Program-made: the position numbers and the translations under genes
Notes under the pieces: generated by a model
The model's input: the letters and a program-made list of their open reading frames with translations, nothing else
What the model was told of the DNA's origin: nothing
Databases searched by the model: none
Shown: piece after piece, positions 1 through 33,838 of the stretch
How positions within the stretch are numbered: the stretch's first letter is position 1
How the letters are laid out: each line of letters begins with the position of its first letter
NCBI GenBank assembly: GCA_020073325.1
Contig: JAIQFJ010000015.1
Span: 1-33,838, forward strand
DNA length: 33,838 nucleotides
Source of the DNA: Terriglobia bacterium
GTDB lineage: Bacteria > Acidobacteriota > Terriglobia > Bryobacterales > Bryobacteraceae
Reading direction: 5' to 3'

Positions 1-485
1 GCGGCCTCCTCCGTCCACGCGCGCGACGAGTCGCTGCCCACTTCTTCATCCGCATTCACCTGCAGCACGACTCTGCGCCGCACCGGAACCTCCAGGTCGC
101 GCAGCGCCCGCATCGCGAAAATGAAAAACACCATCCCCGCCTTCATGTCGAGCACGCCCGGTCCCCACAACCGCCCCTTCGATTCGCGAAACGGCATTTT
201 CGCAAGCGTCCCCATCGGCCACACGGTGTCGGAATGTCCAAGTACCAGAATCTGCCCGTCTTTTTTTTCTCCGGGCAGCGTGAACGTGAACCGCGCATTC
301 GGCCCGTAAGTAGTTCCACGTGAAACGTTTACAGTCGCAATATCCTTCGTCCGCTGCGTCATCAACTGAACCAATCGCGCCACCGACGCCGGATCGTCGC
401 TGGGCGATTCGCACTCCACCAGTTCGCGCGTCAACGCGATGATCTCTTTCTGTTTCTGCTTCGCATACCGGAGGAACTGATCCAT
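1..485 (-). CDS. M20 family metallopeptidase (glutamate carboxypeptidase-like), N-terminal part
   Basis: This frame is open to the left edge of the window, so only the first 161 residues are present, and the ORF track misses it. The protein starts MDQFLRYAKQKQ and carries the M20 zinc-peptidase motifs in order: GHSDTVWP (first metal-binding His and the following Asp), GPGVLDMKAG (bridging Asp) and NADEEVGS (catalytic Glu and metal-binding Glu). That order and the wording of the motifs fit the carboxypeptidase G2-like branch, which removes C-terminal glutamate from peptides or folates; the substrate is inference. No signal peptide is visible at the start used here. It diverges from fabZ with only 24 bases between start codons, so the two promoters must overlap. 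The family is secure; the exact substrate is unknown. Confidence 0.85.
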   Translation of the reverse strand, partial: MDQFLRYAKQKQKEIIALTRELVECESPSDDPASVARLVQLMTQRTKDIATVNVSRGTTYGPNARFTFTLPGEKKDGQILVLGHSDTVWPMGTLAKMPFRESKGRLWGPGVLDMKAGMVFFIFAMRALRDLEVPVRRRVVLQVNADEEVGSDSSRAWTEEA

Positions 486-509
486 GGTTGTTATACTAAC
501 GAGTATTCC
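486..509. promoter_or_regulatory. Divergent promoter gap between M20 peptidase and fabZ
   Basis: Only 24 bases separate the two divergent start codons. The gap contains TATACT at 492-497 on the plus strand, a plausible -10 element for fabZ, and the overlapping minus-strand sequence GTATAA could serve the peptidase. I see no good -35 box at the right distance. Either message would have a very short leader. This is a weak call based on a hexamer only. Confidence 0.25.
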
Positions 510-962
510 ATGCCAGTAATGGACATTCAGCGGATCCAGGACATCCTGCCGCACCGTTACCCGTTTCTTCTGGTCGACCGCATCGAAGAAATCGAGGCCG
601 AGCGCATCGTCGGCATCAAAAACGTCACCATCAACGAGCCGTTTTTCACCGGCCATTTTCCCGATTTTCCGGTGATGCCCGGCGTCCTGATCGTCGAAGC
701 GATGGCGCAAGTCGCCGGCGTTCTGGTCCTCAGCCAGATGGAGGATCGCGCGTCCAAGCTGGTGCTTCTGGCCGCGGTCGAAGAAGCGAAATTTCGCAAA
801 CCCGTCCGCCCCGGCGATCAGCTTCGCATCGAAATGAAGGTGGTGAGACGTAAAGCCACCATCGCGAAAATGTCCGGCGTCGCGACGGTCGACGGCGTTG
901 TCGTTGCCGAAGCCACCATGATGTGCAAGCTCGCCGACCGGGCCGCCGATAAAGCGGAATGA
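510..962 (+). CDS. fabZ: 3-hydroxyacyl-[acyl-carrier-protein] dehydratase FabZ
   Basis: FabZ dehydrates (3R)-hydroxyacyl-ACP to trans-2-enoyl-ACP in fatty acid elongation in the cytoplasm. The 150-residue product has the usual FabZ length. It shows the HRYPFLLVDR motif at about residue 15, the catalytic His at 49 within GHFPDFPVMPG, and the catalytic Glu at 63 within VEAMAQ, all in a single hot-dog fold. The start at 510 is used by the ORF track; a second ATG at 519 gives MDIQRIQDILPHRYP and is equally possible, since neither has a strong ribosome binding site. The stop overlaps the lpxA start by 4 bases (ATGA). The fabZ-lpxA order is a common arrangement that couples acyl chain supply with lipid A synthesis. 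Confidence 0.96.
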   Translation: MPVMDIQRIQDILPHRYPFLLVDRIEEIEAERIVGIKNVTINEPFFTGHFPDFPVMPGVLIVEAMAQVAGVLVLSQMEDRASKLVLLAAVEEAKFRKPVRPGDQLRIEMKVVRRKATIAKMSGVATVDGVVVAEATMMCKLADRAADKAE

Positions 963-1732
963 TCCACCCCAGCGCCATTGTCGCTGCAGGCGCGGAAATC
1001 GCCGGATCGGCCGAGATCGGTCCCTATTGCATCATCGGGCCCGAGGTGAAGATCGGCGAACGCACGCGCCTTATGGCGCATGTTTTCATGGATGGCCGGT
1101 TAACCGTCGGCGACGACAATGTCTTCTTTCCCTATTCCACGATCGGCGTTGCTTCGCAGGATTTGAAGTATCAGGGCGAACCCTCGGCGACGCGCATCGG
1201 CCAGCGCAACCAGATCCGCGAGTTCGTCACGATTCATCGCGGCACTGAAGGCGGCGGGATGTTGACGTCGGTCGGTGACGACAATCTCTTGATGGCTTAC
1301 GTGCACCTGGCGCACGATTCGCACATCGGCAGCCATACGGTGCTGGGACACGCCGCCACAATCGGCGGCCACGTGACGGTCGGCGATTGGGTGATCGTCA
1401 GCGCGTCCAGCGGCGTGCATCAGTTCTGCCGCATCGGCCGCCACGCCTTCGTCGGCGGCTACAGCGTGATTACGCAGGACGTGCTGCCCTATTCGAATAC
1501 CGTCACCGCGCGCGAAGCCAAGGTGTTCGGGGAAAACTCCACGGGCCTGAAGCGGCGCGGATTCACCTCCGAACAGTGCGACTCCCTGCACAAGGCATTC
1601 CGGCTGCTGGCGCACTCCGGCCTGAACACCACGCAGGCCCTGGAGCGCATCGCCGCGGAAATTCCATCGTCCGCCGAGGTCGATGAGCTGATCGGCTTCA
1701 TCCGCACCGCCGAGCGCGGATTCATCAAGTAA
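959..1732 (+). CDS. lpxA: Acyl-[ACP]--UDP-N-acetylglucosamine O-acyltransferase LpxA
   Basis: LpxA transfers a 3-hydroxyacyl chain from ACP to the 3-position of UDP-GlcNAc, the first step of lipid A synthesis. The 257-residue product shows the left-handed beta-helix hexapeptide pattern through about residue 185 (for example IGPYCIIGPEVKIG and HVTVGDWVIV). The active-site region NLLMAYVHLAHDSHIG aligns with the E. coli sequence containing His122 and His125, here His116 and His119. The C-terminal helical segment (GLKRRGFTSEQ onward) is also typical. It overlaps fabZ by 4 bases and is followed directly by lpxI with no gap. Confident by motif and context. Confidence 0.96.
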   Translation: MIHPSAIVAAGAEIAGSAEIGPYCIIGPEVKIGERTRLMAHVFMDGRLTVGDDNVFFPYSTIGVASQDLKYQGEPSATRIGQRNQIREFVTIHRGTEGGGMLTSVGDDNLLMAYVHLAHDSHIGSHTVLGHAATIGGHVTVGDWVIVSASSGVHQFCRIGRHAFVGGYSVITQDVLPYSNTVTAREAKVFGENSTGLKRRGFTSEQCDSLHKAFRLLAHSGLNTTQALERIAAEIPSSAEVDELIGFIRTAERGFIK

Positions 1733-2545
1733 ATGCCCATCGGTCTGATCGCCGGCAACGGACGCTTTCCCGTCCTCGCGCTCGAAGCCGCACGCCGCGC
1801 CGGTCTCGAAGTGGTCGCGATCGGAATCAAGGAAGAAGCGTCCGCGGAAATCGAACAGCTCGCGCGGACTCACTGGATCTCGCTCGGCCAACTTTCAAAG
1901 CTGATCGACATCTGCAAGAGCGAACACATCACGCAGATCATGATGTGCGGCCAGGTGAAGCACGCCAGGATTTTTTCGTCCATCGTCCCCGATTGGAGAC
2001 TCGTCAAGCTGCTCGCCTCGATCGATACGAAGAACACCGAAGGACTGATCGGCGCCGTCGCCAGGGTTCTGCGCGACGAAGGCATCGAACTGGTCGACTC
2101 GACCTTGCTGCTGAAGGATCTCCTGGCCCCCGAAGGCGTCCTGACGCGGCGCAAACCGGCTCCGGAAGAACTCCGCGACATCGAATACGGCCGCAAAATC
2201 GCGGGCGCTCTGGCGAGTCTCGACATCGGCCAAAGCGTCGCGATCGCAGACCGGGCCTGTGTCGCCGTCGAAGCGATGGAGGGCACCGACGCCATGCTCC
2301 GCCGCGCCGCATCGCTGGCGGAAGGCAAGCCGCTGCGGCTCGTGAAAGCGTCGCAACGGAGAAAACATCTGCTGTTCGACGTTCCGGTCGTCGGTCCGCA
2401 GACGATTCAGGTGATGATCGAGACCAACACGACTGCACTTTCGATCGACGCTGGACGCACTCTGTTGATCGACTCCCGCGAATTGGTCGCCATGGCGGAT
2501 CAGAAAGAACTGAGCGTCATTTCAAAGCCCCCTTCAGTAGAATGA
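1733..2545 (+). CDS. lpxI: UDP-2,3-diacylglucosamine pyrophosphatase LpxI (DUF1009)
   Basis: LpxI hydrolyses UDP-2,3-diacylglucosamine to lipid X and UMP, and replaces LpxH in many alpha-proteobacteria and other phyla. The 270-residue length fits the family. The N-terminal domain begins IGLIAGNGRFPVL, and the C-terminal DUF1009 domain includes GQSVAIADRACVAVEAMEGTDA (shown here in part) and FDVPVVGPQT. Asp216 in that last motif is the probable counterpart of the catalytic Asp225 of Caulobacter LpxI; this alignment is from memory. The ATG at 1733 follows the lpxA TAA at once, so coupling is likely. lpxB, which often comes next, is not present; a toxin-antitoxin-like pair follows instead. Confidence 0.93.
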   Translation: MPIGLIAGNGRFPVLALEAARRAGLEVVAIGIKEEASAEIEQLARTHWISLGQLSKLIDICKSEHITQIMMCGQVKHARIFSSIVPDWRLVKLLASIDTKNTEGLIGAVARVLRDEGIELVDSTLLLKDLLAPEGVLTRRKPAPEELRDIEYGRKIAGALASLDIGQSVAIADRACVAVEAMEGTDAMLRRAASLAEGKPLRLVKASQRRKHLLFDVPVVGPQTIQVMIETNTTALSIDAGRTLLIDSRELVAMADQKELSVISKPPSVE

Positions 2546-2549
2546 AAGT

Positions 2550-2774
2550 ATGGACTACCGCGAGGTGATCACCATCGAGCCGGGGAAAATGGGCGGCAAG
2601 CCCTGCATTCGCGGCCTTCGGATCACTGTTTACGACATCCTGGATTATCTCGCTTCGGGTATGACCGAAGAGGAGATTCTTTCCGATTTCCCGGATCTGA
2701 ACGCGGATGATATTCGCGCTTGTCTCGCCTTCGCCGCCGATCGTGAACGGCGTCTCGCCAACGTTCCCGCTTGA
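2550..2774 (+). CDS. DUF433 family putative antitoxin
   Basis: The 74-residue protein is a standard DUF433 member: it reads GKMGGKPCIRGLRITVYDIL, then a short helix-turn-helix-like segment (GMTEEEILSDFPDLNADDIRACLAFAADRE). DUF433 proteins are usually encoded just before a DUF5615 PIN-like protein and are regarded as antitoxins that also bind DNA. The start lies 4 bases after the lpxI stop, with GAATGAAAG upstream, so it may be read with the lipid A genes. The stop TGA overlaps a TTG start of the next gene. The family call is firm; the antitoxin role is family knowledge, not shown by the sequence. Confidence 0.9.
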   Translation: MDYREVITIEPGKMGGKPCIRGLRITVYDILDYLASGMTEEEILSDFPDLNADDIRACLAFAADRERRLANVPA

Positions 2775-3055
2775 GACTGTTGTTCGATCAGAATCTGTCG
2801 TACCGCCTGCCTGCCGAGCTGCAGGACTTCTACCCCGATCCCACGCACGTGCGGGAGTGCGGCCTGATCAAGGCCAGCGACGAAGACGTTTGGAACTACG
2901 CGACCACGCATCGTTACGCAATCGCCAGCAAGGACGGTGATTTTCACCAGAGAAGCTTCCTGCGCGGTTTCGTCAACCTGCTGCGGACTCGGGTGGTTAT
3001 CGTAGCCGAATTTCTGGCAGATCTCGAACAATCCTTCCTCGCGCTTTCCAGGTGA
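2771..3055 (+). CDS. DUF5615 family PIN-like putative toxin, shortened
   Basis: The product (94 residues from a TTG start overlapping the antitoxin stop as TTGA) has the DUF5615 hallmarks: LLFDQNLSYRLP at the start with the first acidic residue, HVRECGLIKASDEDVWNYA in the middle, and ASKDGDFHQRSF, the second acidic cluster. These proteins resemble PIN-domain nucleases and act as toxin partners of DUF433. After SFLRGF the family normally has a PPKVxWxRxGN-type strand; here the sequence passes directly to LLRTRVVIVAEFLADLEQ, which looks like the family's C-terminal helix. I infer an in-frame loss of roughly 16-18 residues, which may disable the protein. It ends 3 bases from the convergent lepA stop. 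Confidence 0.85.
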   Translation: MRLLFDQNLSYRLPAELQDFYPDPTHVRECGLIKASDEDVWNYATTHRYAIASKDGDFHQRSFLRGFVNLLRTRVVIVAEFLADLEQSFLALSR

Positions 3056-3058
3056 GGG

Positions 3059-4879
3059 TTAGTCGTCGCTGCTGTCGCCGACCTTCAATACCGCCAAAAA
3101 CGCTTCCTGCGGGATCTCGACTCTTCCCACGCGCTTCATGCGGCGTTTGCCTTCCTTCTGCTTTTCGAGGAGTTTTCGTTTTCGCGAAATGTCGCCGCCG
3201 TAGCATTTCGCCAGGACGTTCTTGCGCATCGCCGGGATATTCTCACGAGCCACAACCTTATTCCCGATCGCCGCCTGTAGCGCGACTTCGAACATCTGGC
3301 GCGGGATCAGCTTCCGCAGTCTTTCGATCAGCACCTTGCCGCGCTCATAGGCGAAATCGCGATGCACGATCATCGAAAGCGCGTCAATGGGATCGCCCGC
3401 CACCAGCACGTCGAGTTTCACCATCGGCGACACGCGATGACCGGCGAAATGATAATCGAGCGAAGCGTAGCCGCTCGACGCGCTCTTCAGGCGATCGTAA
3501 AAATCGAGAACGATTTCATTCAGCGGCAGCTCATACGTCAGCAGCACGCGGCCCGTGCCGATATATTCGAACTTCTTCTGCGTCCCGCGCTTTTCTTCGA
3601 GCAGCGCCAGAATCCCGCCCAGATATTCTTCGCGCGTGATCACCGTGGCGTCGATGATCGGCTCTTCAATCTGTTTGATGCTCGACGGATCGGGATACTT
3701 GGTCGGATTTTCGAACTCGTAAACCGTGCCGTCGTTGAGCGTCACGCGATATCGTACGCCCGGCGCCGTGGTGATCAGGTCGATCTGAAATTCGCGCTCC
3801 AGCCGTTCCTGCACGATCTCCAGATGCAGCAATCCAAGAAATCCGCAGCGGAAACCGAAGCCCAGCGCGACCGAATTTTCCGGCTCGAAACTGAACGCGC
3901 TGTCGTTGAGCCGCAGCTTTTCGAGCGCCTCGCGCAGCAGGCCGTGCTCGTGGGACTCCACCGGATACAGGCCCGCGAACACCATCGGCTTCATCGGCTC
4001 GAAACCGGGCAGCGGTTCCGACGCCGGATTGGCGTGGTCGATGATCGTGTCGCCGATCTGCGCGTCGGCGACGTTCTTGATATTCGCGAACAAAAATCCC
4101 ACTTCGCCGGCCGAAAGCTCGTCGCACGGGATCGGCTTGGGCGACTGAAACCCGATGCCGTCCACCTCGTGAATCGTCCCGGTGTTCCACATGCGAATCT
4201 TCTGGCCCTTGCGCAGCCGGCCCGAAAACAGGCGCGCCAGAATGATCACGCCGCGATACGGATCGAACCAGGAATCGAAAATCAGCGCGCGCAGCGGATC
4301 GTCAGGCAACCCTTTGGGATGCGGCACCAGATGCACCACCGCTTCCAGCACGTCGTGAATGCCGATGCCGTTCTTCGCGCTGGCCAGAATCGCGCCGCTC
4401 GCGTCGAGCCCGATGACGTGCTCGATCTGTTCGCGAATCCGGTCCGGCTCGGCCGACGGCAGATCGATTTTGTTGATCACCGGAATGATCTCGAGGTTGT
4501 GGTGCAGCGCGAGATACGTATTCGCCAGCGTCTGCGCCTCGACACCCTGCGACGCATCGACCACCAGCAACGCGCCTTCGCAGGCCTGCAGGCTGCGCGA
4601 AACTTCATACGTAAAATCGACGTGGCCCGGCGTGTCGATCAGGTTGAGCTGATACATCTCGCCGTCGTCGGCTTTGTAGTTCAGCCGCACCGCGTGCGCC
4701 TTGATCGTGATGCCGCGTTCGCGTTCCAGATCCATCGAATCGAGGACCTGCTCCATCATTTCGCGGGAGGAAAGCGCGCCGGTGGTTTCCAGCAGACGAT
4801 CGGCAAGCGTCGACTTGCCGTGATCGATGTGCGCAATGATACTGAAGTTCCGGATGTGCTGGGGGTCCACTATATCCAT
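3059..4879 (-). CDS. lepA: Elongation factor 4 (LepA), back-translocating GTPase
   Basis: LepA is a ribosome-binding translational GTPase that helps stalled or mispositioned ribosomes and initiation. The 606 residues match the usual length. The G domain shows AHIDHGKST (P-loop, residues 16-24), [10 protein letters not shown] (switch I), DTPGHVDF and NKIDLPSA. After it come domain II, the LepA-specific EF-G-like domains ([20 protein letters not shown]) and the characteristic C-terminal domain with [25 protein letters not shown]. It runs towards the DUF5615 gene, with only 3 bases between stops. Its upstream side contains transposase and TIGR03437 debris, so its promoter must lie within about 70 bases of the start or inside that remnant. 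Confidence 0.98.
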
Positions 4880-4950
4880 GATAAGGGACGCCCGTGTGCA
4901 GAAGCTTCCGGGTAGCGCGCTAAATCTGTGTCCCTGAGATTATTCGAGAC

Positions 4951-5164
4951 CTTGATCAGTTGCGCGAAGTCACAACGGTCGTGCAGCGTCGTGGTGATAG
5001 CGGAGCGGTACGGCGCGAAGCCATCCGTCGTGATTTGGAAGCGCCACCGCGCCGCGGCGGACGCCTTTAGTGAAAACGCCGTCCGTGGTCGCATGATCGC
5101 GATTGCCCATCGCTCTGTTCAGCACCAGTTTGGAATGGCGCTCAATCGCGACGAAGGTGTAGCA
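4951..5164 (-). pseudogene. IS1-like transposase remnant (frameshifted)
   Basis: Two minus-strand frames together give a continuous match to the DDE transposase of IS1-like elements as I remember it. The first frame reads CYTFVAIERHSKLVLNRAMG followed by RDHATTDGVFTKGVRRG; the second takes up at about 5050 with RWRFQITTDGFAPYRSAITT and ends DRCDFAQLIKV near 4951. The switch between frames at about 5050 is a frameshift. Both ends of the transposase are missing, and I see no terminal inverted repeats. The piece lies just upstream of lepA. It is a relic of an inactive element; the exact IS group is uncertain. Confidence 0.72.
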
Positions 5165-5186
5165 GGCAGCGTGATCGGAACCGATT

Positions 5187-5393
5187 TGCGGCGAGCCGTT
5201 GCTGACGTCCACGTCTCGATCGGCGGCATCGACACGGCCTGCAATACGCCGGGTCGGCGGGCGGATCGATCGCGGGGCTGCTGCAAATCAACGCTGTCGT
5301 GCCCGCAAGCGTGACGCCGGGCGCGGCTGTGCCGATCCTGGTCACGATCGGCGGCGTCCCCTCGCAGAGCGGCGTAACCATGGCCGTCCAGTG
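5187..5393 (+). pseudogene. TIGR03437-type C-terminal domain remnant
   Basis: The plus strand ends in a clear TIGR03437-like tail: YAGSAGGSIAGLLQINAVVP, then a stretch ending LVTIGGVPSQSGVTMAVQ and TGA at 5391-5393. This domain ends many large secreted proteins of Solibacter and relatives. Upstream, the expected strand VHVSIGGIDTA is present but in another frame, and the two join if a single base is restored in GACACGGCCTGCAATACGCC. The domain therefore seems to have lost one base. Nothing of the parent protein remains beyond about 5187, where the IS1-like debris begins. ORF-track entries here (4928-5314, 5199-5405) are accidental frames through this debris. Confidence 0.72.
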
Positions 5394-5417
5394 AGCACGG
5401 TATGATGAGGCAGAGCC

Positions 5418-5894
5418 TTGTCTACCGATCAGATCAATTGGGAGCACGACGCGCGCGGATTGACGTTCGCGATTGTCGTCGCGCGTTTCAACGGCGATAT
5501 TACTGAAAAATTGCTCGACGGCGCCAAGCGGGCCCTGGAGCGCGCAGGAGCCGAAAGCTATGAGGTCTTTCATGTTCCCGGCGCGTTCGAATTGCCGCTG
5601 GCGGCAAAGCTGCTGGCGCACACGCACGCATTTCACGGCATCATCGCGCTGGGCGCGGTGATTCGCGGCGGGACTCCGCATTTCGACTATGTGGCCGGCG
5701 AAGCGGCCCGAGGGTTGCAGCAGGTGGCGCTCGAAACCGGCCTTCCCGTGGCCTTCGGCGTCCTGACCACGGACAATGTCGAGCAGGCGGAGGCTCGCAC
5801 AGACAAGGGCTTTGACGCGGCGATGACCGCGATTGAAATGGCTCGCGTGGCGCGTGTGATCGCGCTCTCCGGCGCCAAGGCCGCGCGGAGCTAG
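5418..5894 (+). CDS. ribH: 6,7-dimethyl-8-ribityllumazine synthase
   Basis: RibH condenses 5-amino-6-ribitylaminouracil with 3,4-dihydroxy-2-butanone 4-phosphate in riboflavin synthesis. The 158 residues fit the family. Visible motifs are [17 protein letters not shown] (substrate-binding Phe-Asn), [32 protein letters not shown] with the catalytic His, and [18 protein letters not shown]. The only in-frame start near the conserved N-terminus is TTG at 5418; the nearby ATGs are out of frame. It is followed by nusB after 2 bases, a common bacterial pairing (ribH-nusB), so the two are an operon. Its own promoter would lie in the degraded region upstream. Confidence 0.96.
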
Positions 5895-5896
5895 CC

Positions 5897-6340
5897 ATGC
5901 CTGCGCGTCACCGCTCCCGCCAGCGTGCCCTTCAGGTGCTCTTCCTGTGGGACCTGCGCCGCCAGAAAATCGACGATGCGATCTCGGCGTTTTACGACAC
6001 CCTGACGTCGGACGACGACGAGCCCAAACGCGCCGCTCCCGACGAATTCATGGAAAAGCTGGTGCGCGGCGCCTCCGAGAAGGCCACGGAGATCGACCAG
6101 CGCATCACCGAAAAATCCGAGCACTGGCGTCTGGAGCGCATGCCGGCCGTCGATCGAAACATCCTGCGCCTCGCGGTGTACGAGATGAACGAGATGAAGA
6201 CGCCGGCTCCTGTGGTGATCGATGAGGCGCTGGAACTGGCGCGCCAGTTTTCGGGCGACGAATCGGTGTCGTTCATCAACGGTGTGCTGGACGCAGTACA
6301 TCGCGGGGATTCCGGAGTCAGGAGCCAGCATTCCGAATGA
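5897..6340 (+). CDS. nusB: Transcription antitermination factor NusB
   Basis: NusB binds boxA RNA together with S10 (NusE) and supports antitermination of rRNA transcription. The 147-residue, all-helical product begins with the typical arginine-rich segment RHRSRQRALQVLFLWDL, and its second half carries the signature RMPAVDRNILRLAVYEM and PAPVVIDEALELARQFSGDE followed by SVSFINGVLDAV. The ATG at 5897 lies 2 bases after the ribH stop. The tail after DAVHRG (DSGVRSQHSE) is not conserved. The next gene starts 16 bases downstream. Confidence 0.96.
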   Translation: MPARHRSRQRALQVLFLWDLRRQKIDDAISAFYDTLTSDDDEPKRAAPDEFMEKLVRGASEKATEIDQRITEKSEHWRLERMPAVDRNILRLAVYEMNEMKTPAPVVIDEALELARQFSGDESVSFINGVLDAVHRGDSGVRSQHSE

Positions 6341-6356
6341 ACCTCGCACCCTGTCG

Positions 6357-7061
6357 ATGACCGCGTTGCGTGTGGTCCTGGTTGCTCCGCGGAATCCTCT
6401 CAACATCGGCGCCGCCGCCCGCGCGATGAGCAATTTCGGGGTCCTCGAGCTGCGCCTGGTCAATCCCTACGAGGTCGCGTTTCGCGAAGCGAAGTCGGCG
6501 GTGAAAGCGCACGCGGTGCTCGAAGCCGCGCGTGAATTCCCGACCGTCGCCGAAGCCGTCGCCGATTGCGCGCTGGTGGTCGGCACGACTTCGAAGGGTC
6601 ATCGTACGTTGGAGCATTCGCTGCACCGGCTCGAAATGGGCGGCCGGCTGATCGCGAAATCGGCGGGTCCGGTCGCGCTGCTGTTTGGCTCGGAAAAATT
6701 CGGCTTGTCGAATGACGACATGAGCCACTGCCACTGGCTGATGCGCATCCCGACGCGCGACGAGCATGGGTCGATGAATCTGGGCCAGGCCGTCGCGGTG
6801 TGCCTGTACGAAATCATGCGCAATCCGGCCGCGGCCCGCGCGAAGCCGGAAGCGAAACATCCCGCCAAGATGGAGGACGTCGAGCGGATCACGTCGCTGC
6901 TCGAAGAAATGCTGGAGAAATCGGGCTACGTACACGCCCGCGTCGAAGGCTCCACGAAAATGAAGATCCGCAGGCTGGTCCGCCGCATGGATTTGAACGC
7001 GCACGACGCAGAAGTGTGGCAAGGCATGCTTCGGCAGGTGTTGTGGAAGTTGCTATCCTGA
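6357..7061 (+). CDS. SPOUT-class RNA 2'-O-methyltransferase, TrmJ-like
   Basis: The protein belongs to the TrmH/TrmJ (SpoU) superfamily, which uses S-adenosylmethionine bound in a trefoil knot to methylate ribose 2'-OH of RNA. It starts MTALRVVLVAPRNPLNIGAA, the TrmJ N-terminal signature with the conserved Arg and Asn. The knot motifs follow as VALLFGSEKFGLSN and SMNLGQAVAVCLYE. The roughly 70-residue C-terminal helical extension (EDVERITSLLEEML onward) is the TrmJ-type tail. E. coli TrmJ methylates position 32 of tRNA; the same target is likely but not proven here. The ORF track starts at 6222 inside nusB; ATG 6357 is where similarity begins. Confidence 0.88.
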   Translation: MTALRVVLVAPRNPLNIGAAARAMSNFGVLELRLVNPYEVAFREAKSAVKAHAVLEAAREFPTVAEAVADCALVVGTTSKGHRTLEHSLHRLEMGGRLIAKSAGPVALLFGSEKFGLSNDDMSHCHWLMRIPTRDEHGSMNLGQAVAVCLYEIMRNPAAARAKPEAKHPAKMEDVERITSLLEEMLEKSGYVHARVEGSTKMKIRRLVRRMDLNAHDAEVWQGMLRQVLWKLLS

Positions 7062-7071
7062 ACTTCTCCGC

Positions 7072-7302
7072 ATGACCAAGGTAACTCTGCACTACGATCT
7101 GCTGCGCAGGCTCACGGATGAAGACCTGCCGGCGATTTCGAACATCCACAGCGTTTTCGGCATCGTGCGCGTGGTGCCATCGGCGTCGCTCGACAAACTG
7201 ACGGTCGATTACGACGCGTCGCGAATGATGAAGACCGACGTCGAGGAAACGCTGGCGCGCTTCGGGATGCCGATCCGCACTGGGGCGCAGACGGTCGCTT
7301 AG
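7072..7302 (+). CDS. Small HMA-like fold protein of unknown function
   Basis: The 76-residue product starts at ATG 7072, 10 bases after the methyltransferase stop. Predicted pattern is beta-alpha-beta-beta-alpha: VTLHYDLL, a helix, then SVFGIVRVVPSASLDKLTVDY and a final helix KTDVEETLARFGMP. This resembles heavy-metal-associated (HMA) domains in size and layout, but there is no CxxC metal site, so metal binding is not supported. I do not recognise the family. As last gene in the ribH-nusB-trmJ direction it is probably co-transcribed. The short spacing and codon use like its neighbours favour a real gene. Confidence 0.6.
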   Translation: MTKVTLHYDLLRRLTDEDLPAISNIHSVFGIVRVVPSASLDKLTVDYDASRMMKTDVEETLARFGMPIRTGAQTVA

Positions 7303-7314
7303 AAATCAGCCCTT

Positions 7315-7358
7315 AACGTCAATGAACATGAATGTTTTGATTCACGTTGATTGACGTT
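7315..7358. terminator. Long inverted repeat between convergent genes, possible bidirectional terminator
   Basis: AACGTCAATGAACATGAATG and its inverted partner GATTCACGTTGATTGACGTT are separated by TTTT. Seventeen of 20 positions pair. The structure fills the gap between the small protein gene (stop at 7302) and the convergent DUF5946 gene, whose stop codon touches its right edge. There is no U-run after it, and the stem is AT-rich for this genome, so a rho-independent terminator is only one reading; a protein-binding palindrome is another. Confidence 0.6.
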
Positions 7359-7852
7359 CATTCACGGCTTAAAAGGTTTTTGCAGATCTCCGCAGTCCAG
7401 CCATGCGCGTGCGACCACGACATCCACACCGCCTTCGCCCACTCCATCAGCTTCGCCTCGCGGCCCGGCCCTGGCGGTACTTCGAGCACGTCGCGAACAG
7501 TCAGCGATGCGCGCTGCTCCGGAATCTCGAATCGACCCCAGTCGCGTTTCACGCGCCCGAGTTCCATATGCGCGAGCTGCGCCTGTCGACCAGTCTGCCC
7601 CTTCTCGATCGCCAGATAAAGCCCGATCAGCGAAAACGCGATTCCGATGTTCGATTTTGTGATCAGCGAATGCTGCAACTGCCACGCGTCGACTGCATGC
7701 TGATGGATGAACCCGGGATCGCCGTGCGTCAGCGTGTACGCGGACAACTCGCCAAAGAGCCGCCAGCATTCGGGCGAGCTGTTGTGCCGCCCCTCCGGCG
7801 CGGTGCTGTCCGAAGGCAGCTCCAGTCCGCAGCCGGGGCAGAGCGAGGTCAC
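7358..7852 (-). CDS. DUF5946 family protein with zinc-finger-like N-terminus
   Basis: The 164-residue protein starts at GTG 7852, overlapping the ridA stop as GTGA; the ORF-track start at 8008 lies inside ridA and is wrong. It opens with SLCPGCGLELP, followed by a Cys in SSPECWRLFGE and the conserved FIHQHAVDAWQLQH segment, which I associate with DUF5946. The Cys and His residues could bind a metal. The middle (SNIGIAFSLIGLYLAIEKG) is a hydrophobic helix, and the rest is helical. Function is unknown; some relatives are annotated as hypothetical proteins only. Coupling to ridA suggests co-expression, not a shared pathway. Confidence 0.8.
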   Translation of the reverse strand: MTSLCPGCGLELPSDSTAPEGRHNSSPECWRLFGELSAYTLTHGDPGFIHQHAVDAWQLQHSLITKSNIGIAFSLIGLYLAIEKGQTGRQAQLAHMELGRVKRDWGRFEIPEQRASLTVRDVLEVPPGPGREAKLMEWAKAVWMSWSHAHGWTAEICKNLLSRE

Positions 7853-8232
7853 TTCGGCTGATAAGCGACGCAGTCGATTTCGACCAGCATGTCGCTGACA
7901 AACTCGCATGCGACGGTGGTGCGTGCGGGTCGATCGGTCCCGAAAAATTCGGTGTAGACCTCGTTCATCGCCTTGAAGTCGCCCGCGTTTTTGAGGAACA
8001 CGGAGCACTTCACGACATCCGCCATCGTTGCGCCGGCCGCATCCAGGATGCGTTTGATATTGGCCAGCACCTGGCGCGTCTGCTGCTGAATGTCGCCGCT
8101 GATGAGCTTGTCGGTGGTCGGGTCGATGGGACCCTGGCCGCTGACGTAGATAAAATCACCGGCGCGCACCGCGGGCGAATAGGGCCCGCGGGGCGTCGGA
8201 GCGTTGTGCGGGAAAATGCGCTCGATCGCCAT
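7849..8232 (-). CDS. ridA: RidA/YjgF/YER057c/UK114 family enamine/imine deaminase
   Basis: RidA proteins hydrolyse reactive 2-aminoacrylate and related imines released by PLP enzymes, giving keto acids and ammonia. The 127-residue protein has the family signatures: GPYSPAVRAGDFIYVSGQGP near the start, the middle VLANIKRILDAAGATMADVV, and RPARTTVACE, which places the carboxylate-binding Arg at residue 104. It is a homotrimer in known members. It begins 6 bases after the NYN-domain gene and overlaps DUF5946 by 4 bases, so it is the third gene of a leftward operon. Confidence 0.95.
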   Translation of the reverse strand: MAIERIFPHNAPTPRGPYSPAVRAGDFIYVSGQGPIDPTTDKLISGDIQQQTRQVLANIKRILDAAGATMADVVKCSVFLKNAGDFKAMNEVYTEFFGTDRPARTTVACEFVSDMLVEIDCVAYQPK

Positions 8233-8238
8233 AGAAAC

Positions 8239-9558
8239 TTAGTCGGTTTTCTTGCGGCGCGGACGGCGCGCGGCGCCGCCTCCGGCAGGTTTCGGAGCAC
8301 GCTTCCGCGCCGGAGCCTTCTTCGGCTTGGGCGGCGGCGGATTCGGCTCGAAGATGGTCGGCTGGCCTTCGACGTACGGCTGCGGCTCGTCTTCTTCCAC
8401 TTCCTCGGCGGCCGCTTCAGGCTCGGCCCGCGGCGGCTCGGCCGGCGGATAAAATTCCGCCCCGAGGTACACCAGCATGCCCTGTTCTTCGGTCGGCTCC
8501 AGGCGAACCACGGTCTTGTCCTGCGCGTAGTTCAGGAATTCCGAAAATTGCTGAAAGCCGTAAGCCGTCGGATCGAGGCTCGGCTGTTCGCCGCGGAACC
8601 AGTGTTCCAGATCCTCGATCGGACACCCGTTTTCGATCTCCAGGCGATGATTTTCCAGCACGTCGCGCAGCGGCGGCAGTAGATCCTCAGGCTTGAGGTT
8701 CGGCCGCTCCGGAGTGGTCGAGCCCTTGCGCTCGATGATATAGCGTCCGCCGGTTCCGCTCACGTTGACCAGCTCGGCGCGCTTCAGCTTTTCGACGAAA
8801 TCCGAAAAGCTCGACGCACCGTAGGCGCGTTCGTTGAAGGCCGAATCGAGCTGCAGCATGGTCGACTTCAATAAGCCAAGCTGCGGCTGCACGGCGCGAC
8901 GCTCCAGAACCTGAAGCGCGCGCTCCACCAGAGGCATGGCTTGGGAAAGCTCCAGCGGTGCCGGCCGCTGGCGGCGATCGCCGCGATCCTGCCGGTCCTG
9001 GCGATCCGGACGACCACCGCGATCGCGCGGCGGACGCTGCTCGCCCTGGCCTCCAAAAGCCGGCGCCATCGAACTGGGCGGCGCATCCGAAAGGAGCGAC
9101 TCAAAGCTGATGAACTCGTGGCAATTCTGCTGAAGAATGGTCGAGGTGAAGGCCTTGCCGCCCACCACAAACACGGTCTTGCCGTACTCCTTCAGTTTGT
9201 TGACCAGCGGAATGAAATCCGAATCGCCGCTGACGATGGCGAAGGCATTCACATGCGTATGCGTGAAGGCCATTTCCAAAGCGTCGAGCGCGAGATTGAT
9301 GTCCGCGCCGTTCTTATCGCCGCGCGGCGAGGGAATGCGCTGGACCATCTGCACGGCATTTTCCGCCATTTGTCGAGTTGCCCCGTCCTGGCGGCCCCAG
9401 TTCGCGTAGGCGAATTTGGCGACGATGTCGCCGCGTTCCTTGAGCGCTTCCAGCGCCAGGGATACGTCGAACTCACGTCGAAGCGTCGACTTGAGCCCGA
9501 TCTCGATGTTGTCGTAGTCGACGAACACCGCGATATTCAATTTATCTTGCATGAACAT
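8239..9558 (-). CDS. NYN (PIN-like) domain protein with two OST-HTH/LOTUS domains
   Basis: The 439-residue protein has an N-terminal LabA-like NYN domain (about 6-155): VFVDYDNIE supplies Asp14 and Asp16, GADINLALDALEMA supplies Asp86, and IVSGDSDF supplies Asp112 and Asp114. These form the metal-binding pocket expected of a PIN-like ribonuclease. An Arg/Gln/Gly/Asp-rich linker (about 172-200) follows, then two OST-HTH (LOTUS) RNA-binding domains at about 203-276 and 293-368, and a Lys/Arg/Pro/Ala-rich tail ending RRPRRKKTD. Predicted role: RNA-guided or RNA-targeted endonuclease in the cytoplasm; the target is unknown. It sits between a cobalamin-binding subunit and ridA. Confidence 0.9.
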   Translation of the reverse strand: MFMQDKLNIAVFVDYDNIEIGLKSTLRREFDVSLALEALKERGDIVAKFAYANWGRQDGATRQMAENAVQMVQRIPSPRGDKNGADINLALDALEMAFTHTHVNAFAIVSGDSDFIPLVNKLKEYGKTVFVVGGKAFTSTILQQNCHEFISFESLLSDAPPSSMAPAFGGQGEQRPPRDRGGRPDRQDRQDRGDRRQRPAPLELSQAMPLVERALQVLERRAVQPQLGLLKSTMLQLDSAFNERAYGASSFSDFVEKLKRAELVNVSGTGGRYIIERKGSTTPERPNLKPEDLLPPLRDVLENHRLEIENGCPIEDLEHWFRGEQPSLDPTAYGFQQFSEFLNYAQDKTVVRLEPTEEQGMLVYLGAEFYPPAEPPRAEPEAAAEEVEEDEPQPYVEGQPTIFEPNPPPPKPKKAPARKRAPKPAGGGAARRPRRKKTD

Positions 9559-9583
9559 TCTTTCTTCGGGAAGAAAGACGCAC

Positions 9584-9985
9584 TTAGGCGGCTTGCTTCA
9601 CCGAGCTGCGGATGAACTCCACAATTTCCTCCAGCGAGGCGCCGGGTTGATACACGGCGGCCACACCGAGGCGTTTTAAACTGGCGGCATCCTCATCCGG
9701 AACGATGCCGCCGACGATGACCAGCACGTCGGTCATCTGTTTATCTTTGAGCAACTCCATCACGCGAGGCACGATGGCATTGTGTGCGCCCGAAAGAATC
9801 GACAGGCCGATGACCTGCACGTCTTCCTGCAACGCCGCGTTCACGATCATCTCCGGAGTCTGGCGCAGGCCGGTGTAAACGACCTCCATACCGGCATCGC
9901 GCAGCGCGCGGGCGATTACCTTTGCGCCGCGGTCGTGTCCGTCGAGGCCGGGCTTCGCGACCAGCACCCGAATTTTGTGATCCAT
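9584..9985 (-). CDS. Cobalamin-binding small subunit (methylmalonyl-CoA mutase C-terminal domain type)
   Basis: The 133 residues form one B12-binding Rossmann-like domain, as in the C-terminal part of methylmalonyl-CoA mutase and related acyl-CoA mutases. Visible signature: [12 protein letters not shown], giving DxHxxG with His17 as the axial cobalt ligand; then SILSGAHN (SxL) and [10 protein letters not shown] (GG), the other two cobalamin-contacting motifs. It would pair with a separate catalytic subunit, which is not encoded within this window. First gene of the leftward operon: 25 bases separate it from the NYN gene. A TATAAT hexamer lies 60 bases upstream. Confidence 0.93.
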
Positions 9986-10044
9986 ATGTGAGCGTGAGGC
10001 TTTTCGCCGTCTACATGAAGAAGCCGGTGAAACCCTCTGAATTC

Positions 10045-10050
10045 ATTATA
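10045..10050 (-). promoter_or_regulatory. Candidate -10 box for the B12-subunit/NYN/ridA operon
   Basis: The minus strand reads TATAAT exactly, in an AT-rich patch within GC-rich sequence, which would place a transcript start about 50 bases before the B12-subunit ATG. No convincing -35 hexamer was found at 16-18 bases. Confidence 0.4.
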
Positions 10051-10077
10051 TATGGAACGCCGAACCGCGTGCGAGGA

Positions 10078-10507
10078 TCATTCCTCAAGCTTTAACGCGT
10101 AGCCCCAGCGCGAGGCAGCGTCACGGATGTACCGCTTTGTCTCCACCCCAAGAATAGGCCATAGCACGGCGAGCTTCGCTGACCGAGGCAGAAGCCATTC
10201 GAAAACCTTTATCCAGATGACGTTTATTGCCTCTGGGTCTCCGGTCAGGCAGATGCTCTCAAACAATTGGGGCCGGGCGGCCAAGAAAGTCGCTCGCTGT
10301 GTCCTTCTCAAGTTCGTGCATGAAAAGGGGCTTGAATACAAACCCAGCGAAGTTGTAAGGACTCGGCCGCTCGCCGTTTTCACTAATTTCGGAGGCGCAT
10401 CGCGGTTCCAACTCCGGGAGAATTCTCCTGAACGAGTCGATCAGGTTCTCGTGATCGATCCGATCGGGTCTGGACGGGCCTCTCATCATCGACCTGAGGC
10501 CGCTCAC
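10078..10507 (-). pseudogene. Frameshifted gene for an unrecognised helical protein
   Basis: Two minus-strand frames look like consecutive halves of one protein. The upstream half (frame from 10507) reads LIDSFRRILPELEPRCASEI and on to FMHELEKDTASDFLGRPAP, then stops. The other frame continues from about 10290 with QLFESICLTGDPEAINVIWI and ends RDAASRWGYALKLEE at 10078. Acidic, helical, and similar in feel to DUF7674-like small proteins, but I cannot name the family. The ATG at 10507 lies inside a hairpin repeat, so the true start is either an internal ATG near 10489 or has been lost. Base composition is less GC-rich than the neighbours, suggesting an acquired gene. Confidence 0.5.
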
Positions 10508-10555
10508 TCCGGTCGCGGTTCGTACCTAACGTTGAACCGCGACCAAAGGGAGCGG
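10500..10555. repeat. Hairpin repeat, GGTCGCGGTTC family, copy 1
   Basis: CCGCTCACTCCGGTCGCGGTTC pairs with GAACCGCGACCAAAGGGAGCGG across a 12-base loop; one true mismatch and two G-T pairs are visible. The same arms recur at 23047-23112. This is a REP-like intergenic element between the frameshifted gene and the amidohydrolase. Confidence 0.8.
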
Positions 10556-10569
10556 CGAGTGCCAATATG

Positions 10570-12189
10570 TTACTGATTGCTTCCCGCGCCCGACCGCACC
10601 GTCGGATACTTGATCCCCAACTGCTCCAGGTACGTGTCGTACTTCGCGGGATTGTAGTAGAGCTTCTTCATCTGTTCGCGATACTTCGCCATGGTGGCTT
10701 CGTTCAGCCAGATGGCCGGCTTATCGCCGTCGCGGACGAAGCTCTTGTACTTCACCACCTTGGTCTGGACATTGTTGTAGTAATCCCACGCCGACTTCAC
10801 CAGCTCCGGATGCGTCAGGATGTCGATCATCGTCATCGCCTGCACCTTGGCGCCCGCGATCACGCCCTTATGAGCGATCGGCGTCGCCATCGAGATCGCG
10901 TTGGCCCAGTTGTGCCCCGGACCTCCCGGAATGTTCGACGGGAACCGCAGCGTCACCGTCGGCAGGGTCCACGACACGTCGCCGATATCGTCCGATCCGC
11001 CCCCCATCGGCTGCTGTGCGCCCTCTTCCCCTTCCGGCCGCTCCTCGCGCGGCGGACGCATTTCCTGCAGCTTCGTCGCCAGGCCACGCACCGGCTGCTT
11101 CAGCTCGGCTTGAAATGCGCGCGCGAGTTTCTGATCGTCCTCCGACCATTGCGGCAGCCCGACCTTCTTGATGTTCTCGTACATGTCCTCCGCGATCGGT
11201 TTGCTGAAGTGCCCCGGCCACGCGCTGCCCAGCAGGCGCTCGGTATATTCCGTATCCGTCATCAACGTGGCGGCCTTGGCCATGTTGTCGCCAATCCGCC
11301 ACAGATTCATGATGTGGTCGTAATCGGCTTCGCGGAAGTAATACCAGACCGCCGCGTTCGGCGGCACGACGTTCGGCTGATCGCCCCCATTGGTGATCAC
11401 GTTGTGAACGCGCGTCGCTAACCTCAGATGCTCGCGGCGAAAATTGTAGCCGACATCCATCAGCTCCACCGCATCCAGCGCGCTCTTGCCGCGCCACGGA
11501 GCGCCGGCCGCATGGGCACTCTCGCCCTTGAACATGTACTCGATCGAAACCAGCCCGTTCTGCCCGCTCGGTCCCCAGCTCACGCCCAGATTGTTGCCGA
11601 CGTGCGTGAACAGGCAAATGTCGACGTCCTTGAACATCCCCGCCTTGACGAAATACGCCTTCGTGCCGACCAGCTCCTCGGCGACGCCCGGCCACAGGCG
11701 AATCGTGCCCTTGAGATGCTCGCGCTCCATCACTTTTTTCACCGCGATCGCCGCGATGATGTTCAGCGGCACGCCTGAATTGTGTCCCTCGCCGTGGCCC
11801 GGCGCGCCCTCGATCATCGGTTCGTGATACGCCACGCCCGGTTTCTGCGACGCCTGCGGAATATCGTCGATATCGGAGCCCAGCGAAATCACCGGCTTGC
11901 CCTCGCCCCACGACGCGACCCACGCCGTCGGAATCCCGGCAAAGCCGCGCTCAATCTTGAAGCCTTCTTTTTCGAGCACGCCGGTCAGGTATTTCGACGT
12001 TTCGAATTCCTGAAACCCGAGTTCGCCGAAGCTGAACACGCTATCGACCATCACCTGGGCCTGCTTCTTCATATGATCGATTTCGCCGACCAGGTCCGCC
12101 TTCATGGCGGCCTGCTTTTCAGCTGAAATCGTATTCTGCGCGAAAACTGTGCCGGCTAGAAAGAAAGCAGCGAGGGAGTACTTGAGCAT
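10570..12189 (-). CDS. Secreted M20 family amidohydrolase, AbgB-like
   Basis: The 539-residue protein has a signal peptide (MLKYSLAAFFLAGTVFAQ), so it acts outside the cytoplasm. It resembles AbgB-type peptidases, which cleave amides such as p-aminobenzoyl-glutamate; substrate here is unknown. Motifs: FGELGFQEFETSKYL, SLGSDIDDIP, GHGEGHNSGVP (metal-binding region), the catalytic WPGVAEELVGTKAYF, a dimerisation domain with KGESAHAAGAPWRG, and a C-terminal GPGHNWANA that supplies the last His. An inserted Pro/Glu/Gly-rich segment (PPREERPEGEEGAQQ) is unusual. The stop lies 14 bases from a hairpin repeat. The start at 12189 gives a perfect signal peptide. Confidence 0.92.
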   Translation of the reverse strand: MLKYSLAAFFLAGTVFAQNTISAEKQAAMKADLVGEIDHMKKQAQVMVDSVFSFGELGFQEFETSKYLTGVLEKEGFKIERGFAGIPTAWVASWGEGKPVISLGSDIDDIPQASQKPGVAYHEPMIEGAPGHGEGHNSGVPLNIIAAIAVKKVMEREHLKGTIRLWPGVAEELVGTKAYFVKAGMFKDVDICLFTHVGNNLGVSWGPSGQNGLVSIEYMFKGESAHAAGAPWRGKSALDAVELMDVGYNFRREHLRLATRVHNVITNGGDQPNVVPPNAAVWYYFREADYDHIMNLWRIGDNMAKAATLMTDTEYTERLLGSAWPGHFSKPIAEDMYENIKKVGLPQWSEDDQKLARAFQAELKQPVRGLATKLQEMRPPREERPEGEEGAQQPMGGGSDDIGDVSWTLPTVTLRFPSNIPGGPGHNWANAISMATPIAHKGVIAGAKVQAMTMIDILTHPELVKSAWDYYNNVQTKVVKYKSFVRDGDKPAIWLNEATMAKYREQMKKLYYNPAKYDTYLEQLGIKYPTVRSGAGSNQ

Positions 12190-12231
12190 AGGAACAGATT
12201 ATCACCGCCGCCGAAGGAGGGCGGAATTCAT

Positions 12232-12254
12232 CCCGCGCGGAGCTTCAGCTCCGC
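12232..12254. repeat. Hairpin with GCGGAGCT core, copy 1
   Basis: CCCGCGCGGAGCTTCAGCTCCGC contains the stem GCGGAGCT/AGCTCCGC with a 2-base loop. It spans the stop codon of the GNAT gene. A nearly identical copy (22 of 23 bases) lies at 15274-15296. It could end GNAT transcription, but no U-run follows. Confidence 0.75.
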
Positions 12255-12769
12255 AAACCGCGCGCCGTCAGCAAGAACTGTGTGACGCCCGCTTCCGATT
12301 TCTTCTCAATGACCTGCGTCTCTTCCATCAACAGCCGCAGCATCCTGCGATTTTCCGAAAGCACATCCGCCTTGAACCGGCGGATCCCGTTCGCCTCCGC
12401 CGCTTTGATCGTCTCGCGCAGCAAAATTCGGCCCAGTCCGCGACCCTGCCACGCGTCGACGATCACCAGGCTCAACTCCACCGTGTCCGCATCGTTGGTC
12501 CGCTCATACCGCCCGACCCCCACCAGTTCGCCGCCCGATTCCGCCACCAGCGCCAGCCGATTCGTGTAATTTACGTGCGATAAATAGCGAGCCATCCCCG
12601 GCGTCAGCTCCGGCATCGCCGTGAAAAATCGCTGATAAATCGACTGCGGACTCAAATGATGGAACAGATCGACCAGCACGTGGTCGTCCTCCGGCCGGAT
12701 CGGCCGGATGTGGACCTTCGCGCCATCCCGAAGCGTCACGTCGGATTCGAGTACGGCGGTCACGCCCAT
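12245..12769 (-). CDS. GNAT family N-acetyltransferase
   Basis: The protein shows the GNAT fold: RDGAKVHIRPIRPEDDHVLV at the start, then the beta4-beta5 strands ELVGVGRYER and VELSLVIVDAWQGRGLGRIL, where QGRGLGR is the acetyl-CoA pyrophosphate loop. It resembles the GNAT domain found after Pat-type acetyl-CoA synthetase-like proteins in acetylation of enzymes; the substrate is not evident. The ORF track starts at 12841, but that start lies in the divergent promoter region; ATG 12769 (MGVTAVLESD) gives 174 residues and matches where similarity begins. The last codons fall inside a hairpin repeat. Confidence 0.86.
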   Translation of the reverse strand: MGVTAVLESDVTLRDGAKVHIRPIRPEDDHVLVDLFHHLSPQSIYQRFFTAMPELTPGMARYLSHVNYTNRLALVAESGGELVGVGRYERTNDADTVELSLVIVDAWQGRGLGRILLRETIKAAEANGIRRFKADVLSENRRMLRLLMEETQVIEKKSEAGVTQFLLTARGLRS

Positions 12770-12864
12770 TTCGATGATCCCGCCCGCGGAAACGTCGCAT
12801 ATACCTCCATCGGGTCCCCTATTTGGGTAATGGAAATGCAACAGCCGGGGCGGATAATCGAACC

Positions 12865-15210
12865 ATGACCCCCGACGAGCTTCGTAAGATTGACGCCTAC
12901 TGGCGCGCCGCCAATTATCTTTCCGTCGGCCAGATTTATCTCTATGACAATCCGCTGCTGACCGAGCCTCTAAATGTCGCGCACGTCAAGCCGCGCCTTT
13001 TAGGACACTGGGGAACCACGCCCGGGCTGAATTTCATCTACGCACACTGCAACCGCGTCATCCGGAAATTCGACCTCGACATGATCTACGTCTGCGGACC
13101 CGGCCACGGCGGACCCGGCATGGTCGCGAATACATTCCTCGAGGGCACTTACAGCGAGATGTATCCCAACATCACGCAGGACGCCGAGGGAATGAAGCGT
13201 CTCTTCAAGCAGTTCTCCTTCCCCGGCGGCATCCCGAGCCACGCCGCGGCCCAGACTCCCGGGTCGATCAACGAAGGCGGCGAGCTGGGCTACTCCATCC
13301 TCCACGCCAACGGAGCCGTCTTCGACAACCCCGATCTGATCGCCTGCTGCGTGGTCGGCGATGGCGAGGCCGAAACCGGCGCGCTCGCCACCAGCTGGCA
13401 CTCGAACAAATTTCTCAATCCCGCCGTCGATGGAGCCGTCCTGCCGATTCTGCATCTCAACGGATACAAGATCGCGAACCCTACCGTCCTCGCCCGCATC
13501 CCGCGCGCCGAGCTGGTCGACCTGTTTGAAGGCTACGGCTACCGTCCCTACTTCGTCGAAGGGCACGAGCCCGAGCCGATGCATCACGCCATGGCTGAAA
13601 TGATGGACCGCGTCATCGGCGAGATTCGCTCCATTCAGCGCGACGCGCGCGAACATGGCTTCAAACATCGCCCGCAATGGCCGCTGATTATCATGATCAC
13701 GCCCAAAGGCTGGACCGGTCCCAAAAAGGTCGACGGTTTACAAGTGGAAGGCACCTGGCGGGCGCACCAGGTCCCCATCGCCGAGATCCAGTCGAAACCG
13801 GAGCACTTGAAAATCCTCGAAACGTGGATGCGCAGCTATCGTCCCGAGGAGCTTTTCGACGACCGCGGCGGTCTGATTCCCGAACTTCGCGCGCTGGCGC
13901 CCGAAGGCGCGCGCCGCATGGGAGCGAATCCGCATGCCAACGGCGGACTCCTGGTGAAGGATCTCGCGCTGCCCGATTTTCGGAAGTACGCCGTCGCGAT
14001 CGACAAGCCCGGGCAGCTGGTGGCCGAATCGACACGCGTGCTGGGAAATTTCCTGCGCGATACGATCCAGGCGAATCCACGAAATTTTCGCCTGCTGGGC
14101 CCCGATGAAACCGCGTCGAACCGGCTCGACGCGGTCTTCGAAGTCACCAATCGCGAATGGACCGCGGAAATCCTGCCCACCGACGATCATCTTTCCTTCG
14201 ACGGCCGCGTCATGGAAGTGCTCAGCGAAAACATGTGCCAGGGTTGGCTTGAAGGCTACCTGCTCACCGGCCGCCATGGCCTGTTCAATTGCTACGAAGC
14301 CTTCGTCCACATCGTCGATTCCATGTTCAACCAGCATGCGAAGTGGTTGAAGGAAGCAAAGTCGGTGCCCTGGCGCAGGCCGATTCCGTCGCTGACGTAT
14401 CTGCTCTCATCGCACGTGTGGCGTCAGGATCACAACGGCTTCAGTCATCAGGATCCCGGATTTCTCGACATCGTCGTGAACAAGAAAGCCGACGTCGTGC
14501 GCATTTACCTGCCCCCGGACGCGAATTGTCTGCTCTCTGTCGCCGACCATTGCCTGCGCAGCCGGAATTACGTCAACGTGATCGTCGCCGGGAAGCAGCC
14601 GGCGCTGCAATATCTGACGATGGAGCAGGCCATCGAACACTGCGCCGCCGGCGCCGGCATCTGGAGCTGGGCCAGCAACGACGCAGGCGGTGAACCCGAC
14701 GTCGTCATGGCGTGCTGCGGCGATATCCCGACGCTCGAAACGCTGGCCGCGGTCGACTTGATGCGCAAGCATCTTCCCGGCCTGAAAATTCGCGTCGCCA
14801 ACGTAGTCGATTTGATGGCGCTGCAGCCCCGCAGCGAACATCCGCATGGCCTGACCGACAGCGAGTTCGACTCTATCTTCACCGTCGACAAACCCGTGAT
14901 TTTCGCGTTCCACGGCTATCCCTGGCTGATCCACCGCCTGACCTATCGACGCCGCAATCACGACAACATCCACGTCCGCGGCTATAAAGAGGAAGGCACC
15001 ACGACGACGCCGTTCGACATGACCGTCATGAACGACATGGACCGCCTGCACCTGGTCAGCGACGTGATCGATCGCGTCCCCGGGCTCGCCAACAAAGCCG
15101 GCCACACCAAGCAAATGCTGCGAAACAAGCTGATCGACCACAAAATCTACATCGCGCAATACGGCGAAGACATGCCCGAAATCCGCGACTGGAAATGGCC
15201 CAACCAGTAA
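12865..15210 (+). CDS. xfp: Xylulose-5-phosphate/fructose-6-phosphate phosphoketolase
   Basis: The thiamine diphosphate enzyme splits xylulose 5-phosphate (or fructose 6-phosphate) to acetyl phosphate and glyceraldehyde 3-phosphate (or erythrose 4-phosphate). The 781 residues match the family (about 790-830). Visible: [38 protein letters not shown], the cofactor motif [19 protein letters not shown] (165-183), [22 protein letters not shown] and [15 protein letters not shown] 12865 replaces the ORF-track start at 12823, which would add 14 non-conserved residues. No acetate kinase or phosphotransacetylase is adjacent; rpiB and transketolase elsewhere in the window belong to the same pentose phosphate chemistry. 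Divergent from GNAT with 95 bases between. Confidence 0.97.
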
Positions 15211-15247
15211 CCTGCAACCCCCGCCGTAATGCCGGGGCTCTCAACCA

Positions 15248-15309
15248 GTGGCTTGTCGCCACAAACAAGACAACCCGCGCGGAGCTTTAGCTCCGCATTG
15301 TCACGCGGG
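15248..15309. repeat. Two hairpins after phosphoketolase, including GCGGAGCT copy 2
   Basis: The 177-base gap 15211-15387 holds a small hairpin GTGGC-TTGTC-GCCAC (15248-15262) and then CCCGCGCGGAGCTTTAGCTCCGC (15274-15296) inside a larger stem closed by CGCGGG at 15304-15309. The second is a copy of the hairpin at 12232. It may act as a terminator for xfp, although no U-run is present. The remaining 70 bases up to the next gene hold its leader and an AGGAGG ribosome binding site. Confidence 0.7.
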
Positions 15310-15387
15310 CTGAAGCGGTAACGAACTCTCCGCGAGTAAGGCCGGAAACCCGATAGCATAGAGACACGTCCAGCCCAGGAGGTTCTC

Positions 15388-16050
15388 ATGCGGCTGCCAG
15401 CTTTGATCTTCGGTTCCGCGTTGCTCGTCCTCGCCGGCGACGGCATCCCGCCCCGCGCGAATGCCTCGGACTATCCCGCCCATCAGCCCGCCGCCCATGC
15501 GACCCTCGCCGCCGTGCGCGTGCCGCCCCGGCAGATCGAGAAAATGTTTTCCCCCGAAATCGCGCGGCAATACGTGGTGCTGGAAGTCGCGCTGTACCCC
15601 GAGAGCGAGTTCGACATCGACTGGTTCGACTTCAACTTGAAAATCGGCAACACCATCGCCCATGTCGAAAAGCCGCTGGATGTGACGACACCGTGGCCCG
15701 AGAAAACGCCTCAGCCGTCCCTGCCCGTCACCGTTCTTACCGAAACCGGCGTCGCCATCAGCCACACCAGCGATCCGGTCTACGGCCGCCACACCGATGT
15801 GGGGACCTATGAAAGCGTCGGCGTGACCAACGATCCGCGCGCCGCCGCGCCGCCACCTCCTCCGCCCGGTCCGGATCCAGTTGTCCTTGCGCGCCGCGTT
15901 CGCGAACGGGTGCTGCCCGAGGGTCCCGCGCGCTCCGCCGTCGCCGGCTATCTTTTCTTCCCCCAATACAAACGCCAGAAGAACGCGCCGCTCGAACTGC
16001 GCTGGTCCAAAGACAACGATTCCGCGACCCTCCGCATCCCTGAAAAATAA
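15388..16050 (+). CDS. Secreted protein of unknown function
   Basis: A strong AGGAGG lies 7 bases before ATG 15388, so the start is well supported. The 220-residue protein has a signal peptide (MRLPALIFGSALLVLAG, cleavage likely after RANA) and therefore enters the periplasm or beyond. Residues 60-75 read QYVVLEVALYPESEFDIDWF followed by an Ig-like beta pattern; a proline run (PPPPPP) near 155 separates a short C-terminal part containing GYLFFPQYKRQ and ELRWSKDN. I do not recognise the family. The beta-rich pattern and secretion suggest a cell-surface or binding role. The stop is 4 bases from the convergent patatin gene stop. Confidence 0.8.
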   Translation: MRLPALIFGSALLVLAGDGIPPRANASDYPAHQPAAHATLAAVRVPPRQIEKMFSPEIARQYVVLEVALYPESEFDIDWFDFNLKIGNTIAHVEKPLDVTTPWPEKTPQPSLPVTVLTETGVAISHTSDPVYGRHTDVGTYESVGVTNDPRAAAPPPPPPGPDPVVLARRVRERVLPEGPARSAVAGYLFFPQYKRQKNAPLELRWSKDNDSATLRIPEK

Positions 16051-16054
16051 AGCG

Positions 16055-17629
16055 TCACACCTGGCCCGTGGCTTTCAAATCATCGGTCAGCAAATCGAGG
16101 ATGACTCCTTTCACCTTCGCCGATCCGCCCAGGTCGAACAGCACACTCAGTAGAAGCGACCACGCCGCATGATGCTCGGCCAGCGCGTGGAGCACCGCCT
16201 TCAGCCGCCCCGCTGCCGCTGACGCCACCTGCTCCAACCGAGCCTCGGTCGTCTTGAACTCGTCGCGCGGCAGCGCCGGAATTTTTCCCCGCAGCGACGG
16301 CATCAACGGAATCACCGGATACCAGCGCGTGCCGTTCTCGACAAAGCTGTATTCGTCCTGAACCGCTGGTGAAACCCCCGTCCCGATCGCGGCGTTCCCT
16401 TCCGGCATCGCCAGATGTTTGCGCAGGAATTGCTGGCAGTTGCGCCGGCCCAACTGATAATCGCGGTCGCGGAATTTCTGATCGATAAATCCACCGAACG
16501 CACCCAGCGACCCGCACAGCAGCGCAGGCAAGTCTTGCACGCTATTGTCCACCGGCGCGATGGCGAAACGGCTCAGCACATCCGGATCTTTCGTCAGCCG
16601 CAGATCCTCTCCCTGGAATCGCGACTGGCTCACCAGCGTCGAGATCAGCGCTTTCAAAACATTCGGCAGCTCGGATTGCTTCGAGGCATCGTAGGCGGGA
16701 TCGAACGGCTCCTCGCCGGGAAACGGCGCGATCGTGATCACCGCCGCATTCGCCTCGCGGCCGGCGCGCGGATTCCTGCCGCCATTCCCCGCGGCCTGCG
16801 CCAGGGCCTCCCGCGCGCACTCGAACGGATTGTTATTCGTCACTCCGCCATCGACGTAGACATTTTCGAATCGCGGCGGCACAACCGAGTCATCCCACGC
16901 CGGCGGAATCTTCGAAATCGATCCGCAATCGTTCCACAGCCGGTTCTCATATTCGGCGCGAGCCCGCTCGATCGTCTGCGCCGCCAGCATCACGGGAACC
17001 GCGCCGGTCGCCATCGCCGCAGTCCGCAACGCCGCCCAATCCGCGCCTGGAATCGTAAAGTCGACCCGATCCGCATGATACGCGATCCGCTCTTCGAACG
17101 ACCCCGCATTCGCTTCGTTGACGCTATACGGAATCCCGCGCAGATTCGACAGCGTCAGGATCACGCGCAACCGCTCCGCCACCCATTCGCGCTTCTTTTC
17201 GCGGCCGGCCTGCGATGCGATTGCCGTCACCGCGATCTTCGCCACCGGTGTGCTGTCGAGCAGCGAATGCGCCGGCGGCAGATCGGCCGTGCCCAACAAC
17301 GGCAGAATGTCGATCGACCGCACCCAGCTCTCATACAACCGGTTCCCCATCGGCGACTCGGTCTGATGCACGTGATCGAAAATTTCCTGCAGCGCGACCG
17401 CGGAAATCGCCGCGCACATTCCGCCCGCCGACGCGCCGCTCAGCACATCCAGCTTCACTTCGTGCGCCGGAATCGTCCACGACTCGAAATCGTCGCCGTG
17501 CAGCGCGCGCTGCGTTTCGCGCGCGTCATACCACTCATCCAGCGCTTCGATCAGAAAATCCAGCACGCCCGCCGTGTACGCTCCGGCCGAAACCGCGCCC
17601 GCCATGTTCAATGCGAGATGGAACGTCAT
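16055..17629 (-). CDS. Patatin-like phospholipase
   Basis: Patatin-type lipases hydrolyse acyl chains from phospholipids with a Ser-Asp dyad. The protein shows the oxyanion loop NMAGAVSAGAYTAGVLDF near the start, the nucleophile elbow LSGASAGGM (Ser67) and the catalytic Asp260 in VYVDGGVTNNNPF. The C-terminal half is long and unrecognised, with a FGGFIDQKFRDRDYQLGRRN segment found in large bacterial patatins. The ORF track starts at 17662, but GGAG sits 6 bases before ATG 17629 (MTFHLALN), which gives 524 residues. No signal peptide. It diverges from the oxidoreductase gene. Substrate and role, membrane turnover or attack on foreign lipid, are not shown. Confidence 0.92.
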   Translation of the reverse strand: MTFHLALNMAGAVSAGAYTAGVLDFLIEALDEWYDARETQRALHGDDFESWTIPAHEVKLDVLSGASAGGMCAAISAVALQEIFDHVHQTESPMGNRLYESWVRSIDILPLLGTADLPPAHSLLDSTPVAKIAVTAIASQAGREKKREWVAERLRVILTLSNLRGIPYSVNEANAGSFEERIAYHADRVDFTIPGADWAALRTAAMATGAVPVMLAAQTIERARAEYENRLWNDCGSISKIPPAWDDSVVPPRFENVYVDGGVTNNNPFECAREALAQAAGNGGRNPRAGREANAAVITIAPFPGEEPFDPAYDASKQSELPNVLKALISTLVSQSRFQGEDLRLTKDPDVLSRFAIAPVDNSVQDLPALLCGSLGAFGGFIDQKFRDRDYQLGRRNCQQFLRKHLAMPEGNAAIGTGVSPAVQDEYSFVENGTRWYPVIPLMPSLRGKIPALPRDEFKTTEARLEQVASAAAGRLKAVLHALAEHHAAWSLLLSVLFDLGGSAKVKGVILDLLTDDLKATGQV

Positions 17630-17706
17630 AATGTGCTCCATCATGACTCGCAAAAGTGACAAACACTACCCCTTCAAATCGCCAAGTTGAACTAGAATGG
17701 GCGGCT

Positions 17707-18987
17707 ATGGACGCAAATCGGCGGCAATTCCTCCAGTCCACCGCGGCCGCGGCCTTTGCACCGCAGCTCCTGCGAAGCGCCAACGACCGTATCAACCTCG
17801 GCTTCATCGGCATGGGAAAAATGGGGCGCGACAACCTGCGATTCGCGCTGCGGAATCCCGACGCGAACGTTGTCGCCTTCTGCGATGTCTTCGAGCGCAA
17901 TTTGAAATTCGCCGCCGACGCCACCCATGGCAAGGCTCGCGCGGTGCGCGATTTTCGCGAAATCCTCGCCGATAAATCCATCGACGCCGTCTGCATCGCG
18001 ACCCCCGACCACTGGCACGCCTACATGACCGTCGAAGCCTGCAAGGCCGGCAAAGACGTGTTCGTCGAAAAACCGCTCGCGGTTACGATGGAGGAATGCG
18101 GAAAAATGCTGCAAGCCGCGCGCAAATACAACCGCGTGGTGCAAGCCGGAACCATGCAGCGGTCCGCACGACACTTTCAGAAAGCCGTGGAACTCGTCCG
18201 CAATGGCGACCTGGGCCAGGTGACCTTCGCGCGGACCTGGTATTGCAGCCATTCGAGCCGCGAAGGCATCGGCAATCCACCCGATTCCGAAATACCCGCC
18301 GGACTCGATTGGGACCTGTGGCTGGGCCCCGCGCCCATGCGCCCCTTCAACGCAAATCGCTTCGGCGTCGATCCGCGCGACGGCTATTATTCGCGCTTCC
18401 GCTATTTCTGGGACTACGCCGGCGGCATGATGACCGATTGGGGAGTTCACCTGATCGACATCGTGCAGTGGGCCTTCGACGAGGCGCTCCCGAAGAGCGC
18501 GGCCGCGAGCGGCAGCAAGTTTTTCGTCCAGGACAATCGCGACACTCCGGACACTTTGCAGGTAACCTACGAGTACCCCGGATTCGTCGCTGTCTTTGAG
18601 AATCGCGAGTCGAATTCGCAATCGATGTTCAGCCACGACTACGGCATTCTGTTTCACGGCAGCGAGGCGACGCTGTTTGTCGACCGCGGCGGCCTGCGCC
18701 TGATCCCCGAAAATGGCGCGCGTGTGACGGCGTGGGAGATGCGGTCGGTGAACTACGGCAACGCCGAGCACTGGTCGAATTTTCTCGATTGCGTCCGCAC
18801 CCGCAAACGTCCCGTGAGCGATATCGAAACCTGTCAGCGTTCCACCGCCGCATGCCTGCTCGGCAACATCGCCCTGCGCAGCCGCTGCCGCGTCGATTTC
18901 GATGCGAAAACATGGACCGTCGCGCAGCCCGAAGCGAAAAAATATTTTTCGCGGGAAGCGCGGAGTCCGTGGAAGCTTACCGTGTAG
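17707..18987 (+). CDS. Gfo/Idh/MocA family oxidoreductase with Tat signal
   Basis: The 426-residue protein starts MDANRRQFLQSTAAAAFAPQ, a twin-arginine-like signal (RRQFL plus a hydrophobic segment), so folded export with its cofactor is likely. The Rossmann motif LGFIGMGKMG (32-40) and VCIATPDHWH, followed by FVEKPLAV (Lys122 in EKP), define the NAD(P)-binding half; GGMMTDWGVHLIDIVQWAFDE lies in the substrate-binding half. The family oxidises or reduces sugars and inositols; such Tat-exported members are frequent in Acidobacteria and Planctomycetes and are linked to glycan breakdown. ATG 17707 was chosen because the Tat motif starts there; the ORF-track start at 17656 adds 17 residues. Confidence 0.93.
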   Translation: MDANRRQFLQSTAAAAFAPQLLRSANDRINLGFIGMGKMGRDNLRFALRNPDANVVAFCDVFERNLKFAADATHGKARAVRDFREILADKSIDAVCIATPDHWHAYMTVEACKAGKDVFVEKPLAVTMEECGKMLQAARKYNRVVQAGTMQRSARHFQKAVELVRNGDLGQVTFARTWYCSHSSREGIGNPPDSEIPAGLDWDLWLGPAPMRPFNANRFGVDPRDGYYSRFRYFWDYAGGMMTDWGVHLIDIVQWAFDEALPKSAAASGSKFFVQDNRDTPDTLQVTYEYPGFVAVFENRESNSQSMFSHDYGILFHGSEATLFVDRGGLRLIPENGARVTAWEMRSVNYGNAEHWSNFLDCVRTRKRPVSDIETCQRSTAACLLGNIALRSRCRVDFDAKTWTVAQPEAKKYFSREARSPWKLTV

Positions 18988-19129
18988 CGATGTTACCGTC
19001 TTTTCGGTGGTGCTCAGTGAGACGCAAAACGATGATCCCGCCGGCGCCCAACGACGAGGATAATGCATGCATGTGAAGCGTCCGCGCGATGCAAACCAGC
19101 TTGCAAAGTTGATCGTGACTCTAACGATT

Positions 19130-19550
19130 AAGGATTCAGTTACGGTCTGAAGATCGGCGTTGGTGCTCTCGCTTTCGAAGGAATGGGCGCCCTTGGCGTC
19201 TTCCAGCCGCCGCCGGAACGTTGTTCGAAGCGAGTATCATCCCCCGCGTTTTGTTTATCGTGACGTGCAATACAAGACCAGGGAGACCGTCGCACCGCAG
19301 AAACTCATATTGTAGATCCGACCCAACCGGAAACAATGCATCGAACGAACAAAGCGAACCCACGCCAAGAACGCGCCTTAACTCCGTTGAGTTCGAACTC
19401 GTCGACTCCGATGTACAGCTCGCCGCCGTCCGCATTCGCGAAAGCCGAAATGCCCTCGCTCAAACTGGATGGCCTCTTCGCTTTACCTTTTACGTCGCCG
19501 TATTGGCCTTCTTCGTAGTTAATGATCTTACCCGCTTGGTCACGGTTCAT
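19130..19550 (-). pseudogene. Eroded AlbA_2 (Schlafen-like) domain gene
   Basis: Three different minus-strand frames carry successive pieces of an AlbA_2-type protein: YEEGQYGDVKGKAKRP and SAFANADGGELYIGVDE in the first (19550 to about 19356); FDALFPVGSDLQYEFL and LVLHVTINKTRGMILASNN in the second (about 19345 to 19214); RRRLEDAKGAHSFESESTNA in the third, ending near 19130. Between pieces, about 12 and about 18 residues that the family normally has are missing, so it contains at least two deletions with frameshifts. The start ATG follows the methyltransferase TAA directly. AlbA_2 proteins bind DNA or nucleotides and occur in regulators and defence loci. The rest of the gap, 18988-19129, holds nothing I can name. 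Confidence 0.7.
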
Positions 19551-20501
19551 TTACGCTGCTTTTCGATACACCGCGAGCACCGAATGTCCGCGCGGATACA
19601 GCTTCTCTTCGTCCAGCCCTTTTTCGATCAGCCGTCCCAGCCGGTACGCCGCCTTGTCCAGCATTCTTTGCCGCAGCGACGTATCGAGCAGGCCCTTCTG
19701 CGCTTCCAAATGCAGCACGCGCCGCAGCATGCGCTCCGCGATCAGCGCGGAATAGGTCGTGACATGCATCGGTGCCAGGATCTCGTGATCGATCGCCACC
19801 ACCTCCAGCCCGAAGACGCGAGCCACGCTGCGCAGCGCCTGGTCCGTCCATCGCGTGACATGATGCGGCGGCATATTCAGCACCGCGTTCCGCAAAAGTG
19901 AGATGTAGGAATCCTCGCTCGGCACGCAGTACAGCAGCAGTCCGCCCGGTTTCATCGCGCCCACCGACGCATCGATAAACGGCTCCACCGGCGCGACGTG
20001 CTCCAGCACCTGAAATGCGCACACCACGTCGTAGGACTGCGGATGCTTGCGCGCATGCTGCTCGATCGGCTCCGCCGTCACGTCGAGACCGCGATTTACC
20101 GCCGATTGCACCGCCTCCGCGCTGAATTCGAGTCCCGTGTAATGCGGCGTGTGAATGTGCGTCGCAAACGCTCCGCGCCCGCACCCGATTTCGAGCACCC
20201 GGTCGCCCGGTGAAACCCACTGCTTCGCGATCTGATATTCGGGCTTGTCCTCGATGTAATACCAGGAAAACCGCTGCAAAGCGTCGTAGTATTTCGACGA
20301 TCCGGTAATCATCGGCCAGAAATAGCGCAGATCGCATTCCCGGCACCGGCAGAAGCTCAACTCATCGTTCGCGCTGAGATTTTCCGCGACGACACTGGTC
20401 ACCGCGGCATCGTAACCGCCGGCGATTCCCGCCGTCACGATCCGGTCGATCACCTCGACCTGATCCGATCCGCAGAGCGAGCATTGAGGAATCGCCGCCA
20501 T
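19551..20501 (-). CDS. SAM-dependent methyltransferase with N-terminal zinc ribbon
   Basis: The 316-residue protein begins with a Cys pair CSLCGSD and a second pair CRCREC about 45 residues later, a zinc-ribbon pattern that precedes many sugar and natural-product methyltransferases. The class I methyltransferase core follows with VLEIGCGRGAFATHI (SAM-binding motif I), TGLEFSAEAVQ, SYDVVCAFQVLEHVAPVEPF and GAMKPGGLLLYCVPSED. Substrate unknown; similar proteins act in LPS, O-antigen or secondary metabolite biosynthesis. Its promoter is seen at 20515-20542. It is followed immediately by the eroded AlbA_2 gene on the same strand. Confidence 0.88.
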   Translation of the reverse strand: MAAIPQCSLCGSDQVEVIDRIVTAGIAGGYDAAVTSVVAENLSANDELSFCRCRECDLRYFWPMITGSSKYYDALQRFSWYYIEDKPEYQIAKQWVSPGDRVLEIGCGRGAFATHIHTPHYTGLEFSAEAVQSAVNRGLDVTAEPIEQHARKHPQSYDVVCAFQVLEHVAPVEPFIDASVGAMKPGGLLLYCVPSEDSYISLLRNAVLNMPPHHVTRWTDQALRSVARVFGLEVVAIDHEILAPMHVTTYSALIAERMLRRVLHLEAQKGLLDTSLRQRMLDKAAYRLGRLIEKGLDEEKLYPRGHSVLAVYRKAA

Positions 20502-20514
20502 GAAGATACTCGGT

Positions 20515-20542
20515 ATTGTAAGTCGGCTGCGGACAGAGTCAA
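20515..20542 (-). promoter_or_regulatory. Sigma-70-like promoter of the methyltransferase gene
   Basis: On the minus strand TTGACT (20542-20537) and TACAAT (20520-20515) are separated by 16 bases, close to the consensus. The predicted start of transcription is only about 7 bases before the ATG at 20501, so the message would be nearly leaderless, or the real start codon is further inside. Confidence 0.5.
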
Positions 20543-20554
20543 TGCTTGAAACGG

Positions 20555-21499
20555 CTACCGGACGGTGACGCGGATATCTTCATCTGCCCACAATGCGCCG
20601 TCCGAAGCATGCCAGCGCAGGATATATTCGCCGGGCTGATCGAACCTCACCTCCACCGACCATTTCCCGTCCGCCGGAGCCGCCGGCGCCTGCCACAGAG
20701 GAGCCCATTGCGAATTGGCGCCCGCGCGCGTGTCTTCCCAGGTCTTCGGCTGATCGGGCGAGATCGTGACGTGACCCGCGGCGCGATACACATACAGCAC
20801 GACCCACAAACCCGTAGCGCTGCCGACGGTCACCTGGCGCGGCGGGACCAGTCGCAGATCCTTCACCGGCTCATTGCGATTGATGTCGAGAAACGCTCCG
20901 CGCGCGCGAGCCTTGGGGACGCCGTCATCCGTTACGTGCGCCGAAAGCGCGATCGTCTCGCCCACCTTCACCGTCCGCACGCGATCGCCCGCGGCTTCGA
21001 GCACCGGAGCCTTGTTGGCGCGAATCTCAGGACTCGACACACCCGCGCCGATCGCGCCGGTTTCCGACGTAAACACCATGTTGTCGAGAAAATAATCCTG
21101 CGCGAGCGTGCCGTACGCTTTGTATGTCTTGCCGTGCGAAGTCAGAGTCCAAACGAGTTCCTTCTCTCCGAAATCCTTCGGCACAGGGACGCGAAACACG
21201 AAACGATTGCGGCGCGGGAAAAAATGCGTCGGCTGGCCCTGGTCAGCCGCGCCGGGCGAAAAACTGTTTTCCGCGCCGACGGGAATATCGAACTCTTCTT
21301 CCCAGTTCGAGTTCATGTACCCGAACAGCATGTTGATCGACCCGTCGGGCATTTTTTCCCAGCCTTCGTAGGCGGGATAAACGTTCTGGCCCCGCGAGTA
21401 GGAAAGCTGCGCGTGCGCCAGGGGCAGTGCGAGCAGGATCGCCAATGCGCTCCATAACTGTCGCGCCTGTGAAGGAGCGCGTGGTTCACGAAACCGCAT
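20555..21499 (-). CDS. Secreted protein coupled to cytochrome c/Cu-monooxygenase-like gene
   Basis: The ATG at 21499 shares one base with the stop of the upstream gene (TAATG), so translation is coupled; the ORF-track start at 21580 is inside that gene. The 314-residue protein has a signal peptide (LWSALAILLALPLAHAQ) after an Arg-rich start. The mature part begins YSRGQNVYPAYEGWEKMPDG and contains LFGYMNSNWEEEFDIPVG, FFPRRNRFVFRVPVPKDFG and ELVWTLTSHGKTYKAYGTL, followed by a C-terminal Ig-like half (GLWVVLYVYRAAGHVTISP, DQPGEYILRWHASDGAL). I recognise these segments from uncharacterised proteins of Acidobacteria but cannot name a function. The context suggests an outer partner of the cytochrome protein. 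Confidence 0.8.
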   Translation of the reverse strand: MRFREPRAPSQARQLWSALAILLALPLAHAQLSYSRGQNVYPAYEGWEKMPDGSINMLFGYMNSNWEEEFDIPVGAENSFSPGAADQGQPTHFFPRRNRFVFRVPVPKDFGEKELVWTLTSHGKTYKAYGTLAQDYFLDNMVFTSETGAIGAGVSSPEIRANKAPVLEAAGDRVRTVKVGETIALSAHVTDDGVPKARARGAFLDINRNEPVKDLRLVPPRQVTVGSATGLWVVLYVYRAAGHVTISPDQPKTWEDTRAGANSQWAPLWQAPAAPADGKWSVEVRFDQPGEYILRWHASDGALWADEDIRVTVR

Positions 21500-22917
21500 T
21501 ACCGATTCCCGCCCCCCTGCGTATCGGTCGGCTTGCGGCGCGGCGTCGGCGCGATCGGGTCGCCATTGCATAGCGGACACCCGATCAGCACATCGTTCGG
21601 CGACATCTTCAATTTCTCCCGCCGCTTTTTCATCTCCGCGTAGAACTGCTCGTCGGTCAGCGCGACGCCCTGGCCCAGGTCGATGAACATATTCGAAATC
21701 GACCGGTTGCCGGACCCGCTCCAGTTGCGCGGATCGGGAACATTTTTATTCGCCACGGAATTATCCATGTAGCCGATGATGTGGAGGATCGTGCCCTTGG
21801 GCAGCAGCGGCGCGTAATCGTCGTCGTATTCGTACACGCGGACCCAGTTGTGGTCGTAACCCGCGCACGTCAAGGTCTGGACGTTGATTCCCCAGATCGC
21901 TTCCAGGCACATGCGGACGCCGGGAGCATGCAGGTGCGGCTCGAACGACGTCAGCTTCGTATGTTCCTGAAGCACGTTGTACGCGTCCAGCCTCTGATTC
22001 GGATCGCCGGGCTTGATGTCGATATCGACGCCGTTGCCGAGCGAGCGCCGCGCATACCGCACCGTCGGCTTATAGCCCTTGGGGAAAAACTTGAAGCCGA
22101 AGACAAGACGAGCCTTGGTGTCGCGACCATTTGAGTGAATGTGGGTCGAAGCGAAGACCAGGCTCGACCCGGCCTTCAGCAATTTTCCGGCGTCGTCCGG
22201 AAAAATATCGGCGTTGCGGCCGACTTCATGAATCGGCCAGGTGCCGCTGCCTTCGCCGACGTCGGTGCCCAGCGCCGCCTGCTGACTCGGCGACGTGGTG
22301 GTCCAGATCATGTGATGAAACACGTAGCGCGCGCCGACCGTCGAGCGGCCGTTGCCGGCGGGAGGAATATCGTTGACCTCGCGCATTTCGACGGACTTCA
22401 CCCAGCGATCCTCGGTCAGTCCGGTGGGCGCGGAGTCCAGTTCTCCCCACCAGTCGGGCGCTCCGGCTTTCACCGTGATCTCGGGAGTCGACACCACCAG
22501 GTCCGGCTCGCCGAGCTGCCACTTGGTGCCATCCACCAGCGGGACCGGCGGGGGCAGATCCTTGGTGTCGCCTTCCTTCGCGCCGCTGTCGGCCCATTTT
22601 GCGATCTTGGCGATTTCGAGATCGCTCAGCGACGGATCGTTCTTGTAATGCTGAATACCGATATTTTTTTCGACATACCAGGGCGGCATTGCGCCGCGGC
22701 GGTCGCGGAGCGCGGTGCGTTCCTTGATCGCGCGGGCCCAGGGGCGGACTTCTTTGTAGGAAATCAGCGACATGGGTGCAACCGAATTGGGCTGATGGCA
22801 GTTCTGGCAACTGCGCTGCAAAATCGGGGCGATGTCTTTCGAAAAAGTGACGTCCTGGGGAACGTCGGGCGCGGCGAGCAGCAAGGCGCCGGAGCAGGCA
22901 AAGAGGATGGTCTTCAC
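21499..22917 (-). CDS. Cytochrome c domain fused to copper type II monooxygenase-like domain
   Basis: The start is GTG 22917, supported by GGAGG 6 bases upstream and by a signal-like MKTILFACSGALLLAAP; the ORF track began at 23271. The 472-residue protein has one CxxCH haem site (CQNCH, residues 37-41) in an N-terminal cytochrome c domain. The rest resembles ascorbate-dependent copper type II monooxygenases (PHM/DBM fold): FHHMIW (His201, His202), THIHSNG (His259, His261), HLHAPGVRM (His328, His330, Met336), then YDHNWVRVYEY and LPKGTILHIIGYMDNS. These residues could be the two copper sites. Predicted periplasmic redox enzyme in which the haem would replace ascorbate as electron donor; this is inference. 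Ends in a small CPLCNGDP tail. Confidence 0.82.
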   Translation of the reverse strand: MKTILFACSGALLLAAPDVPQDVTFSKDIAPILQRSCQNCHQPNSVAPMSLISYKEVRPWARAIKERTALRDRRGAMPPWYVEKNIGIQHYKNDPSLSDLEIAKIAKWADSGAKEGDTKDLPPPVPLVDGTKWQLGEPDLVVSTPEITVKAGAPDWWGELDSAPTGLTEDRWVKSVEMREVNDIPPAGNGRSTVGARYVFHHMIWTTTSPSQQAALGTDVGEGSGTWPIHEVGRNADIFPDDAGKLLKAGSSLVFASTHIHSNGRDTKARLVFGFKFFPKGYKPTVRYARRSLGNGVDIDIKPGDPNQRLDAYNVLQEHTKLTSFEPHLHAPGVRMCLEAIWGINVQTLTCAGYDHNWVRVYEYDDDYAPLLPKGTILHIIGYMDNSVANKNVPDPRNWSGSGNRSISNMFIDLGQGVALTDEQFYAEMKKRREKLKMSPNDVLIGCPLCNGDPIAPTPRRKPTDTQGGGNR

Positions 22918-23046
22918 GGCAAACCTCCGTGGGTTAGGCTGTCTCGGATTATATCCTGACCGCGAATTGGTGAAAACCCAGACTGCACGACGATAAGACC
23001 GCAGGGAAGCCGCGCCGGTCAGAGTTTGTGTGAAACTCAATGCTCG

Positions 23047-23112
23047 CCGCTTCCTCCGGTCGCGGTTCATTGTCGACACCGCGATTTTGTGAACCGCGAC
23101 CGCAGGGAGCGG
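23047..23112. repeat. Hairpin repeat, GGTCGCGGTTC family, copy 2
   Basis: CCGCTTCCTCCGGTCGCGGTTCA pairs with TGAACCGCGACCGCAGGGAGCGG (21 of 23 positions). The arms nearly match those at 10500-10555. It fills part of the 217-base gap 22918-23134 between the ADOP permease stop and the cytochrome gene start; the remainder includes a looser half-copy (GACCGCAGGGAAGCCG at about 22999) and the leader of the cytochrome gene. Confidence 0.8.
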
Positions 23113-23134
23113 CCGGCGCCGGTATTTGCGGGAT

Positions 23135-25552
23135 CTACTCGTCGCGCAGCACTTGCAGCGGATCGACGCGTGTCGCTCGCCAGGCTGGAATGACGCTGGC
23201 CAGAATCGCGACGAAGGCCAGAACCAGCGCGACCGCCGCGAACGTCGCGGGATCGTTGGGGCTGATTCCATAGACCAGCTTTGCGAGCAGCGTGCTCAGC
23301 AGATAGGAGCCTACCAGCCCGATCACAATTCCCGCGGCCGTCGGGCGAAAGCTTTCGAGGGCGACGATGCGCAGAACGTCGGCCTCGCCGGCTCCCAGGG
23401 CCATGCGGATCCCGATTTCGCGGAACCTCCGCCGGACCGTGTATGCCAGCACGCTGTACAGCCCGAATGCGGCCAGGATCAGCGCCAGTCCCGAAAACGC
23501 CGCCAGCATGAACATGCTGAGCCGGCGGTCCGCGATCGATTCCTCGACGATCGACTGCATCGTCCGCACATTGCGCAGCGGCTTGGTGGGGTCAAGCTGC
23601 TGCAGCGTGGCGGTGATCGGCGAAATGAGCGTCTCCGGCTTTACGGTTGTGCGGACCACCAGCGAAAGTTGCCCCAGAGACTGCTGTTTTTCGGCCTGAT
23701 AAAGGCTTGACGACGGGTCCGTATCGAGGCCGTCCTGCTTCACGTCGCCGACAATGCCCACCACCTCGCGCGGTTCTTCCGGGGAAAACGACAGGCGCAG
23801 ATGCTGGCCGATAGGATTCTCGCCGGGCCAAAAGCGTTTCGCCATGGACTCGCTGATCAGAACAGCATGCGGACGGTCTGCCGCGTCGGAATCGTTCAGA
23901 TCGCGGCCGCGCAGCACGGGAATGCGCATCGCGCGCAAATATCCGGGCGAGATGGACCGCACGGCGACATTCGGCTGCTGCGCAAACGGCAGGGCCGGCT
24001 TGCCTTCGATGGTGAACGGCTGATTGCTGCCGCCGCGCAGGGGGAGTCCGCCGATCACTCCGGCCGATTCCACGCCGGGCAGCGCTCGCACGCGCTCCAG
24101 GACGCGGTCATAAGCCGCAGCCACCTGCGCGGGATCGGTCGGCGACACCGGGACGGTCATCGTCAGGACGTTTTTCGGATCGAAGCCGGGATTGACGCCG
24201 GTGAGGATCCACAGGCTGCGAATCATCAGGCCCGCACCGGCCAGCAGCATCAGCGACAAGGCGACTTCAGCGGCCACCAGCGCGCTGCGCGTGCGGCGCG
24301 TGCCGGTGTCGGACCCGCCGCGCGAGCCCTGCTTCAGCGCGTCGTTCAGATCGGACTTCGAGCCGCGCCACGCCGGGACGGCTCCCGCCAGCAGTCCTGT
24401 GAGGATCGCGATGGCGGCGGTGAACAACAGCACCGGCGCATCAAGCGGAATTTCATCGCCGACGTCGAATTGCTGGCTGACAAAACGAACCAGCAGCGGC
24501 ATCGCCGCGGCGGCTATGGCCAGCCCCACCGCTCCACCAGCGATCGACAGGAGCAGCGTCTCGCACAGCAGTTGCTGCAGGGCGCGTCCGCGGCTGGCAC
24601 CCAGCGCGGCGCGAATCGCGATTTCTTTTTTCCGCGCCAGATTGCGCGCCGTGACGAGGTTGGCCACGTTCGCGCAGGCGATCAGCAGCACGAACGCCAC
24701 CGCCCCCAGCAGCACTAAAAGCACGGGGCGAATATTTCCGACCAGATCGTCGCTGAGCCGGTAGACGATGGCTCCCCAATCGCGATTCGCATCCGGATCG
24801 AGTTCCTGCAGCCGGTTCGAGATGGTGTTCATCTCGGCCTGCGCTTGCTGAATCGACACGCCGGGCCGCATCCGGGCCATGACCAGATAGTTGTGGTCCT
24901 TGCGGATCGCGCGTGTCTTGTCGCTCCAGGCGAGCGGGATCCAGATGTCAGAAGCCGTCGGCATCCAGGCGGGAAAATGCAGATTTTTCGGCGCGACGCC
25001 AATGATTGAATACGGCTGGCCTTCGAGAATCAGCGTGCGATCGAGCGCGCCGGGGTTCGACGCGAAGTGGCTTTGCCAGAACGATGCGCTGATCACGGCG
25101 ACGTTGCCGCGCCCGGGCTGATCGTCGCTGTTATCGAACAGGCGGCCGAGCACGGGCTGCGCGCCCAGGATGGCAAAGAAGTCGCCGCCCGCCATCGTCG
25201 CGCGAATCGTCTCCGGACGGTCGAGCCCGGTCAGGGTGAACTGACGCGGTCCGTAGGCCGCCATCCCGTCGAACGATTTTCCTTGCGCGCGCCAGTCGAG
25301 ATAATTTCCAGGCGAGACGGAGAAGCGCTTCATGCCGGGAAACGCACGGGCCGGCGGGACATGATAGATCTGCACCAGGCGGTCGGCGGCCGGGAATGGG
25401 AGGGGTCGCAGCAGAACAGTGTTGACGACGCTGAAGATGGCGGAATTGGCTCCGATGCCGAGCGCGAGCACCGCGACGGCGGCGAAACTGAAGCCCGGGC
25501 TTTTGAGCAAAACGCGAAGTGCATAGCGGATGTCCTGGATGAGCGGCGCCAT
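23135..25552 (-). CDS. ADOP-type MacB-like ABC transporter permease
   Basis: The 805-residue protein is a member of the acidobacterial duplicated orphan permeases. It starts APLIQDIRYALRVLLKSPGF, then the first membrane helix (FAAVAVLALGIGANSAIFSV), the MacB periplasmic domain, a first FtsX block (NLARKKEIAIRAALGASRGR) with its helices, a second periplasmic domain (LTGVNPGFDPKNVLTM) and a last FtsX block (LFSMLAAFSGLALILAAFGL in the original order AAFSGLALILAAFGLYSVLA, and RRRFREIGIRMALGAGEADV), ending PAWRATRVDPLQVLRDE. No ATPase lies beside it, as usual for this group. ATG 25552 matches the typical ADOP start; 25582 would add 10 residues. Flanked on both sides by hairpin repeats. The transported substrate is unknown. 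Confidence 0.95.
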   Translation of the reverse strand: MAPLIQDIRYALRVLLKSPGFSFAAVAVLALGIGANSAIFSVVNTVLLRPLPFPAADRLVQIYHVPPARAFPGMKRFSVSPGNYLDWRAQGKSFDGMAAYGPRQFTLTGLDRPETIRATMAGGDFFAILGAQPVLGRLFDNSDDQPGRGNVAVISASFWQSHFASNPGALDRTLILEGQPYSIIGVAPKNLHFPAWMPTASDIWIPLAWSDKTRAIRKDHNYLVMARMRPGVSIQQAQAEMNTISNRLQELDPDANRDWGAIVYRLSDDLVGNIRPVLLVLLGAVAFVLLIACANVANLVTARNLARKKEIAIRAALGASRGRALQQLLCETLLLSIAGGAVGLAIAAAAMPLLVRFVSQQFDVGDEIPLDAPVLLFTAAIAILTGLLAGAVPAWRGSKSDLNDALKQGSRGGSDTGTRRTRSALVAAEVALSLMLLAGAGLMIRSLWILTGVNPGFDPKNVLTMTVPVSPTDPAQVAAAYDRVLERVRALPGVESAGVIGGLPLRGGSNQPFTIEGKPALPFAQQPNVAVRSISPGYLRAMRIPVLRGRDLNDSDAADRPHAVLISESMAKRFWPGENPIGQHLRLSFSPEEPREVVGIVGDVKQDGLDTDPSSSLYQAEKQQSLGQLSLVVRTTVKPETLISPITATLQQLDPTKPLRNVRTMQSIVEESIADRRLSMFMLAAFSGLALILAAFGLYSVLAYTVRRRFREIGIRMALGAGEADVLRIVALESFRPTAAGIVIGLVGSYLLSTLLAKLVYGISPNDPATFAAVALVLAFVAILASVIPAWRATRVDPLQVLRDE

Positions 25553-25611
25553 AAATCGCTGAGATTGCACGTGGGCGACCATGACAAGTCATTGAAAAGA
25601 TGGGGTCTTTA

Positions 25612-25632
25612 GAATCGGGGACTGTCCGATTC
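25612..25632. repeat. Short inverted repeat GAATCGG-N7-CCGATTC
   Basis: A perfect 7-base inverted repeat with a 7-base loop (GGACTGT) lies in the 242-base divergent gap between the ADOP permease and rpiB. It could be an operator or a hairpin in either leader. No other clear promoter elements were found nearby. Confidence 0.45.
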
Positions 25633-25671
25633 CGGGCCGGGCTGTTCGCGAGGCTCCGAAAGCAAACCACA

Positions 25672-25718
25672 CCCGCTCCCTGACAGTTGCGGCTCTTTGT
25701 CAGGGTCGCGGTAGCGGG
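25672..25718. repeat. Hairpin repeat related to the GGTCGCGGTTC family
   Basis: CCCGCTCCCTGAC at the left pairs with GTCAGGG (inner stem) and with AGCGGG (outer stem); GGTCGCGGTAGCGGG on the right shares GGTCGCGGT with the other copies. It lies between the divergent ADOP and rpiB genes. A degenerate or variant member of the repeat family. Confidence 0.55.
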
Positions 25719-25794
25719 AAGAATCGCGTGTGAAGAACCAAAAGTGCCAGCGAGAGGGTTTGGCATTCAGCGGGAGCGATGTACTCTTATAGAC

Positions 25795-26250
25795 ATGCGC
25801 ATCGTGCTTGGATCGGATCATGCCGGATTTGAGATGAAACAGAATCTGGTGCAGTTCGTAAGACAGCTTGGGCACGACCCCATCGATGTCGGAACCCACA
25901 GCACCAATCCGGTGGATTATCCCGACTACGCCGTGGCCGTCGCGCACGAGCTTCGCAATGGCGGCGCCGACCGGGGGATTCTCATCTGCGGCAGCGGCGT
26001 CGGCGCGTCGGTGGCGGCGAACAAGATCCACGGGATCCGCGCCGGGCTGTGCCACGACGTTTATTCGGCTCATCAGGGCGTGGAGCACGACGCCATGAAT
26101 GTCCTGGTGCTGGGGGCGCGCATCATCGGAGTCGAGCTCGCGCGCGATCTGGTGAAAGCCTACCTTCCGGCGAAGTTCACCGCCGAAGAGCGCCACGTCC
26201 GGCGGCTGGAAAAGGTCAACAACATCGAAGCTGGGCGTACGGTTATCTGA
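25795..26250 (+). CDS. rpiB: Ribose-5-phosphate isomerase B
   Basis: RpiB interconverts ribose 5-phosphate and ribulose 5-phosphate in the pentose phosphate pathway. The 152-residue product shows [15 protein letters not shown] at the start, [22 protein letters not shown] and [17 protein letters not shown]; Cys65 corresponds to the catalytic Cys66 of the E. coli enzyme, and [15 protein letters not shown] completes the signature. The ORF track start at 25687 is in the repeat region; ATG 25795 is where conservation begins. Together with phosphoketolase and transketolase in this window it covers the same sugar phosphates, though the three are not one operon. Confidence 0.97.
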
Positions 26251-26283
26251 TGAAAACGCGCAATTTGCGCCGATTGACTCATC

Positions 26284-26303
26284 TCTGCGCGATTTCGCGC
26301 AGA
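26284..26303. promoter_or_regulatory. Palindrome upstream of the PAS histidine kinase
   Basis: TCTGCGCGA-TT-TCGCGCAGA is a 9-base perfect inverted repeat with a 2-base centre, 47 bases before the kinase start and 34 bases after the rpiB stop. It may be an operator or a hairpin. It is flanked by GACTCATC and GGGTCATC, a possible half-site pair. A GGAAGGG ribosome binding site precedes ATG 26350. Confidence 0.45.
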
Positions 26304-26349
26304 AAATCGGGTCATCTACATACAACTGTGCTAAAACGGAAGGGTTCAA

Positions 26350-27906
26350 ATGCCTGCCGAAAACCCGGCCGAATTCTTGCGAGCGCTCCTCGACGCTTCA
26401 CCCCTGGCGATCATTGCCATTGATCAGACAGGGCAGGTGAAGCTGTGGAACAGGGAGGCCGAGCGCCTGTTCGGCTGGACCGAGGCGGAGGTTTTCCATC
26501 GGCCGCTGCCACTGGCCATCGAATTGCTGCCATACCCCCAGGAAATCATTCTCCAGACGAAGCACGGGTTGGGGATTGAAGTGGATGTGCGCGTGGCTGA
26601 CTGGCGCGATGCTCGGGGAAACGACCAAGGCAAATTGCTCTTTGCGGCGGACACCACTGCACGACAACGAATGCAGCAGGAGCTTGCCGATTTGACTGAA
26701 CAGGAGCAGGCGGCGCGCCGCGAGGCGCAAAGCGAACGCAGATTCCGGGAGTTGCTCGAAGCGGCGCCCGACGCGATCATTGAAGTCGACCGCGACGGCC
26801 GCATCATTCTTCTCAACCGCGTGACCGAAAAATTGTTCGGCTATCCGCGCGAGGAACTGATCGGCAAGTCGGTGGAGGTTCTGATCCCCGCCGATTTACG
26901 GCTTGCCCATTCGAAGCATCGCGGGCATTATTGGGATCATCCGCAAACCCGCGCCATGGGCAGCGGACTCGCCTTGGAAGGACAGCGCAAGGACGGGACC
27001 TGTTTTCCGGTGGAGATCAGCCTGAGTCCGGTCTATTCCGACGATTCGTTCCGCGTCACCGCGATCATTCGCGACATCACGGAGCGCAAGCAGGCCGAGG
27101 ATCGCATCCACGTGATCCAGGAACAGTACACGCGCGACCTGGCGTACAAGAATCGCGAGCTGGAAGAGCGCAACCGGCAGATCGAGCGCGCCAATCGCCT
27201 GAAGAGTGAATTTCTGGCGAGCATGAGCCATGAGCTGCGCACGCCGCTGCACACGATCATCGGGTTTTCCGAACTCCTGGGCGAAGAGCTGGAAGGTCCG
27301 CTGAACGAAAAGCAGCAGCGCTTTATCAATCACATCCATAAAGACTCGATGCACCTGCTCGAGCTGATCAACGATGTGCTGGATCTCAGCAAGATCGAGG
27401 CGGGTCGGCTGGAGCTGCGCCCGGAAGTGTTCGACACGGTTTCGGTGATCGAAGAAGCTTTGGCCTCCGTCCGACAAACCGGCGAAGTCAAGCGGCTGAC
27501 GATCGAGCGTGAGGTGCCGGAACTACCCACGGTTTATGCGGACCGGCTCCGCTTCAAGCAGATCCTGCTGAACCTGCTCAGCAACGCAGTGAAATTCACG
27601 CCGGAAGGCGGCTTGATTCGCGTCGAGGCCGTCATGGACGAGGCGCAGATCGCATTCAGCGTGATCGACACGGGAGTCGGTATCGCCTTCGAAGAGCAGA
27701 AGTCGGTGTTCGACAAGTTTTATCAGGTCGGTCATACGACCAAAGGCGTACGCGAAGGAACGGGGCTCGGTCTGGCGATCACCAAGAAGCTGGTGGAAGA
27801 GCACGGCGGGACCATTTACGTCGTGAGCGAGCCGGGCAAGGGAAGCCGCTTCACGTTCACCATTCCTGTTGAAGGGTCCACCAGCGGGGAGGCCGGGCAA
27901 TCATGA
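26350..27906 (+). CDS. Soluble histidine kinase with two PAS domains
   Basis: The 518-residue protein has PAS domain 1 (about 7-105; IIAIDQTGQVKLWNREAERL), a coiled linker (EQEQAARREAQSERRFRELL), PAS domain 2 (about 132-247; DAIIEVDRDGRIILLNRVTE with a PAC end TAIIRDITERKQ), a second coiled coil (about 248-285), the HisKA domain with SMSHELRTPLH (phospho-His294), and the ATPase domain with N box QILLNLLSNAVKFT, VIDTGVGI and GTGLGLAITKKLVEEHGG. There is no membrane helix or signal peptide, so it senses a cytoplasmic cue, possibly redox or ligand. Overlaps the receiver gene by 4 bases (ATGA). Confidence 0.95.
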   Translation: MPAENPAEFLRALLDASPLAIIAIDQTGQVKLWNREAERLFGWTEAEVFHRPLPLAIELLPYPQEIILQTKHGLGIEVDVRVADWRDARGNDQGKLLFAADTTARQRMQQELADLTEQEQAARREAQSERRFRELLEAAPDAIIEVDRDGRIILLNRVTEKLFGYPREELIGKSVEVLIPADLRLAHSKHRGHYWDHPQTRAMGSGLALEGQRKDGTCFPVEISLSPVYSDDSFRVTAIIRDITERKQAEDRIHVIQEQYTRDLAYKNRELEERNRQIERANRLKSEFLASMSHELRTPLHTIIGFSELLGEELEGPLNEKQQRFINHIHKDSMHLLELINDVLDLSKIEAGRLELRPEVFDTVSVIEEALASVRQTGEVKRLTIEREVPELPTVYADRLRFKQILLNLLSNAVKFTPEGGLIRVEAVMDEAQIAFSVIDTGVGIAFEEQKSVFDKFYQVGHTTKGVREGTGLGLAITKKLVEEHGGTIYVVSEPGKGSRFTFTIPVEGSTSGEAGQS

Positions 27907-28265
27907 AAACGGTTCTGGTTGCGGACGATAAAGCCACCGGCCGCGAGCTGGTGCGCACGGTTCTCGAAAAATCGGGATATACGGTCATTGAAGCGAGCGA
28001 CGGGCTGGAAGCGGTCCGCTTCGCGCGCGAGCGGAATCCCGATCTGATTATCCTCGATCTGCACATGCCGGGCCTGGACGGCTTCGGCGTGATTCAGCAA
28101 CTGCGCAGCGAGGCCCAATTTGCCAAGACTCCGATCATGGCGTTGACTGCAAGCGCGATGCAAGGCGACCGCGAACGTGCACTCTCCATCGGATTCACTG
28201 GTTACATCACCAAGCCAATCCGCCTGGGCGCACTGCGCGGAGAAGTGGAGCGTTTGCTCGCATGA
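27903..28265 (+). CDS. Single-domain response regulator (receiver only)
   Basis: The 120-residue protein is one CheY-like receiver with no output domain. The acidic pair is in LVADDKATG, phospho-Asp52 in LIILDLHMPGLDG, Thr82 in MALTASAMQGD and Lys104 in YITKPI, all intact. It resembles DivK/CheY-type shuttles that pass phosphate or bind partners. It overlaps the kinase gene at one end and the NtrC-type gene at the other, each by 4 bases, so all three are made together. It may take phosphate from the PAS kinase and compete with, or relay to, the NtrC receiver. Confidence 0.94.
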   Translation: MKTVLVADDKATGRELVRTVLEKSGYTVIEASDGLEAVRFARERNPDLIILDLHMPGLDGFGVIQQLRSEAQFAKTPIMALTASAMQGDRERALSIGFTGYITKPIRLGALRGEVERLLA

Positions 28266-29650
28266 ATCCTCCTAAAGCTGCAATTTCGCTTTTAATTATT
28301 GACGATCACCCGGGGAGCCTGGAAATGCTGGCGACGGCGCTGGCTCAACAGGGTGTGGAAATTCTCACCGCCTCCGATCCTGAGACCGGGCTCGACATCA
28401 TCCACAATCGCCATCCTCATATCGTCCTCACCGATCTGGTGATGCCGCGCATGAGCGGCCTGGAAGTGCTGGAGCGGACCGTCGAATTCGATCCCTCGAT
28501 CGAAGTGATCCTGATGACGGCGCACTATTCGACGGAATCGGCCGTCGAAGCGATCAAGAAAGGCGCGTCGGATTATCTGAACAAGCCCGTCTCGATCACG
28601 GCTCTGCGCGAACGGATCGGCCGGTTAGTGGACGACGTCCGCAAGCGCCAGCGCACCATGCAGCTTGAAGACGAGATGCTGGCGACGGCGGAATTCGAAG
28701 GAATCGTCGGCCACAGCCCGCTGATGTGGGACCTTTTTTCGAAGGTTCGCCGCGTGGCGCCGCATTATCGCGCGATTCTGATCACCGGCCAGACCGGAAC
28801 CGGCAAGGACCTGATCGCGCGCGCGCTGCATGCGCTGAGTCCGGCCAATTCCGGACGCTATGTGGTGCTGAATTGTTCGGCGGTCGTCGAGACGCTGTTT
28901 GAAAGCGAGCTGTTCGGCCACGTCAAAGGATCGTTCACGGGAGCAACCACCGACAAAGCCGGTTTGTTCGAACACGCCCACGGCGGGACGCTGTTCCTGG
29001 ACGAAATCGGCGACATGCCGCTGGCGACGCAGGCCAAGCTGCTGCGCGTTCTGCAGAACCAGGAAGTGCAGCGCGTGGGATCGCTGACGGCGAAAAAAGT
29101 CGACGTGCGCGTGATCGCCGCGACGAATCACGATCTGCGGCAGGCGATCGTCGAAAAACGTTTTCGCGAGGATTTGTACTATCGGCTTTCGATGGTGGAG
29201 ATCCACGTCCCGAGCCTGGCGGAGCGCAAAGAAGATCTGCCGCTGCTCGAGCGCCACTTCATCACGCGCTTTGCGACGCAGTACGGCAAACAGATCCGCG
29301 GCCTGACGCATCGCGCGCAGATTCTGCTGTCGCTGCACGCATGGCCGGGCAATGTCCGCGAACTGGAAAACGTAATCGGCCACGCCTGCATGATGACGAT
29401 GGGCGAAATGATCGACGTTCCGGATCTGCCCGCGTATCTGCACTCGAAAGGCGAGTCGGCGGAAGCGGCCGCGGCTTCGGCTCCCAATTCGGCTCCGGTG
29501 GAACCGGGCGTCGGCACGCTGGAGGAGCAGGAACGCCTGCTGATTATCCGCGCTTTGGAAGCGGCCGGGGGAAACCAGTCGCAGGCGGCTCGGCTATTGC
29601 GCATCGGCCGCGATGCGCTGCGCTACAAGCTGAAGAAACACAACTTATAG
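28262..29650 (+). CDS. Sigma-54-dependent response regulator, NtrC family
   Basis: The 462-residue protein has a receiver domain (Asp58 in [12 protein letters not shown], Thr86 in LMTAHYS, Lys108 in YLNKPV), an AAA+ sigma-54 activation domain (Walker A GQTGTGKD at 176-183, [12 protein letters not shown] at 217-228, Walker [37 protein letters not shown]) and a Fis-type helix-turn-helix end ([24 protein letters not shown]). The sigma-54-contacting loop reads GSFTGA where GAFTGA is commonest; this variant occurs in functional activators. It would activate sigma-54 promoters, but no clear -24/-12 element was found within this window. A short Ala/Ser/Pro linker ([12 protein letters not shown]) joins the last two domains. 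Confidence 0.96.
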
Positions 29651-29755
29651 CCGGCGGCCATTCCGACCTAATCTTTTTTCCAGGCTGAATCCGCCCGAAT
29701 TTCCGGTGCATCTCGAACTGTGGACCTCCATCATGGGTTCAGAGGTTCTTTTCGA

Positions 29756-30634
29756 ATGCCCAACAGTTTGATTCAGCTCTCCGATGAAGTGGCCGCGATT
29801 GTGGAAAGCGCGGGGAAATCCGTGGTCGCCATTTACGGCGGCGGACGCATTCCTTCGAGCGGCGTGCATTGGAAGCCCGGATTCATCGTCACGGCCGAGC
29901 ACTCGCTGCGCCGCGATGAAGACTTGAAAATCGGCCTGCCCGACGGAAAAATCGTCGCCGCGGAACTCGCCGGACGCGACCCCGGCAGCGATCTGGCGCT
30001 GCTCAAGTTCGACGCGGGCGATGTGCCGGTGATCGTGACAACGAACGCCGCGCCGCGCACGGGCGACCTGATCGTCGCCGTGGGACGCCATCGCGAAATC
30101 GGCACGTGCGCCGCGCTCGGAATCGTCAGCGTGCTTGGCCCCGGCTGGAACACGTGGCGAGGAGGTCGCGTCGACCAGTTCATTCGGCTCGACGTGGCGC
30201 TTTATCCCGGATCGTCCGGCGCGGCGATCGTCAATTCGAGCGGCGAGGCGCTCGGCGTCGCGACGTCTGTCCTGTCGCGCATCGCTCCGGTTGCGGTTCC
30301 GCGTGTGACCGTCGATCGTGTCGCGACTGAGCTGGCCAAGCGCGGACGTGTCGCCCGCGGCTATCTCGGCGTCGGCCTGCAGCCGGTGCCGCTGCCGGAA
30401 GAACTCGGGTCGGCGGGGATGATCGTGCTGAGCGTGGAGAAGAAGAGTCCCGCGGCGAATGCCGGGCTTGTGGTCGGCGACATTCTGGTCGCCATCGACG
30501 GGCGTCCGGTGAAGGACACCGCCGACGTGCAGGCGTTCCTGTTCGGCGATTCCATCGGCAAGACGTTCAGCACAACCATCGTGCGCGGGGGCCAGCGCAC
30601 GGAGCTCGCCGGACTGACGATCGGAGAAAAATAA
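29756..30634 (+). CDS. Trypsin-like (HtrA-type) serine protease with PDZ domain, no export signal
   Basis: ATG 29756 follows AGAGG by 9 bases; the ORF-track start at 29720 is less likely. The 292-residue protein begins directly with MPNSLIQLSDEVAAIVESAG, without signal peptide or membrane helix. A chymotrypsin-fold catalytic triad is visible: His49 (IVTAEHS), Asp79 (SDLALLKF) and Ser154 (YPGSSGAAIV, where HtrA proteins usually have GNSGG). A PDZ domain follows from about 203 (GYLGVGLQPV, VLSVEKKSPAANAGLVVGDI). Predicted cytoplasmic protease or peptide-binding protein. Its stop overlaps the second protease gene by one base (TAATG). Confidence 0.88.
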   Translation: MPNSLIQLSDEVAAIVESAGKSVVAIYGGGRIPSSGVHWKPGFIVTAEHSLRRDEDLKIGLPDGKIVAAELAGRDPGSDLALLKFDAGDVPVIVTTNAAPRTGDLIVAVGRHREIGTCAALGIVSVLGPGWNTWRGGRVDQFIRLDVALYPGSSGAAIVNSSGEALGVATSVLSRIAPVAVPRVTVDRVATELAKRGRVARGYLGVGLQPVPLPEELGSAGMIVLSVEKKSPAANAGLVVGDILVAIDGRPVKDTADVQAFLFGDSIGKTFSTTIVRGGQRTELAGLTIGEK

Positions 30635-31380
30635 TGTTCGGCGTCGTCGCGGAAAATTTGCGGCGGTCCACCGTGCACGTGCGCGGCGGCGGATCGGGGG
30701 TTCTGTGGCGACCCGATCTGATCGTCACCAATGCGCATGTCGCGCGGCACGACCGGTACGTGGTCGATCTTTGGGACGGGCGAAAGCTCGATGCTGCGGT
30801 GGTCAAGCGCGACGCGCGGCGCGATCTTGCGTTGCTCGAAATGGCAATGACGGACGCGCCGCCCGCCCGCGTGGGCGATTCGAGCGCGCTGCGGCCGGGA
30901 CAGATCGTGGTCGCGGTGGGCAATCCGCTGGGATTCATCGGCGCGCTGTCGACCGGCGTGGTTCACGCGCAAAACCGGCGCTGGATTCAGGCCGATATTC
31001 GCCTGGCGCCGGGAAACTCGGGCGGTCCGCTGGCCGACGCCGAAGGACGCGTGGTCGGCATCAACACGATGATCGCGGGCGGGCTGGCCTATGCGATTCC
31101 GGTCTCGGCAGTGGCCGCGTTTGTCGAACAGGAGCCGCGCGCGGCGCTCGGCGTAGTGCTGCAGCCGGTGCGCGAAGGACTGCTGATTCTCGAAGTGGAG
31201 CCGAACAGCCCCGCGGCTCATGCATCGCTGCTGCAAGGGGATCTGCTCGTCGGCTTCGATTCTCCCGACGCTCTGCAAGACGCGATCGATTCGTGCGAGG
31301 TCCTGATGCTGCGCTTTCTTCGCGGCGGCCGGCGGCAAGTCCGCGAAGTCGCCGTGCGATTGAGGGCGCAAGCCGCGTGA
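30634..31380 (+). CDS. Second trypsin-like serine protease with a short PDZ-like end, no export signal
   Basis: The 248-residue protein starts at the A shared with the first protease's stop (TAATG). It begins MFGVVAENLRRSTVHVRGGG, again without a signal peptide. The triad is canonical: His35 (LIVTNAHV), Asp64 (RDLALLEM) and Ser129 (LAPGNSGGPL). The PDZ-like tail is shortened, about 75 residues (LGVVLQPVREGLLILEVEPN, ASLLQGDLLVGFD). The two neighbours seem to be diverged duplicates, with the second keeping the standard GNSGG. Its stop overlaps the LuxR-type gene by 4 bases (GTGA). Confidence 0.88.
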   Translation: MFGVVAENLRRSTVHVRGGGSGVLWRPDLIVTNAHVARHDRYVVDLWDGRKLDAAVVKRDARRDLALLEMAMTDAPPARVGDSSALRPGQIVVAVGNPLGFIGALSTGVVHAQNRRWIQADIRLAPGNSGGPLADAEGRVVGINTMIAGGLAYAIPVSAVAAFVEQEPRAALGVVLQPVREGLLILEVEPNSPAAHASLLQGDLLVGFDSPDALQDAIDSCEVLMLRFLRGGRRQVREVAVRLRAQAA

Positions 31381-31958
31381 CACGCGTCGGAGTGGTGACG
31401 ACGTCGGCGTTGCTGCGCGCGGGCCTGGAGTCCGTCGTCGAGCTGACCGGCTCAGCCGAAACGCTTCAAGAGGCCGCCGAGCTGAGCGCTGACGTGATCG
31501 TGGTCGATTGGGATCACGAGCAGGCCCAGGAGCTGATCGAGTTCGCCTCCGATGCTCCTCCGCTGATCGTTCTGGCCGTCGATCCGCAGCCGCCGTGGCT
31601 CGGGGAGGGGTTGCGCGCAGGAATTCGCGGCGTTCTGCCGCGCGATGCGTCGACGGCGGAAATCGCTGCCGCGATCGATGCGGCCGCTGCAGGATTGGTC
31701 GTGCTGCATCCCGACGCGGTCGACAATGCGGCGGTTCGGACAAGGGCCGTGGCGCAGGGCGAGGCGTTGAGTCCGCGCGAAATCGAGGTGCTGCGACTGG
31801 TCGCCGAAGGATCGAGTAACAAAGAGATCGCCTGGAAACTCAGCATCTCCGAGCATACGGTGAAATTTCATCTGAACTCGATCCTGTCGAAAATGCACGC
31901 GGGGAGTCGGACGGAGGCGGTGATGCTCGGGTTGAGGCAAGGCTTGATTCCGCTGTAG
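31377..31958 (+). CDS. LuxR/NarL-type regulator with degenerate receiver domain
   Basis: The gene starts at GTG 31377 within GTGA, coupled to the protease; the ORF-track entry at 30705 reads through the protease in another frame. The 193-residue protein has a receiver-like N-terminal domain and a complete LuxR-type helix-turn-helix (LSPREIEVLRLVAEGSSNKE, SISEHTVKFHLNSILSKM). The receiver seems inactive in the normal way: the acidic pair is replaced by Thr8-Thr9 (VGVVTTSALL), the usual Lys is Arg89 (VLPRDAS), and the Thr/Ser after strand 4 is missing (IVLAVDP). Asp44 (VVDWD) remains. It may be controlled by proteolysis or partner binding instead of phosphorylation. Confidence 0.9.
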   Translation: MTRVGVVTTSALLRAGLESVVELTGSAETLQEAAELSADVIVVDWDHEQAQELIEFASDAPPLIVLAVDPQPPWLGEGLRAGIRGVLPRDASTAEIAAAIDAAAAGLVVLHPDAVDNAAVRTRAVAQGEALSPREIEVLRLVAEGSSNKEIAWKLSISEHTVKFHLNSILSKMHAGSRTEAVMLGLRQGLIPL

Positions 31959-31964
31959 TAACCT

Positions 31965-32076
31965 GTGGGGCCGGTCGCCAGACCGGCAAGCCGGTTGTGA
32001 AACCGGCTGGTCTTTGATTTTTCAGTCGATTGCGTACTTGACTGGAAAAGAAAGCCGGTCTTGCGACCGGCCCCAC
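31965..32076. repeat. Nested inverted repeat (outer 23-base arms with two inner hairpins)
   Basis: The outer arms GTGGGGCCGGTCGCCAGACCGGC and GCCGGTCTTGCGACCGGCCCCAC pair at 22 of 23 positions across 66 bases. Inside are AGCCGGTT-GTGA-AACCGGCT (31989-32008, perfect) and a weaker hairpin TTTTTCAGTC with GACTGGAAAA (32018-32049). It fills the gap between the LuxR-type gene and the convergent transketolase gene. It may be a bidirectional terminator, a MITE-like element or a structured RNA. No transposase or target duplication is seen. Confidence 0.75.
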
Positions 32077-32092
32077 GATGTTTTTCAAGGGA

Positions 32093-33811
32093 CTAGGCTG
32101 ACACTGCGGCGATGATTGATTTTGCGGAGATGCCGTAGTGTTCCAGCAGCTCTTCGGGCTTGCCGCTATGCGGAATATCACGCACCGCGAGCCGCTGGAC
32201 AGGGCCGCCGACGGCCAGACTCACGGCGTCGCCGATCCCGCCGTGGACATAGTGATCCTCAACCGTGATCACGCGGCCTCCGCACTCGCGCGCGCATTCG
32301 CGCAACGTGTCGACATCGATCGGCTGAACACTGAACAGATCGACGACGGTGAAGTTCTTGAGTTGATCCCACGCCTTCAAAGCTTCGAACAGCGTCACGC
32401 CGGCCGCGACCACGCAGGCACGATCGCCGCGGCGCAGCACCTTCGCCTTGCCGAGCTCGAATCGCTCCGTCGAAGGATAAATCACCGGAGTCTTCGGACG
32501 GCTGGTGCGAATATATACGGGTCCATGGATCGCCGACGCGAGTTCCACGGCGCGCCACGCGCTCACCGCGTCCGATGGATAGAACACCGCGAAATCCGGC
32601 TGCGCCGTGGTCATCGCAAGATCTTCCAGACCCATCTGTGACGGCCCATCCTCGCCGATCGAAATTCCGGCGTGCGTCCCGACCAGCTTGATGTTCGATC
32701 CGCTGATCGCCGCCATGCGCATGAAGTCGTAGGCGCGCGTGAAAAAACACGCGAAGGTGGCCGCGAACGGAATTTTCTGCGCCGCCGCCAGCCCCATCGC
32801 CGCGCCCACCATGTTCTGCTCGGCGATAAACATTTCGAAAAACCGCTCCGGTGCGACCTTTTCGAACTCTTCCGTGTACGTGGAGTTCTTCACGTCGCCG
32901 TCGAGCGTCACGACTAACGGATTCGCTTTGCCGAGCGCGGCAAGGGCCATTGCGAATGCCTTGCGCGTCGCCTCCGGCTGCGACTCCGGCGACCATGGTG
33001 GATCGCCGACGGCCGTCGGACGCGCGGATTGCGCAGGATTTCCCGTGGGAAGCTGCGGTGTCCACGTCGCGCCGTTCTGGCCGAGCTGCTTTTCCAGTGC
33101 CGCGATCACTTTGTCGGCCTTCGCTTTGTCGAGAGCCTGTCCGTGAAATCCGTTGTGATCCGCCTCGCCCGGAATTCCGTGGCCCTTGATCGTTCGCGCC
33201 AGCACCACCGTAGGGCGATGCGGCGTTTCCGCGGCGCGATGATAGGCGTCGAGCAGCGCATCGACATCGTGACCATCCACCACGATCGCGTTCCAGCCGA
33301 AGGCCTCGAAGCGGCGGCGATACGCTTCCATGTCGTGGCCCTCCATCGTCTCGCCGCTCTGGCCCAGCCGGTTGACATCGATCGTCGCGCAAAGATTGTC
33401 GAGCTTTTGATAGGCCGCCGAGTGCGCCGCTTCCCAGACCGATCCTTCGGCCGATTCGCCGTCGCCCATCAGCACGTAAATCCGTCGCTGCGATTTGTCG
33501 AGCCGGGCCGCGAGCGCCATTCCCACTCCGACGGAAAGTCCCTGGCCGAGCGATCCGGTCGCCACTGGAACAAACGGCAGCCGCGGCGTCGGGTGACCTT
33601 CCAGATTCGACCCGAGCGTCCGCAGCTTCAGCAATTCGTCGCGCGGAAACAAACCGGCCTCGGCCCAGGCCGCGTAGAGAATCGGCGCTGCGTGACCTTT
33701 CGACAGAATGAAGACGTCGTTACGCGGATCGCGCGGATTTTTCGGATCGTAACGCATCACCGAAAAAAACAGCGTGGAAATGATTTCTGCCGCCGAGGTC
33801 GAACTAGTTGG
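32093..33811 (-). CDS. tkt: Transketolase, truncated at the N-terminus by the window end
   Basis: Transketolase moves two-carbon units between pentose and other sugar phosphates with thiamine diphosphate. From about 33811 leftward the frame reads PTSSTSAAEIISTLFFSVMR, then YDPKNPRDPRNDVFILSKGH, VATGSLGQGLSVGVGMALA, the cofactor motif LMGDGESAEGSVWEA, DGDVKNSTYTEEF and FIAEQNMVGAAMGLAA (catalytic Glu) and a C-terminal domain with AGVTLFEALKAWDQ. The subgroup resembles the transketolases related to animal TKT. The ORF track starts at a GTG at 33760, but similarity continues upstream to about 33811, where an in-frame stop follows at 33826 in low-complexity sequence. About 30 N-terminal residues, up to the GSGHP-type motif, are missing. 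Convergent with the LuxR-type gene. Confidence 0.95.
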   Translation of the reverse strand, partial: PTSSTSAAEIISTLFFSVMRYDPKNPRDPRNDVFILSKGHAAPILYAAWAEAGLFPRDELLKLRTLGSNLEGHPTPRLPFVPVATGSLGQGLSVGVGMALAARLDKSQRRIYVLMGDGESAEGSVWEAAHSAAYQKLDNLCATIDVNRLGQSGETMEGHDMEAYRRRFEAFGWNAIVVDGHDVDALLDAYHRAAETPHRPTVVLARTIKGHGIPGEADHNGFHGQALDKAKADKVIAALEKQLGQNGATWTPQLPTGNPAQSARPTAVGDPPWSPESQPEATRKAFAMALAALGKANPLVVTLDGDVKNSTYTEEFEKVAPERFFEMFIAEQNMVGAAMGLAAAQKIPFAATFACFFTRAYDFMRMAAISGSNIKLVGTHAGISIGEDGPSQMGLEDLAMTTAQPDFAVFYPSDAVSAWRAVELASAIHGPVYIRTSRPKTPVIYPSTERFELGKAKVLRRGDRACVVAAGVTLFEALKAWDQLKNFTVVDLFSVQPIDVDTLRECARECGGRVITVEDHYVHGGIGDAVSLAVGGPVQRLAVRDIPHSGKPEELLEHYGISAKSIIAAVSA

Positions 33812-33838
33812 GTTGAGGGTTGTTTAGGGTTTGTTTGT
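33806..33838. other. C-free terminal sequence, probable contig-end artefact
   Basis: The last 33 bases (AGTTGGGTTGAGGGTTGTTT and on) contain no C at all in a GC-rich genome, and they interrupt transketolase exactly where conserved sequence should continue (Gly-His before Pro-Thr-Ser-Ser). An in-frame stop results. Most easily explained as low-quality sequence at an assembly end. Confidence 0.55.

Follow-up and report, generated by a model that had tools for sequence, protein, structure and literature searches.

What does a soil bacterium do with a protein that joins a nuclease-like NYN domain to two LOTUS (OST-HTH) domains, and does the position of its gene between a B12-binding mutase subunit and a RidA-family deaminase bear on the answer? 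A sequence-only reading of the window, i.e. of the whole stretch of 33,838 nucleotides analysed here, had proposed a stand-alone RNA-decay or RNA-silencing factor encoded within a metabolic operon. Our analysis makes it likely that the protein is a stand-alone, accessory RNA-degrading enzyme which depends on metal for its activity and uses its LOTUS domains to hold the RNA.

The gene and its domains

The open reading frame is real. It is the single long frame running from 9558 to 8239 on the minus strand, a strand that the sequence-only reading had left unstated, and the frame translated from the plus strand of 8239-9558 contains internal stops. Because close homologues begin with MQ[DE]K and a GAAGAAAG stretch lies directly upstream of the second ATG, this codon (M3, position 9552) is probably the true start. 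A scan for promoters and terminators gave no signal clearly above chance, and Rfam matched no RNA motif in the window. In its own genome the protein is the sole one detected with a NYN domain and also the sole one with an OST-HTH domain.

Table 1. Features of the NYN-LOTUS locus and its two direct neighbours (window coordinates)
Feature	Coordinates	Strand	Basis or remark
NYN-LOTUS-LOTUS protein gene	8239..9558	(-)	439 aa; ATG at 9552 gives 437 aa
NYN (PIN-like/LabA/LK-nuclease) domain, aa 8-152	9103..9537	(-)	Pfam, invariance, fold match
R/G/D/Q-rich low-complexity linker, aa 160-200	8959..9081	(-)	low model confidence, conservation 0.27
LOTUS/OST-HTH domain 1, aa 201-279	8722..8958	(-)	Pfam, AlphaFold, Foldseek, alignment
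LOTUS/OST-HTH domain 2, aa 294-366	8461..8679	(-)	best Pfam stretch; AlphaFold, alignment
QPxVxGQP[ST] short linear motif, aa 393-401	8356..8382	(-)	48/50 Bryobacterales sequences
Basic tail, aa 403-439	8242..8352	(-)	13 K/R, 2 D/E
Methylmalonyl-CoA-mutase-type B12-binding subunit, upstream gene	9584..9985	(-)	TIGR00640, E 1.5e-52
RidA-family enamine/imine deaminase, downstream gene	7849..8232	(-)	TIGR00004, E 4.2e-38

The N-terminal domain matches Pfam PF01936 (NYN) above the cut-off (E 1.1e-33) and is the region of highest conservation, with a mean majority-residue frequency of 0.93 as compared to 0.85 in LOTUS1, 0.72 in LOTUS2 and 0.27 in the linker. Residues D14, D16, N17, D86, D92, E95, D112 and D114 do not vary in either of the two alignments, one of 26 and one of 50 homologues, which reach down to 44% identity. 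The acidic pocket is complete, as the sequence-only reading had described it, and the acids on whose conservation in close homologues that reading had staked its nuclease proposal are all conserved. In the 26-sequence alignment a NYN match is found in every member and an OST-HTH match in 25.

Pfam PF12872 (OST-HTH) matches in two stretches (E 2.4e-10), and the AlphaFold model built on the 50-sequence alignment predicts an alpha/beta NYN domain, a low-confidence linker, two winged-helix domains and a low-confidence tail. Both LOTUS models follow the helix-helix-helix-strand-strand order of a winged helix with pLDDT mostly 81-97, so that the two OST-HTH domains of the earlier reading stand. The NYN model is of low confidence at residues 50-58 and 74-81, and the overall pTM of 0.37 means that the domains are modelled singly and that their mutual placement is not fixed by the model; when the LOTUS pair was modelled from a single sequence, the pLDDT of 44 was too low for use. 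With Foldseek the NYN model matched VPA0982 (2qip, 6.6e-9) and the MARF1 NYN domain (5yaa/6fdl, 5.1e-4), and the LOTUS model matched TDRD7 (E 5.8e-3, TM 0.75-0.77 by target, rmsd 2.3) and also TDRD5. Since the predicted fold agrees with the domain assignment, it lends support that is independent of the Pfam sequence profiles.

LOTUS1 is better conserved than LOTUS2 and carries a near-invariant QLGLLKST-x2-QL, whereas LOTUS2 is more variable among relatives. K231 and S232 are invariant. The linker, whose R/G/D/Q-rich composition had been recognised before and was seen again, keeps its character but not its sequence. The LOTUS domains are followed by an acidic/proline stretch, the QPxVxGQP[ST] motif and a tail that is as basic as had been claimed. 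The motif is near-invariant among the Bryobacterales sequences in what is otherwise a poorly conserved tail, is absent from more distant members, and looks like a putative protein-docking motif.

Known relatives and proposed function

Nearly all bacterial OST-HTH proteins surveyed in 2010 (Anantharaman, Zhang and Aravind, PMC2848206) consist of an N-terminal DUF88/LK-nuclease domain and one or two OST-HTH domains, and it is from this bacterial family, for which a role as stand-alone RNA-degradation enzyme was proposed, that the MARF1/DNE1 nucleases of eukaryotes are considered to derive. The present gene stands alone in the same way and encodes an N-terminal NYN domain, a C-terminal OST-HTH pair and the conserved acidic pocket; it is a well-conserved, ordinary member of a family known in bacteria since that survey. 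What the present lineage adds is the acidic/proline stretch, the QPxVxGQP[ST] motif, the basic tail and the mutase/RidA flanks, and otherwise nothing fundamental. It is not a member of the TIGR00288 equivalog (LabA-like NYN), since its match (4.9e-11) scores 42.7 bits, far below the cut-off of 178.45. With architecture and prediction already published, our finding is a sound rediscovery. The sequence-only reading was fair in calling the bacterial members little studied, and our literature search found no bacterial full-length NYN-LOTUS protein with an enzyme assay, but the statement passes over what the 2010 survey had already described.

The closest solved NYN domain both by sequence (2.3e-6) and by fold is that of VPA0982 from Vibrio parahaemolyticus, although the solved chain comprises the NYN domain only and its function is unassigned. 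Arabidopsis DNE1 has the same layout of a NYN domain and two C-terminal LOTUS domains and is an endoribonuclease in mRNA turnover, for which cleavage was tested with an active-site Asp of the NYN domain mutated (PMC10226599); it differs in being eukaryotic and in its partners, decapping factors and UPF1, which are absent from bacteria. Animal MARF1 (Limkain b1), whose structures are among the top fold matches, likewise combines a NYN endoribonuclease with LOTUS domains, but recruits eukaryotic decay factors. Its NYN domain was assayed with Mn2+, and mutation of two Asp residues strongly reduces the activity (PMC6294520).

How, then, might the bacterial protein work? We suggest that the two LOTUS domains would grip RNA, probably G-rich or structured, with assistance from the R/G-rich linker and the basic tail, and that the acidic pocket of the NYN domain would bind a divalent metal and cut the RNA strand internally. 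Sequence and structure prediction together show the domain content, the predicted fold, the invariant pocket and the conservation across the order and beyond. The metal-dependent endonuclease activity, on the other hand, is proposed by analogy with MARF1 and DNE1, and the binding of G-rich or G4 RNA by analogy with LOTUS domains, bacterial ones included, which according to Ding 2020, as cited in PMC12247748, bind G4 RNA in ELISA. Yet DNE1 targets contain a short G-rich motif without predicted G-quadruplexes (PMC10226599), and the G4 specificity may therefore not apply in vivo.

The same genome encodes RNase E/G (3.1e-103), which speaks against the protein as a replacement for RNase E and makes it likely that its role is accessory, as bulk decay need not depend on it. 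Of the two roles offered by the sequence-only reading, RNA decay is the best one, in agreement with the 2010 proposal and with the invariant pocket. RNA silencing finds no support: no Piwi gene (PF02171) was matched in the draft genome, which is about 93% complete, and there are no silencing genes beside the NYN-LOTUS gene. Together with the presence of RNase E/G, this leads us to read the protein as an accessory endoribonuclease and not as a silencing factor.

Neighbouring genes and distribution

The gaps of 25 nucleotides to the mutase subunit and of 6 to ridA, given in the earlier reading, are both exact. The large subunit of the mutase is not adjacent here and has homologues on other contigs. 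The comparison of neighbours took in 80 named Bryobacterales-type loci. On the upstream side the B12-binding subunit is the direct neighbour in 62 of the 76 that could be tested, and on the downstream side RidA is so in 54 of 75, but neither was seen beside the protein in the sampled genomes of families f2 and f3 and elsewhere in the class. The gene order thus is a synteny of the lineage and no sign that the genes act in one pathway, and the metabolic neighbours are probably not a clue to function. Of the metabolic operon that had been claimed, what stands is an arrangement that recurs within the lineage; an operon that is functional or co-evolved is rejected, because the pairing fails outside the family.

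Two further observations concern the downstream side. RidA itself matches the PADLOC model PD-T4-2_B (3.7e-31), probably through general RidA-family homology rather than as part of a defence system. Behind ridA lies a DUF5946 gene (7358-8008, minus strand), a gene that was seen close to the NYN-LOTUS homologue in none of the 80 loci; as listed its reading frame overlaps ridA, and its true start is therefore probably further in.

The NYN-LOTUS gene is chromosomal and carried by nearly all genomes of its family. Homologues turned up in 55 of the 61 relatives sampled and, by a single-sequence search in which the weaker matches cover the NYN domain only, in 149 of 297 sampled Acidobacteriota; the genomes listed for family f8 of the same class gave no match. 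Distant homologues occur on plasmids and in a few phages. Some order-level relatives (L054:5588-7507, L055, L064 and L065) have longer homologues of 544-639 amino acids, and that of L054 appears to hold additional LOTUS-like copies, so that the number of LOTUS domains may vary as it does in animal MARF1. In nine family f3 loci (L048:6122-6394, L049:5772-6038 and seven other order-level loci) an uncharacterised small protein of mostly about 90-110 amino acids adjoins the NYN-LOTUS gene in either orientation.

Alternative roles

But could the protein bind RNA without degrading it? Its LOTUS domains might recognise specific mRNAs or G-quadruplexes and repress or protect these transcripts, with the NYN domain serving as a scaffold or very weak nuclease. 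Two LOTUS domains, a basic tail and an R/G-rich linker all indicate RNA binding, LOTUS proteins such as Oskar function without a nuclease domain, and conservation taken alone would be compatible with a binding-only role. Nonetheless, a pure scaffold would have no need for the pocket acids, all of them invariant in both alignments, nor is it readily reconciled with a NYN domain that is the most conserved part of the protein, and we regard such a regulator as rather unlikely. A more local role, in which the enzyme cuts the mRNA of its own operon and so regulates either the mutase/RidA transcript or the metabolism of propionyl-CoA, draws on the shared strand, the short gaps and the recurrence of both neighbours in the Bryobacterales. 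It is improbable, as sampled distant relatives keep the protein without any link to mutase or RidA and the 2010 survey found bacterial OST-HTH genes to lack conserved neighbourhoods with known RNA-processing systems (PMC2848206). Slightly less probable still is a variant restricted to the Bryobacterales, in which the nuclease would have been recruited between B12-mutase and RidA to tune that transcript and QPxVxGQP[ST] would dock a partner, e.g. the degradosome.

The protein might also be a defence or silencing effector directed at phage or transposon RNA, given a weak PADLOC match of its NYN domain (4.7e-8), the part played by LOTUS/MARF1 proteins in transposon control in animals, and the homologues on plasmids and phages. 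However, the PADLOC match spans just part of the NYN fold, the genome has no detected Piwi gene, and a chromosomal gene that is near-universal in its family and stable in synteny does not show the sporadic pattern of defence genes. We therefore consider this role very improbable, and a defence island, for which the weak match and the sporadic mobile homologues might have spoken, is rejected as ill-suited to such a gene. The preferred reading remains that of an accessory, LOTUS-assisted endoribonuclease. Retained in this lineage as one highly conserved copy that shares the layout of DNE1, the protein would offer a compact model for LOTUS-guided RNA cleavage as a possible ancestral function in bacteria.

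Follow-up and report, generated by a model that had tools for sequence, protein, structure and literature searches.

As judged from gene order and protein comparison, a compact operon encoding two signal-less HtrA-type proteins (P1 and P2) and a LuxR-type regulator (P3) is common to bacteria of about ten phyla. We consider it probable that this operon forms an autoregulated cytosolic HtrA module, in which the PDZ domain of P1 would restrain P3 and the C-termini of client proteins would relieve the restraint. The components are of known kinds, and the unit, its promoter and its pseudoprotease pattern are apparently undescribed. The earlier note on this DNA had likewise not recognised the unit as a described system, and our literature search, with most subscription journals outside its reach, found no description of the P1-P2-P3 unit, its promoter or the pseudoprotease pattern.

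Gene organisation and distribution of the operon

The window, meaning the whole stretch of 33,838 nucleotides that was analysed, belongs to a genome of 6.5 Mb whose nearest named relatives are metagenome-assembled genomes (MAGs) of Bryobacteraceae/Acidobacteriota. All three genes are encoded on the forward strand. P1 (29756-30634, 292 aa) is a signal-less HtrA-fold protein with a Trypsin_2 domain at residues 35-168 and a PDZ domain at residues 202-284, P2 (30634-31380, 248 aa) is a serine protease of HtrA type, also without a signal peptide, that ends in a short PDZ-like region, and P3 (31377-31958, 193 aa) is a NarL/LuxR-type regulator with a pseudo-receiver. The three overlapping frames were recovered at the positions given in the earlier note, with a TAATG overlap at the P1/P2 junction and a GTGA overlap at the P2/P3 junction. 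A Shine-Dalgarno-like AGAGG was read from the sequence ahead of P1 (29741-29745, forward strand). An NTGA overlap between P2 and P3 was present in 57 of 62 loci, with P2 translationally coupled to P3.

Directly upstream, at 26350-29650, genes for a PAS-PAS histidine kinase, a single-domain receiver and an NtrC-type sigma-54 activator are joined by 4-base overlaps; among ten relatives, none had these genes adjoining the triplet. The interval 31966-32090, between P3 and the gene that follows, holds GC-rich inverted repeats (ggggccggtcgc...gcgaccggcccc), which resemble a REP-like element or a terminator. The long frame at 32093-33760 on the reverse strand we take, from reading its sequence, to be transketolase-like.

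When 60 relatives were searched for P2, ten carried a close copy (E at most 1e-49) and all ten had the order P1-P2-P3, with P1 incomplete in one and P2 frameshifted in another. The P1 alignment was scanned against 85,462 species genomes and retrieved 425 relatives. Loci were fetched with P1 for the best 80 of these 425, picked by similarity to P1, and the 80 loci are therefore no measure of overall frequency. They came from Acidobacteriota, Cyanobacteriota, Chloroflexota, Pseudomonadota (including Burkholderiaceae), Gemmatimonadota, Spirochaetota, Armatimonadota and others. P3 came after P1 wherever the contig was long enough, mostly with P2 between them, and about a dozen of the 80 were P1-P3 doublets without P2. 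Of the 237 genomes of the family, 85 had a P1-like match, a few of these being canonical HtrA. In the reverse test within the family, 66 of 76 strong P3 matches shared a contig with P1; eight of the other ten were at contig ends, one adjoined a broken P1/P2 (G210) and one was a true orphan (G107). On gene order, the conserved triplet in other genomes suggested by the earlier note was thereby borne out, the unit recurring across Acidobacteriota and other phyla.

The unit is not merely a binning artefact, because it is carried by the named isolate strains Cupriavidus necator UYPR2.512, Nodosilinea nodulosa PCC 7104 and Microcoleus sp. FACHB-1515; some MAG labels may be wrong. Among plasmid records, Paraburkholderia had the doublet, Bradyrhizobium had P1 together with a helix-turn-helix (HTH) protein lacking a receiver, and Rubrobacter had the order P1-P3-protease. 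Shared flanking genes were also considered as a clue to function, and no cluster of neighbours spans many distant lineages.

Location and catalytic state of P1 and P2

HtrA proteases are known chiefly as envelope quality-control enzymes, and their export to the periplasm or envelope is usual, though not universal. P1 and P2 are predicted to be cytoplasmic on the basis of geometry, namely the position of the catalytic His, the limits of the frames and the model of P2. The catalytic His comes early in the chain (residue 49 in P1, residue 35 in P2), leaving no room for a signal peptide, and for several relatives the open frame of P1 reaches back just 1-7 codons from the start. In the AlphaFold2 model of P2 (pLDDT 93.7) the first helix, residues 2-11, runs directly into the protease fold. 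These features agree with the earlier reading that the proteases carry neither signal peptide nor membrane anchor, and no leader was found in any P1 or P2 copy examined. In hydropathy windows the core strands at the start of P1 could not be told from leaders, and for this reason the location was argued from the His position and the frame limits. A hydrophobic leader is found at the start of at least two of the four further HtrA copies that were checked in this genome. According to PMC6411480, 11% of bacterial PDZ proteins are cytoplasmic, and the P1-P2-P3 unit is not named in the passages of it that were consulted.

Pfam matched Trypsin_2 in both proteins and PDZ_2 over its full length in P1; in P2 the PDZ_2 match was partial and sub-threshold. 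The PDZ-like ends described before on both proteases were thus confirmed, clearly in P1 and partially, below the Pfam cut-off, in P2. The full triad that had been noted in both proteases is present in the window copies (H49/D79/S154 in P1, H35/D64/S129 in P2), but across the family the statement holds for P2 alone. The catalytic Ser of P1 was lost in 28 of 81 loci, where Ala, Val, Ile, Leu, Thr, Asp or Asn replaced it, and its state changed at least nine times on the tree. All 47 aligned P2 copies kept the His, Asp and Ser, as did the full-length P2 copies from additional loci. The key positions of the P1 PDZ carboxylate loop, YLGVGLQP, were 90-100% conserved. Eight of 60 P2 proteins were without a PDZ region and ended soon after the Ser motif; the P2 of L212-L216 are also without it (L212 is one of the eight), giving about a dozen loci in total. 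P1 thus combines a conserved PDZ loop with a Ser that is often lost, whereas P2 combines an invariant triad with a PDZ region that is sometimes missing, and from these sequence patterns P1 seems to be retained for binding and P2 for cutting.

We also considered that the P1 triad might be kept only where P2 is absent. The first 81 loci gave a Fisher p of 0.049; independent pairs on the tree gave no support, and in the wider sample P1 was degenerate also in several loci where no P2 exists (L204, L207, L209, L210, L152), so this idea was rejected.

Several loci show other arrangements. In other Acidobacteriota (L186-L190) a LuxR gene has a signal-less HtrA gene on either side, of which the second is frequently encoded on the opposite strand; the triad is kept in the outer HtrA, and the P1-like HtrA is mostly degenerate. 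In one lineage the P1 Ser is lost and P3 is kept, P2 being deleted in L103 and frameshifted in L096. In L201, P1 and P2 are broken and P3 is kept. The C-terminus of P2 is Ala-Ala in 53 of 62 loci, including L140, where P2 and P3 do not overlap. This end is possibly a ClpXP-type tag or a by-product of the gene overlap; it is ambiguous as a tag, because the overlapping P3 start and the ribosome-binding site constrain the same codons.

The loss pattern bears on what the proteases may do to the regulator. It had been proposed earlier that the operon is a cytoplasmic proteolytic switch that processes the regulator, and a reading in which P3 is a target of cleavage or degradation by the proteases, or P2 is cleaved by P1, appears unlikely to us. 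Such a switch would suit the invariant triad of P2 and the translational coupling of its gene to P3, and an active protease next to an activator with positive autoregulation would naturally serve to switch it off. However, the P1 Ser was lost repeatedly, no cleavage site or processed form was recognisable in the sequence, and six loci (L103 and the five named above as lacking P2) have a degenerate P1 and no intact P2 and yet keep P3. Since P1 and P3 are kept in these loci without an intact local protease, proteolysis is not the universal core of the unit, and in place of the switch it is an autoregulated promoter that found support. Proteolysis of P3 by P2 is possible as an off-switch, though not as the common core.

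The nearest functional analogy of P1 and P2 is the MamE/MamO pair of magnetotactic bacteria, which likewise joins an active HtrA with a repeatedly evolved pseudoprotease (PMC4794232). In that pair the active site of MamO is dispensable, and MamO is needed for MamE-dependent proteolysis. By analogy, P1 could be an activator or scaffold of P2 acting on some client, with P3 as a local regulator, and the occurrence of a pseudoprotease beside an active HtrA matches this picture. We nevertheless hold it to be rather improbable: degenerate P1 occurs without P2, and thus activating P2 cannot be the sole role of P1. MamE and MamO also differ in being magnetosome proteins for which the passages of PMC4794232 that were consulted describe no LuxR partner, whereas P1 and P2 are predicted to be soluble and cytosolic.

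The regulator and its promoter

P3 contains a GerE (LuxR-type) helix-turn-helix at 31764-31925 on the forward strand (Pfam PF00196, E = 2.1e-21) and gave no Pfam match to Response_reg or to an autoinducer-binding domain. Its AlphaFold2 model (pLDDT 92.2) consists of a receiver fold followed by the HTH, with LiaR, VraR and NarL as the closest PDB folds; the N-terminal half is thus a receiver fold and not the autoinducer-binding domain of quorum-sensing LuxR proteins. In the window the receiver is degenerate, with T8/T9 at the position of the acidic pair and Arg in place of Lys. The acidic pair was found in none of 75 P3 proteins, nor was the full phosphorylation set (acidic pair, phospho-acceptor Asp, Lys), and the receiver is partly or wholly deleted in some lineages. 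With GerE present, the acidic pair absent and the fold kept, the description of P3 as a LuxR-type regulator with a degenerate receiver stands, and its sequence predicts that P3 cannot be phosphorylated in the usual way. P3 shares the GerE domain and the receiver fold with NarL/FixJ and atypical pseudo-receiver regulators (PMC12632262), and differs from NarL/FixJ regulators in the absence of the acidic pair from all 75 proteins, in having no conserved kinase partner and in having an HtrA operon as its partner.

P3 very probably regulates its own operon, and this autoregulation step is well supported by comparison of upstream regions. An operator-like promoter at 29689-29734, absent from the earlier note, precedes P1 on the forward strand. 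Its proximal operator-like site (ATCCGCCCGAATTTCCGGTG, 29689-29708) scored 15.9 bits and was the best match in the window (control 99th percentile 4.5 bits), and a -10-like hexamer, CATCAT (29729-29734), starts 20 nt after the end of this site. A tentative distal copy (ACCTAATCTTTTTTCCAGGC, 29666-29685, forward strand) lies 23 bp upstream of the proximal copy, the spacing most frequent in relatives, and is weak, with a matrix score of -2.2; the window's own proximal site is itself a below-average match. In the alignment of P1 upstream regions the block was conserved in two separate clades, and by eye in most loci.

The operator matrix (consensus ACCTAGCCGATCGGCCGATG) was trained on 46 Acidobacteriota upstream regions, the window's own included. 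Applied to other phyla, it placed 29 of 33 regions above the control 95th percentile and 26 of 33 above the 99th (Mann-Whitney p = 4e-20). The site was present in 72 of 79 loci overall, and a recognisable site was not found in L134, L137, L151 and L218. Second operator copies upstream gave 33 spacings, of which 18 were 23 bp and 12 were 24 bp (30/33). A [CT]ATnnT hexamer started 20 nt (14 loci) or 21 nt (38 loci) past the proximal site, in total in 52 of the 72 loci. Among a further 31 loci, mostly outside the training set (at least L036 was also in it), 28 scored above 4 bits, including the Rubrobacter and Bradyrhizobium plasmids. Across 30 whole genomes, 20 sequences fitted the full promoter pattern with no more than one mismatch. 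Of these, 17 were at the P1-P2-P3 operon (two of the loci being counted twice), and the reversed-pattern control gave 0.

Given the site and the -10 spacing, the operator is centred near -43, counted from the expected start, which corresponds to the class II activator position of lux boxes. The operator is ACCT-N12-AGGT-like, resembling the lux box, and shares with lux-box/LuxR promoters its centre near -43, upstream of the -10 element. It differs from them in that P3 has a pseudo-receiver and no autoinducer domain, and in the frequent second copy 23-24 bp upstream. The putative operator was matched to P3 by association, which makes P3 its candidate binder, and from the operator position the regulation would be positive. 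Strict operator patterns outside the operon occurred at about background counts, so P3 looks like a local regulator, although looser sites may exist.

The promoter and operon evidence needs nothing more than a plain autoregulated operon, in which P3 sets the dosage of the proteases for general cytosolic quality control and makes no protein contact with them. On the Arthrobacter plasmid NZ_CP084557.1 (L154) a signal-less HtrA-like gene adjoins dnaK, grpE, the J-domain gene dnaJ, cbpM and clpB, a neighbourhood that suggests a cytosolic heat-stress island and favours the same explanation. We still regard it as somewhat unlikely, as it does not account for the retention of a dead P1 alongside P3 across many lineages, also without P2, nor for what modulates a pseudo-receiver activator.

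A possible contact between P1 and P3 is offered by the C-terminal tail of P3, Gly-Leu-Ile-Pro-Leu-COOH (31941-31955, forward strand), whose phi-x-phi end is like a class II PDZ ligand and which comes after the last helix (178-187) in the AlphaFold2 model. The tail G-phi-phi-x-phi-COOH was found in 73 of 74 P3 proteins, as compared to 1 of 21 other GerE-type matches of this genome. The two closest non-linked GerE relatives in the genome end RGIIQL and RGILHLES, alike or nearly so, and because of these similar ends the tail is only suggestive as a PDZ ligand; it may instead be an inherited subfamily trait. The conserved hydrophobic C-terminus of P3 lends circumstantial support to the idea that the PDZ domains read a C-terminal signal.

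Proposed mechanism and its meaning

In the autoregulated module that we favour, P3 would be a NarL/LuxR-type activator that turns on its own operon by binding to one or two lux-box-like operators immediately ahead of the -10 element. P2 would be the working cytosolic serine protease. P1, catalytic or not, would be an HtrA-fold protein whose PDZ domain is the main reason for its retention, and it would most likely act as a sensor or brake. The PDZ domain of P1 would hold P3 inactive through the hydrophobic C-terminal tail, and damaged or misfolded proteins of the cytosol would compete for the PDZ domain through their exposed C-termini and free P3. The freed P3 would then raise P1 and P2 until the load is cleared. 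The step between the PDZ domain and P3, drawn from sequence features, is a tentative hypothesis. With similar reserve we suggest that an HtrA-fold PDZ protein, often a pseudoprotease, could replace the histidine kinase as the controller of a pseudo-receiver activator, the PDZ domain reading exposed C-termini and passing this on to transcription of a cytosolic protease.

P1 and P2 share the protease fold, the His-Asp-Ser triad and the C-terminal PDZ domain with HtrA, DegP, DegQ and DegS (MEROPS S1C; PDB matches HhoA, DegP, DegQ and HtrA2). In contrast to these, they have no signal peptide or anchor, one of them is often dead, and they are tied to a DNA-binding regulator; their scores were far below the curated NCBIfam cut-offs. 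A role in anti-phage defence was rejected, as the PADLOC matches were confined to the generic trypsin region of RT-Protease models and to the HTH region of CARF models.

The operon represents a recurrent, self-regulated cytosolic form of HtrA, in which catalysis has repeatedly been lost in one partner and strictly retained in the other. A 2025 review (PMC12632262) describes it as a mystery how bacterial pseudo-receivers are controlled, and the word protease is absent from its main text; the unit offers a tractable answer to how the control of a pseudo-receiver regulator may work. If the proposed mechanism is true, the operon would be a kinase-free, one-operon stress sensor and a cytosolic signalling module found across phyla.
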